A stretch of DNA of 48,504 nt from Pseudolactococcus hodotermopsidis (GTDB lineage Bacteria; Bacillota; Bacilli; Lactobacillales; Streptococcaceae). Below are positions 1 to 48,504 of the stretch, piece by piece (within the stretch, counting starts at the first letter, position 1; each line of letters begins with the position of its first letter). The notes beneath the pieces were generated by a model. That model worked only from the letters and a program-made list of their open reading frames with translations. It did no database searches and had not been told where the DNA came from. Both the position numbers and the translations under genes were made by a program. Where the stretch lies: the NCBI RefSeq assembly GCF_011170085.1, contig NZ_BLLI01000009.1:1-48504 (forward strand), in the 5' to 3' direction.

Positions 1-53
1 AAGCTGAAAATTCAGCCTAAATCATAACTCAATAATATCAAAAATGGAATCTA

Positions 54-70
54 AAAGCAAATTTTGCTTT
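54..70 (-). terminator. weak hairpin downstream of lysA
   Basis: Inverted repeat with arms AAAGCAAA and TTTGCTTT almost touching, lying about 60 bases after the lysA stop on the lysA strand. The following T-rich stretch is short, so it is a weak candidate for an intrinsic terminator. Another small palindrome (GCTGAA/TTCAGC) sits at the very left edge of the window. Nothing else is recognisable in bases 1-130. Confidence 0.3.
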
Positions 71-130
71 AGCAAAATGTAACTCATGTTTAGACTTTTT
101 TTGGGACATTTTCAATTTCGCTTGACATTT

Positions 131-1378
131 TCAAAAATCAAATCCATACAAAGTTGCAAAATAATCAGCCGCATTTTCAGCTCGACGAATCATGCGTGGG
201 GTGCCATTTTCTTGCCATAAAATCTCAGCTGAACGCAATTTAGCATTGTATTGATAGCCCATGGAAAAGCCGTGTGCACCTGTATCGTGGATGATTAAGG
301 TGTCTCCGACTTCAATCGGTGGCAACTTTCTTTGCTTGGCAAATTTATCATTATTTTCACACAAAGAACCAACAACGTCGTAACTCTCAGTTTCTGGCAG
401 AATTTCTTTACCAGAGACGCTAATATGATGATAAGCATCGTAAATCGCAGGTCGCATCAAGTTGACAGCGCAGGCATCAACGCCGATATAGTCACGATAA
501 GTCTGCTTTTTATGCAAAACTTTGGTAATAAGATGACCATGTGGTGCTAGCATAAAACGCCCAAGTTCCGTAAAAATTTTAATATGCCCTAAATTATTTG
601 GTGTCAGTACTTTTTCATAGGCTTTTCTCACACCATCGCCAATTTTAAAGATGTCGTTTTCTGTCTGTTCTGGTTTGTAATTGACACCAATACCACCTGA
701 AAGATTGATAAAATCTAACGCAACATCAGTTTCAGCAACAACTTCTACTGCCAATTCAAATAATGCTTTGGCAAGTGTCGGATAATAGTCATTAGTTACT
801 GTATTTGAGGCTAAAAATGAATGAATGCCAAATTTTTTGACACCGAGCGCTTTCAAGTCTTTAAAGGCTTGAATCAGCTGCGATTTGGTCATGCCAAATT
901 TCGATTCTTCAGGATTGTTCATGATGTCTGTTCCTAGCGTAAAAATACCACCAGGATTATATCGGCATGAGATAATTTCAGGAATTGTTGTCACATTTTT
1001 CAAAAATTCAACATGTTCGTAGGCATCAAGATTGAGTGTTGCCCCAAGTTTTCGAGCGTATTGAAATTCTTTAGCGGGGGTGTCATTTGATGAAAACATG
1101 ATGTCCTCGCCTTTAAAGCCAAGTTTGTGAGACATGAGGAGTTCAATTTCTGAGGCACAATCGACACCGCAATTTTCTTCTTGTAAAATCTTCAAAATGG
1201 TGGGTGTCGGTGTTGCTTTGACAGCAAAATATTCCTTGAAACCAGGATTCCAACTGAAAGCTTGGTTGAGGGCGCGTGCTTTTTCACGAATGCCTTTTTC
1301 GTCGTAAAGATGAAAAGGTGTCGGAAATTCTGCTGTGATTTTTTCAAGTTGTTCTGCTGTGACAAAAGGGATTTTCAT
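131..1378 (-). CDS. lysA: diaminopimelate decarboxylase-like PLP enzyme
   Basis: A 415-residue fold-type III PLP decarboxylase, expected to convert meso-diaminopimelate to lysine, the last step of lysine synthesis, in the cytoplasm. The PLP lysine is K54 in YFAVKATPTP. The substrate/PLP barrel motifs GIHSF, LSGGIGVNY and ELGRFMLAPHG follow in the usual order, and the C-terminal domain carries SLCENNDKFA and GAHGFSMGYQYN. The last two differ from the classic LysA forms (ICESGD, GAYG.SM), so this is a divergent LysA branch; another basic D-amino-acid decarboxylase activity cannot be excluded. AGGAGA precedes the ATG. The 5' leader is occupied by tandem copies of the repeated element described separately, which may regulate it. 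Confidence 0.82.
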   Translation of the reverse strand: MKIPFVTAEQLEKITAEFPTPFHLYDEKGIREKARALNQAFSWNPGFKEYFAVKATPTPTILKILQEENCGVDCASEIELLMSHKLGFKGEDIMFSSNDTPAKEFQYARKLGATLNLDAYEHVEFLKNVTTIPEIISCRYNPGGIFTLGTDIMNNPEESKFGMTKSQLIQAFKDLKALGVKKFGIHSFLASNTVTNDYYPTLAKALFELAVEVVAETDVALDFINLSGGIGVNYKPEQTENDIFKIGDGVRKAYEKVLTPNNLGHIKIFTELGRFMLAPHGHLITKVLHKKQTYRDYIGVDACAVNLMRPAIYDAYHHISVSGKEILPETESYDVVGSLCENNDKFAKQRKLPPIEVGDTLIIHDTGAHGFSMGYQYNAKLRSAEILWQENGTPRMIRRAENAADYFATLYGFDF

Positions 1379-1395
1379 CTGATGATTCTCCTTAC

Positions 1396-1522
1396 TATTT
1401 GAACTTCAAGCTAACTTTCTAGAAAAATAGACGATTTGTCCGCACAAGCTGCGCTTGTTTACGGCGAATCACTAATTTTCTACGAAAGTTTGCGACTCCG
1501 TCGCATCGCTTTCAGTATCATG
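1396..1522 (-). repeat. LAC-leader element, copy 1 (lysA-proximal)
   Basis: First of three copies in the window of an intergenic element bounded by TATTTGAACTTCAAGC at the left and AGTATCATG at the right (plus strand). Read on the minus strand it lies just before the lysA Shine-Dalgarno. It folds as a long imperfect outer stem (GCAAACTTTCGTAGAAAA with CTTTCTAG-type arm), an apical stem CAAGC/GCTTG (1445-1449 and 1453-1457) closed by CCG/CGG, and a separate stem GCGAC/GTCGC. The name is a label used here only. It could be a leader RNA or a small mobile repeat. Confidence 0.75.
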
Positions 1523-1523
1523 T

Positions 1524-1667
1524 TATTTGAACTTCAAGCTAACTTTCTAGGAAAATAGATGTTTTGTCCGCACGAACGATGTTCGCTTACGGCTCATCCT
1601 AATTTTAGGCGAAAGCTTGCGTCTGTGATTACTTGATGCCTAGTGGTGCTTATTTTTCAGTATCATG
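1524..1667 (-). repeat. LAC-leader element, copy 2 (lysA-distal)
   Basis: Tandem second copy, one base after copy 1. The left half is nearly identical to copy 1; the apical stem has become CGAAC/GTTCG (1573-1577, 1581-1585), a compensated change relative to copy 1. The right part is diverged and slightly longer (144 bp), and the GCGAC/GTCGC stem is not kept. It ends in the same AGTATCATG boundary. Confidence 0.7.
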
Positions 1668-1700
1668 AATTTTACATAATTAGAAATATGTAAAATTCAT
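1665..1700. terminator. palindrome at the trmFO 3' end (TTTACATA family, copy a)
   Basis: Perfect 14-bp inverted repeat ATGAATTTTACATA ... TATGTAAAATTCAT with an 8-nt AT-rich centre. The right arm contains the trmFO stop codon. It is one of eight related palindromes in the window. It probably acts at the trmFO transcript end, although no long U-run follows. Confidence 0.6.
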
Positions 1701-3043
1701 GCGTTTAAATAATCTTGCAAGTCTTTTAAAGCACGTTCAGCAATTGCTGTATAACGTGCTTTCTTATCACGAATGCGTTCGCCGTCAAGTGCTTTGATAA
1801 TGCCAAAATTCACGTTCATCGGCTGAAAATTTTTACTACTTGCATGCGTGATATAGTAAGGCAGCGCACCGATTGCTGTGGTTTGAGGGAAGATAAGTGG
1901 TGCTTTTCCATGGTACAACCTAGCAGCGTTAATGCCCGCAACCAGACCAGAGGCAGCTGACTCGACATAGCCCTCAACACCAGTCATCTGACCGGCAAAA
2001 AAGATCTTATCCTGCTTTTTCGACTGAAAAGTTTGGCTCAAAAGTTGTGGCGAATCCATATAAGAATTGCGGTGCATCACACCATAGCGAACAAATTCCG
2101 CATTTTCAAGCCCTGGAATCATACGGAAAATGCGCTTTTGCTCGCCCCATTTGAGATGTGTCTGAAAACCGACGATATTATAGAGACTAGCCGCCGCATC
2201 GTCTTGACGGAGCTGAATCACGGCGTAAGGCACATTTGTCTCATAGGTCGTGCCATCTCGCTTGGTAACGGTATAGGTTTCATTTGGATTTTCAAGCCCG
2301 ACAGGTTTCATCGGACCAAAGAGCATGGTCTTGAAACCGCGCGCCGCAATGACTTCTATCGGCATACAGCCCTCGAAATATTTCTCCTTTTCAAAAGCCT
2401 TAATCTCGGCGACTTCTGCCTTGACAAGCGCTTGCTGAAAATTTTGAAACTCTTCCTTGGTCATGGGTGCATTGAGATAAGCCGCCTCGCCCTTGTCATA
2501 GCGCGATTTGAGATAGACCTTACTCATGTCAATGCTTGCAACATCAACTATCGGCGCTGCCGCATCGTAAAAGTAAAAGCCGTTACCGCCGTTAAGCGTA
2601 TGAATTTTTTGGGCTAATGTATCAGAAGTCAAGGGACCAGAGGCAATCACGGTAATCTCATCACTTGGAATTGCCGTGATTTCTTTGCGAATGACTTCTA
2701 TCAATGGCTGATTGCTTATTTTAGAAGTGACAAGCGCAGAAAAGCCGGCACGATCGACTGCCAAAGCACCACCAGCAGGCACACGAGTTTCATCAGCCGA
2801 ACGAATAATCACACTATCAAGTCGGCGCATTTCTTCTTTGAGTAAGCCAACAGCATTGGTCAATGAATCGCCACGTAGGGAATTTGAGCAGACTAATTCT
2901 GCGAAATCTGTTGTTTTATGTTGCGGTGTTGCCTTGACACCTCGCATTTCGTAGAGTTTAACAGGAATGCCACGCTTGGCGATTTGATAAGCTGCCTCTG
3001 ACCCCGCAATTCCTGCACCAATGACATTGATATGATTTGACAT
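1697..3043 (-). CDS. trmFO: folate-dependent tRNA m5U54 methyltransferase TrmFO
   Basis: A 448-residue FAD protein that methylates U54 in the T-loop of tRNA, using methylenetetrahydrofolate as carbon donor and reduced flavin as reductant. The N-terminal dinucleotide motif is [12 protein letters not shown] (residues 7-18). The two cysteines expected from the family are present: C52 in [10 protein letters not shown] and C226 in EGCMPIEV. The length matches the family. The start is supported by AAGGAAA upstream. A promoter with TTGATG at 3099-3104 and TATAAT at 3075-3080 (18-bp spacer, extended -10 TGC) lies just before it, so it is probably transcribed alone. The stop codon lies inside a palindrome. 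Confidence 0.95.
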
Positions 3044-3074
3044 GATTGATTTCCTTATTTTTATGTTAGACTTT

Positions 3075-3104
3075 ATTATAGCATATTTGGGAGGTAAACA
3101 TCAA
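3075..3104 (-). promoter_or_regulatory. trmFO promoter
   Basis: On the minus strand TTGATG and TATAAT are 18 bp apart, with TG one base before the -10. Transcription would start about 35 bases before the trmFO ATG. Confidence 0.55.
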
Positions 3105-3113
3105 AAAATGATT

Positions 3114-3134
3114 GTTTTACATAATTTAAATTAT
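3114..3134. repeat. degenerate copy b of the TTTACATA palindrome
   Basis: The left arm TTTTACATA and centre are intact (ATAATTTAAATTAT at 3121-3134 is itself a palindrome), but the right arm reads TTCTGT instead of TGTAAA. It looks like a decayed copy. It lies in the 232-base gap between trmFO and the histidine kinase, which otherwise holds the trmFO promoter and copy c. Confidence 0.45.
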
Positions 3135-3214
3135 TCTGTTCTACTGCGTTTATGGCAATTAATAATTCCGGAATTTTAATGTTAAAATTGACGTTTGTTT
3201 ACAGTTTATCTTTA

Positions 3215-3248
3215 CTTGTTTTACATAATTTAAACTATGTAAAACAAG
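3215..3248. terminator. palindrome after the Bce-type kinase gene (TTTACATA family, copy c)
   Basis: Perfect 13-bp arms CTTGTTTTACATA and TATGTAAAACAAG with an 8-nt centre, 28 bases downstream of the stop of the histidine kinase gene. Position suggests a transcript-end hairpin; there is no clear U-run on either strand. Confidence 0.55.
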
Positions 3249-3275
3249 GAGACTGACCTCAAAAAAAGCCATTTA

Positions 3276-4238
3276 TCAGTCATCCTTTTTCCAAATTATT
3301 ACCTTAGTACCAACTTCAACTTGACTTGTAATCTTTATCTCAAAATCAAGTTTATCCAAAATATCTTTGACAAGATAAAGACCGAGACCCGTTGATTTCT
3401 GATTTTTACGACCATTATAGCCAGTGAAACCATGCTCAAAAAGGCGCGGAATATCTTCTGGCAAAATACCAATGCCCATATCAGAACTTGTGATATTTTT
3501 GTCGAAACTAATTATTAAACCACCTGTTTTTGTATATTTGACGGCATTGTTGATGATTTGTTCAAGCGCCATGGTTAGCCATTTTTTATCACTGGTGACT
3601 TCCCAACCGCCGACAATCGTAACCGACAGATTTTTCAAAATAGAAAGACTGGCATATTTTTTGACAAGGTCACGCGCAATGTCAGCAACATCAAATGTTT
3701 CAAAACGAAAATCAGTCGCTGTATTTTGCAAGCGCAAATAACTCAGCAAAATATTGAGATAGTTATCCAACTCTAGCAACTGATTTTGAACGTCGATTTT
3801 AGTCAAATGATCAGTTTGTGCCATCAAATCAAGTGCTGCTAGTGGCACTTTCATCTGATGTGTCCAAAGTTTAGTCAAATCAAGCAAATCCTTATCAAAT
3901 TGTACGACTTCTCGATATTTTTGCTGACTAAGACAATCAAGTTGGGCAATAATTTCTTGATAATCTTGCTCAATTAGCCCGCCAGATAGAAAATTTGGCA
4001 GATTTTCAACGCTAATCTGTTGGAGAAAATGGTGTTGTCGAACAAATTTGGCAAAGGAAAGGGCAAAAAATAGATCAAAAATAAGCAAAGGCATTAGAAA
4101 AGCCGTCACAAATAGTTGCAAATCGAGTTTTTGCAAGACTAAAATCAACGCAATCAAGCCTTCTGACACAAAAAATGCCAGAATATCGCCGATTTTCTCT
4201 TGGCAAAAGGACTTAAAAAGTCGAAAATAAGCCGTCAT
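3276..4238 (-). CDS. BceS-type intramembrane-sensing histidine kinase
   Basis: A 320-residue sensor kinase with two membrane segments near the N-terminus (about residues 22-38 and 42-64) and almost no extracellular loop, as in kinases that sense antimicrobial peptides through a partner ABC permease. The phospho-acceptor is H127 in THQMKVPLAAL. The N-box (IINNAVKYT) and ATP-lid motifs (GIGILPEDIPRLFE and STGLGLYL) follow. It overlaps the response-regulator gene by 4 bases (ATGA), so the two are translationally coupled. The cognate transporter lies immediately upstream in the same orientation. By family knowledge it would activate that transporter in response to bacitracin-, nisin- or mersacidin-like peptides; the actual ligand is not visible. 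Confidence 0.88.
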   Translation of the reverse strand: MTAYFRLFKSFCQEKIGDILAFFVSEGLIALILVLQKLDLQLFVTAFLMPLLIFDLFFALSFAKFVRQHHFLQQISVENLPNFLSGGLIEQDYQEIIAQLDCLSQQKYREVVQFDKDLLDLTKLWTHQMKVPLAALDLMAQTDHLTKIDVQNQLLELDNYLNILLSYLRLQNTATDFRFETFDVADIARDLVKKYASLSILKNLSVTIVGGWEVTSDKKWLTMALEQIINNAVKYTKTGGLIISFDKNITSSDMGIGILPEDIPRLFEHGFTGYNGRKNQKSTGLGLYLVKDILDKLDFEIKITSQVEVGTKVIIWKKDD

Positions 4239-4891
4239 TTGACCACATACCCCACACCTCTGACTGTATGAATCTTATCAAAATCAACTTGGAGCAGTTT
4301 CTTACGCAAGCGACTCATATTGACATTTAAAGTATTGTCATCAATAAAATCATCGCTTTCCCACAATTTTTTGAGCATATCGTGCTTGTCAACGATACTG
4401 CCAGACTGTTCAAGCAACAAAGTCATGATAACGCTCTCCGTTTTAGTCAAGCTAATGCTCACAAGACCATTTGAAAAATTGCCTTGTGTATCTAGCGTGA
4501 AATTGTCAAAACTTAACTTTTTTGCCTGTATTTGTGTGCGCCTTAAAAGCGCATTGATTTTGGCAATTAAAATCTCGATTGAAAACGGCTTACTGATAAA
4601 ATCATCAGCACCCATATTCATCGCCATAACTGCAGTCATCTCATCAGTTGCACTGGAAATGAAAATAATCGGTAAATCACTATTTTTACGAATTTCGGTT
4701 GTCCAATAAAAACCATTAAAATAGGGCAAGGTAATATCCATTAACACCAAATCGGGTTGCGTGTCTGTGATTTCACTTGCGACAGCACGAAAATTACTAA
4801 TAACAGTGACTTGAAATTCCTCCGTTAATTTATCACGTAATAACTTAACAATCGTTTCGTCATCTTCAACAATAAAAACTTTATTCTTCAT
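4235..4891 (-). CDS. BceR-type OmpR-family response regulator
   Basis: A 218-residue response regulator: receiver domain with acidic pocket (E9, D10, D11), phospho-acceptor D52 in LVLMDITLP, then a winged-helix DNA-binding domain ending in HTVRGVGYVVK. It pairs with the downstream kinase gene and presumably controls the adjacent ABC transporter. The start is notable: on the coding strand an extended -10 box TGGTAAAAT ends 6 bases before the ATG and no well-spaced Shine-Dalgarno exists, so the mRNA may begin at the start codon. An intrinsic terminator for the upstream permease gene abuts this promoter, so the regulator pair and the transporter appear to be separate transcription units. Confidence 0.9.
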   Translation of the reverse strand: MKNKVFIVEDDETIVKLLRDKLTEEFQVTVISNFRAVASEITDTQPDLVLMDITLPYFNGFYWTTEIRKNSDLPIIFISSATDEMTAVMAMNMGADDFISKPFSIEILIAKINALLRRTQIQAKKLSFDNFTLDTQGNFSNGLVSISLTKTESVIMTLLLEQSGSIVDKHDMLKKLWESDDFIDDNTLNVNMSRLRKKLLQVDFDKIHTVRGVGYVVK

Positions 4892-4897
4892 ACTTCT

Positions 4898-4906
4898 ATT
4901 TTACCA
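4898..4906 (-). promoter_or_regulatory. extended -10 promoter for the bceR-like gene
   Basis: Minus-strand TGGTAAAAT; the expected start site, 7 bases past the box, is the A of the ATG at 4891. It lies directly after the T-run of the preceding terminator. Confidence 0.5.
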
Positions 4907-4926
4907 AAAAAAGCACCGTTAGGCGC
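4906..4926 (-). terminator. intrinsic terminator after the BceB-like gene
   Basis: Minus strand GCGCC-TAAC-GGTGC (one G.T pair) followed by seven T. It ends the transporter transcript just before the regulator promoter. Confidence 0.65.
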
Positions 4927-4969
4927 AATTAGATTGTCGATAACTCAATTCGCTCTGCTGGATTTATCT

Positions 4970-4978
4970 CCCCCCCCC
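4970..4978 (-). repeat. run of nine G just after the BceB-like stop
   Basis: A G9 tract on the coding strand immediately follows the TGA of the permease gene. It is the longest G/C homopolymer noticed in an otherwise AT-rich window. It cannot alter the protein unless the stop is bypassed. Confidence 0.8.
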
Positions 4979-6910
4979 TCACCGCTCAACAATTTGATAA
5001 TAAACCCTTGATGTTTTGCGATAAATCAGATAATAAATAGCTGAGATAATCAAAATTGTGATGATACTCACGCTCGCAATCATTGTCATATCTGTGATTG
5101 AAAAGAGTTTGATGAGTTTAGAAATCATCACGAAAGCAGCCGAAAAATGAATCACACTGACCACGATTGGCATGAAAAAGACAATCAAAATTTGAGAATT
5201 AATCGACTTTTTGACTTCTTTTTTGGTCAAGCCAACTTCTTGCAAGATACGATAACTCCGCTTGTCCTCTGCGCCCTCTGAAATTTGTTTGTAATAAATA
5301 ATCAGAGCAGCACCGAGAATAAAGGTCATGCCTAGGATAAAGCCGATGAACAGGAAACCGCCTGTAAAGGAAAGTGTGGCAGTCATGCTATCTTTCTCAG
5401 TTGAAACATGGAGATTACCATTAGTCGTATTAACCGCCATAAGTGTTGCTTGTTCGTCATCAGACAGCGTCATAAAAGTCCTTGTTTCAAAGGTTGTATA
5501 AAGATTTGAATAAAGACTATTGAGTTTAAGAAGAACCTCCTCGTCTTTTACAACTAGGACAAATGTGTCATAAGTGGCTAAAAAGAGCGGAAAATTATTA
5601 AGCATGACTGTTTTTGTGACCTCTAATTTTTCGCCGTACCAGTCAATCGTTTTGACGTCGCGCTTGCCCGTTTGATTACAAATCAGTACTTGATTCGCTT
5701 GAATTTCGGGTAAATCGTTCCCAATTTTAACCATATCATCACGTGTCACAAAACTAATTTCTGCAAAATCACTGCCACCTTTAGTTTTACTTGGAAATTT
5801 TGCCTCTTTAGTTTGATTAACATTGAAAACCTCTAAAGCCATAAAAGTTGAATAAGATTTAATTTTTGATGTTTTTATATCATTTTTTTCAACAAAATCA
5901 ATTAGTATTTGCTCATTTTCGGCAATATTTGAACCGAACACAGTAATATTGCTATTTTGTGGAAATTGATCTTTGATAACTTTTTCGGTGCCAACATAAA
6001 GGGTAACAGATGTAGCAAGCATGACAAAAGTCATGGTCACAAGAATTGTGATATTGGCAAGACCAACGGCATTTGTCTTCATGCGATAAAGCATGCTGCT
6101 GGTCGTGATGAAATGCTCTGGCTTGTAGTAATAGGCTTTATTGGCTTTTTGGCGTTTCAAGATGAAAATCGTCACACCAAGATAAAGCAGGTAAGTCCCA
6201 ATAATGACAAGGACAACAGCGATTGCAAATTTCATCAGTGCCTCTATCGGACTTTTGACACTCAGCGCCAGATAATAGGCAATGCCAATCATAGCAAGGC
6301 TGAGAATCGAAATAACCAATCGACCACGCGGTTCACGTTCGCCACGACCATTATCTTGCAAAAGACTAATCGCTGAATTGCGTCGAATGGTCAGAAAAGC
6401 GAAAAGCATGAGTAGACCGAAAATGAGGGCAAAAACCACAATTGTCAATAAAATTGCTTTGAGCGAAAGTTTGAGTGCAAAATAATCACTACCGATGAGA
6501 TTGACAAAAATCAGATATAAAAACTGTGAGAAAATCACACCTAAAATCGTGCCGACTAACAATGTTGCAAGGAATGACAGCACTAATTCCCAGAATGAAA
6601 TCGTCGCAATATTGCGTTTATTTAGTCCTAAAATATTGTAAAGACCAAATTCTTTCGTCCGTTGTTTGAGCAAAAAACGATAACTATAACTGACAATGAT
6701 AATGGCAAAAAAGACAATGATGGCTAGACCTAAGAGCAACAAAAATCTGACGTATTCTGCGCCTTTAAGTTCGTCAACACTTGATGAAAAAGCAATTGTG
6801 GACAAAATCAAAGTCATCGCAAACATGACGGTGGCGGCAAGTAAAAAGGGAGCGAAAGTCGCTAGAGATTTCCGAATATTTTGATAAGCAAGTTTGAGAT
6901 AAAACATCAT
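4979..6910 (-). CDS. BceB-type FtsX-family ABC permease
   Basis: A 643-residue permease of the peptide-resistance type. Hydrophobic segments match the usual ten-TM layout: about residues 17-37, 56-76, 105-145, 150-175, 200-250, then a large soluble loop of roughly 200 residues (about 310-515) before the last three segments (about 520-545, 575-600, 610-630). The large extracellular loop is the family's sensory/substrate domain. The gene overlaps its ATPase gene by 4 bases (ATGA). Members move antimicrobial peptides off lipid-linked cell-wall precursors and pass the signal to the partner kinase; the peptide specificity here is unknown. The gene ends next to a G9 tract and a terminator. Confidence 0.88.
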   Translation of the reverse strand: MMFYLKLAYQNIRKSLATFAPFLLAATVMFAMTLILSTIAFSSSVDELKGAEYVRFLLLLGLAIIVFFAIIIVSYSYRFLLKQRTKEFGLYNILGLNKRNIATISFWELVLSFLATLLVGTILGVIFSQFLYLIFVNLIGSDYFALKLSLKAILLTIVVFALIFGLLMLFAFLTIRRNSAISLLQDNGRGEREPRGRLVISILSLAMIGIAYYLALSVKSPIEALMKFAIAVVLVIIGTYLLYLGVTIFILKRQKANKAYYYKPEHFITTSSMLYRMKTNAVGLANITILVTMTFVMLATSVTLYVGTEKVIKDQFPQNSNITVFGSNIAENEQILIDFVEKNDIKTSKIKSYSTFMALEVFNVNQTKEAKFPSKTKGGSDFAEISFVTRDDMVKIGNDLPEIQANQVLICNQTGKRDVKTIDWYGEKLEVTKTVMLNNFPLFLATYDTFVLVVKDEEVLLKLNSLYSNLYTTFETRTFMTLSDDEQATLMAVNTTNGNLHVSTEKDSMTATLSFTGGFLFIGFILGMTFILGAALIIYYKQISEGAEDKRSYRILQEVGLTKKEVKKSINSQILIVFFMPIVVSVIHFSAAFVMISKLIKLFSITDMTMIASVSIITILIISAIYYLIYRKTSRVYYQIVER

Positions 6911-7659
6911 TGCCCTCCTAACAGACTTGTCATGGCAGTTGTGATGTCACGGTTAAAGTCGCTTGTCGTCTTGCCCGCACGGTAAAGTTGATGAAAAATT
7001 TTACCGTCTTTGATGAAAAGCACACGGTTGGCATGGCTGGCAGCAAGACTTGAATGCGTTACCATGAGAATCGTTTGCCCTTCAGCATTGATTTTTTCAA
7101 ATAAAACCAATAAATTGTCTGAATTTTTGGAGTCAAGCGCCGCAGTCGGCTCATCTGCCAAAATTAATTTGGGATTGGTAATCAAGGCACGCGCAATCGC
7201 AACACGCTGTTTTTGCCCACCAGACAGCTCAAACGGTTGTTTATCAAGTAAATCTGCGATATGCAGTTTTGGCGCTAAAAGCGCCAATCGTTCCGCCATT
7301 TCGGCATATTTATGGCGACCAAGGACAAGTGGCAAGAAGATATTGTCACGAACACTGAGCGTATCAAGCAAATTAAAATCTTGAAAGACAAAGCCCAGAT
7401 GGTCACGGCGAAATTCAGCGAGCTGTTGTTCTTTAATCGTGCTGATTTTCTTGCCCTCTAATATCACATCGCCAGAACTTGATTTTTCTAGCGTTGCCAA
7501 GATATTAAGCAAAGTTGTCTTACCACTCCCACTTTCGCCCATGATTGCGATAAACTCGCCCTTTTCTGCTGTAAAATTCACATCGCGCAAGGCTTGCGTT
7601 TTTTCCTTTGAAAAGCGCGTTTGGAAAGTTTTTTCTAAATGATTGACTTGTAAAAACAT
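6907..7659 (-). CDS. BceA-type ABC transporter ATPase
   Basis: A 250-residue nucleotide-binding subunit: Walker A GESGSGKTT (residues 41-49), Q-loop VFQDFNLLD, signature LSGGQ, Walker B LILADEPTAALD, and H-loop VTHSS. It belongs to the MacB/LolD/BceA class that partners FtsX-like permeases. Its ATG overlaps the stop codon of the decayed YxeA-like gene (TAATG), and its Shine-Dalgarno AAGGAG lies inside that ORF. Loss of the upstream gene could therefore affect its translation. It overlaps the permease gene by 4 bases. Confidence 0.92.
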   Translation of the reverse strand: MFLQVNHLEKTFQTRFSKEKTQALRDVNFTAEKGEFIAIMGESGSGKTTLLNILATLEKSSSGDVILEGKKISTIKEQQLAEFRRDHLGFVFQDFNLLDTLSVRDNIFLPLVLGRHKYAEMAERLALLAPKLHIADLLDKQPFELSGGQKQRVAIARALITNPKLILADEPTAALDSKNSDNLLVLFEKINAEGQTILMVTHSSLAASHANRVLFIKDGKIFHQLYRAGKTTSDFNRDITTAMTSLLGGQ

Positions 7660-8016
7660 TAGTTGAGCTCCTTTATAATTTCTGCGTTTATTTCTGACTT
7701 TTTAACTTTTTTATAACTCATCACACCTTTGGTTTTATTGACAGTTAATGCCAGATAAGCCCCTTTTCTAAAGTTATAATTAGCTGTAAAAGTAAGTGTT
7801 TTCCGCTTACTTTTTTGATTTACGGCTGACATTTTTTATAACGATAGTTCGTGTAAACTCTCCCACTATCAGCCTTACTTTGAGTACCGTCCACGACGAT
7901 TTTCACATAATAAGTCTCACCGCCGTAACTTTTTTGATGCATCGCATAAGCGCACCAATAATGACTAGCACCACGACTATTATGCTAATTATACTCGATT
8001 CGATAAAAAAGCGCAA
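7659..8016 (-). pseudogene. decayed YxeA-family (DUF1093) gene
   Basis: No single frame is open, but three frames in series give a YxeA-like protein. A hydrophobic N-terminus (SIIVVVLVIIGAL, possible TTG start at 8016) reads in one frame. SYGGETYYVKIVVDG and VYTNYRYKK read in a second. KRKTLTFTANYNFRKGAYL through to NAEIIKELN reads in the third and stops at 7659. The second break falls at a run of six A (minus strand, after RYK). YxeA-family genes often head Bce-type transporter operons, and this one ends in TAATG with the ATPase start. Two frameshifts argue for decay, though the A6 site could be a sequencing error. Confidence 0.75.
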
Positions 8017-8023
8017 CGTATGA

Positions 8024-8116
8024 TATACTGTAAGTATGACCTATGATAAAACAATCTAAAAGAGAATTTTGGCTTATGCCGATAGTGAGGCTATTGAAGA
8101 TGTTCTTTATTTTTAA
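8024..8116 (+). pseudogene. remnant of a small unknown gene with its promoter
   Basis: An extended -10 box TGATATACT ends 6 bases before ATG at 8036. The frame reads MTYDKTI, a TAA stop, then KRILAYADSEAIEDVLYF and a second TAA at 8114-8116. The segment after the stop has good protein-like composition, so the in-frame TAA looks like a nonsense mutation, and the gene also appears truncated. The family is not recognised. It is divergent from the decayed YxeA-like gene. Confidence 0.4.
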
Positions 8117-8171
8117 CGAATTGAGTATAATTTCTCCATTTCTTAGGTTTTGCATGTGTTTGCAATTCCTT

Positions 8172-8483
8172 TTATTTGATACTTTTATTATCGCACAAAA
8201 AAGACCTGCGATTCTTACAGGTCTGGGTTGTTTTCTTACAGAAATGTAAGAATGAACATGGCTTGTAGTTTAATTCGTTAATAATATCTGATATGACTTC
8301 TATATCACCATTTTTTAAACGTTCATCAAAATTATTATCTATTATTTTTTGAGCAATCTCTTGTAGTGCATTCTTTTCTTGTTGTTTATTAAAATTGGTT
8401 GAATACATGGTATCAATCATTCTCATTTTCATAACCATAATGTCTTTCTCATTCTCTAAGTTATTAACCATAAAATAGAACAC
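8172..8483 (-). pseudogene. truncated ORF of unknown family
   Basis: An open frame of 103 codons beginning at a GTG, without a convincing Shine-Dalgarno. It starts 9 bases after the YdeI-like stop and in the same frame. The first 70 residues (for example MVMKMRMIDTMYSTNF and FDERLKNGDIEVISDII) look like a genuine, charged helical protein. The last 25 are Cys-rich and are read straight through an intrinsic terminator, so they are unlikely to be native. I read it as an internal or N-terminal fragment of a larger protein. The family is not recognised, and the function is unknown. Confidence 0.4.
8197..8224 (-). terminator. intrinsic terminator
   Basis: Minus strand AGACCTG ... CAGGTCT (9-nt loop) followed by six T. 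It is the likely 3' end of the pheA/YdeI-side transcript, and lies within the reading frame of the truncated ORF. A second small stem, CTTACA/TGTAAG, is just beside it. Confidence 0.75.
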
Positions 8484-8492
8484 AAAAATAAC

Positions 8493-8984
8493 TCAAGGCT
8501 TATCTCGCCCAACAAAACGCCCCTTACCAAGCAGAAAATCAATGGCTCGCACAATATTTCTGTCAACCGTTTCTTCCGACTTCAATCTCGCAATATAACG
8601 AACAATTTCATGCTGCCTTGACGGCGATAACCTGTCAAAAACTTGCTGAGCTTGCGGTGTTTCAGCTAATGCCAAACGTAATTTTTCAGGCATCGCAAAT
8701 TTGCGTGAAACAGGATCAAAAGCAATCGTGACCGTACAACTCTCGCCAATTCGTTCTGGGGATTTTTTCAGCATGGTCATATTCACATAAAAACGCCAAG
8801 CACCCGAGTATTTGACCAAAGTTTGCTTGTAAGCCTTGCCGTTTATCTCGCCCTTGACTTGAATCGGACCAGTCGATTTTTTAGCATCAGCAAAAATCGC
8901 TCGCAAAATGGCAACAGGAACTGTCAGATAAGGATTAGCGCCGATAATTTTCAACTCGTCGGTAAATTCATAGCTTTTTTGCAT
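8493..8984 (-). CDS. YdeI/OmpD-associated family protein with DUF1905 domain
   Basis: A 163-residue protein in two parts. Residues about 5-95 form a DUF1905-like beta-rich domain (KSTGPIQVKGEINGKAYKQTL, WRFYVNMTML). Residues about 100-160 form a YdeI-like helical tail with the pattern LSPSRQHEIVRYI and RAIDFLLGKGRF. These proteins are common in Firmicutes; YdeI homologues have been linked to protection from bacteriocins or to envelope stress, but the molecular role is not settled. It follows pheA by about 10 bases in the same orientation and is probably cotranscribed. Confidence 0.75.
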   Translation of the reverse strand: MQKSYEFTDELKIIGANPYLTVPVAILRAIFADAKKSTGPIQVKGEINGKAYKQTLVKYSGAWRFYVNMTMLKKSPERIGESCTVTIAFDPVSRKFAMPEKLRLALAETPQAQQVFDRLSPSRQHEIVRYIARLKSEETVDRNIVRAIDFLLGKGRFVGRDKP

Positions 8985-8994
8985 TTTTCTCCAG

Positions 8995-9822
8995 TCACAT
9001 CTTATAAACTCGATACTGCCCTAAATTCTTAACCGTCACGCCCAATCTTTCAAGCGCATTGACCAAATACTGATAATCGCCCGAATACTTGGCATCAATC
9101 AAGAAAAAATACTCCCCCAAGAAAGTTTTCAAAGGTCGCGACTCGATTTTGGTCAAATCAACCCCAAAATCTGCAAAAATCTTCAAAGCCTTATACAGCG
9201 CACCTGGGAGATTATCAGGTAAAGTTAGCGCCAAAGTCATTTTTTCCGTTTCAATCGGCAATGGAATCTGAGGTTTGACATCGCCCAAAAGCCAGAAACG
9301 CGTAAAATTCTCATCAATCTCTTGAATATCACGCGCAATAATTGTCAAGCCGTATTCAGTTGCACTTGCACTAGGAGCAATCGCTGCAAAATTTTGAGCT
9401 GAGTTTTGCGCGATAAACTGCGCCGCATATGCTGTGCTATCCGTACTTTCGATTGTCGCATTCGGAAAATGTTGCTGCAAATATTTGAGTGACTGCGCAA
9501 TTGCTTGCGGATGTGAAAAAATCTTGTCAATCGGCTTGTCAGCAGAAGTCGCCATTAACTGCTGCTTGATAGGTTGTACGATTTCCGCCTGCGCACAAAT
9601 ATTTTCCGCCTGCAAAAAGAGATAATCAACCGTCTGGTGTACGCTCCCCTCTATCGAATTTTCGACAGGAACAATGGCGAAATCAACCAAACCTTGTTCA
9701 TAATTTCTGATTACCTCAGTAATCGTATCAAAAGCGACCAATTCATCGGAAACGTTCGGAAATGCCGCTTGTGCGACCGCATAAGTAAAGGACGCTTTCG
9801 GTCCCAAAAAACCAATTTTCAT
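8995..9822 (-). CDS. pheA: prephenate dehydratase
   Basis: A 275-residue monofunctional enzyme converting prephenate to phenylpyruvate in phenylalanine synthesis. It begins GFLGPKASFTYAVAQ, has the catalytic region NFTRFWLLG, and ends in a C-terminal ACT domain (GALYKALKIFADFGVDLTKIESRP) that should give phenylalanine feedback control. I place the start at the ATG at 9822 rather than an in-frame upstream ATG at 9849. The chosen start has AAGGAA at proper distance, overlaps the aroK stop as ATGA, and gives the conserved N-terminus MKIGFLGP. Confidence 0.93.
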   Translation of the reverse strand: MKIGFLGPKASFTYAVAQAAFPNVSDELVAFDTITEVIRNYEQGLVDFAIVPVENSIEGSVHQTVDYLFLQAENICAQAEIVQPIKQQLMATSADKPIDKIFSHPQAIAQSLKYLQQHFPNATIESTDSTAYAAQFIAQNSAQNFAAIAPSASATEYGLTIIARDIQEIDENFTRFWLLGDVKPQIPLPIETEKMTLALTLPDNLPGALYKALKIFADFGVDLTKIESRPLKTFLGEYFFLIDAKYSGDYQYLVNALERLGVTVKNLGQYRVYKM

Positions 9823-10301
9823 GTTTGAATTTCCTTTACTATTTCGCATGGCGATTTGCCTGTTACCGTGATGATTTTACTAGCGATTTCTTCGTAAAAT
9901 GCAACTCTTTTGTCAAATATTAGCTGTAAATCAGCGCGTGAATTATTTTCAAAAATCGGTCGAACATTTTGTCTATCCGCCGAAATTCGCCGATAAAGTT
10001 CAGAAAAATCAGCCTTGAGATAAATCACTTCAGCAGTTGATTCATGCAAAATCCGCCGATTTTCAGCAGCAACCACGACACCGCCACCAGTCGCAATCAC
10101 ACGCCCAGAAGTCGTCAATTCTTGCAAAACTTGCGATTCAATTTCTCGAAAACGCCTCTCACCAAACTGCGCAAAAAAATCAGCAATCGGCATGCCAATT
10201 TTGTCAACAATCACCGTATCCATATCCACAAAATCAGCTGAAAGCAAGCTTGCAATCGTTGATTTTCCCGAACCCATAAAGCCTATTAGAAAAGTTGTCA
10301 T
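9819..10301 (-). CDS. aroK: shikimate kinase
   Basis: A 160-residue P-loop kinase that phosphorylates shikimate at the 3-OH in the chorismate pathway. Walker A is GFMGSGKST (residues 7-15); the shikimate-binding DMD is present (FVDMDTVI); FGERRFREIE and the GGG loop (VIATGGGVV) follow. The length is typical. The stop overlaps the pheA start by 4 bases, so aroK-pheA are coupled in an aromatic-amino-acid operon whose earlier genes are not in this window. Confidence 0.93.
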   Translation of the reverse strand: MTTFLIGFMGSGKSTIASLLSADFVDMDTVIVDKIGMPIADFFAQFGERRFREIESQVLQELTTSGRVIATGGGVVVAAENRRILHESTAEVIYLKADFSELYRRISADRQNVRPIFENNSRADLQLIFDKRVAFYEEIASKIITVTGKSPCEIVKEIQT

Positions 10302-10367
10302 GATTCTCGTTTCATTTATTTCAGAAAAAACAGTGTCTAAAATCGCAAAATTACCCCGAAAGAAACT

Positions 10368-11885
10368 TTATTTTTTCTTCTTCTTACCCTTTTTCATCTT
10401 CTTCTGCGCGCGTTTCATAGCAGCATTCATGGCAAGTTTGCCAACTTTCCCCTTGACACCGCCACCAAACATAGCGCTCATATCGGGCATGCCCCCAGCC
10501 ATATCGCCTAGCGCACTCATATCAGGCATACCACCCAGCATATTTGGCATTTTTCCCCCCATGCCACCTAGCATAGACGCCATATCGCCGTTCATCAGAC
10601 CATTCATCATCTTCTTAGATTCGTTAAATTGTTTAATTAATTTATTAACTTCAATGAAAGTATTCCCCGAACCAGCAGCAATGCGACGACGACGACTAGG
10701 GTTGATAATATCGGGATTAGCACGCTCCTCGGGTGTCATTGACAGCACCATTGCGCGTTTTCTGGCAATATCTTTCTCGTCCACCTTAACATTTGCCATA
10801 CCTGGCATTTCCGACATACCAGGAATCATTTTCATGATTTCGTCCAATGGTCCCATAGATTGTACTTGGTCGAGTTGCTCAATGAAATCGTTGAAATCAA
10901 AGGTATTTTCCCGCATTTTCTCAGCGAGTTTGAGCGATTCAGCCTCATCATACTGACTCTGCGCCTTTTCAATCAGCGTGAGCATATCCCCCATGCCAAG
11001 AATCCGCGAACTCATACGATCAGGATAGAAAACTTCCAAATCGGTCAATTTTTCACCCGTCCCAACAAATTTAATCGGCTTACCAGTGATTTCACGAATT
11101 GACAAAGCCGCCCCACCACGTGTATCGCCGTCAAGTTTTGTAATGATAACACCAGTAACATCTAATGTTTCATTAAACTTCTTGGCAACATCAGCCGCAA
11201 CTTGCCCCGTCATCGCATCAACAACGAGCAAAATCTCCGTCGGTTGCGCAAGCGCCTTGATTTGAACCAGCTCATCCATGAGTTTTTCATCAATCTCAAG
11301 CCGCCCCGCCGTATCAATCAGCACATAATCGTTGCGCTTTTCAGCCGCAAGCGCAAGCCCATGGCGCACAATCTCAACAGGCGCAACAGTCGTCCCCTCC
11401 TCAAAAACAGGCACATCCACTTGACTTCCCACCGTTTTCAGCTGTTCAATGGCAGCAGGACGGTAGACATCAGCAGCAATCATGAGAGGACGAGCATTTT
11501 CAGTCTCTTTCAACCGTTTTGCCAGTTTCCCCGCAAAAGTCGTCTTACCAGCCCCTTGGAGACCCGCCATCATGATAATTGTCGGAATTTTCGGAGATTT
11601 ATCAAGCTCAGACTCGCCACCACCAAGAATTGCCGTCAACTCCTCATCAACGATTTTAATCACTTGTTGCGCAGGTTGCAACGCCTCAGAAACCTCCACA
11701 CCAATTGCCCGCGTGCGAATATTTCGGATAAATTTCTTGACCACAGGCAAAGCCACGTCAGCCTCCAAAAGCGCAACGCGAATTTCCTTTGTGATTTCAA
11801 GCACATCATTTTCAGTGATTTTCTTCTTGCCACGCAAGTTTTTGAATACGCCTTGTAGGCGTTCTGTTAGGTTTTCAAATGCCAT
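10368..11885 (-). CDS. ffh: signal recognition particle protein Ffh (SRP54)
   Basis: A 505-residue SRP GTPase targeting ribosome-nascent chains to the membrane through 4.5S RNA and FtsY. It has a helical N domain (residues about 1-85), a G domain with GLQGAGKTT, DTAGRL and TKLDGDTRGGA, and an M domain with INPSRRRRIAAGSG. A Met/Gly-rich tail (GGMPDMS-type repeats) and a basic end follow. The start ATG is preceded by AAGGAG about 36 bases away, with a perfect hairpin between them. In related bacteria ylxM lies directly upstream; here another gene intervenes. Confidence 0.96.
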   Translation of the reverse strand: MAFENLTERLQGVFKNLRGKKKITENDVLEITKEIRVALLEADVALPVVKKFIRNIRTRAIGVEVSEALQPAQQVIKIVDEELTAILGGGESELDKSPKIPTIIMMAGLQGAGKTTFAGKLAKRLKETENARPLMIAADVYRPAAIEQLKTVGSQVDVPVFEEGTTVAPVEIVRHGLALAAEKRNDYVLIDTAGRLEIDEKLMDELVQIKALAQPTEILLVVDAMTGQVAADVAKKFNETLDVTGVIITKLDGDTRGGAALSIREITGKPIKFVGTGEKLTDLEVFYPDRMSSRILGMGDMLTLIEKAQSQYDEAESLKLAEKMRENTFDFNDFIEQLDQVQSMGPLDEIMKMIPGMSEMPGMANVKVDEKDIARKRAMVLSMTPEERANPDIINPSRRRRIAAGSGNTFIEVNKLIKQFNESKKMMNGLMNGDMASMLGGMGGKMPNMLGGMPDMSALGDMAGGMPDMSAMFGGGVKGKVGKLAMNAAMKRAQKKMKKGKKKKK

Positions 11886-11897
11886 TTTTTTTATTTT

Positions 11898-11927
11898 ATC
11901 TGAATTTTATAAATTCAGATTCTCCTT
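11898..11927 (-). promoter_or_regulatory. ffh Shine-Dalgarno plus intervening hairpin
   Basis: On the minus strand AAGGAG (11922-11927) is followed by perfect 10-bp arms ATCTGAATTT and AAATTCAGAT with a 3-nt loop. An A-rich stretch leads to the ATG at 11885. The unfolded distance is far too long for initiation; the hairpin would shorten the effective gap to about 13 bases. Confidence 0.65.
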
Positions 11928-11939
11928 ATCATTTTTATG

Positions 11940-12635
11940 TTAACCAATTACTTCCACCCATTCTAAGGACTTAAGTACTTCGATCAGATCTTTTTGTCTT
12001 TCTGAATATTTAGCCAAAACATTCACTATAAATAAATCAGAACCTAGAGAATCGGGGAAATCCCCTTTATTTATACTATCTGCAACTTTTTTATTCTTAT
12101 AATAAACATTCAACAAATATAATGCCGCCATACTCTGTAACAAATTTTTCACATTTCCAAAATATTTCAGATGACGTGAATAATCATGTTTTAAGCCATT
12201 GTAAGCATTGTTCCAAGAATGAATCTCTTTTTTATCATCTTCCAGCCAAACATCGCGGGGTTTGCCTTTTTTCTCAAAAATTTTATTTCCATTTTTAAAA
12301 CGATGTTTTTTTTCATCTTTTTTAAACGGGAAAATCTGTTGATTCTCCGAAAAGTACATATTTTGTGCCGCAATTTGAACAACTTTTTCCTCTAATTTCC
12401 ATTCCTTGATAAATTTATCAATACACTGCAGAAAATCGTTATTGTCTTTTTTGAACTCCTCTTTATACAATTCCTTTGAAACACTTTCAATATATGTACC
12501 ACAACGTAAAATCAATTCAGCGATTTTATTTGAATAAGTATTAAGTTGTTTGTCAGAAAAATGAATCGCATAAGTAAGATTCAAAACTTCCTTTTCAAGA
12601 TTTTTATAAACAGGCCAAAATAAATTTAGTTTCAT
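11940..12635 (-). CDS. HEPN-like protein inserted between ylxM and ffh
   Basis: A 231-residue soluble, Lys/Asn/Phe-rich protein. I do not recognise a named family, but the C-terminal half has WNNAYNGLKHDYSRHL followed by a long hydrophobic helix (NVKNLLQSMAALYLLNVYY). This layout fits all-helical HEPN-like proteins, where a conserved W..YN..KHD segment precedes the last helix. Many HEPN proteins are RNases of toxin-antitoxin or abortive-infection systems; that function is inference here, because the diagnostic R-x4-6-H is not clear. It starts 5 bases after ylxM, is clearly AT-richer than ffh, and looks acquired. Shine-Dalgarno is weak, suggesting coupling to ylxM. Confidence 0.6.
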   Translation of the reverse strand: MKLNLFWPVYKNLEKEVLNLTYAIHFSDKQLNTYSNKIAELILRCGTYIESVSKELYKEEFKKDNNDFLQCIDKFIKEWKLEEKVVQIAAQNMYFSENQQIFPFKKDEKKHRFKNGNKIFEKKGKPRDVWLEDDKKEIHSWNNAYNGLKHDYSRHLKYFGNVKNLLQSMAALYLLNVYYKNKKVADSINKGDFPDSLGSDLFIVNVLAKYSERQKDLIEVLKSLEWVEVIG

Positions 12636-12640
12636 AGGGC

Positions 12641-12970
12641 TTACTCATTCTCCAAACTCTGCAAAATCAAAATCTGCTCAACCAGATAAGAATCAGTCGC
12701 ATATTTCGTCAAAATATCGCCAAAAATTTGCTCGCGCACGATGTAGTCCGAGTACATATGGAGCTTGGTTTCATAGCTTTCAAGCACTTTTTCCGTCCGC
12801 TTGATATTGTCATAAACAGCTTGACGCGACACATGATACGCCTCAGCAATCTCCGCCAACGAGTAATCGTCCGCATAATAAAGCTCGATATAATTCATCT
12901 GCTTTTCCGTCAACAATGTGGCGTAAAATTCAAACAGGGCATTCATTCGATTCGTTTTTTCGATTTCCAT
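12641..12970 (-). CDS. ylxM: YlxM/p13-like helix-turn-helix protein
   Basis: A 109-residue protein of the YlxM family, small helical proteins with a sigma-70 region-4-like HTH ([30 protein letters not shown], about residues 30-59). The gene is conserved next to ffh in Firmicutes and thought to modulate SRP function. The ATG lies 7 bases after an extended -10 box TGGTATAAT, with no Shine-Dalgarno, so the transcript may be leaderless or nearly so. It is followed by the HEPN-like gene and then ffh in one apparent operon. Confidence 0.88.
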
Positions 12971-12977
12971 AGTTTCT

Positions 12978-12986
12978 ATTATACCA
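12978..12986 (-). promoter_or_regulatory. extended -10 promoter for ylxM
   Basis: Minus-strand TGGTATAAT; the ATG at 12970 is the eighth base after the box, so the start site and start codon coincide within one base. Confidence 0.55.
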
Positions 12987-13063
12987 AAAAATAGGCGCTA
13001 TCATGTAAATGTTGTAAAGGAAAGTTTTTCATATAAAATGCCGTTTTATTAGTTTTTATGGTG

Positions 13064-14971
13064 TCACATTTTCTCACTATCCTCCCCCAACTTCTCATAC
13101 AAAACATCAATCTCATCTTTCCCGATATTATTCTCAGGAATAATATCAATCCAGCGTTTTTCCGTTCGTTCATCTGGTAAACCAAGAACACCTTGGAAAT
13201 GAAATTCTAGCAAGTCTTTTTTGTCTGCAATATCTTGATGCGTTTCATCAAAATTGCTGGTATGGGTTTTGGACGTTAGCAAATATTCTCGATAAAAGTT
13301 AAAAGCAATCGTGACAATGCCGACAATACCGACGGTTATCACTGTGGACGTCAGAAAGTTTTCAAAAAGTTTGGGGACTTCCTTGTAATATAAACTGGGT
13401 TTGTGTTTGCCTGTCAGATAAAAAATCATTTCTCTTGCGATAATGACAATTGGTGCGAGAGTCACGATCCAGACGATTAGCGTGCCTGCGATTTGCTTGA
13501 CACGAAACATGATAATTCCGGGCGTTAGTTTGCCTTTTTTATCAAAAAAGAGGTCAAATATGACTTTTTTATTCATTTCAGCGTCGCTGAGAATGGGTTC
13601 TTTGACCTCTTTAGCAGTTGTCATCACTTTGTTTGTGGTCTGGTTACCATTTTCAGCTGGCTCATGATCCGCATCACGAACTGGCGAGACCCATGTGCCA
13701 CCGCCGTCAGAAAACATGCTTTTAAAGGCGCGCGGAATGGCAGCTATCAGTGTAATCGGGGAAATCAGCCAGTAAAGCCAAGTATACCACCCCGCAAAGA
13801 AAATATAACGATAGGTTGAGCGGTCGCTGTCATTGAAAACGAGGGAAGTCGTCAGCTGAATAATGCCGACAACGAACTCAAAAGCGATAAAAATCAGATT
13901 AATCATGATAAAGATAAAAAGCGCATTGTACTGCTGATGTACTGCCTCCCAGACAATCAAACCGACTGTAAAAAGCGAGGAAATCGCCCAGAAAATCGCC
14001 CACATGATACTGACAAAACTATCCATGAGTAAAACGAGTTGCGGAAAAGTTCGCAAGGGATTGAAAATCACGCGAATGGCATTATCAAGAAAGACTTCAA
14101 AACCGCCTTGCGCCCAACGCCGACGTTGTTTGTAAAGTGTTTTGATGTCCTCTGGCACTTGCATATAACACCGAGCATTTGGCGCATACTGAATCCGCCA
14201 GCCACCTAACTGCAAACGCCACGAGACCGCAATATCTTCGGTAATTTTGCGCTGATCATAAAAGCCAACATCAATCAGCGCCGATTTGCGATACATGACA
14301 CAAACGCCAGAAACCGTGAAAAGTCTACCAATCATGGACTGCGCACGTTTGGTTAGACCGATAATTGAGTTGTATTCAACAAATTGGAGTTTGCCAAGTA
14401 AGCTCGACCGATTGCGCGGTGTTGGATTGCCAGTAACTGCTCCCACTTCTGCAGCATTTGAAAATAAGGAATCGACCAAGAACCAAGCCAACATTTTCTT
14501 GACAGATTCGCCTGTCACAAAACTATCCGCATCAATACAAAGGAGAAATTCCCCCTTGGCATGCAAGGCAGCTTGCGTTAAGGCATGTGCCTTGCCCGCA
14601 TTTTTTTCAACATTGATGACCCGCAGTTTTTGGGAATGTTGCAACTCAGCACGAAGAATCTCATTGGTTGTATCAGTTGACCCGTCAGAAATGGCTAAAA
14701 TCTCATAATTATCATAATCAATCTGCTGGGTCAAATAATACAAGGTATTTTGCAAAACCACTTCTTCGTTGTGACACGGGAGCATAATCGTCACAAAAGG
14801 CTGTTTTTTGGGCGTTATGTCCTCTGGAAAATCTGGAAAACGTCCTTTTGATAGAAAATGGTAAAAAGCACCTGCGACAATCCAAAAAATCCCGCCAACA
14901 ATCGGGTAAAAAACGAAAATAAATAGGACAATGATCATCCACCAGTTAAGGCTTAGTAAGTGATCAATCAA
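13064..14971 (-). CDS. PgaC/IcaA-like membrane glycosyltransferase with PgaD-like tail
   Basis: A 635-residue processive family-2 glycosyltransferase. It has an N-terminal membrane segment (about 12-36), then a GT-A domain with IMLPCHNEE, DADS (147-150), TED (244-246) and QRRRW (282-286), the catalytic set of poly-beta-1,6-GlcNAc and related synthases. C-terminal membrane segments lie at about 312-340, 349-372 and 389-412. Beyond residue 440 comes a soluble linker and two more membrane helices (about 492-513 and 540-562), resembling a fused PgaD/IcaD accessory unit. The start is TTG, placed 8 bases after AAAGGAGG, and overlaps the upstream gene by 8 bases. The product polymer is not determinable from sequence; no deacetylase or exporter gene is adjacent. 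Confidence 0.8.
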   Translation of the reverse strand: MIDHLLSLNWWMIIVLFIFVFYPIVGGIFWIVAGAFYHFLSKGRFPDFPEDITPKKQPFVTIMLPCHNEEVVLQNTLYYLTQQIDYDNYEILAISDGSTDTTNEILRAELQHSQKLRVINVEKNAGKAHALTQAALHAKGEFLLCIDADSFVTGESVKKMLAWFLVDSLFSNAAEVGAVTGNPTPRNRSSLLGKLQFVEYNSIIGLTKRAQSMIGRLFTVSGVCVMYRKSALIDVGFYDQRKITEDIAVSWRLQLGGWRIQYAPNARCYMQVPEDIKTLYKQRRRWAQGGFEVFLDNAIRVIFNPLRTFPQLVLLMDSFVSIMWAIFWAISSLFTVGLIVWEAVHQQYNALFIFIMINLIFIAFEFVVGIIQLTTSLVFNDSDRSTYRYIFFAGWYTWLYWLISPITLIAAIPRAFKSMFSDGGGTWVSPVRDADHEPAENGNQTTNKVMTTAKEVKEPILSDAEMNKKVIFDLFFDKKGKLTPGIIMFRVKQIAGTLIVWIVTLAPIVIIAREMIFYLTGKHKPSLYYKEVPKLFENFLTSTVITVGIVGIVTIAFNFYREYLLTSKTHTSNFDETHQDIADKKDLLEFHFQGVLGLPDERTEKRWIDIIPENNIGKDEIDVLYEKLGEDSEKM

Positions 14972-15626
14972 TAGTCTGACCTCCTTTGTGGGCGCAAGCT
15001 TGGACTTCTAATTCATAGATTGTCGGCTCATTTTGAAATTTATTTTGATAATGGTCAGCCTGTGTTGCTAGGTCATTTTCAAAAAGAGAGACTGCCATTT
15101 TGATACTATACGCCTGTCCGCTATCAAAATAGCGGAGAATCATGCGGATATTTTGGATATTAAAATACTTGCTCGGCACATCACTTTGCGTGAAAATCGG
15201 ATTTTGGATAATTTGTTGACTTTCGCCAAGCAAATCATTTTTCTGCGTTTGGCTAGCTACCTCAGCTTTATCTGCCATCGTTTTGAAAATGGTTTTAAGA
15301 AAGCCACGCGTCATGAGAAATTTGACGAAAAGATAAAAAACGCCTGTTCCAATGACAAAAATTACGATTGTAAATTTCAGAATATTCTGAATACCACTTG
15401 ATGAGGCAGCTAATAGATTCATCGCAAAGGCGACACTAATTGCAACAAACAAGGCTAACATCACAGCGATAATGAGTGCAATTTGCCTTGTTTTCATCTC
15501 TGATTTCTTTTTGACATCTGAGATAAGATTTTGTCTGGCGTGTCTGAGCTGTTCTAATCTTTGGAGCTGTGACAACATCTGATTTAATTTATCTTTTTCT
15601 GCTGATTTGAGGTCATTAGCGCCCAT
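14964..15626 (-). CDS. two-TM membrane protein of unknown function
   Basis: A 220-residue protein: a basic, helical N-terminus likely to form a coiled coil (SAEKDKLNQMLSQLQRLEQL), two adjacent membrane helices (about residues 48-76 and 82-103), and a soluble C-terminal half. No family recognised. I use the ATG at 15626, preceded by GGAGG at 8 bases, rather than an in-frame upstream start. It overlaps the oxidoreductase gene by 11 bases and the glycosyltransferase gene by 8, so the three are a tight operon. A role as partner of the glycosyltransferase is inference from context only. Confidence 0.7.
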   Translation of the reverse strand: MGANDLKSAEKDKLNQMLSQLQRLEQLRHARQNLISDVKKKSEMKTRQIALIIAVMLALFVAISVAFAMNLLAASSSGIQNILKFTIVIFVIGTGVFYLFVKFLMTRGFLKTIFKTMADKAEVASQTQKNDLLGESQQIIQNPIFTQSDVPSKYFNIQNIRMILRYFDSGQAYSIKMAVSLFENDLATQADHYQNKFQNEPTIYELEVQACAHKGGQTID

Positions 15627-17505
15627 TACCGCTACCTCCAGCAGCACGGACTAATTCAGCGAAAATACTAAACCAACCACTTGGATTTTTATAACCATGC
15701 TCAAAATATTGATCCGAAAATTCCAAATCAAAAATCGTCAAATCTTGCTCAATTGCAACTGACATGACATCAACAAAAGCTGCAACATCAAGGGTGGAAA
15801 TGACTTGAAGACCTAGGACTTTCCCAGTTTCTTTTGCGTAGTTCAACCACATACTTGTGAAATTTTTGCCATCAAGTGTCGGATTAGTGTAGCTGACTTG
15901 CTGACTTTTCAAGCCATTTTGCTCAGCTTGTGCATTTGTCAAACCAGTCACAGCAACAGTCAAATCGGTAAAATTCAGCTTATAAGTGCCTTGATGTGTG
16001 TTTAAATGCGCATTTTCGCCCAAAATCGCCATAGCCGCAAGCTCACCCTCACGAATCGCGTCAGCCGCATGCGCCGAATACACAGAATCTTGCGCATTTT
16101 CAGGCACATACTCAGCACAATCTCCCACCGCATAAACATTGTTTAGGCTTGTCATCATCTGAGCATTTGTCAAAATGGCACCGTGCTTGCCCAAAGTCAG
16201 CTGGTCATTGACGAAAAAAGTAGACGGTCGCAAACCAGTTGCGATGATAATACCGCAAGCCTTGAGGACAGTCTCGTCATCAAGTGTTGCCTTAATGTTT
16301 TTTTCGCGCAAAATACCAGAAGTTACGCTTTCATAGCTAGTGACCAAGCGATTAAACTGAATTTGAATCCCACGTTTTTGGAAAATATCAGCTAATTTTT
16401 CAGCCGCAGCCGTATCTAAACAGCTAGGAATCAGCTGTTTTTGATCATGCACAATCGTTACTTCCAGACCACGATTGTGCATCAGATTCGCCAATTCACA
16501 CCCAACAACACCACCGCCAACAATTATCAGCGAATCATGCGTGTTAGAAAAATGGTCCAGCTTTTCAATATCTTCAAAAGTCTGAAAACTGAAAACACCC
16601 GAAACACTCTTTTCATCACTATCAATCGGTGGTAAAACTGGATAAGCACCTGTTGCAATGACTAATTTATCATAAGCAAAATTAGCAGTCTCATCATCAG
16701 CTAAATTTCGATAACTCAAAGTCTGTGTCTCAAAATCAACACTTTCAACCAAGGCTTGCATCTTGACTTCAATCTTTTTAGCAAGTAATTCATCAACTGT
16801 CGCATAATTAACATTATTAGCAATTTTAGCGCCTAAAAGCTGAAAAGAAATAGCTTGAGAGCGAAAAGTAATCTCAGGTTTTAGCTCAAATAAAGTTAGC
16901 AACATCTCGGGATTGTGTGCTTTTAAGCGAAAGGCACAGGAAATTCCCGCATGACTAGCGCCAATAATCGCCACTTTTTGCGCGCGATTCCCTTGAACCG
17001 CAATTCTAATCGGTTCAAGCGTATCAAAATCGACATAGTCTCTTTTTTGACCATAAGTGTCCAAGAAAAGTTGGCGCTCTGGTGTTTTTTTAATCGCCTT
17101 ATATGCCGCAAGCATAATCGTTACTTCTGTCTTATGGCGCAAAGTCAGCTTAGCAGGATCAAATGCACCACGCAAATGGAAAAATTTGACCTGCGGAAAA
17201 TTATCTTGTGTCGCTGTCCGCACATAACCGTCATAATTTGTCGTTGCTGGATCCGTCTGACCAACAGTTACAATGATAATTTTTTTCGCAATAAAATGAG
17301 GCGTTGCAAGCACAGTCGCTACACCTAAAATTCCTTCAGTATAAAGACCACCAAAATGGACAATTGTGTCAAAAGGTTGCAAATTGACCGTTTCATTATC
17401 TTTTATCTCAAAACTATCACAAGCAAGAATTTCCGCCATTTTTTTGGCATAACGCTCACTTGCACCATAATAACTAGCATAGGTAACGATTGTTTTTGTC
17501 GCCAT
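15616..17505 (-). CDS. flavodoxin-NAD(P)H oxidoreductase fusion lacking the usual redox cysteine
   Basis: A 629-residue two-part flavoprotein. Residues 1 to about 150 form a flavodoxin-like domain (TYASYYGASERYAKKMAEIL, phosphate-loop region). From about 177 a pyridine-nucleotide oxidoreductase of the NADH oxidase / CoA-disulfide reductase type begins: FAD motif IIGASHAGISCA, ATGAYPVLPP, NAD motif VGGGVVGCELAN, and second FAD motif AVGDCAEY. In that family a redox-active Cys sits in a LSCG-type loop about 30-45 residues after the first FAD motif; here the loop reads TFRSQAIS and the position appears to be Gln217. It could therefore be a two-electron relay between NAD(P)H and the FMN domain. 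GAGGAAAT precedes the ATG; a terminator for the upstream gene lies just before. Confidence 0.78.
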   Translation of the reverse strand: MATKTIVTYASYYGASERYAKKMAEILACDSFEIKDNETVNLQPFDTIVHFGGLYTEGILGVATVLATPHFIAKKIIIVTVGQTDPATTNYDGYVRTATQDNFPQVKFFHLRGAFDPAKLTLRHKTEVTIMLAAYKAIKKTPERQLFLDTYGQKRDYVDFDTLEPIRIAVQGNRAQKVAIIGASHAGISCAFRLKAHNPEMLLTLFELKPEITFRSQAISFQLLGAKIANNVNYATVDELLAKKIEVKMQALVESVDFETQTLSYRNLADDETANFAYDKLVIATGAYPVLPPIDSDEKSVSGVFSFQTFEDIEKLDHFSNTHDSLIIVGGGVVGCELANLMHNRGLEVTIVHDQKQLIPSCLDTAAAEKLADIFQKRGIQIQFNRLVTSYESVTSGILREKNIKATLDDETVLKACGIIIATGLRPSTFFVNDQLTLGKHGAILTNAQMMTSLNNVYAVGDCAEYVPENAQDSVYSAHAADAIREGELAAMAILGENAHLNTHQGTYKLNFTDLTVAVTGLTNAQAEQNGLKSQQVSYTNPTLDGKNFTSMWLNYAKETGKVLGLQVISTLDVAAFVDVMSVAIEQDLTIFDLEFSDQYFEHGYKNPSGWFSIFAELVRAAGGSGNGR

Positions 17506-17523
17506 TTTTATTTCCTCATTATC

Positions 17524-17553
17524 AAAAAAACGTCTTAGAAAGTCAAAGACGTT
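17524..17553 (-). terminator. intrinsic terminator before the oxidoreductase gene
   Basis: Minus strand AACGTCTT ... AAGACGTT with a 9-nt loop, followed by a run of T. It ends the transcript of the 149-residue gene located upstream. Confidence 0.75.
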
Positions 17554-17555
17554 AT

Positions 17556-17605
17556 ATTCGTTTAATCATAAAAAGATAACGTAAACTTTTTATGGTTAAA
17601 CGAAT
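17556..17605. repeat. 20-bp-arm inverted repeat
   Basis: Arms of 20 bp (beginning ATTCGTTTAA and ending TTAAACGAAT), one non-Watson-Crick position, 10-nt centre. It lies between the 149-residue gene and its terminator. It may be an extra 3' hairpin, or an operator upstream of the oxidoreductase operon. Confidence 0.6.
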
Positions 17606-17616
17606 GCGTATGTGAT

Positions 17617-18066
17617 TTATTTCACAATTGGCACAACAGGTGCCATCCAACCATCAGTCGTTGTACCATCGGGATTGACCACAGCAAGAATCTGACTATC
17701 GTCAATTTTTTCTTTATTCATCGTTGCCTCACGAGCTGCCACACGACTGGTCGCCTCAACAAAAGTCAATTTAGTATCAGGATTTGTTTGCCAATTTTCT
17801 TTCATCGTTGGTGCCTCTTTGGTTGACGGCGCATAATAAACCTCAAAAGTATAACTTTGTAAGCCATTTTCACCACGACCATTTTGTTCCTCGTCCCACA
17901 ATTTTTTAAGGATTTTAGCATTTGCTGTGTCCGATTTGACAACTTTTTTAACTTGATTGAGCACGCTCAAATTTACCAACAGCAAGACAATCAGCAAAAT
18001 AAAAGCTGCTGAAATCAGTCCCTTGTTACGATATGCTTGTTTTTGTTCAGTATTATCTTTAGCCAT
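17617..18066 (-). CDS. single-pass membrane protein of unknown function
   Basis: A 149-residue protein with a short basic cytoplasmic start, one strong membrane helix (AAFILLIVLLLVNLSVL, residues 20-36), and a soluble extracytoplasmic domain of about 110 residues. The helix has no lipobox and would act as an uncleaved anchor. Family not recognised. It is monocistronic (terminator downstream) and divergent from the response-regulator gene at 18139. GGAGAC precedes the start. Confidence 0.7.
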   Translation of the reverse strand: MAKDNTEQKQAYRNKGLISAAFILLIVLLLVNLSVLNQVKKVVKSDTANAKILKKLWDEEQNGRGENGLQSYTFEVYYAPSTKEAPTMKENWQTNPDTKLTFVEATSRVAAREATMNKEKIDDSQILAVVNPDGTTTDGWMAPVVPIVK

Positions 18067-18123
18067 TTTTCATGTCTCCAAATTCGTTTTTATTCTTATA
18101 TCTACCTCTATTTTACCATATTT

Positions 18124-18132
18124 TGTTATAAT
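18124..18132 (+). promoter_or_regulatory. extended -10 promoter of the response-regulator gene
   Basis: TGTTATAAT ends at 18132; the predicted start site, 7 bases later, is 18139, the A of the ATG. No Shine-Dalgarno is present, predicting a leaderless mRNA. Confidence 0.6.
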
Positions 18133-18138
18133 TGAGTT

Positions 18139-18819
18139 ATGAAAACAATTTTAATTGCTGATGACGATGTTGCGATTTTGGCGCTGCTCGCCTATACTTT
18201 TGAATCTGCCGATTTTAGCGTGTCGCTTGTTGAAAATGGTAAACAGGCTTTAGAGTTAGCAACAAAGCAAGGCTTTGATTTGATTTTGCTAGATATGATG
18301 ATGCCTGAGCTGTCAGGGCTTGCTGTCACTAAAAAATTACGTGAAACTGGCAATTTCACGCCCATTATCATCCTAACGGCGCGTGATGATGATGAACTGA
18401 AAATCACAGGAATTAACTCTGGCGTTGATGATTATTTGGATAAGACGACGCCTCAGCGGGAGATTGTGGCGCGTGCCAATGCGCTAATTCGCCGAAATCA
18501 GACTTATCAGAAATCTGAGTGCGCCGATTTTGGTAGCCTTAAAATTGATCTAAATCAAAAAATGGTCAGTTTAGCTGACGAGCAACTTTCGCTCTCAAAA
18601 CGTGAGTTCAATCTGCTGATTTTTCTGGTCAAAAATCGGGACAAAATCGTCAGTCGTGAGGCAATTTTGACTGAGTTTTGGGGTCAAACACAGGACTATG
18701 AAACACGTGTGGTTGACGTTACAGTGAGTAATCTGCGTAAGAAACTTCACAATCAATTTATTACAACAAAACGAGGATTCGGGTATCAGTTCAATGAAAA
18801 TTATACCAAAACAAATTAA
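18139..18819 (+). CDS. OmpR-family response regulator
   Basis: A 226-residue regulator: receiver domain with acidic triad DDD at 8-10, phospho-acceptor D52 (LILLDMMMP), conserved T79/K-type switch region (ILTARDD), then a winged-helix domain ending in TKRGFGYQF. Its last 26 bases overlap the start of the following sensor kinase gene, so the two form one system. The signal is not evident from the sequence. The transcript is probably leaderless (see the promoter entry). Confidence 0.9.
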   Translation: MKTILIADDDVAILALLAYTFESADFSVSLVENGKQALELATKQGFDLILLDMMMPELSGLAVTKKLRETGNFTPIIILTARDDDELKITGINSGVDDYLDKTTPQREIVARANALIRRNQTYQKSECADFGSLKIDLNQKMVSLADEQLSLSKREFNLLIFLVKNRDKIVSREAILTEFWGQTQDYETRVVDVTVSNLRKKLHNQFITTKRGFGYQFNENYTKTN

Positions 18820-20392
18820 AAAGAAAAAGAAGCGCACTAAACTCGCTAAAGCACTACTTTTTACAGGCTTTTATTTTTTGGCAACAACTATTGTTGTGGT
18901 TCTGCTCAATACACATCAAATGACTGTCGATACTGACAATCTAGTGGCGCATGCCTATACTATTTCCGACGTTTTAGAGAAAACACCTAACACTCATTTT
19001 GATGAAACAATCAAAATTTTACCCCTAACCCATCAGAATAAAGCCATTAAAAATATTGAAAATGGCGCTACTTTTTCGCGAACTTTAAGTCAAAATACGC
19101 TAAAAGTTACCATTCCAAATTATAAAAAGGCAATTTTACAAAATTATATTCAAGTCACTGCCAAACGCTCATCTACTCTCTTTGAAACAATTCTGATTAT
19201 CATTTTTACGATCGGTATTTATCTGATTTGGGCTGTCCAATTCATCATACGCACCCAAAATCAAAGACACTTTGAAACTGATACCATTGCCAAAATTAAA
19301 AATATCCGTCGTAGTCCCTTAACTCAAAGCTATCTTATCTCAGAAAATGATAATAAAATAACAACAGAGTTGAATCTTCTAGGTGACTTTATCCAAAATC
19401 AAGCACAAAGTCAGACACCTACTAAACAAAATCTTTATGAATTTATCGACTATTTTGAATTTCCGATTTTTATTTATGACCTAAAAGGCACGATTCGTAG
19501 TACTAATGCTAGCTTTAAAAACGAGTTTTCGGATACAAAAACTCTTGATATTTTTAGTCCTTACAGCGATGTTCTCCAATTTCTCGTCAATAAAATGTTG
19601 CAACCAACGCGTCAAGAACGTACTTTTCACTTCGAGAAACTCAATGCTTACTACGTTGTTGACGTGTTACCGCTCTCAACTCTCAATAGTTTGCTTATGG
19701 TTACGATGATTGACGTGACCGCCTATAAGGCAACCCTACGTGCCCACAATGACTTTATCGCCAATATCTCCCATGATTTCAAAACACCGCTTACTGCTAT
19801 TAGTGGCTTTGCTGATATTTTAGCGCATGACAATGGTCAACTAACACCCAAAAAAAGACAAGGCTTTGCCCAACATATTGCCAAAGAAAGTAAACGCTTG
19901 ACCAATCTAGTCGCAGATACGCTAGAAATAACCCGCCAAACAACAAATATCAAGAAAACAAAAGTCAATCTAACACAAATGACGCAGGATATACTTAAAA
20001 ATTATGAATTAGCCATCTCTAAAAAATCCCTTCAAATCAGCACACACTTAGAAAACGTGACTATCAAGTCTAATGAAAAACATCTCTATGCTATTTTAAA
20101 AAATTTAATAGAAAATGCAATAAATTACACACCAAACACTGGTCATATTATCATTTCGATTGCCAAAACAACAGATAAAATAACATTTACCGTCTCAGAT
20201 AATGGTCCTGGGCTTTCAGAAATCGAAAAAACACGTATTTTTGAACGTTTTTACCGCTCTGACACCTCCCGAAATTCCGATGGAACTGGTCTTGGACTTA
20301 CCATTGTCAAGAAAAATCTTGCTGAACTTGGTGGGACGATTGAGGTTCAAAGTGTGATGGGGAAAGGAACTACTTTTACTGTGAGATTTTGA
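18794..20392 (+). CDS. PhoR-like sensor histidine kinase
   Basis: A 532-residue kinase. The N-terminus is very basic (KKKKKR), with membrane helices at about 19-38 and 130-152 flanking a 90-residue extracytoplasmic sensor. A PAS-like domain follows at about 212-305 (FEFPIFIYDLKGTIRSTNASF). HisKA has H327 in NISHDFKTPLTAI; the HATPase has the N-box LIENAINYT, DNGPGLS, and GTGLGLTIV. This is the general layout of PhoR/WalK-like kinases. It overlaps the regulator gene by 26 bases. A perfect palindromic terminator lies downstream, shared with convergent ilvE. Confidence 0.88.
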   Translation: MKIIPKQIKKKKKRTKLAKALLFTGFYFLATTIVVVLLNTHQMTVDTDNLVAHAYTISDVLEKTPNTHFDETIKILPLTHQNKAIKNIENGATFSRTLSQNTLKVTIPNYKKAILQNYIQVTAKRSSTLFETILIIIFTIGIYLIWAVQFIIRTQNQRHFETDTIAKIKNIRRSPLTQSYLISENDNKITTELNLLGDFIQNQAQSQTPTKQNLYEFIDYFEFPIFIYDLKGTIRSTNASFKNEFSDTKTLDIFSPYSDVLQFLVNKMLQPTRQERTFHFEKLNAYYVVDVLPLSTLNSLLMVTMIDVTAYKATLRAHNDFIANISHDFKTPLTAISGFADILAHDNGQLTPKKRQGFAQHIAKESKRLTNLVADTLEITRQTTNIKKTKVNLTQMTQDILKNYELAISKKSLQISTHLENVTIKSNEKHLYAILKNLIENAINYTPNTGHIIISIAKTTDKITFTVSDNGPGLSEIEKTRIFERFYRSDTSRNSDGTGLGLTIVKKNLAELGGTIEVQSVMGKGTTFTVRF

Positions 20393-20510
20393 AATTGTGT
20401 TGTGTTATAATAAATGTATTTATTATGTAGCACTTTTCTTTCCAATTAACATAATAAATGCAAAATATCATGTTATAATGAAGAAAAATAAACTTTATTT
20501 CCATAATTCA

Positions 20511-20548
20511 AAAACAGTTTACATAATTTTAATTATGTAAACTGTTTT
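20511..20548. terminator. bidirectional terminator between the kinase gene and ilvE (TTTACATA family, copy d)
   Basis: Perfect 18-bp arms (AAAACAGTTTACATAATT and its complement) with a 2-nt centre. A-runs before and T-runs after the stem make it an intrinsic terminator in both directions, between convergent genes. Confidence 0.85.
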
Positions 20549-20550
20549 TA

Positions 20551-21579
20551 TTAAGCAATCTCAACCTTATAAATCCACCCCTCAGGTGCGACAATATCCC
20601 CTTTTTGAATGCCAACAAGTTCATCATAAAGTTGTCGCGTGATTGGACCAACTTCATTTTCACTATAAAAGATATGAAAATCATCGCCATTTTGAATCCC
20701 ACCGATTGGTGAAATAACTGCCGCTGTACCACAAGCACCAGCCTCAGCAAAACGGTCAAGGTCATCTATGAAAACCTCCCCTTCTGTCGCTTTGAGTCCC
20801 AAACGATTCTCAGCTAGATAAAGCAAGGAATATTTGGTAATTGACGGTAAAATAGACGGACTAAGCGGTGTGACAAATTCATTATCTTTGGTAATGCCAA
20901 AGAAATTGGCTGAACCCACTTCTTCAATTTTAGTATGTGTTGCGGGATCTAGGTAAATGACATCAGAATAGCCAGATTCGTGAGCATTAAAACCTGGCAA
21001 AAGACTTGCTGCATAGTTACCACCAACCTTGGCAGCACCTGTCCCATGTGGTGCTGCGCGATCGAAATCACGTGAAACGATGAAATTCGTCGGTGCTAAA
21101 CCGCCTTTAAAATAATTCCCAACAGGCATGGAAAAAATCGTGAAAATATACTCTTGCGCTGGCTGTACACCGATAATATCGCCAACACCAATCAAGAGCG
21201 GGCGCAAATACAAGCTACCACCGCTTTCGTAAGGTGGCACATACGCATGATTCGCCTTAACCACAGCTTTTACCGCATTGATAAACATATCTGTCGGGAC
21301 TTGTGGCATAAGCAGCCGATCAGCCGTCTTTTGCAAGCGTTCGGCATTCTTATCAGGACGAAAAAGTTGAATGTCACCAGACTTAGTTTTATAAGCTTTC
21401 AAACCCTCAAAAGCCTGTTGCCCATAATGCAAAGCTGGAGATGACTCTGAGATATGTAAAGTAGCATCCTCAGTCAGTGTTCCTGCCTCCCATTTCCCAT
21501 CCTTGAAATGCGCGATATAGCGATATGGCAACCTCATGTAGTTAAAGCCAAGATTATCCCAGTCGATGTTTACAGTCAT
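20551..21579 (-). CDS. ilvE: branched-chain amino acid aminotransferase
   Basis: A 342-residue class IV PLP aminotransferase interconverting Leu/Ile/Val and their keto acids. Family motifs include PYRYIAHF, LHYGQQAFEGLKAY, RPDKNAERL, the PLP lysine in AAKVGGNYAAS, and the C-terminal GACGTAAVISPIG. The length fits the BCAT-II group used in Gram-positive bacteria. GAGGAA precedes the ATG. The promoter (21642-21670) has a perfect CodY box 12 bp upstream of its -35, linking expression to branched-chain amino acid and GTP levels. Confidence 0.95.
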   Translation of the reverse strand: MTVNIDWDNLGFNYMRLPYRYIAHFKDGKWEAGTLTEDATLHISESSPALHYGQQAFEGLKAYKTKSGDIQLFRPDKNAERLQKTADRLLMPQVPTDMFINAVKAVVKANHAYVPPYESGGSLYLRPLLIGVGDIIGVQPAQEYIFTIFSMPVGNYFKGGLAPTNFIVSRDFDRAAPHGTGAAKVGGNYAASLLPGFNAHESGYSDVIYLDPATHTKIEEVGSANFFGITKDNEFVTPLSPSILPSITKYSLLYLAENRLGLKATEGEVFIDDLDRFAEAGACGTAAVISPIGGIQNGDDFHIFYSENEVGPITRQLYDELVGIQKGDIVAPEGWIYKVEIA

Positions 21580-21641
21580 TGAAAATTCCTCGTTATCTGA
21601 CAGGCAAAATCACCCATCTTTTCTAAAAATTTGATATACTT

Positions 21642-21670
21642 ATTTTAGCCCATTTTGGGTGTTTTTGCAA
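21642..21670 (-). promoter_or_regulatory. ilvE promoter
   Basis: Minus-strand TTGCAA (21665-21670) and TAAAAT (21642-21647) separated by 17 bp. The leader is about 55 bases. Confidence 0.65.
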
Positions 21671-21681
21671 GAAGAATTACA

Positions 21682-21696
21682 AATTTTCTGAAAATT
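21682..21696. promoter_or_regulatory. perfect CodY box
   Basis: AATTTTCTGAAAATT matches all 15 positions of the CodY consensus AATTTTCWGAAAATT. It lies in the divergent region between ilvE and the mscS-like gene, centred near -54 of the ilvE promoter and about 30 bases before the mscS-like start. Confidence 0.85.
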
Positions 21697-21720
21697 ATTT
21701 GATTTGGAGAAGAAATTACC

Positions 21721-22470
21721 TTGAAATTTTTACATCTTGAAACCTTTTTTGAGACAACTTTAGAAAAATTTGTCCAGCTTTTGCTTGCGACAGTGTTATT
21801 TTATATTTTCTATCGCTTGCTCAAGTTGATTATCAAACGGCTTTTTGACAAGTATAGCCAGACCAACATTGCTGATAGTGCGCGGGTGCTAACGCTTTCG
21901 CGCTTGATTCAGTCGACTTTTCAGTACTTGACCATTTTCCTCTATATTTACACCGTACTTGGTATTTTTGGTCTGCCTGTTGGCAGTCTCCTTGCGGGAG
22001 CAGGAATTATTGGTGTGGCGCTCGGTTTCGCTGGTCGCGATTTGATGAGTGATGTGATCAACGGCTTTTTCATCATTGTCGAGCATCAAGTCAATGTTGG
22101 CGATATTGTCAGCTTTAAAAACCTCGATATTTCGGGAACAGTCAAGACGATTGGCATCCGTTCCATGACTTTGACCGGTTCTAACGGCGCACTGATTTTC
22201 ATTCCCAACCGCCATATTACAGCACTCGCCAACCTCTCTCGAACCCAAACGAGCCTTTTTCTTGATGTACCGATTACTTATGTGGCAAATGTCTCTGAAC
22301 TCAAAAATCGGCTATTAAAAGTAAACGAAAGTTATCCGAACGCTGACTTTATAGGGGTAATTACCGACCAAGATAAAGTTTACTTGCGAACAAAACTAAC
22401 AGGGAATTATTCTGACATTTCTAGTCAAAAAGCAACTATTTTAAGTCAATATTATGAAAAAAATGGTTAA
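21721..22470 (+). CDS. small-conductance mechanosensitive channel (MscS family)
   Basis: A 249-residue membrane protein with an N-terminal helix (about 17-38), a second at about 62-80, and the pore-lining helix GSLLAGAGIIGVALGFAGRD (about 87-106). The Gly/Ala packing is characteristic. This is followed by the cytoplasmic beta domain (VGDIVSFKNLDISGTVKTIG, IFIPNRHI). It releases osmolytes on hypo-osmotic shock. The start is TTG with GGAG about 12 bases upstream. The stop codon sits in the left arm of a palindrome shared with rnhB. Confidence 0.88.
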   Translation: MKFLHLETFFETTLEKFVQLLLATVLFYIFYRLLKLIIKRLFDKYSQTNIADSARVLTLSRLIQSTFQYLTIFLYIYTVLGIFGLPVGSLLAGAGIIGVALGFAGRDLMSDVINGFFIIVEHQVNVGDIVSFKNLDISGTVKTIGIRSMTLTGSNGALIFIPNRHITALANLSRTQTSLFLDVPITYVANVSELKNRLLKVNESYPNADFIGVITDQDKVYLRTKLTGNYSDISSQKATILSQYYEKNG

Positions 22471-22504
22471 ATTTACATATTTAAAATTATGTAAATTTAA
22501 CCAT
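22463..22504. terminator. palindrome spanning the mscS-like and rnhB stop codons (TTTACATA family, copy e)
   Basis: Perfect 17-bp arms (ATGGTTAAATTTACATA and its complement) with an 8-nt centre. Both convergent genes end inside the arms: the TAA at 22468-22470 and the rnhB TAA at 22489-22487. It presumably terminates both transcripts. Confidence 0.7.
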
Positions 22505-23257
22505 TGATTTAATCGGCTCAAAGGACTTGCGATGAATAGGTGTATAGCCTAATTTTTCAAGTCCTTCTAAATGTTTTTTCGTCCCGTATCCTGCGTTATG
22601 TGCCAAATCATAGCCTGGATATTCTTTATCAAAATCAGCCATCATACGATCTCGCGTGACCTTGGCAACAATAGACGCCGCTGCAATTGACATTGACTTG
22701 GCATCGCCTTTAATCAGCGAAGTCTGCGGTATATCACTCTCAAGTTTCATGGCATCAATCAACAAATGCTCTGGTCGAATCGCCAATTTCTCAATCGCCT
22801 GTAACATGGCGATTTTTGTTGCCTCGTAAATATTAACTTGATCAATGACGTGATTGTCAACGATACCAATGCCAACTGCAAGTGCTTTTGACATAACTTG
22901 ATTGTAAATTGTTTCATGCTGTGCTTTAGGAATCTGTTTGCTGTCATTTAAGCCTGTTATTTTACAGTTTTCTGGTAAGATGACGGCTGCTGTAACGACC
23001 GGACCTGCTAATGGGCCACGACCAACTTCGTCAATTCCAGCAATTAACATAATTTTATTTATGTAAAGTTGTCGTTCGTAAGTTAATAAATGCTCTAGTC
23101 GAGCATTTTCTTTGAGTTCAGCTTGAATCTCTTTTTTGCGCTTGAGGATTAATTTTTGCACCCCTTGACGTGAATCTTGCGACCACTCTTCAAATATAGG
23201 GCTTGCCAAACTCTCAGCTGACTGCAAAATAGTCGCTATTTCTTTAATTGTCGCCAT
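22487..23257 (-). CDS. rnhB: ribonuclease HII
   Basis: A 256-residue RNase H2 that nicks RNA in RNA-DNA hybrids and single ribonucleotides. Catalytic acids are in [14 protein letters not shown] (Asp-Glu) and LLIDAMKL (Asp); [15 protein letters not shown] is also diagnostic. The roughly 70-residue helical N-terminal extension is normal for Firmicute RnhB. Three Met codons are clustered; I prefer the ATG at 23257, which is 9 bases after GAGG, over 23266. It overlaps the end of rbgA, as in many Firmicutes where the two genes are paired. Confidence 0.92.
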
Positions 23258-24113
23258 TTTCATCATCCTCTAAATCTGCCAGACGGTCTAAGGTGTACGT
23301 GCCTAGCTTGCCATCACGGACATCCTTGACAAAAAGATCGTAAAAGCGATCGTAATCATCTCTAAAGCCCATTTTTTTCGTCAAAAAGACAATCAAATCA
23401 ACCGCCGAAAGCGCCAGTTGTGCCTCAGAAAGTTTGTAACGTGCTTGCAATTCTGACGGATAATTTTTCTTGAAAAAAGTCAAACCAAAAATCGTAATTT
23501 CATCCTTGGGAATCAAATCATCTTTGATAGCCCCTGTTAGCGCCAATTTAAGCGCCACCGTCTGATCTTCAAATTTTGGCCAAAGAATGCCAGGGGTGTC
23601 GAGAATTTCCAATTCTTCATTGGTTTTAAGCCACTGCTGCCCTTTTGTGACACCAGGTTTATTGCCTGTAATCGCAATTTTTTTACCAGCTAAACGATTC
23701 ATCAAGGTTGATTTACCAACATTTGGAATGCCGATAATCATCGTCCGAATCGCTTTATTTTGAATACCACGCTCACTAGCACGTTGCAACTGCTCAGCTA
23801 AAACTGCCTTGGCAGCCTTGGTCAATTTTTTAACCGTTTGCTGCTCCTTAGCATTGATTTTAATCGCTAAAATGCCTTGTGATTGAAAATAATGCACCCA
23901 TTTTTGACTCTCTAACTCATCGCCCAAGTCTTTCTTATTGATGATGATAAGACGTGGTTTAGTGCCGATTATCTTATCTAGCATAGGATTGCGACTTGAT
24001 AAAGGCAATCTCGCATCAACTAATTCCATGATAATATCAACATGTTTGAGATTTTCTTGCACCTGCCTGCGTGCTTTGGACATGTGTCCAGGAAACCATT
24101 GGATTAGTACCAT
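23244..24113 (-). CDS. rbgA: ribosome biogenesis GTPase RbgA (YlqF)
   Basis: A 289-residue circularly permuted GTPase needed for late assembly of the 50S subunit. The motif order is G4 (INKKDL, about 58-63), then G1 (GIPNVGKST, 128-136), then G3 (DTPG, 172-175), which identifies the permutation. The N-terminus [10 protein letters not shown] is the family hallmark. The C-terminal helical domain is complete. Its end overlaps rnhB. The 168-base region before it (24114-24280) holds no recognisable gene or hairpin. Confidence 0.94.
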
Positions 24114-24280
24114 TTTTTTGTAACTCCTTTTGTATTAAGGCTTATTAAACTTTGGATATGTGCTATTTTTCATTTTTTGTGGATAAAATTTTGAAAAACA
24201 TAGGTAAACTCTAACTCACTGAAATAATCATTCAATAGAATAACATTACAAGTAAATTACTTATGGAGCTCTAAAAATAA

Positions 24281-25159
24281 TTATTCCGTCCACCAAAGCC
24301 TAATCAAAGCTTGCGTGCCCGCATCATGATAGCCTTGATTTGCCACTTTTTCATACAAGTCAAGTGCTAATTGAGTTGCTGGCAATTCTAAGGACATCTT
24401 GGCAGATTCATCCAAGGCAATTTTCAAATCCTTGATAAAATGCTTGACAAAAAAGCCAGGTGAGTAATCTGCTTTGAGAATACGTGGCCCATAATTAACC
24501 AGTGACCACGTATTTGCCCCACCAGCTGATAAAGTGTCAATCACGGCATCAAGTTCTAGTCCAGCTGCTTTGGCATAGACCAAAAGTTCTGAGAGTGCTG
24601 TCATTGTTCCCGCAATCCCGATTTGATTCGCCATTTTAACATGTTGTCCGCTGCCAGCTGCGCCGAAATATTGGGCTTTTTTGGCAATTTTGCTGAAAAT
24701 TTCTGAAACTTGTTCAAATGCTAGCTTGTCGCCACCCGCCATGACAGTCAAAGTGCGATTTTTAGCGCCAATATCGCCACCGCTGACTGGTGCATCAAGT
24801 GTTAAAACGCCAAGTTCAGCTGATTTTTCAGCGATTTTCTTGGCTAATGTCGGTGTTGAGGTTGTCATATCGACAACAATTTTCCCTGCTGAAATGCCTG
24901 AAAATATGCCATTTTCTGCATCAAAATAGACTTCTTCTACATCTGTTGGATAGCCGACCATGGTAATGACAAGGTCGCTAACTTCAGCTACTTGACGTGG
25001 CGTTGGCGCGTAGTTAGCACCATTTTCAACCAAATCGTCTGCTTTTGAGGCTGTGCGGTTGAAAACAGTGAGGTCGTAGCCGTCCACCTGTAAATTCGCC
25101 GCAATCGCCTGTCCCATAACGCCGAGACCGATAAAACCGATTTTTTTAATTTTAGTCAT
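24281..25159 (-). CDS. beta-hydroxyacid dehydrogenase (3-hydroxyisobutyrate / tartronate semialdehyde reductase type)
   Basis: A 292-residue NAD(P)-dependent enzyme. The Rossmann motif is GFIGLGVMGQAIA (residues 8-20), the substrate loop DAPVSGGDIGAKNRTLTVM, and the catalytic lysine lies in GQHVKMANQ. The family reduces or oxidises small hydroxyacids; exact substrate is not decidable. A Shine-Dalgarno GGAGG precedes the ATG. It is divergent from murT, and the two share a perfect inverted repeat whose arms are the -10 boxes of both. Confidence 0.85.
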   Translation of the reverse strand: MTKIKKIGFIGLGVMGQAIAANLQVDGYDLTVFNRTASKADDLVENGANYAPTPRQVAEVSDLVITMVGYPTDVEEVYFDAENGIFSGISAGKIVVDMTTSTPTLAKKIAEKSAELGVLTLDAPVSGGDIGAKNRTLTVMAGGDKLAFEQVSEIFSKIAKKAQYFGAAGSGQHVKMANQIGIAGTMTALSELLVYAKAAGLELDAVIDTLSAGGANTWSLVNYGPRILKADYSPGFFVKHFIKDLKIALDESAKMSLELPATQLALDLYEKVANQGYHDAGTQALIRLWWTE

Positions 25160-25177
25160 GACAAGTCCTCCACTTAA

Positions 25178-25202
25178 ATTTTACCACAAAATATGGTAAA
25201 AT
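25178..25202. promoter_or_regulatory. symmetrical divergent extended -10 promoters / operator
   Basis: Perfect 9-bp inverted repeat ATTTTACCA ... TGGTAAAAT with 7-bp centre. Each arm read outward is an extended -10 box TGGTAAAAT: one drives the dehydrogenase gene (leadered), the other murT. The murT start site would fall at about 25209, an ATG. Confidence 0.6.
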
Positions 25203-26555
25203 ATGGATATGACCTTAAAATCAAGTTTAGCGATTTTCGTTGGAAAATCGAGCAAATTTATATTAAAAAACTTCTTCAAACGTGGCTCAACCTTACCTGG
25301 ACAACTGGCACTCAAAATCGATTCTAAAATTCTTGATACGCTCGCTCGTGATTATGAGATTGTTGTCGTGACAGGGACAAATGGCAAAACACTGACAACA
25401 GCGCTGAGCGTTGGCATTCTCGAAAATGCTTTTGGTTCTATTGTAACCAACACGACTGGCGCAAACATGCTGACTGGCATTGTCGCCACTTTTTTGTCTG
25501 CACCTAAGAACAAAACGGGTAAGAAAATTGCCGTCCTTGAGATTGATGAGGCAAGTTTGCCTGCTGTGACTGACTTTCTCACGCCTAGTCTCTTTGTTTT
25601 TACCAACATTTTCCGCGACCAAATGGATCGCTATGGCGAAATTTACACGACCTACGATTTTATCATTAAAGGGGCCGCTAAAGCGCCCAATGCGACTGTT
25701 TTGCTAAATGGTGACAGCCCACTTTTTAACTCGAAAGTACTTGTCAACCCTGTCAAATATTATGGTTTTGACCACGAAACGCACGAACCTCGTCGAGCAC
25801 ATTATAACACAGAGGGTATTTTATGTCCTGCTTGTCATCATATTCTCGACTTTACCATGAACACCTATGCTAATCTTGGCAATTATATCTGTCAGAACTG
25901 CGGTTTTCATCGCCCAAAACTTGATTATCGCCTATCAAAATTAACCAAAATTACCAATACATCATCAGAATTTGTCATTGACGACACTAATTATAAAATC
26001 AATGTTGGCGGTCTTTACAATATCTATAATGCCCTTGCTGCTGTTTCAGTTGCTGAGTTTTTTGGGTTGGAATCGTCTGTTATCAAAAAAGGTTTCGATA
26101 ATTCTCACGCTGTTTTCGGTCGGCAAGAGACTTTTAAGATTGGCGAAAAAAGCTGTACGCTTGTCCTCATCAAAAATCCTGTCGGCGCTAATCAAGTCTT
26201 GGATATGATGAAACTTGCCCCCTATGACTTTGCGCTTGTCGCGCTGCTCAATGCTAATTATGCTGACGGCATTGACACGAGTTGGATATGGGATGCGAAC
26301 TTTGAGCTGGTCAATCAGCTCAAGGTCACTTCCGTCATTACTGGTGGCGTTCGGCATAGTGAGATGGCGCGCAGAATCCGTGTCTCAGGCTTTGATAAGC
26401 ACAAGATTACCGAAAGCGAAAAGCTAAACGATGTGCTTGATTTGATTGAAAAACAAACGAGCAAGCACGTCTACATCCTTGCAACTTACACCGCTATGCT
26501 TGACATGCGCGAGATTTTGGCGAGTCGCCACTACGTGAATGGAGAAATGAAATGA
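25203..26555 (+). CDS. murT: lipid II isoglutaminyl synthase subunit MurT
   Basis: A 450-residue Mur-ligase-like subunit that, with GatD, amidates D-Glu of lipid II to D-isoglutamine. It has an ATP loop TGTNGKTL (57-64), a zinc ribbon-like insertion with CPAC (208-211) and CQNC (230-233), and a C-terminal DUF1727 domain. The catalytic-type segment [12 protein letters not shown] carries D355 and D358. Two starts are possible, ATG at 25203 and 25209; neither has a Shine-Dalgarno. 25209 coincides with the predicted transcription start and would be leaderless. It overlaps gatD by 4 bases. Confidence 0.95.
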
Positions 26556-27328
26556 CCTATACTTCTATCAAATCCAACGGCGATTTCCCCTACAAGCTAC
26601 GTGTGGCGCACCTTTACGGCGATATTATGAACACTTATGGTGATAATGGCAATATTCTCATGATGAAATATGTCGGCGAAAAACTTGGCACAGAGATGAT
26701 AGTCGACATTGTTTCCCTTGGCGACGACTTTAAAGCTGATGACTATGACCTTATTTTCTTTGGTGGTGGGCAAGATTATGAGCAATTTATCGTCAGCGAA
26801 GATTTGCCAACAAAAGCTCGTGAGCTAACAAAATTCATTGAAAATAACGGTGCTATGCTTGCCATTTGTGGTGGTTTCCAGTTGCTTGGTAAGTTCTATA
26901 TCGAGGCAAATGGTCGCAAGATTAACGGCATTTCTGCCATGAATCACTATACCTTAAATCAAAAAGACAACCGTTTTATTGGCGATATTGAGATTCACAA
27001 TGACGAATTTGACGAAACTTATTACGGTTTTGAGAATCATCAAGGTCGCACCTTTCTCGCTGATACACAAAAACCGCTTGGTCGTGTCATCACTGGTCAA
27101 GGCAACAACAACGAGGACGGCACTGAAGGCATGAATTATAAGAACGTTTTTGGCTCCTATTTCCATGGTCCGATTCTTTCACGCAATGCCCGATTAGCTT
27201 ATCGCATTGTGAGTAGTGCCTTTCACAATAAATATCCTAACCTTGCAATACCAGATTTTAAAACAATTTTAGCTGACGAGGAAAAAGGGCAGAAAATTAG
27301 AGATAGCAAAAGAAAAGTTGAGAAATGA
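26552..27328 (+). CDS. gatD: lipid II isoglutaminyl synthase glutaminase subunit GatD
   Basis: A 258-residue class I glutamine amidotransferase-like (CobB/CobQ type) subunit supplying ammonia to MurT. The nucleophile is C106 in [11 protein letters not shown] and the histidine is H205 in GSYFHGPIL. Both expected catalytic residues are present. It overlaps murT (ATGA), typical of the conserved murT-gatD pair; muropeptide amidation affects cross-linking and lysozyme resistance. The stop codon is in the stem-loop of a strong terminator. Confidence 0.95.
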
Positions 27329-27344
27329 TGACTTCTCAACTTTT
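27313..27344. terminator. bidirectional terminator between gatD and glmS
   Basis: Perfect 12-bp arms AAAAGTTGAGAA and TTCTCAACTTTT with an 8-nt loop, T-run following on the plus strand and a T-rich end on the minus strand. The gatD TGA lies in the loop. Confidence 0.85.
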
Positions 27345-27350
27345 TTATTT

Positions 27351-29168
27351 TCACTCAACCGTCACAGATTTAGCCAAATTCCGTGGTTTATCCACATCAA
27401 GTCCACGGTGTAAACTGGCGTAATAGGCAATTAATTGTGTTGGTACAACCATTGAAATGCTTGATAGATAAGGATGTACGTTATTGACAATAATATCGTC
27501 CCCCGCAATCGCTGCGGCTTGTTCAACTATCGCCACAACATTGGCACCGCGTGCTGCCACTTCTGAGACATTGCCTCGCGTGTGAGCAGAAACTTTTGGG
27601 TTGTTGGAAATCAGTGCCAAAACGGGCGTGTTATCTTCAATCAAGGCAATCGTACCATGCTTCAGTTCACCCGCCGCAAATCCCTCGCACTGAATGTAAG
27701 AGATTTCTTTGAGTTTGAGACTTGCCTCCATTGACACATAGTAATCCTGTCCGCGCCCAATATAAAAGGCATTGCGCGTTGTTTCAAGCAATCCTGTTAC
27801 TTTGCTTTCAATCAATTCTTTTTCAGACAAGGTCGCTTCGATAGACTGGGCAACGATAGACAACTCGTGAACAACATCAAACTCAATTGCTTTTTTGTTG
27901 TTAATCGCTATTCCTACTGCTTTTGCTAGAAATGCCAAGGCGGCAATCTGGGCAGTGTAGGCTTTCGTTGAGGCAACAGCGATTTCTGGTCCTGCATGTA
28001 AAAGCATGGTAAAACTCGCCTCACGTGATAAGGTTGACCCTGGGACATTTGTCACGGTCAAGCTTGGCACACCTAGCTCATTTGCCTTGACCAAAACTTG
28101 CCGACTGTCAGCCGTTTCCCCCGACTGCGATAAGAAGATGAAAAATGGCTTGTCAGACAAACGTGGCATATTATAACCCCATTCTGAGGCGATACCAAGT
28201 TCAACCGGTTTTTCGGTTAATTCTTCTAGTAAAAATTTACTGGCATAACCCGCATTGTAAGATGTTCCTGCTGCAATGATATAAATACGATCAGATTCGG
28301 CAAGAGAAGCAACGATTTTCTCATCAACTTTAACAGCACCATTTTCATCTGCATAAACTTGGCTAAGTTTACGCATGACAGCTGGCTGTTCGTCAATTTC
28401 TTTGAGCATGTAAAATGGATAGGTCCCTTTACCAATATCTGAAAGATCAAGTTCAGCAATATAACTGTCACGTGATATAATCTTACCATCCATATCCTGA
28501 ATTTCTACGGCATCTTTTGTCAGCACCACAAGCTCTTTATCATGAATTTCCATAAATTCGCTCGTCTCGCGAATCATCGCCATAGCATCTGAACAGACCA
28601 TATTATAGCCATCGTCTAAACCAATAAGCAGTGGCGATTTGTTTTTTGCTACATAAATCACATCAGGTTCTTCAGTAGCCATGAGGGCAAATGCGTAAGA
28701 ACCCTCAATAATCGTCAAGGCTTTTTTGAAAGCATTGAGCGTGTTAAGTCCCTCTTTTTCAGCAAGGGCAGCAATCAAATGCACAGCGACTTCTGTATCT
28801 GTTTCACCTTTAAAAGTGTCAGCCGCCAAATACTCGCTTTTAATTTCAAGATAGTTTTCAATCACGCCATTATGGACAAGAACAAAACGACCATCAGCCG
28901 AGGTATGGGGGTGCGCATTCGTTTCTGACGGTTTACCGTGTGTTGCCCAACGTGTGTGACCAATTCCCGCAGTTCCAGCCACATCAATACCGATTTTTTC
29001 TCGTAAATCAGCAATGCGACCGACTGATTTAATGAGTTTTGAGTTTTTAGAGTCATTCGTCACAAAAATTCCTGCACTATCATAACCACGATATTCCAGT
29101 TTTTCAAGTCCTTGCATTAAAATGTCACAAGCATTTTTATTACCAACTACTCCCACAATGCCACACAT
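27351..29168 (-). CDS. glmS: glutamine-fructose-6-phosphate aminotransferase GlmS
   Basis: A 605-residue enzyme making glucosamine-6-phosphate, the first step toward UDP-GlcNAc. The start must be at 29168, because the mature N-terminus needs Cys2 (MCGIVG) as glutaminase nucleophile; GGAGAAATGAT precedes it. Glutaminase motifs HTRWATHG and HNGVIENY, and two SIS domains (SQSGETADS, and the C-terminal LAKSVTVE), are present. The promoter is TTGACT (29257-29262) with TAAGAT (29234-29239), spacer 17. The leader of about 60 bases is too short for a glmS ribozyme. Confidence 0.96.
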   Translation of the reverse strand: MCGIVGVVGNKNACDILMQGLEKLEYRGYDSAGIFVTNDSKNSKLIKSVGRIADLREKIGIDVAGTAGIGHTRWATHGKPSETNAHPHTSADGRFVLVHNGVIENYLEIKSEYLAADTFKGETDTEVAVHLIAALAEKEGLNTLNAFKKALTIIEGSYAFALMATEEPDVIYVAKNKSPLLIGLDDGYNMVCSDAMAMIRETSEFMEIHDKELVVLTKDAVEIQDMDGKIISRDSYIAELDLSDIGKGTYPFYMLKEIDEQPAVMRKLSQVYADENGAVKVDEKIVASLAESDRIYIIAAGTSYNAGYASKFLLEELTEKPVELGIASEWGYNMPRLSDKPFFIFLSQSGETADSRQVLVKANELGVPSLTVTNVPGSTLSREASFTMLLHAGPEIAVASTKAYTAQIAALAFLAKAVGIAINNKKAIEFDVVHELSIVAQSIEATLSEKELIESKVTGLLETTRNAFYIGRGQDYYVSMEASLKLKEISYIQCEGFAAGELKHGTIALIEDNTPVLALISNNPKVSAHTRGNVSEVAARGANVVAIVEQAAAIAGDDIIVNNVHPYLSSISMVVPTQLIAYYASLHRGLDVDKPRNLAKSVTVE

Positions 29169-29233
29169 ATCATTTCTCCTATTTTTCAAAATTGGTATAG
29201 TTCAATATTCCACTTAAGGAATTTGATATAAGT

Positions 29234-29262
29234 ATCTTAAACTAAACAAAATAGAAAGTCAA
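29234..29262 (-). promoter_or_regulatory. glmS promoter
   Basis: Minus-strand TTGACT and TAAGAT with a 17-bp spacer; expected start near 29227. Confidence 0.65.
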
Positions 29263-29305
29263 GAGATAAAGTTATTTTTATTGGTATAGACTAATTTGTG
29301 AAATT

Positions 29306-29989
29306 TTACACATCAATTGGGAAGAAATTCCCAATAATTTTCCCAACAATTCGGGGTTCGTCATCAAACGGCGCAAATTTATCCGCATATTTTTTATTGA
29401 TTGACACAAGACGCAGCCCACCTTCTTCCTTGTAAACTTTTTTAATATAAGTCTGGCCGTCCCAATCAATCGCATAAATTGCCCCATCATAATCAAAAGT
29501 TGTGTCTTTAATTAAGGCAACTGAGCCGTCCGCATAGACAGGTTCCATGGAATCGCCATAGACCCAACTAGCAAAGTCATAAGACATCTCCGCATCAAAA
29601 TAAACCATGTCATAACTGCCATCGTCCATATAAGAAAAACCAGTCCCAGCTGATAATTTCTCGTAAACCTTGTAAGGATAGAGTTTGACAACTTTTTCAT
29701 CGTTTTGTTCGGCTAATTGTTTTTCCGTAAAACTCATGACCTCTTCCTTTCTTGTTTTATCTAGTTGATTAAAATTGCTTAGAAGCTCTTGTGCAATATC
29801 CTTTGTCAATGTTGCAAGGGACACATCAAAAACTTCTGCTAACTTCAACAAATTTTCTCTTTTAGGCTTTGCTGTCCCACGTTCCCACGCAAAATAAGAG
29901 GTGTTGGCAACGCCGATTTTCTTAGCTATCTCACGTTGTGATAACCCTTTTACTTCTCTAAAATAAATCAAATTCTCTGCAAGACTCAT
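29306..29989 (-). CDS. hdiR: HdiR/LexA-like self-cleaving SOS repressor
   Basis: A 227-residue repressor. An N-terminal HTH (LSQREIAKKIGVANTSYFAWERG, about 16-38) is followed by a linker and an S24 peptidase domain. The predicted autocleavage bond is A114-G115 in KLSAGTGFSY; the catalytic pair is S147 (YGDSMEP) and K183 (YIKKVYK). In Lactococcus, HdiR is a heat- and DNA-damage-inducible repressor cleaved in a RecA-dependent way. The gene has a strong sigma-A promoter with a perfect dyad at the start site, suggesting autoregulation. A phage-type CI-like repressor is the alternative, but no phage genes are nearby. Confidence 0.82.
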   Translation of the reverse strand: MSLAENLIYFREVKGLSQREIAKKIGVANTSYFAWERGTAKPKRENLLKLAEVFDVSLATLTKDIAQELLSNFNQLDKTRKEEVMSFTEKQLAEQNDEKVVKLYPYKVYEKLSAGTGFSYMDDGSYDMVYFDAEMSYDFASWVYGDSMEPVYADGSVALIKDTTFDYDGAIYAIDWDGQTYIKKVYKEEGGLRLVSINKKYADKFAPFDDEPRIVGKIIGNFFPIDV

Positions 29990-30014
29990 CTATATCAACT
30001 CCAATTCATTTATC

Positions 30015-30033
30015 GTTAGTTTTAAAAACTAAC
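30015..30033. promoter_or_regulatory. dyad operator at the hdiR start site
   Basis: GTTAGTTTTAAAAACTAAC: 9-bp arms around one central base, a perfect palindrome covering about -3 to +16 of hdiR. It is the probable HdiR autoregulatory box. Confidence 0.7.
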
Positions 30034-30036
30034 ACC

Positions 30037-30065
30037 AGTATATAACTTTTACAAACAGATGTCAA
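30037..30065 (-). promoter_or_regulatory. hdiR promoter
   Basis: Minus-strand TTGACA (30060-30065) and TATACT (30037-30042) separated by exactly 17 bp, a near-consensus sigma-A promoter. Confidence 0.8.
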
Positions 30066-30070
30066 ATCAA

Positions 30071-30110
30071 AAATTATGATATAATCAAAAAAATTATGAT
30101 ATAATAAGTA
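30071..30110 (+). promoter_or_regulatory. tandemly duplicated extended -10 promoter of plsY
   Basis: A 20-bp unit is repeated directly (AAATTATGATATAAT at 30071-30085 and 30091-30105), giving two TGATATAAT boxes. The first predicts a start near 30092 and a 20-base leader; the second predicts a start at 30112, the A of the plsY ATG. Confidence 0.65.
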
Positions 30111-30111
30111 T

Positions 30112-30753
30112 ATGACAACGATATTATTCTTAATTATTGCCTATTTATTAGGCTCAATTCCCTCTGGTCTTTGGATTGGCAAGTATTTTTTCCATAAAAA
30201 TCTACGTGATTTCGGTTCTGGCAACACTGGGTCAACTAACACTTTTCGTGTTTTAGGTAAAAAAGCTGGCATTGCCGTTTTTGCCATTGATATGCTCAAA
30301 GGGACAATCGCAACCGCTCTTCCAATCATGTTTGGCCTACATACTTTCTCCCCAGCTCTCTTTGGGTTATGCGCGATTTTTGGTCACACTTTTTCTATTT
30401 TTGATCATTTTCACGGTGGCAAGGGTGTTGCCACTTCTCTTGGCATGATTTTAGGTTACAATCCCAAATTCATGATTTTTGTTGTGATTATTTTTTTGGT
30501 GATGGTTTATTTGACCAGTATGGTGTCAATGTCCAGTATTGTATCTGGTATTATCGCTTTTCTAGCAACCTTGATTTTTCCAGCACTTCACTTCATTTTT
30601 ACTAATTACGACTGGCTTTTTACATTTGTTATATTATTTATCACTTGTTTTATCATCTGCAAGCATCGGGACAATATCGCAAGGATTCGTAACAAAACTG
30701 AAAACATTTTCAACTTTGGGCTTAATATCACACACCAAAAACACAATATCTAG
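30112..30753 (+). CDS. plsY: acyl-phosphate:glycerol-3-phosphate acyltransferase PlsY
   Basis: A 213-residue membrane enzyme making lysophosphatidic acid from acyl-phosphate and glycerol-3-phosphate, the first committed step of phospholipid synthesis. The family loops GSIPSGLWIGK, GSGNTGSTNTFR, DMLKG and HFHGGKGVATSLG are present among about five membrane helices. No Shine-Dalgarno precedes the ATG. Its last codons and stop form part of the first NrdR box of the next operon. Confidence 0.95.
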   Translation: MTTILFLIIAYLLGSIPSGLWIGKYFFHKNLRDFGSGNTGSTNTFRVLGKKAGIAVFAIDMLKGTIATALPIMFGLHTFSPALFGLCAIFGHTFSIFDHFHGGKGVATSLGMILGYNPKFMIFVVIIFLVMVYLTSMVSMSSIVSGIIAFLATLIFPALHFIFTNYDWLFTFVILFITCFIICKHRDNIARIRNKTENIFNFGLNITHQKHNI

Positions 30754-30787
30754 TGTTTTGAAATATCAGAGACACAATATCTAGTCA
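30741..30787 (+). promoter_or_regulatory. two NrdR boxes, 31 bp apart
   Basis: ACACAATATCTAGTGT (30741-30756) and ACACAATATCTAGTCA (30772-30787) resemble the 16-bp NrdR box, and their starts are 31 bp apart, i.e. three helical turns, the usual arrangement. They lie upstream of the nrdH promoter; the first overlaps the plsY stop codon. Confidence 0.8.
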
Positions 30788-30806
30788 AAATCATTGACTA
30801 GATATT
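30776..30806 (+). terminator. plsY terminator overlapping the nrd promoter
   Basis: Perfect 13-bp arms AATATCTAGTCAA and TTGACTAGATATT with a 5-nt loop, followed by a T-run. The right arm supplies the -35 (TTGACT) of nrdH and the left arm part of the second NrdR box. Confidence 0.8.
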
Positions 30807-30822
30807 TTTTTATTGTTAAAAT
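30794..30822 (+). promoter_or_regulatory. nrdHIEF promoter
   Basis: TTGACT (30794-30799) and TAAAAT (30817-30822) with a 17-bp spacer; expected start near 30829. Confidence 0.75.
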
Positions 30823-30857
30823 AAAGGAACAATCAAGAAAAAGGTGGAAAAATAAAA

Positions 30858-31076
30858 ATGGTCACAGTATTTTCAAAAAATGACTGCATGCAATGCAAAA
30901 TGGTCAAAAAATGGTTAGCCGACAAAGCCGTCGCTTTCACGGAAATCAACATCGACGACCAACCCGAATATATCGCAGAAATCAAGGCAATGGGCTTTAT
31001 GGCAGCGCCAATCATTGTCAAAAACGATCTCGCTTTCTCTGGTTTTCGTCCGACAGAATTGGCGAAATTACTATGA
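30858..31076 (+). CDS. nrdH: glutaredoxin-like NrdH-redoxin
   Basis: A 72-residue thioredoxin-fold electron donor for class Ib ribonucleotide reductase. The redox motif is CMQC (C10, C13); the GFRPTEL region near the end is typical. AAGGTGG precedes the ATG. The stop overlaps the nrdI start (ATGA). First gene of nrdHIEF. Confidence 0.94.
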   Translation: MVTVFSKNDCMQCKMVKKWLADKAVAFTEINIDDQPEYIAEIKAMGFMAAPIIVKNDLAFSGFRPTELAKLL

Positions 31077-31420
31077 AAATTGCTTATTACAGCGTGACAC
31101 GCCAAGTCGCACGTTTTGTCAAAAAACTAAATTTTCCTGCCCTTGAAATTACTGCTACATTGACACTTTCAGAACCTTTCATTCTGATTATCCCAACTTA
31201 TGAGAAAGAAATTCTCCAAGATGTTTGGGATTTCATGGCTGAAAATGCCCAAAATTGCCAAGCTATCATCGCAAGTGGCAACCGCAATTTTGCTGAACTT
31301 TATATCTACTCGGCAAAAGAGTTATCCGCAGCCTATCAGATTCCGATAGTATACGATTTTGAGTTTAATGGCACATCTGAAGATGTCGAGAAAGTTAAAG
31401 AAATTATAGAAAGTTATTAA
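31073..31420 (+). CDS. nrdI: flavodoxin-like NrdI
   Basis: A 115-residue flavodoxin-like protein that supplies the oxidant for building the Mn(III)2-tyrosyl radical in NrdF. It begins MKIAYYSVTRQVARFVKKL and has the FMN-binding segments IIPTYE and IIASGNRNF. I place the start at 31073, because it overlaps nrdH by ATGA and gives the family N-terminus; a longer in-frame opening upstream is a shadow in nrdH. Confidence 0.93.
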   Translation: MKIAYYSVTRQVARFVKKLNFPALEITATLTLSEPFILIIPTYEKEILQDVWDFMAENAQNCQAIIASGNRNFAELYIYSAKELSAAYQIPIVYDFEFNGTSEDVEKVKEIIESY

Positions 31421-31423
31421 AAT

Positions 31424-33577
31424 ATGTCGCTAAAAAATTTAGAAAATGTCTCTTATTTTCGGCTTAACAATGAAATCAATATTCCTATCAACGGACAAAT
31501 TCCCTTACACAAAGACCACGAGGCACTTCTTGCCTTTTTTGAAGAAAATGTGCAACCAAATCTCAAAACCTTTCCAACAGTTGCAGATAAAATAAGTTAC
31601 TTATTAGAAAATAATTACATTGAACAAGATTTTATTTCAAAATATGAGATTGCTTTTATCACACAACTCTCTGATTGGCTTTACGCTCAAAATTTCCAAT
31701 TCAAATCATTCATGGCAGCCTATAAATTTTACCAGCAGTATGCCTTGAAAACCAATGACGGCGAGTTTTATCTGGAAAATATCGAAGACCGAATTCTCAT
31801 GAATGCTTTGTATTTTGCAGACGGCGACACCGCATTAGCACAAGCTCTTGCTGATGAACTCATCAATCAGCGTTATCAGCCCGCAACACCGAGTTTTCTA
31901 AACGCTGGTCGCGCACGACGCGGTGAACTCGTCTCATGTTTTTTGATTCAACCCACTGACGATATGAACAGCATCGGGCGTTCTGTCAACTCTGCGTTGC
32001 AACTTTCCCGCATTGGCGGTGGGGTTGGGATCAACCTGTCAAATCTGCGCGAGGCGGGCGCACAAATTAAAGGCATTGAAAATGCAGCGAGCGGTGTTGT
32101 ACCTGTTATGAAACTGTACGAGGACAGCTTTTCTTACTCCAACCAACTCGGGCAACGTCAAGGCGCAGGCGTGACCTATCTCAGCGTTTTTCATCCCGAT
32201 ATTCTGGCATTTTTGTCAACGAAAAAAGAAAATGCCGATGAGAAGATTCGCGTTAAAACACTATCGCTCGGCGTGACTGTTCCCGATAAATACTATCAAC
32301 TTGTCCGTGAAAATGCTGATATGTTTCTTTTCAGTCCTTACGACGTTGAGCGTATTTACGGCGTGCCTTTCAGCTATGTTGACCTCACATCTGAATACGA
32401 TAAAATGGTCGCAAATGCCAATATCAAGAAATACCACATTCGTGCGCGTGATTTGGAGCAAGAAATCGCCAAACTCCAGCAAGAATCGGGCTATCCCTAT
32501 ATTGTCAATATTGACACAGCAAATCATGCTAATCCGATTCACGGTAAAATCGTTATGAGCAATCTTTGCTCGGAAATTCTCCAAGTTCAAACGCCATCTA
32601 TCCTTAATGATGAGCAAACTTACCAGCATTTAGGTACGGATATTTCATGCAATCTTGGCTCGACAAATGTCGTTAATCTGATGAAAACGCCAAATTTTGA
32701 GAAGTCAATTGACAGCATGGTCAAAGCCCTAACATTTATCACAAATCATTCGGAAATTGATGTTGTGCCTAGTATCAAAAATGGTAATTCACGCGCTCAC
32801 ACGATTGGCTTAGGTGCAATGGGACTCCACTCCTACTTTGCCCAAAATCACATCGTTTATGGATCGCCTGAATCAATTGAATTTACCGATATTTATTTCA
32901 TGTTGCTGAATTTCTACACGCTCAAATCATCCATGAACATTGCGCGGACAACTGGGATTAAGTTTGCTGATTTTGAAAAATCAACCTATGCTGATGGCAG
33001 CTACTTCGATTCATTTATCGGAGAAGCACAGCTTTCTGAACAGATTGCAACGTTGTTTAACGGCATTCATATCCCGACAGCTGACGACTGGAAAGCCCTC
33101 CAAAAAGATGTCATGTCATTCGGTTTGTATCATCAAAATCGGTTAGCTGTGGCACCAAACGGCTCGATTTCCTATATCAACGACGTTTCGGCAAGCATTC
33201 ACCCCATTACCCAAAGGATTGAGGAGAGACAAGAGAAGAAAACGGGCAAGATTTATTATCCCGCGCGCGACCTTGCGACTGATACGATTCCTTACTATAC
33301 GAGTGCCTACGATATGGATATGCGGCGCGTCATTGACGTTTATGCAGCGGCGACTCGGCATGTTGACCAAGGGCTGTCGCTGACTTTGTTCATGCGTAGC
33401 GAGATTCCGCTCGGCATTTACGACTGGAAAACAGACACCAAGCAAACGACCCGCGACCTTAATATTCTACGCAATTATGCCCACCATAAAGGTGTGAAGT
33501 CTATTTATTACGTTCGTACTTTTACTGATAATGGGGATGAGATAGGTAGCAACCACTGTGAATCTTGTGTGATTTAA
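31424..33577 (+). CDS. nrdE: class Ib ribonucleoside-diphosphate reductase alpha subunit
   Basis: A 717-residue catalytic subunit reducing NDPs to dNDPs. It carries the redox Cys in GELVSCFLI, the radical Cys in MSNLCSEILQ, the second redox Cys in DISCNLGSTN, and the C-terminal CESC pair that exchanges with NrdH. The specificity-site loop and the NGSISYINDVSASIHP segment are also present. It lacks the N-terminal ATP cone of class Ia enzymes. Three bases separate it from nrdI. Confidence 0.95.
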   Translation: MSLKNLENVSYFRLNNEINIPINGQIPLHKDHEALLAFFEENVQPNLKTFPTVADKISYLLENNYIEQDFISKYEIAFITQLSDWLYAQNFQFKSFMAAYKFYQQYALKTNDGEFYLENIEDRILMNALYFADGDTALAQALADELINQRYQPATPSFLNAGRARRGELVSCFLIQPTDDMNSIGRSVNSALQLSRIGGGVGINLSNLREAGAQIKGIENAASGVVPVMKLYEDSFSYSNQLGQRQGAGVTYLSVFHPDILAFLSTKKENADEKIRVKTLSLGVTVPDKYYQLVRENADMFLFSPYDVERIYGVPFSYVDLTSEYDKMVANANIKKYHIRARDLEQEIAKLQQESGYPYIVNIDTANHANPIHGKIVMSNLCSEILQVQTPSILNDEQTYQHLGTDISCNLGSTNVVNLMKTPNFEKSIDSMVKALTFITNHSEIDVVPSIKNGNSRAHTIGLGAMGLHSYFAQNHIVYGSPESIEFTDIYFMLLNFYTLKSSMNIARTTGIKFADFEKSTYADGSYFDSFIGEAQLSEQIATLFNGIHIPTADDWKALQKDVMSFGLYHQNRLAVAPNGSISYINDVSASIHPITQRIEERQEKKTGKIYYPARDLATDTIPYYTSAYDMDMRRVIDVYAAATRHVDQGLSLTLFMRSEIPLGIYDWKTDTKQTTRDLNILRNYAHHKGVKSIYYVRTFTDNGDEIGSNHCESCVI

Positions 33578-33580
33578 CTT

Positions 33581-33606
33581 TTTTACATACTTAAATTTAT
33601 GTAAAA
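33581..33606. repeat. palindrome between nrdE and nrdF (TTTACATA family, copy f)
   Basis: TTTTACATA and TATGTAAAA arms with an 8-nt centre, just after the nrdE stop and 22 bases before nrdF. It may attenuate or process the nrdEF transcript. Confidence 0.55.
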
Positions 33607-33628
33607 TAACGTTATTTAGAAAGAATTT

Positions 33629-34588
33629 ATGACAAATCAAAACTATACCAAGGCGATAAACTGGAATAACATCGAAGATTTAATTGACAAATCAACATGG
33701 GAAAAATTGACCGAACAATTTTGGCTTGACACGCGCATACCATTGTCAAACGACTTGGACGATTGGCGCAGTTTATCTGATGATGAACGCAATTTAGTCA
33801 GCCACGTTTTTGGCGGTTTGACTTTGCTTGATACCGTCCAATCTGACAGCGGCATGGACTCCCTTCGTGCCGATGTGCGCACACAACATGAGGAGGCAGT
33901 ACTAAATAATATTCAGTTCATGGAATCAGTACATGCTAAATCTTACTCGTCCATTTTTTCAACGCTAAACACGAAAACAGAAATTGATGACATTTTTGCT
34001 TGGATTGACGCTAATAACAATCTGCAATATAAAGCGCAAAAAGTCACGCATATTTACAAAACGGGTACGCCACTTGAAAAGAAAATTGCCAGCGTTTTTC
34101 TCGAAACTTTCCTATTTTACAGCGGTTTCTACACGCCTTTGTATTATCTTGGCAATAATAAATTAGCCAATGTTGCTGAAATTATCAAGCTGATTATCCG
34201 TGACGAATCGGTGCATGGCACTTATATCGGCTATAAATTCCAGCTCGGCTATGATGAGTTGACTGAAACTGAACAGGAAAATCTCAAAAACTGGGCTTAC
34301 GACCTCTTGTATGACTTATATGCCAACGAAGAACTCTACACTGATACCCTTTACAGCAAACTCGGCTGGCAAGAGGACGTTAAAATTTTTCTGCGCTACA
34401 ACGCCAACAAAGCGCTGATGAACCTCGGTTTTGAGCCACTTTTTCCCGATAATGCAAGTGACGTCAACCCGATTGTGATGAACGGCTTGTCAACTGGCAC
34501 GGTTAATCACGACTTCTTCTCGCAAGTCGGAAATGGCTACTTGCTTGGGCAAGTTGAGGCTATGCGGGATGAGGATTATGTTTTTTGA
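33629..34588 (+). CDS. nrdF: class Ib ribonucleoside-diphosphate reductase beta subunit
   Basis: A 319-residue metallo-subunit storing the tyrosyl radical. Metal ligands are seen in VLNNIQFMESVHAKSYS (E..H) and IIRDESVHGTYIGYKF (E..H), with the aspartate/glutamate ligands earlier. The C-terminal EDYVF is the tail that docks onto NrdE. AGAAAG precedes the ATG. A terminator follows. Confidence 0.95.
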   Translation: MTNQNYTKAINWNNIEDLIDKSTWEKLTEQFWLDTRIPLSNDLDDWRSLSDDERNLVSHVFGGLTLLDTVQSDSGMDSLRADVRTQHEEAVLNNIQFMESVHAKSYSSIFSTLNTKTEIDDIFAWIDANNNLQYKAQKVTHIYKTGTPLEKKIASVFLETFLFYSGFYTPLYYLGNNKLANVAEIIKLIIRDESVHGTYIGYKFQLGYDELTETEQENLKNWAYDLLYDLYANEELYTDTLYSKLGWQEDVKIFLRYNANKALMNLGFEPLFPDNASDVNPIVMNGLSTGTVNHDFFSQVGNGYLLGQVEAMRDEDYVF

Positions 34589-34595
34589 TTGATTA

Positions 34596-34636
34596 AAAAC
34601 GAGTTCTTCTTTTATCGGAAGACTCGTTTTTTATAG
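34596..34636 (+). terminator. nrdF terminator
   Basis: AAAACGAGTTCTTC paired with GAAGACTCGTTTT (one mismatch), 8-nt loop and a T-run. The remaining 260 bases up to 34895 are very AT-rich with no supported feature. Confidence 0.8.
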
Positions 34637-34895
34637 GCAAGATAGTTATTGAAATTACTGATATTATCTAATTTGCTCAAAATTTTTAAATTTGATATGA
34701 GAACAAAAAACAAATTCACTTCATAAATTTATGCTAACAATAAAAATAACATCTAATCTAGCTTATTATACGAAATTGTTATTCTTCACCTCGTTTCACA
34801 ATAAGATCATTCATGTGGTTTTCTATTTTATAATTAGCTAAATTATGCTAATTTCTGACTTTTTCTCAGCCTCTTTTAAATGTTATCAACATTTT

Positions 34896-35201
34896 CTATT
34901 CATAAGAAAGATGATTCTCTTTGCACCACTGAATAGCAATTTCACGATAAGCTTGGTCACGAAAAGCATACCATTTTTCTTCAATTCCTAATAGATTAAC
35001 CTTGTCCTTAAAGTGTCTAAAAGCACCTCGACCACTAATTTCGTAGAACAAGTCATTTTGAAGTGCCAAAAGTTCTTCTCTATCAAGTACAAAGTCATTA
35101 CACTGTAAAAATTGACCTGTTTTGAGATTAAAATAGCTCTCACTTTCCGCATCACAACATTCAAGTTCAAGAATGACATCTTCTAATTTTACTTTTTCCA
35201 T
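34896..35201 (-). CDS. shortened UPF0158-family protein
   Basis: A 101-residue protein with the family's C-terminal signature: SGRGAFRHFKD, EEKWYAFRDQAYREIAIQWCKEN. Typical members are about 140 residues and have a middle segment of some 35-40 residues between the N-terminal SYFNLKTGQ region and the GRGAF motif; here this is much reduced, suggesting an internal deletion. Function of the family is unknown. It stands alone on the minus strand. The gap to the next gene (35202-35442) contains only an AT-rich palindrome (arms TTAGTTTAT and ATAAACTAA at 35380-35399). Confidence 0.65.
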   Translation of the reverse strand: MEKVKLEDVILELECCDAESESYFNLKTGQFLQCNDFVLDREELLALQNDLFYEISGRGAFRHFKDKVNLLGIEEKWYAFRDQAYREIAIQWCKENHLSYE

Positions 35202-35442
35202 GCTTATATTTTAACAAAATTTTCCTAAATAAATTGATTTTATCTATTTCCTACGATTACTCGGTGCCAAAAGATTGGTAGCTTTCATAATAAATTGCCA
35301 TGACATGCCCTAACAAAAACAAATTGACAAGGATTAAAAAATCAAGCCCAAAAGATTAAATTAGTATAGCACATTTTACTTAGTTTATCAATAAACTAAA
35401 TAAAACGTCCCTATCATAAACAAGAAACGTCTTTTCAATCAG

Positions 35443-37851
35443 TTATTCCGAACGCAAAGCCTCAACAGGATTTTTCTTGGCTGCATATTTGGCAGGAATC
35501 GAACCACCAAGCAAGGTAAGGGTAACACTAACAATGATTAAAATAATCGCATGTAGCGGATTCAGCTGCGCAACATTCGATAAATCAGTTTTCTTTTTAA
35601 TAATCATATTAACTGGGAAAGTCAGCAGATAAGCAAACGTAATGCCAAGTATGCCAGAAAAGCTACCGATAATTAAGGTTTCAGCATTAAAAACGCGCGT
35701 AATATCTTTCTTTCTAGCACCAAGCGCCCGCAAAGCACCAATTTCTTTCGTTCGTTCAAGAACTGAAATATAGGTAATAATACCAACCATAATCAACGAT
35801 ACAACCAATGAAATCGCCGCAAATGCCACAAGAACTAAAGTAATACCAGACATAATATCGCCAGTCAATCTGGTCATCTCTTTCCCCAAATCAGTATAAA
35901 TGACTTTATCTTCTTCTTTTTTATTTTTATTATATTTATCGAGATATTTGATAATATTTTCCTTAGATTCAAAACTTTTTGGATAAACATAAATCATCAA
36001 AGGAATCGCATTACCACCAAGATAGCTCAAAGCTGTTATTTTCGTCTCTGGTGTTAAAGGCTCTTTGGTTAAAACATTGGTATTAGCATTTTTTTGTGCG
36101 GTAACAATCTTAGAATCACCTTCTGCTTTCAAAATTTTCTCAAAAAGTTCATCAGAATAAGCAATCCCCAATCCTAAAAGGCGGAACTGAATCGTCTTTT
36201 TTTTACGGATAATGCCCGCTATCTTGATTGTTTCCCCACTGCTTTTTTTATAAACAGCAGCCAAATCTTGAGTGGGCGCAAAATGACCTGTTGACACTTC
36301 TGTATAATAATCATTATTGCGGATAAGTTTCATTTCCATGCCAACAATATCTGAAAACTTGATTTGCCCTTCTTTATCAGCAAAATCAGTGAAACCAAGA
36401 TTTTTCATCGTTGTCATATCCACACGATTTTGATCATCAACGACCATGACAACTTCATTCGCATTTTTGGGATAACTCCCCGCTAGAATATCATAGTTAA
36501 TTTCCAAATAACTCTCTTTTTCACCGTCAGGTTGGACTGGATAAGTCGTCAGATGCACATCAGTATCATAAATAGCAATATTTGCAGGCATCTCTTCTCC
36601 CGTTGGGAGCTTGACAGGAACGATTTTTCCTTTGTCATCACGCAGTAAATTTAAGCTGATAATGTGAGTAAAACCAACACTTGTCGCATCCTTTGTGCTA
36701 ATCTTTTCAACATAATCAATATATTTAGGTGTGAGTTTATTACGATGGACTGAAACTAACTTAGCTGGGTCATAAACTTCGATTTCTTTAGACTTAGACA
36801 AACTTTTCTTTTCCAACTTCTCGCGTTCAGAAGGCGTTAGTTCATTTTTATTTCTCGTTGCTTGCGGGGAAATAATAATTGGAAATTCCGTCAAAGAATC
36901 TGTTTGAAATTGGTTAATATGTTTTTGGAAACCATTTGAAGTACTAAGAATCAGTGCAATGCCAACAATTCCGATTGACGAGGCAAATGCTGTCAGCGCT
37001 GTTCGCCATTTCTTCGTCCAAATATTACGAGCTGATAATTTCAGCGCCGTAAACAAACCCATGGCTGTCTTCTTCAAAACATAATCTGAGGTTTCTTTCT
37101 CCCCATCAAAAGGATGGCTATCACTAAGCAAATGACCATCCTTAAAATTAATGATTCGATCCGCATAAGTTGTCGCCAAATCGGGATTGTGCGTGACCAT
37201 GATAACCAGTTTATCCTTGGCAATATCCTTAATCAGCGCCATGATTTGCTCGCTCGTCACCGTGTCAAGCGCACCAGTCGGCTCATCAGCGAGGATAATA
37301 TCGGGGTCATTAGCGAGCGCACGCGCGATAGCAACACGCTGCATCTGTCCACCCGACAGCTGATTGGGTTTCTTATGCACGTGGTCCTTCAACCCCACAC
37401 GCTCCAGCGCCTTGATTGCCTCCGACTTCTTCGTGGCTTTAGCCACACCCGACAAGGTCATGCCCATTTCCACATTTTCAAGAACACTTAGGTGACCAAT
37501 GAGGTTGTAACTTTGGAAAATGAAACCAACCGAGTTGTTACGGTAAGCATCCCAATCTCTGTCTTTGAAGTCCCTAGTGGACTTGCCATTTATCAGCAAA
37601 TCGCCCGCATCATAACCGGCAAGATACCTTGAAACAGGGTAGGAAATGTGCTTGGGATCAATCAGCATATCGCCTGTATCATAGTGATCAAGACCACCAA
37701 TGATATTGAGCAAAGTCGTTTTCCCTGAACCAGACGGACCAAGAATAGCAACAAATTCATTTTCACGGAAATTTACGCTCACCTCATCCAGTGCGATTTG
37801 CGTAAATTCATTCGTCATATAACGCTTGCTAATCCTTCTTAATTGTAACAT
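35443..37851 (-). CDS. MacB-like ABC exporter, fused ATPase-permease
   Basis: An 802-residue half-transporter: ATPase domain at the N-terminus (Walker A GPSGSGKT, 38-45; Q-loop [24 protein letters not shown]) and an FtsX-type permease from about residue 270 with four membrane helices around a large extracytoplasmic domain (about 310-640). Unusually, a 23-residue stretch is inserted after Walker A: YDTGDMLI (57-64) is echoed by YDAGDLLI (80-87), as if a short segment had been duplicated. It is the third gene of a same-strand cluster. Substrate unknown; peptide or lipoprotein-like export is a family-level guess. Confidence 0.85.
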
Positions 37852-37938
37852 TCTTAATTTCCTCTAAATCTAATTATACTAAAAATTAGAAATTTCCAAA
37901 AAATAGCTCCAATTTGGAACTATCTAAATTAAACTGCT

Positions 37939-40900
37939 TTAATCAACTGATTTTAAAGCCTCTATCATTGGAATATTTTTAATCTTCCTGTGCATAATAA
38001 CCATAATCAATAACGTTACACTCATTACAATTAACGAGGCTAGCGCAATATTAACTAATTCTAATTTAGGGTCAAACATTGAATCATCATTTGGTAAAAC
38101 TTTTAAAATAAAGCGATGTAAAAGTATGCCCAATTCACATCCAAAAAGTATGCCAATAATTGTCAACACAATCGTTTCACGATAGATATACAAAGTACTT
38201 TCCATATCATAATAACCTAGAACTTTAACCGTTGCCAATTCTTTAATTCTTTCAGAAACATTGATATTAGTCAAGTTATAAATAACAACAATAGAAAGTA
38301 TTACCGCCATGACACTGAGGATAAATATGATACTATTTAGAGAAGTAAGTAAAGAATTGATTAAATCTTTTCTGTAATTATTTCTAATCATTGATTTAAC
38401 AGCAGGACTTTCCATAAAGTGAGTGGCTACTTTTTCTTCATTTTGCCTATCATTATTTTTAAGCTGTACTAATTCAGAATTAACCAAAAGATCTTTTTCA
38501 AACATCTTTTCATATGTTGCTTGGGACATAAAGAGATAGTGTCCCAGATACATCTCTGTTATTTCAGAAACTGGCATCGCAATATATTTCCCAGAAGCGA
38601 CTTTTACCTTAAATTTATCACCAACAGCCACATGGAAGTAATTTGCCAATTTTTCAGATATAACAACACCATCGCTTGGCATATTAAGGTCAATGCCAGA
38701 TTTTCGATCTTTAAAGTGAATGTAATCCGAAATATTAGTTTCACTTGCTGCTGGAACAATCATATTAATAGCTTGATCAAAACCTTTACTATCCAACTTT
38801 GTAATTGGTTCTAAATAAACACTTGAAAAACTCTTTACCTCCTCGCCAGTCAATAATTTATCAAGTTCATTTTCATCATTTTCAGATAATTTCTTTTGAT
38901 TCGTCACAATAAAATCAAACTTGATGATTTCTTGGTATTGTCTATCAACAATCCCTGACAATGAACCTTTTATTCCCAAACAAACAATTAACAAACAGAT
39001 ACAACCACTTACACCACAGATTGTCATAAATGCTCTTTGTTTATATCTAAATAAATTACGCATCATGATTTTATATTTAAATGACAAACGTTTCCAAATA
39101 AATGGTAACTTTTCCAAGAAAAGTTTTTGTCCTGCTCTTGGTGGTTTAGCACGCAATAACTCTGAAACTTTAGCTTTCACATCATTTGTAACAGAAAGAT
39201 AAGACGTTAAAACGGTACATGACAAAGTAATAGCAACGACTAACAAGGTATAATTCCAATAAAATTGGAGTTGAAGCACATCAAAAGTCGCAATTGGTCG
39301 ATAAGCCTCAAATACTGCTTTTGAAAATTGAATATGCCCCAAAACGATACCAAGTCCAGCGCCCAATAAACCTGAAACTGAACCGTAAACAACAAACTTT
39401 GCTTTAACATCAAAATCAGAATATCCCAAAGCTTTTAATGTGCCGATATTAATGCGTTCCTCATCGGAAAAGCGAACCATTGTTGTCAAAGAAAGCAAAA
39501 CAGCAACCACATAAGTAATTATCGGAAAAACATTACCTAAAACATCAATCCGAGTTGAATTTTCGATATAGCCACTGTAACCAGGATTCGTTTTTCGACT
39601 GCCCAATGTATAGACTGGCTTTTCTAAATCAGCTAATTCTACTTCCGAATCTCTTAGTTTCTTTTCGCTTTTTGAAATATCAGCTTCAATTTTTCCTTTT
39701 TCTGATTCATACTCACTAAATTTAACAGCATATTCAGCCTCAGCCTCAGATAATTGCAGTTGCGCCTCATCTATCTTTTTTCGTCCGTCAATCGTCTGAG
39801 TATCTAATTCAGTTTGCGCTGCCTCTAATTTCGCATGCGCCTCACTAACCTCAACTTTAGATGTTTCCACCTTTTTGCTTACTTCAGCAACTTCATCTAT
39901 CATTTGATTTAATTGAAGTTGACTTGTATTTATATCATTTACGATTGCTTGCGCTTGTTGCCAAGGCATAATATCTTGATTAGCCTGATATTCAGCTTTT
40001 TTCTCTTCAAGTTTAGCTTGGTTGAGATTGATTTCGCTAATGTTTTTATTTGTTTCAGCAACATAGTCACTTAAAGTTGCTTGCTTGCTATCTAGTTCTT
40101 TGCGACCATCATTTATCTCAGCCTGTTTACTTGAAACAGTTTCATTATACGCCTCTTGATTGCTTGCAATCTGACGCTTTAAATCGTCAATCTGCTCCTT
40201 AGCCTCTTTTAGCTTATTTTGCGCCTCAACAAACTCACTCTTAGCTGTCTTTAACTCACTTTTTCCTGTATTCAGCTCTTCTTGTGCCGTTGTTATAATA
40301 TCTGAATAACGCGCTTTCGCACGCTTAGTTAAAGCCTTCTCAATCCTAGTTTGCTGCTTCATAATCTCAGCAGTATAGGCTCTTTTATAAGGATCCATAT
40401 CCTTTGTCGTCGATAAATTCAACCTAGCAATGATATAAGAACTTGCATCAAATGTTTCAGGAATAACAACTGCGTAACCAGCCAATTCACCCGTACCAAT
40501 ATCGGTTTGTCCCATATTTTTTCTACCAACAATTTCGCTAGATTTTACAAAACCAGTTACTTTGTAGGTATGATTAACTAAAATATTATTTTCTAATACC
40601 TCAAATGTTATAGTTGAACCAAGTTTATATCGCTCTTCCAAAGAAAAATTTAAGGCGATTTCATGGTCATTCTTGGGAAACCTCCCCGACTCAAGACTAT
40701 ATTTTGACAACTCTTTAGGCATTGAGAAAATTCTTATCGCATCCTTAGTTCCCTTAATTAGTGAATCTTGGAGATAGCCAAACTCAACTTTATCAATACC
40801 AGACATCTCATCAAGAAACGCCATATCCGACTCATCTAAGCCATAGGTCGAAATTAAAGTAAAATCAGCAAGATTATTTTTTTGATAAAAGTCATTTGCT

Positions 40901-41052
40901 GTCTTTCTCATATTTGGTCCTGTAACTTTCAAACCAGTAAACATGAGTGCACCTAAAAACATTAGTAAAAATATGGAAATAAATCTTCCCTTAGATTTCG
41001 GAATTGACAATAGAATGTCTTTCCAAAGTTTTTTCTTTTTCAAACTCAACAC
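37939..41052 (-). CDS. large FtsX-family ABC permease with coiled coil
   Basis: A 1037-residue permease. Membrane helix at about 22-42, extracytoplasmic domain, then a long charged coiled coil (about residues 245-480, rich in E/K/Q heptads such as LKEAKEQIDDLKRQ). Three membrane helices form an FtsX unit (about 515-640), and a second extracytoplasmic domain and FtsX unit end in MIEALKSVD. The large coiled-coil permease plus small ATPase architecture is common in streptococci and clostridia; substrates are mostly unknown. It is 66 bases downstream of its ATPase gene. Confidence 0.85.
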   Translation of the reverse strand: MLSLKKKKLWKDILLSIPKSKGRFISIFLLMFLGALMFTGLKVTGPNMRKTANDFYQKNNLADFTLISTYGLDESDMAFLDEMSGIDKVEFGYLQDSLIKGTKDAIRIFSMPKELSKYSLESGRFPKNDHEIALNFSLEERYKLGSTITFEVLENNILVNHTYKVTGFVKSSEIVGRKNMGQTDIGTGELAGYAVVIPETFDASSYIIARLNLSTTKDMDPYKRAYTAEIMKQQTRIEKALTKRAKARYSDIITTAQEELNTGKSELKTAKSEFVEAQNKLKEAKEQIDDLKRQIASNQEAYNETVSSKQAEINDGRKELDSKQATLSDYVAETNKNISEINLNQAKLEEKKAEYQANQDIMPWQQAQAIVNDINTSQLQLNQMIDEVAEVSKKVETSKVEVSEAHAKLEAAQTELDTQTIDGRKKIDEAQLQLSEAEAEYAVKFSEYESEKGKIEADISKSEKKLRDSEVELADLEKPVYTLGSRKTNPGYSGYIENSTRIDVLGNVFPIITYVVAVLLSLTTMVRFSDEERINIGTLKALGYSDFDVKAKFVVYGSVSGLLGAGLGIVLGHIQFSKAVFEAYRPIATFDVLQLQFYWNYTLLVVAITLSCTVLTSYLSVTNDVKAKVSELLRAKPPRAGQKLFLEKLPFIWKRLSFKYKIMMRNLFRYKQRAFMTICGVSGCICLLIVCLGIKGSLSGIVDRQYQEIIKFDFIVTNQKKLSENDENELDKLLTGEEVKSFSSVYLEPITKLDSKGFDQAINMIVPAASETNISDYIHFKDRKSGIDLNMPSDGVVISEKLANYFHVAVGDKFKVKVASGKYIAMPVSEITEMYLGHYLFMSQATYEKMFEKDLLVNSELVQLKNNDRQNEEKVATHFMESPAVKSMIRNNYRKDLINSLLTSLNSIIFILSVMAVILSIVVIYNLTNINVSERIKELATVKVLGYYDMESTLYIYRETIVLTIIGILFGCELGILLHRFILKVLPNDDSMFDPKLELVNIALASLIVMSVTLLIMVIMHRKIKNIPMIEALKSVD

Positions 41053-41118
41053 TTTCTATTAATTCGACTTTTGATTTAGATATTTTTTAGTTCAGAAATA
41101 AAAAAACACCCATTATTT

Positions 41119-41820
41119 TTACCATTCGATATTATCAATATCTTTAGGATTTTGATTCACTTCACACGCAACTATCTTACCATCACGCATTTTAATTACC
41201 TTGTCCGCAATTTGTGCGATATAACTATTATGTGTTACAATAATAACCGTTGTTTGCATACTCCGACACATATTTTGCAAAATCTTTAGCACCTGTTTTC
41301 CTGTTTCATAATCAAGTGCACCAGTCGGTTCATCACATAGTAAAATTTGAGGATTTTTAGCGACCGCTCTTGCAATCGCAACACGCTGTTGCTCACCACC
41401 AGATAATTGAGAGGGAAAATAATCCATTCGAGATTCCAACCCAACCTCTCTCAACACTTGAACAGGCTCCAAAGGCGTTGAGACAATTTCTGAAGACAAT
41501 TCAACATTTTCTTTAGCAGTCAAATTAGTCACGAGATTATAAAACTGAAAGACAAATCCAATATGTAACCGTCGATATTTAGTTAGCTGCTTAGCATTGT
41601 AATGCGAAATATCTTCCCCACCAACAATAACTTGCCCTTCATCAGCTACTTCCATACCACCTAAAATATTTAAGAGTGTTGATTTTCCCGCACCAGACGT
41701 TCCTAAAATAACCGCTAATTCGCCGCTTTCAATTGAAAAATTCAAATCATTATTAGCTATTATTTCTGAATCGCCAGATTTGTATTTCTTGTAACAATGC
41801 TTTAACTCAATATAGCTCAT
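41119..41820 (-). CDS. ABC transporter ATPase partnering the coiled-coil permease
   Basis: A 233-residue ATPase: Walker A GTSGAGKST (40-48), Q-loop [33 protein letters not shown], and VTHNS. The start is set at 41820 (GGAGAG at the correct distance, N-terminus MSYIELKHCYKKY); an in-frame upstream opening overlaps the promoter and is not used. It leads the three-gene transport cluster. Confidence 0.9.
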   Translation of the reverse strand: MSYIELKHCYKKYKSGDSEIIANNDLNFSIESGELAVILGTSGAGKSTLLNILGGMEVADEGQVIVGGEDISHYNAKQLTKYRRLHIGFVFQFYNLVTNLTAKENVELSSEIVSTPLEPVQVLREVGLESRMDYFPSQLSGGEQQRVAIARAVAKNPQILLCDEPTGALDYETGKQVLKILQNMCRSMQTTVIIVTHNSYIAQIADKVIKMRDGKIVACEVNQNPKDIDNIEW

Positions 41821-41869
41821 TTGACTCTCTCCACCGTCTAACATTCTAAAATTATACTTACATATATAC

Positions 41870-41898
41870 ATTATAACCTAAATTATATGCTCATGCAA
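41870..41898 (-). promoter_or_regulatory. promoter of the ABC cluster
   Basis: Minus-strand TTGCAT (41893-41898) and TATAAT (41870-41875), spacer 17; leader about 43 bases. The rest of the gap up to 42043 holds a GTTCTTAAGAAC palindrome at 41966-41977 of unknown use. Confidence 0.7.
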
Positions 41899-42043
41899 CA
41901 AAAGTTACGATTTTGAAACATTTTTAAATAAAATAACAAAAAAACACCATTTACAGATAAACGATGTTCTTAAGAACGTAGCTAAAGTCAAGCCACGCCA
42001 CTTAGCATTTGTGAATACGATAAATTTTTCTTAAAAATTTCAA

Positions 42044-43549
42044 TCAATGCGCCACCATTTCCTGTGCGACTTCCTCTGGAGAAAGGTCGCTAGGATAATA
42101 AGTCGGCCAATTTTCAAGTTCATCTAAAAGCGCCTCTTGGCTCTCATTGCCATAATAAATATGGAAATGCTCAGCTTTCGTTGGTGCAATACTATGGTCG
42201 CTAAATTGGAAATACTTGAAAGCACCGTTGGTCTCGCCAACCGCCTCAAACATAAAACGAACGCCCCGATTGCCTTCTTCGTAGTCTAAAATTTTCTTGC
42301 CCACATATTTGTAAGTCGCTGTATGCGCCTTGCCTTTGATGTAAAAAGTCACTTTATCGCCTTTGATGTCAATTTTATCAACATCAGACTTGTAACCATT
42401 TTCATAGTAAGCCTTGTATTCTTCAGCTGTCATATCCTTGTTGCGCAAGGCTTTATAGCTCATCACTTGGTCAAGCGCGCCTGTTTCAAGCAAAGGATAA
42501 ACCGATTGCCACTCACCCGCCCAATCAGAAAGCGCACGATCTTTGATTTGCGAATCTTTGAAATAGCCTTGAGAAATTGTCTTTTCGACAGCTTTTTCTG
42601 GTGCAATTTCAGTCACTTTAGAGACAGCATTTGTCGTTTTTTCAAGATTAGCAAGATTTTCTTTCATCACAGAAATATAATCTTCCCCCGCCTTAATCTG
42701 CTCTTGGGTCAATGATTCCAAGGGATTCAGCGGTAAAATCTTGACATTTGCCTCATCAGCCAAGGTTTTTGCAACCTTATCAGAGGCATTTTCCTCAAAA
42801 TAAATGTAGTGAATCTCATTTTTTTCGACATAGGCTTTGAGGTCTTTGAGACGCGTTGCAGACGGCTCAGTCTCAGGGTCAATCCCCGATACAGAGACCT
42901 GATTTAAACCGTAAGATAGCGCCAAATAGGCAAATGCTGCATGTTGCGTGACAAAATTCTTCTGTTTCGCCTCACTGAGACTTGTCCGATAATCCTCGTC
43001 AAGTGCTGTGAGCTTTTCTAAATATGCTGCAGCATTTGCCGTGAAAGCCGTTTTTTTATCGGGAAACTGCTTGATTAAGCTATCACGAATCGTCTCAACC
43101 TCTTTGATAGCAAACGCTGGCGACAGCCAAACATGCGGATCAAGCGCATGCTCATGACCGACTCCCTCATCTTCCTCATCATGCGAACCCGCTAGGAGTA
43201 AAATTCCCTCAGACGCTTTGATAAGGTCAACATCAGTCATCTCTTTCGTCGTTTTGGCGACCCAAGTCTCCATATTCTCATTGTTATAGACAAAAGCATC
43301 CGACTCTTGAATCGCCGCCACATCCTTGGCAGACGGCTCAAAATCATGCGGTTCGATACCCGGCTTGACCAAGACCGAAACTTCGCCCTCATCACCAACA
43401 ACACCTTTGGTAAATGCTTGCATAGGATAAAAAGTCGTCACGATTTGCAATTTATCAGACTTTTGATCGCTATCACCTGCATTTGAACAAGCAAAAAGTG
43501 ATAAACTAGCTGCAGCAGTCAAAAGACCAAATAATAATTTCTTTTTCAA
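42044..43549 (-). CDS. adcA: zinc-binding lipoprotein AdcA with ZinT domain
   Basis: A 501-residue extracytoplasmic zinc receptor. The signal peptide has a lipobox with Cys21 (SLSLFAC). Residues about 35-310 form the ZnuA-like cluster A-I domain with zinc-ligand histidines (GIEPHDFEPS, DPHVWLSP, THHA-like QHAAF) and a short acidic/His loop (SHDEEDEGVGHEH). From about 335 the ZinT domain follows (WAGEWQSVYPLLETG, HFHIYYG). The start is TTG, 8 bases after AGGAG. Promoter overlaps two AdcR/ZitR boxes, so it is expressed under zinc starvation. The permease and ATPase genes are elsewhere. Confidence 0.95.
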   Translation of the reverse strand: MKKKLLFGLLTAAASLSLFACSNAGDSDQKSDKLQIVTTFYPMQAFTKGVVGDEGEVSVLVKPGIEPHDFEPSAKDVAAIQESDAFVYNNENMETWVAKTTKEMTDVDLIKASEGILLLAGSHDEEDEGVGHEHALDPHVWLSPAFAIKEVETIRDSLIKQFPDKKTAFTANAAAYLEKLTALDEDYRTSLSEAKQKNFVTQHAAFAYLALSYGLNQVSVSGIDPETEPSATRLKDLKAYVEKNEIHYIYFEENASDKVAKTLADEANVKILPLNPLESLTQEQIKAGEDYISVMKENLANLEKTTNAVSKVTEIAPEKAVEKTISQGYFKDSQIKDRALSDWAGEWQSVYPLLETGALDQVMSYKALRNKDMTAEEYKAYYENGYKSDVDKIDIKGDKVTFYIKGKAHTATYKYVGKKILDYEEGNRGVRFMFEAVGETNGAFKYFQFSDHSIAPTKAEHFHIYYGNESQEALLDELENWPTYYPSDLSPEEVAQEMVAH

Positions 43550-43571
43550 AAATATCTCCTTGTCAAATTAG

Positions 43572-43618
43572 TTTACCAGTTAAGTATATCATCAAAAAAA
43601 ATATTGTCAACTGGTAAA
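43572..43618 (-). promoter_or_regulatory. adcA promoter with two AdcR/ZitR operators
   Basis: Minus-strand TTGACA (43605-43610) and TATACT (43583-43588), spacer 16. The boxes TTTACCAGTTAA (43572-43583) and TCAACTGGTAAA (43607-43618) cover the -10 side and the -35 and fit the AdcR consensus TTAACYRGTTAA with few mismatches. Binding would block the polymerase. Confidence 0.85.
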
Positions 43619-43623
43619 TTACC

Positions 43624-43743
43624 TTATGTGCGTTTTTTGTTACGATTGTGTTCCCGAATCACACGCAAAGCAGCCTTGCGAATCTTGATACTAGGACTTT
43701 TCAAACGACGGTAAGCCGTTGGTAAATCTTGTGGTTTAGCCAT
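43624..43743 (-). CDS. 39-residue basic protein at the zinc locus
   Basis: A small ORF with a strong AAGGAGG Shine-Dalgarno. It reads MAKPQDLPTAYRRLKSPSIK and continues with a Lys/Arg-rich helix (KAALRVIREHNRNKKRT). It resembles short basic streptococcal proteins annotated as putative metal-homeostasis proteins, from memory only. Its composition (14 of 39 residues Lys or Arg) also suits a ribosome-associated peptide. Its stop is 6 bases from the distal adcA operator, and its leader is copy 3 of the repeated element also found at lysA. Confidence 0.7.
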   Translation of the reverse strand: MAKPQDLPTAYRRLKSPSIKIRKAALRVIREHNRNKKRT

Positions 43744-43753
43744 TTTTCCTCCT

Positions 43754-43878
43754 TATTTGAATTTCAAGCTAACTTTCTAGGAAAATAGACAATTTGTCCG
43801 CACAAACTACGTTCACTTACGGCTCTTCCTAATTTTCACGAAAGTTTGCGACTTCATCGCACCGCTTTCAATATCATG
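43754..43878 (-). repeat. LAC-leader element, copy 3
   Basis: 125-bp copy with the same boundaries as the lysA copies, adjoining the Shine-Dalgarno of the 39-residue gene. The apical stem on the minus strand is TGAAC/GTTTG, keeping pairing through U.G and G.U. The second stem is GCGAT/GTCGC, again with a U.G in place of the C-G of copy 1. Confidence 0.72.
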
Positions 43879-43937
43879 ATTTATTTTTGTTTGGTAAATG
43901 TCAATTGGATAATTAACAATTCTTAGCAGAAAAGATA

Positions 43938-43958
43938 GTTTACATTAATTATGTAAAC
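43938..43958. repeat. palindrome (TTTACATA family, shorter variant g)
   Basis: GTTTACAT and ATGTAAAC arms with a 5-nt centre; outer GATA/TATC bases can extend pairing. It is downstream of the rpsN structured region. Confidence 0.5.
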
Positions 43959-43970
43959 ACGGTATCTTGT

Positions 43971-44117
43971 GGTGCTGAACGCTCATTAACACTTTTTATA
44001 ATCCAGTTTTTAATGAGCAACACCTAGGGAAAAAGACAAATTTTAGAACCTGCGCAAACGCAGAACCTTAAAATTTTCTATTTTCCTACGGTGCTGAACA
44101 CTCATTAACACTTTTTA
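43971..44117. repeat. structured intergenic element bounded by 28-bp direct repeats
   Basis: Direct repeats at 43971-43998 and 44090-44117 (27 of 28 identical, beginning GGTGCTGAAC) flank two hairpins. The first pairs GCTCATTAA (43981-43989) with TTAATGAGC (44010-44018), plus GGTG with CACC. The second is a long stem: TAGGGAAAA/TTTTCCTA, AAATTTTA/TAAAATTT and CTGCG/CGCAG around a CAAA loop. It occupies the space between rpsN and the 39-residue gene, and could be a MITE-like insert or a processed RNA. Confidence 0.6.
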
Positions 44118-44120
44118 GAC

Positions 44121-44390
44121 TTACCAACTTGCCTTTTTCACGCCTGGAATCTGTCCCAAATGTGCATGCTTGCGGAAATTAATCCGACTCATGCCAAATT
44201 TGCGCATGTAAGCATTGGGACGACCATCAATCATATCGCGATTTTTCAAGCGATTGGGATTGCTATCGCGAGGCAATTTACGTAAGCCCTCAATATCACC
44301 CTTCGCTTTCAATTCTTGGCGAATTTCAGCATACTGAACAATCAGTGCTTTTTGCCGATTGTACTTGGCAATTTTTGACTTTTTAGCCAT
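44121..44390 (-). CDS. rpsN: zinc-independent ribosomal protein S14 paralogue
   Basis: An 89-residue S14 of the long, C-minus type: [14 protein letters not shown] start, [25 protein letters not shown] core, and no CxxC zinc motifs. Such copies replace the zinc-binding S14 when zinc is scarce, freeing zinc. GGAGAAGTC precedes the ATG at 44390, preferred over an in-frame upstream ATG. It is driven by a double-operator promoter almost identical to that of adcA, with a long leader of about 160 bases. Confidence 0.94.
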
Positions 44391-44548
44391 GACTTCTCCT
44401 TTCAAAATATTGAGATAACTACTTTGAAGCTATTACAATCAAGCGCAAAATCAATACAGTTTTTTGATAATTTAACCAACTATTGAGTTATCAAATAATC
44501 TTGCATAGCATTTTCGTACTTGGTCAAGTATAGGCATTCGCAAATTAG

Positions 44549-44596
44549 TTTACCAGTTAAGTATATCATGACAAAAAAATAATGTCAACTGGTAAA
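44549..44596 (-). promoter_or_regulatory. rpsN promoter with two AdcR/ZitR operators
   Basis: Boxes TTTACCAGTTAA (44549-44560) and TCAACTGGTAAA (44585-44596) are identical to those of adcA. -35 TTGACA (44583-44588) and -10 TATACT (44560-44565), spacer 17. Predicted start near 44553, giving a leader of about 160 bases; it includes an unsupported 21-codon ORF from 44537 and a TTGATAA/TTATCAA stem. Confidence 0.85.
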
Positions 44597-44618
44597 CATT
44601 ATTTTTGTTAATCTAACA

Positions 44619-45812
44619 TTATTTTAAATTAAGCAAATACGCCCGAACTTGACTCATAAAGTAAAGAGACCCTGTAATCAAATAAATATCATCAGCATTT
44701 CTAGGCGTTTCAACAAACTCTCGCCAATCATCAAGCCAAGTAACGTCCGAAATCCCTGCCACATCGCTAGACACAATCGTCTTAGGATAATCAAAAGTCG
44801 TCAAAGTCAGCTTGACATTTGGAATCGTTCGTAAAAGCCGAATCATTTCATGAAAATCTTTTCGTTGCAAGGCTGAAAAAAGAATCCTCACGTTTTGGCT
44901 ACCGTCAAATTCAGTAATCAAACGTTTAATTGCGGGGATATTGTGCGCGCCATCAAGAATAAACCCGTTGAGATTCTCCATTCTAGCAGGCCAAAAAGTT
45001 TGTTTCAATCCTTGAACAATTTTCCCATCATTTGGTGTCAAATTCAATTTTTCAGCCAAAATATCGAAAATTTTGACAGCAAGCGCAGCGTTTTCTTGTT
45101 GATACTGACCATGTAGACTAAGCTCAAAGACTTGCGATTGAGGACGGAAAATCGGTGCCTTTTCAGTCTCAGCTTTTGCAGCAATGACTTGAAGCACTTC
45201 ATCTGATACATTTCCGACAACAACTGGCACAGCATGTTTAATAATGCCTGCTTTTTCACTCGCAATTTTTTCAATCGTATCGCCCAAAATATCCTGATGA
45301 TCCATACCAATCGTTACAATAGCCGATACAAGTGGTGTAATCACATTTGTCGAATCATAAAGACCGCCAAGTCCGACTTCTATTAGTGCAATATCAACTT
45401 TTTTTTGATAAAAATACTGGAAACCAATGGCTGTTAAAATCTCAAATTCAGTAATATTGGCAAGATTTTCATCCTTATCCATTTCCAAAACTAGAGGTTT
45501 GATAACTGCGACTATCGAATCAAGTTCATCATCTGAAATAAAGCCACCATTTATCGCAATTCGCTCGTTAAAAATCTCGATATAAGGCGAGGTGAAAGTG
45601 CCGACTTTTAGGTCATATTGCTGCAAAATATTAGACAAAAAGCTAACTGTTGAGCCTTTGCCATTGGTGCCAGCGATATGGACAGTTTTCAGCTTATTTT
45701 GTGGGTTATCCAGCGCCTCTAACAGGTAATTAATCCGCAACAGACCAGGTTTGATACCGAATTTCAGTCGCGAATGTATCCACTTTATACTTGCATTACT
45801 CACTTTTTTCAA
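44619..45812 (-). CDS. folC: folylpolyglutamate synthase / dihydrofolate synthase
   Basis: A 397-residue Mur-ligase-like enzyme adding glutamate to folates. The ATP loop is HIAGTNGKGSTVSFL; TSPYIEIFNERI and EVGLGGLYDSTN are family hallmarks; the C-terminal domain has LDGAHNIPA. The start is taken as TTG at 45812, very close to AAAGGAGG; a GTG three codons later is an alternative. It overlaps the end of aldB by 17 bases. Confidence 0.93.
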   Translation of the reverse strand: MKKVSNASIKWIHSRLKFGIKPGLLRINYLLEALDNPQNKLKTVHIAGTNGKGSTVSFLSNILQQYDLKVGTFTSPYIEIFNERIAINGGFISDDELDSIVAVIKPLVLEMDKDENLANITEFEILTAIGFQYFYQKKVDIALIEVGLGGLYDSTNVITPLVSAIVTIGMDHQDILGDTIEKIASEKAGIIKHAVPVVVGNVSDEVLQVIAAKAETEKAPIFRPQSQVFELSLHGQYQQENAALAVKIFDILAEKLNLTPNDGKIVQGLKQTFWPARMENLNGFILDGAHNIPAIKRLITEFDGSQNVRILFSALQRKDFHEMIRLLRTIPNVKLTLTTFDYPKTIVSSDVAGISDVTWLDDWREFVETPRNADDIYLITGSLYFMSQVRAYLLNLK

Positions 45813-46506
45813 TATCCTCCTTTAATTCGTCAAGATTGAGCTTGGCAAACAGATACTTGCGATCTTGCACAGGAAAACGCTGATCAAGTTGGTCAACAGC
45901 GCCCACTTCGACGATGCCTTCCGCAATCGTGTAATCAATAACATGACCGCCAAATGTGTGATCATCCGTGATAAAATGCAGATGATAGCCAGCAACACTC
46001 ACGCCGTGAAACATCTCAGGTGTCCAAATGCCAACAATCGTGCCAGTCACGTTTTCAATCGTGTATTCTGGCTGACTTTCCGCCACCTCTGCAAATTTCA
46101 GACCTGCTTTTGCCTTGGGAATCATACGCACGTGCATTTTGGTAAATGTGCCATGAATTTTGATGGAGCGAAAAAGATTAGCACCATCATAATAAGCCTC
46201 AATTCGTGCTTGGAGTTCGTCAGAAGTTGCTTCATAGCGCTGCTTAAAAATAACTTCAGCTTGATGAAAAACAACTGCTGCATAAGGGACTTTGACATCT
46301 GCTTTGACTTCGGTAATCGTCTTATCGCCACGTGCTTGGTAGGCTTTACCGTCAAGAACAATCAGCTCGCCGTCAATTTCATCTAGTGTACCAATGCCTA
46401 AATTGCCATGCTCTAGCAATTCACCAATCGTCAGACTGCCCTCGAAAAGCCCACTCATGAGCGCTGACAATGTATTATATTGAAAAAGTTTTATGGGTTC
46501 AGACAA
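45796..46506 (-). CDS. aldB: alpha-acetolactate decarboxylase
   Basis: A 236-residue enzyme turning alpha-acetolactate into acetoin. It has LFQYNTLSALMSGLFEGSLT, GTLDEIDGELIVLDGKAYQ, and the zinc-ligand region GYHLHFITDDHTFGGHVIDY. I place the start at a TTG (46506): AAAGGAAA lies 7 bases before it, and it gives MSEPIKLFQYN, matching how I remember lactococcal AldB starting; an ATG at 46524 in frame has no Shine-Dalgarno. In Lactococcus AldB also diverts acetolactate from Leu/Val synthesis. It follows alsS with a palindrome between. Confidence 0.92.
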   Translation of the reverse strand: MSEPIKLFQYNTLSALMSGLFEGSLTIGELLEHGNLGIGTLDEIDGELIVLDGKAYQARGDKTITEVKADVKVPYAAVVFHQAEVIFKQRYEATSDELQARIEAYYDGANLFRSIKIHGTFTKMHVRMIPKAKAGLKFAEVAESQPEYTIENVTGTIVGIWTPEMFHGVSVAGYHLHFITDDHTFGGHVIDYTIAEGIVEVGAVDQLDQRFPVQDRKYLFAKLNLDELKEDIEKSE

Positions 46507-46531
46507 ACTTCTATTTCCTTTCATTTTTCGG

Positions 46532-46557
46532 TTTTACATAATTTAATTTATGTAAAA
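46532..46557. repeat. palindrome between alsS and aldB (TTTACATA family, copy h)
   Basis: TTTTACATA and TATGTAAAA arms with an 8-nt centre, 46 bases after the alsS stop and 26 before the aldB TTG. It may partly separate alsS and aldB expression. Confidence 0.55.
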
Positions 46558-46602
46558 TAACGATTTTAGCAACAAGTTACACCTATATTTTTATCATTTT
46601 CA

Positions 46603-48261
46603 TCAATAAAATTCATCTGGTAATATTGTTTCGCCAAGTTTGATATTATCTTTGTAATCAATCGGAATGTCAATGATGACTGGTCCAGTCGTCGCCTCAA
46701 GATTGCCCAGAACTTCTGCCAAATCGGTTTTATTTGTCACACGGATACCCGTAGCACCAAAAGCCTCAGCGTATTTGACATAATCAACAGCTCCGAAATC
46801 AACACCCGATGAACGACCATATTTCATAATTTCTTGGAACTCAACCATATTGTAATGCCCATCATTCCAAATAATGTGAATAATTGGTAACTTAAGACGA
46901 ACTGCGGTTTCAAGTTCTTGCGCTGAAAATAGAAAACCACCGTCTCCAGAAATAGAGTAAACTTTTTTGTTAGGGCGCAATAAAGCAGCAGAAATCGCCC
47001 AAGGCAATGCGACACCAAGAGTCTGCATACCATTTGAAAAAAGCAAATGACGCGGTTCATAAGATTTGAAATGGCGCGCCATCCAGATATAGTGACTGCC
47101 TATATCAACGGTAACTGTCTCATCGTCCTTGACAGTAGCTTGAAAAACGTCAATAAAATCCAATGGATGTAAACGATTTTTTTCAGAATGACGGTCAAAA
47201 TCTTGGCTTTCAAGAATTTTTCGCAAGCCGTCTAAATACGCAATACTTCCCTCAGGAATCTTATAACCACGCACTGCAGGAATCAAATTCTCTAAAGTTT
47301 GCGCCATGTCGCCAATCAGTTCGCGTTCAGGTTGATAGTAAGTATCAATCTCAGCCAGTGCCGTATCAATGACAATCACACGACTGTCGATTTCAGCATT
47401 CCAGTTTCGTGCCTCATATTCAATCGGGTCATAGCCAATCGCTATAACAAGGTCAGATTTTTTCAGCAACATATCGCCAGGTTGATTGCGAAAAAGACCG
47501 ACACGTCCGAAAAAATTGTGTATCAAATCGCGTGAAATCACGCCAGCACCTTGGAAAGTCTCAACAACTGGCAGATTAACATGGGTCAACAACTCGCGAA
47601 CTGCCTGAGTTACAGGTGCTGACGACGCACCACTGCCAAGCAATAAAACGGGCAAGACAGCATTTTTAATAGCTTGTGCCAGATAGTTGATGTCGTCGAT
47701 AGAGGCATTACCGAGTTTTGGTGCATTTAGCGGTTTGATAGCGGCAACTTCGACCTTGCTATCTACAACATCTTGGGGAATGGAGATGAAACTCGCGCCA
47801 GGCTTACCCGACTTAGAGAGTCGGTAGGCATTCGCCATAATCTCCGAGAGCGTGTTTGGATCTTGGACTTCCGCTGAGTATTTGGTAATCGGTTCAAAAA
47901 GTGCCGCATTGTTCATTGATTGGTGCGTGCGTTTGAGCAAATCACCACGTTTGACTTGACCACCAATCGCCAAAACTGCATCGCCCTCAGCTGTCGCAGT
48001 CACTAAACCTGTGGCTAAATTTGACGCACCTGGACCAGAGGTCGCGATAACGACACCTGGCTCGCCAGTAATACGGCCAACTGCTTGTGCCATGAAAGCA
48101 GCATTTTGCTCATGACGAGCAACGATTAGCTCTGGCCCTTTGTCCTCTAAAGTATCGAAAACCTTATCAATTTTCGCACCTGGAATACCAAAAATGTATT
48201 TAACATTGTGGTTAATGAGCGAATCTACAATGAGATCCGCTCCGAATTTATCTGTTGTCAT
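46603..48261 (-). CDS. alsS: catabolic acetolactate synthase
   Basis: A 552-residue ThDP enzyme condensing two pyruvates to alpha-acetolactate. Features: [13 protein letters not shown], catalytic Glu in [26 protein letters not shown], and ThDP motif [17 protein letters not shown]...WNDGHYN. It lacks an obvious FAD-dependent regulatory partner gene, in line with the pH 6-type catabolic AlsS. The start is the ATG at 48261 (N-terminus [12 protein letters not shown]), with AGGGAG 5 bases before; an open stretch upstream is repeat DNA. The Shine-Dalgarno and the A of the ATG are paired in a hairpin. Confidence 0.95.
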
Positions 48262-48317
48262 AGCTACTCCCTTAATGATTGAACGACGAAGTCGTGAAGA
48301 GTTTAGGGAAGTAGCTA
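48259..48317 (-). promoter_or_regulatory. SD-sequestering hairpin of alsS
   Basis: On the minus strand TAGCTACTTCCCT (48317-48305) pairs with AGGGAGTAGCTA (48272-48261), with one bulge; the 3' arm holds the Shine-Dalgarno AGGGAG and the A of the ATG. The loop contains a second stem ACGAC-GAA-GTCGT (48283-48295). Translation should be low unless the stem opens. Confidence 0.7.
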
Positions 48318-48504
48318 TGCACAACGTGCCTTAGCGGTTTACCGCTTAGGCGTTGGGTTAGCTACTCCCTTAATGATTGAACGACGAAGTCGTGAAGAGT
48401 TTAGGGAAGTAGCTATGCACAACGTGCCTTAGCGGTTTACCGCTTAGGCGTTGGGTTAGCTACTCCCTTAATGATTGAACGACGAAGTCGTGAAGAGTTT
48501 AGGG
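48263..48504. repeat. 98-bp perfect tandem repeat, 2.5 copies, cut by the window edge
   Basis: Units at 48263-48360 and 48361-48458 are identical, and the first 46 bases of a third unit (48459-48504) also match. Each unit has the long hairpin described for alsS and a second one: CAACG, 2 bases, CCTTAGCGG, TTTA, CCGCTTAGG, CGTTG (48322-48355). An alternative small stem GCAC-AAC-GTGC (48319-48329) competes with the second. Identity of copies and the exact stop at the window end suggest an assembly boundary in a longer or repeated array. Confidence 0.9.

Follow-up and report, generated by a model that had tools for sequence, protein, structure and literature searches.

Pseudolactococcus genomes harbour a non-coding, modular repeat that is probably mobile and, with few exceptions, inserted in sense directly 5' of pre-existing, purine-rich Shine-Dalgarno (SD) sequences; by genome searches, many copies are carried by five species of this single genus. 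Its placement suggests a mobile element that is either aimed at the translation start site or kept there. Insertion directed by the SD would be the surprising part of this picture, and is as yet unproven.

The window, that is, the whole 48,504-nucleotide stretch of Pseudolactococcus hodotermopsidis DNA that was analysed, holds three copies of the repeat (Table 1). An earlier note on this DNA had described a tandem pair in the lysA leader and a third copy as a candidate leader RNA family. The copies are real, with their coordinates confirmed and 48 BLAST matches genome-wide exceeding chance, and the observation in the lysA leader was right, but the element is a dispersed repeat found far beyond lysA. 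Both copies of the lysA pair (83% identity over 75 nt) sit in the spacer between trmFO and lysA. Copy 1 and copy 3 both stop directly 5' of AAGGAG, in such a way that the proposed ending of the element right before the SD holds for these two, whereas only 3 nt separate the end of the upper lysA copy from copy 1. The SD of lysA was also found in orthologues without the element. At the trmFO end, an 18-bp inverted repeat (window 1664-1701) overlaps the start of copy 2, and a similar palindrome, TTTTACATA..TATGTAAAA, was found in the element-free relatives L141 and L155. Elsewhere in the window (43570-44600), adcA and rpsN are bordered by near-palindromes of the GTTTACCAGTTAAGTATATCAT type, which we take to resemble AdcR (zinc) operators.

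Table 1. Features of the repeat copies and their neighbours, in window coordinates
Feature	Position	Strand	Remarks
Repeat copy 1	1397..1521	-	Long form, 125 nt, nearest to lysA
Copy 1, basal stem arms	about 1508-1520 and 1400-1412	-	
Copy 1, hairpin 1	1491-1505	-	
Copy 1, expandable arm P3	1413-1490	-	
Repeat copy 2	1525..1666	-	142 nt, left half diverged, in tandem with copy 1
SD of lysA, AAGGAG	1388..1393	-	Adjoins copy 1 downstream
lysA-like diaminopimelate decarboxylase gene	131..1378	-	TIGR01048, 270 bits, under the model cut-off of 298
trmFO	1697..3043	-	Gene upstream of the lysA pair
Repeat copy 3	43755..43877	-	Long form, 123 nt
SD, AAGGAGG	43748..43754	-	Adjoins copy 3 downstream
Putative 39-codon ORF	43624..43743	-	No name; downstream of copy 3
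Second dispersed hairpin family, one copy	43990..44118	-	Other ends

With the upper lysA copy as query, BLAST gave 48 matches in the 2.30-Mb draft genome of the window, about 16 of which correspond to the long form (about 125 nt). The remaining matches cover mostly the 3' end only, and their flanks reveal a short form of about 65 nt; the overall range of copy length is about 60-240 nt. A covariance model, as the earlier note had proposed, was built on 17 short copies with the SD left out, and gave many matches in the same genome (66 at E<=1, 46 at E<=0.01), with copies that covary. When 12 genomes of the genus were scanned at E<=0.01, matches were obtained in seven: the 46 of the window's genome, 14 in G004, 8 each in G002, G009 and G010, and 1 each in G001 and G005. 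The other five congeners, one of them 70% complete, gave no match at this threshold. An exact-pattern search gave four carriers, Lactococcus chungangensis, L. reticulitermitis, L. laudensis and L. raffinolactis, species that we take to be now placed in Pseudolactococcus. In the wider family, under stricter filters, model R1 matched 8 of 196 genomes, six within the genus and two outside it with one hit each.

Diverged forms were also detected. In the atpH-atpA spacer (L053, L054, L069), the element is present in G010, and diverged, still foldable versions of it were seen in G001 and G005, which have no other match at E<=0.01. Two elements from two genomes of another genus (L167, L168) show a similar architecture with GGAC/GTCC in the inner stem; together with the diverged L051 (G004) and L062 (G009), they lie antisense just upstream of rpsL and parC-like genes. 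L051 and L062 likewise have GGAC/GTCC where the family has AAGC/GCTT. No match to the repeat was obtained in phages or plasmids with one copy as query, nor in viral contigs with one exact pattern. A known RNA family was ruled out as the identity of the element by Rfam searches, with 0 matches at gathering scores in the window and, at E<=1 in five loci, none inside the element; outside it, a tRNA and a weak SpF43 match were found. We found no description of this repeat family in the literature: the accessible parts of a genomic study of P. laudensis (PMC13335696) make no mention of it, and the word Lactococcus is absent from those of a survey of stem-loop families (PMC2267715).

One common predicted fold is possible for all length classes. 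The constant ends of the element, consisting of 5' ATGATACTGAAAGC plus a hairpin and 3' GCTTGAAGTTCAAAT, pair with each other and so form the basal stem (TGA.ACT/AGTTCA, then AAGC/GCTT) of a three-way junction, which also comprises hairpin 1 (TGCGAC/GTCGCA) and the arm P3 (AACTTTC/GAAAGTT). P3 is a 7-bp hairpin closing on a 3-nt loop in short copies, whereas in long copies it is extended by inserts of about 60 to 170 nt. The minimum-energy fold of several short copies taken singly differs from the common fold. The apical stems reported earlier for the three copies (CAAGC/GCTTG, CGAAC/GTTCG and TGAAC/GTTTG), as well as the change from GCGAC/GTCGC to GCGAT/GTCGC in a second stem, were found as quoted, with their compensatory differences.

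Covariation was assessed on 62 copies, 60 of them distinct, after 12 out of 74 candidates were dropped as mis-parsed or too degenerate. Over 23 pairs in the 60 distinct copies, 94.5% of the cells were standard, versus 18-54% with slid partners. Cells changed on both sides numbered 53, against a mean of 15.8 and a maximum of 27 in 500 shuffles. Counted by pair, double changes occur in 8, a value within the range of the shuffles (mean 5.9, maximum 11). A weaker signal, 9 cells in 3 pairs, had come from the first 17 copies taken alone. This covariation is strong but not formal evidence, because the cells are not independent and related copies can exceed shuffles without any structure. The earlier claim that every non-canonical pair is a G.U in the minus-strand reading does not hold generally: the 60 distinct copies contain 54 G.U and 34 A.C cells, only a lean toward the sense strand.

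Orthologous copies were compared leaving aside the rows x071 and pheT (mis-parsed or incomplete), and with two mmuM rows of G004/G002 that begin one base early. At a yhgE-like site, the copies carry GATGCT/AAGCTC in G000 and GATACT/AAGTTC in G004. P3 varies freely between orthologous copies, and conservation in the left half does not exceed that of the flank. Two structural candidates were dropped by eye: an anti-SD switch in the hairpin loop TTTCCTAG, a loop that is often TTTCGTAG, and a kink-turn in the basal internal loop, which varies.

The modular character extends to a second hairpin family, also dispersed (8 genomic matches, fold z of -6.35), whose ends are different (AAAAAGTGTTAATGAG.GTTCAGCACC and GGTG.TGCTCATTAAAAACTGGATTA). 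Over 60 nt, its inner module shares 82% identity with the P3 insert found in one copy of the first family (C13:29092), and its C8 and C49 copies contain a hairpin that is, by eye, near the reverse complement of the CAACGTGCCTTAG...CTTAGGCGTTG hairpin located in the largest first-family copies of relatives. Regarding arrays, triple ones were found at C2 and C25. Repeated insertion at one SD predicts arrays such as these and the lysA pair; where the array copies are near-identical, slippage could also be their source.

The position of the element with respect to genes was analysed in a census of 49 sites in the window's genome, assembled by hand from BLAST, flank and model matches. Two weak model hits were kept out of it (E 0.097 each): C30:18408, with the gene start far downstream, and C24:5482, with GAGGAGG about 8 nt on. 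A usable 3' end was available at 46 sites, the excluded ones being C74 (left end only), C68 (middle only) and C25:55 (contig edge). Start codons were called with our own script on the element's strand only, with preference for SD-bearing ORFs and a minimum of 38 codons, and an SD-like motif was defined as AGGA, GGAG, GAGG or AGGG starting 0-5 nt past the element; the search queries contained no SD. Such a motif was present at 44 of the 46 sites and a same-strand start codon 9-22 nt downstream at 42; both were found together at 41 sites, a combination that occurs at 0.8% of window positions, both strands included. Scatter in both orientations without covariation, the pattern that the earlier note had set against its reading, is absent in the window's genome, where all 42 copies with a gene behind lie in sense; outside it, L051 and L062 are antisense to rpsL.

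At 16 of these 42 sites a same-strand reading frame stops 58-419 nt before the element. For uniform insertion in the 16 gaps, ending at most 10 nt from the SD at all of them has a product of about 10^-18.6, an illustrative figure, its 16 sites having been picked among those with a gene behind. In relatives, 25 rows were inspected, in which orthologous sites repeat: the element is followed by another copy in 3 of them and by an SD-like motif 0-2 nt on in 19, and in the other three the motif lies further on (9 nt at L069, 15 nt at L064 and 18 nt at L089). The rule of sense placement abutting the SD has exceptions, namely L089, L064, L069 and the antisense L051 and L062, the latter two being model hits outside the 25 rows.

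Filled sites were compared with seemingly element-free orthologues from G003 and/or G001 at 15 loci. By eye, one or more of the element-free relatives show an SD at 14 of them, the exception being rlmN, where the reading frame of the relatives is longer. Since the SD is usually there already in orthologues without the element, we conclude that the repeat was placed immediately 5' of it, even where this SD falls within the 3' end of the gene upstream; this also rules out an SD brought in by the element. A -10-like box upstream of the insertion, common to the empty sites, was recognised by eye at gltX, guaA, hom, recA and ylbF. Where a promoter or a gene on the same strand immediately precedes a copy, that copy must be part of the 5' UTR or of intercistronic mRNA.

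In 11 alignments, six sites were found filled in one congener and empty in others, with the insertion abutting the SD at L063, L071, L072 and L086 and not at L064 and L089. Between trpB and trpA, the empty sequence GCTGAAAAAGGAG corresponds to GCTGAAAATC[element]AAAGGAG or ATAGGAG when filled; by eye, with this element (L072, L087) the TrpB frame would run on inside the repeat as far as an internal TAG. At the junctions of the six sites only A-runs are shared, with no clear target duplication, and no terminal inverted repeats were seen in the element. The gene that has the repeat in G002 (L063) shows a different insertion in G009 (L218), where its SD and its start are separated by it. Many insertions are common to several congeners, and therefore the family may be largely dormant.

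These data back the transcribed mobile repeat with a conserved fold that the earlier note had offered as one of its two readings: the copies are dispersed and covary, empty sites exist, and -10 boxes lie upstream at five loci. We propose that insertion would be directed by the AAGGAG motif, or by something coinciding with it, through an enzyme perhaps lost since, and that repeated insertion at one SD would give rise to head-to-tail arrays like the lysA pair. In the mRNA, the element would form an independent domain whose closing pairs lie about 3-8 nt 5' of the SD. The SD would usually stay usable next to it and insertions would therefore be tolerated, perhaps with a modest tuning of mRNA stability or translation.

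Sequence alone cannot separate targeting from selection. It is possible, though we consider it unlikely, that insertion was untargeted and that only sense copies directly before an SD persisted, as mRNA stabilisers or translation insulators. Old copies common to congeners keep their pairing in agreement with this, as at the yhgE-like site of G000 and G004, and the B. cereus repeat bcr3 correlates with mRNA decay rate according to the portion of PMC3446304 available. The predicted folds also leave the SD freer than shuffled elements do: at the 37 of 42 sites that passed length and motif filters, its mean unpaired probability was 0.62 with the real elements and 0.52 with shuffled ones (29/37 sites, p 0.0016). 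The value is higher (0.77) without the element, and two sites have a mostly paired SD (0.13 and 0.14); we read these predictions as the fold making insertion tolerable at most sites. Selection alone would, however, leave copies between convergent genes as harmless, yet the census contains none. Neither does it sit well with insertions that cut into genes: an upstream reading frame ends inside the element at six census sites, hisI among them, and, by eye, so do those of pyrD and trpB. Of four 3'-end copies that have no called gene behind them, three nevertheless show the motif 1-5 nt on, and a murC leader copy adjoins AGGAAGG far from the murC start, which is not near the empty site in G010 (TTTTAGAAAGGAAGAG) either. 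The left half, no better conserved than its flank, argues in the same direction.

The fold might have acted in DNA during transposition and not in RNA, as in single-strand elements of the HUH/Y1 type (IS200/IS605 or REP-like). One-way, site-specific insertion without clear duplication and the subterminal hairpins are consistent with this, and the weak excess of G.U over A.C leaves the selected strand and molecule unsettled. Against it, Y1 transposase genes (PF01797) were found only in G002, G003 and G004 of the 12 genomes, the first and last of which are element-rich and G003 element-free, and none was found in the window's genome, a draft that could hide one; we regard this explanation as rather improbable. 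A reverse transcriptase (PF00078), as a retroelement or group II intron fragment would call for, was found in one of the 12 genomes, G002, and an IS110 transposase (PF02371), the enzyme of bridge-RNA systems, in another, the element-free G011. None of these three genes is supported as a partner, their occurrence not tracking the element in the 12 genomes, and the loci that were retrieved contained no recognisable autonomous version. A more speculative idea, to which we give equally little credence, is that the element targets the SD itself via RNA, with the folded transcript, perhaps ribosome-bound, guiding or templating insertion, which would yield sense copies and arrays at one SD.

The other reading of the earlier note, a cis-regulatory RNA, taken here as a genuine leader family (riboswitch-like or protein-bound) governing a regulon and spread by duplication, would account for a covarying fold ahead of the SD, for sense placement at 42 of 46 sites and for lysA, dapA and hom among the downstream genes, but is very improbable given that the genes behind the 42 copies look functionally mixed (rpsR, recA, gltX, guaA, pyrR and others, names assigned by eye), that the element goes unmatched in five of the 12 congeners at E<=0.01, that P3 differs freely and the left half is no better conserved than the flank, and that Rfam gave no match. 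A dedicated lysine or metal sensor is unlikely because of the same mixed host genes and the lack of an Rfam match.

Small bacterial repeats such as the pneumococcal BOX have been argued to persist where they are least harmful. The Pseudolactococcus repeat instead occupies a highly sensitive spot of the transcript in one orientation, and the genes behind its copies include some that look essential, raising the testable question of whether ribosome-binding sites can be the target of a mobile element. Should de novo events demonstrate insertion directed by the SD, this would be the important discovery, and RNA-guided targeting of the SD, if true, would amount to a translation-signal-seeking element. 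The family also provides dozens of naturally occurring insertions in 5' UTRs, each comparable with empty sites, as material to study SD-adjacent structure versus expression. It also advises caution, in that a multi-copy covarying leader RNA need not be a riboswitch.

We compared the repeat with known systems. Like bacterial MITEs, it is small and non-autonomous, with many copies and empty sites, but it differs from them in having no terminal inverted repeats, clear duplication or found parent element. The bcr1-bcr18 repeats of the Bacillus cereus group, described in the accessible part of PMC3446304 as intergenic, structured and incorporated into UTRs and operons, resemble it in all these respects; the likeness is one of description, and that part of the article mentions no rule of SD abutment. 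The closest parallels were drawn with BOX of S. pneumoniae and S. suis, presented in the sections of PMC3049150 at hand as small, dispersed, non-coding and modular, with ends that pair and internal modules that vary in number. The Pseudolactococcus repeat also has constant end modules that pair in a conserved fold around variable internal modules, and, as in S. suis, where two end types have internal modules in common, its two families have different ends and share internal modules. No homology to BOX was detected, model R1 giving only two single matches outside the genus in 196 genomes of the family. For BOX, terminal inverted repeats and target duplications are reported in the same sections, whereas no inverted ends and no clear duplication were seen in the repeat. 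Pneumococcal BOX is, again from those sections, over-represented between convergent genes and otherwise follows the general strand bias (60.8% leading); the repeat, in contrast, shows neither a bias to convergent gaps nor a loose orientation, its copies abutting the SD in sense. The repeat is BOX-like, modular and probably mobile, and its new feature is a placement that abuts the SD and is almost always in sense.
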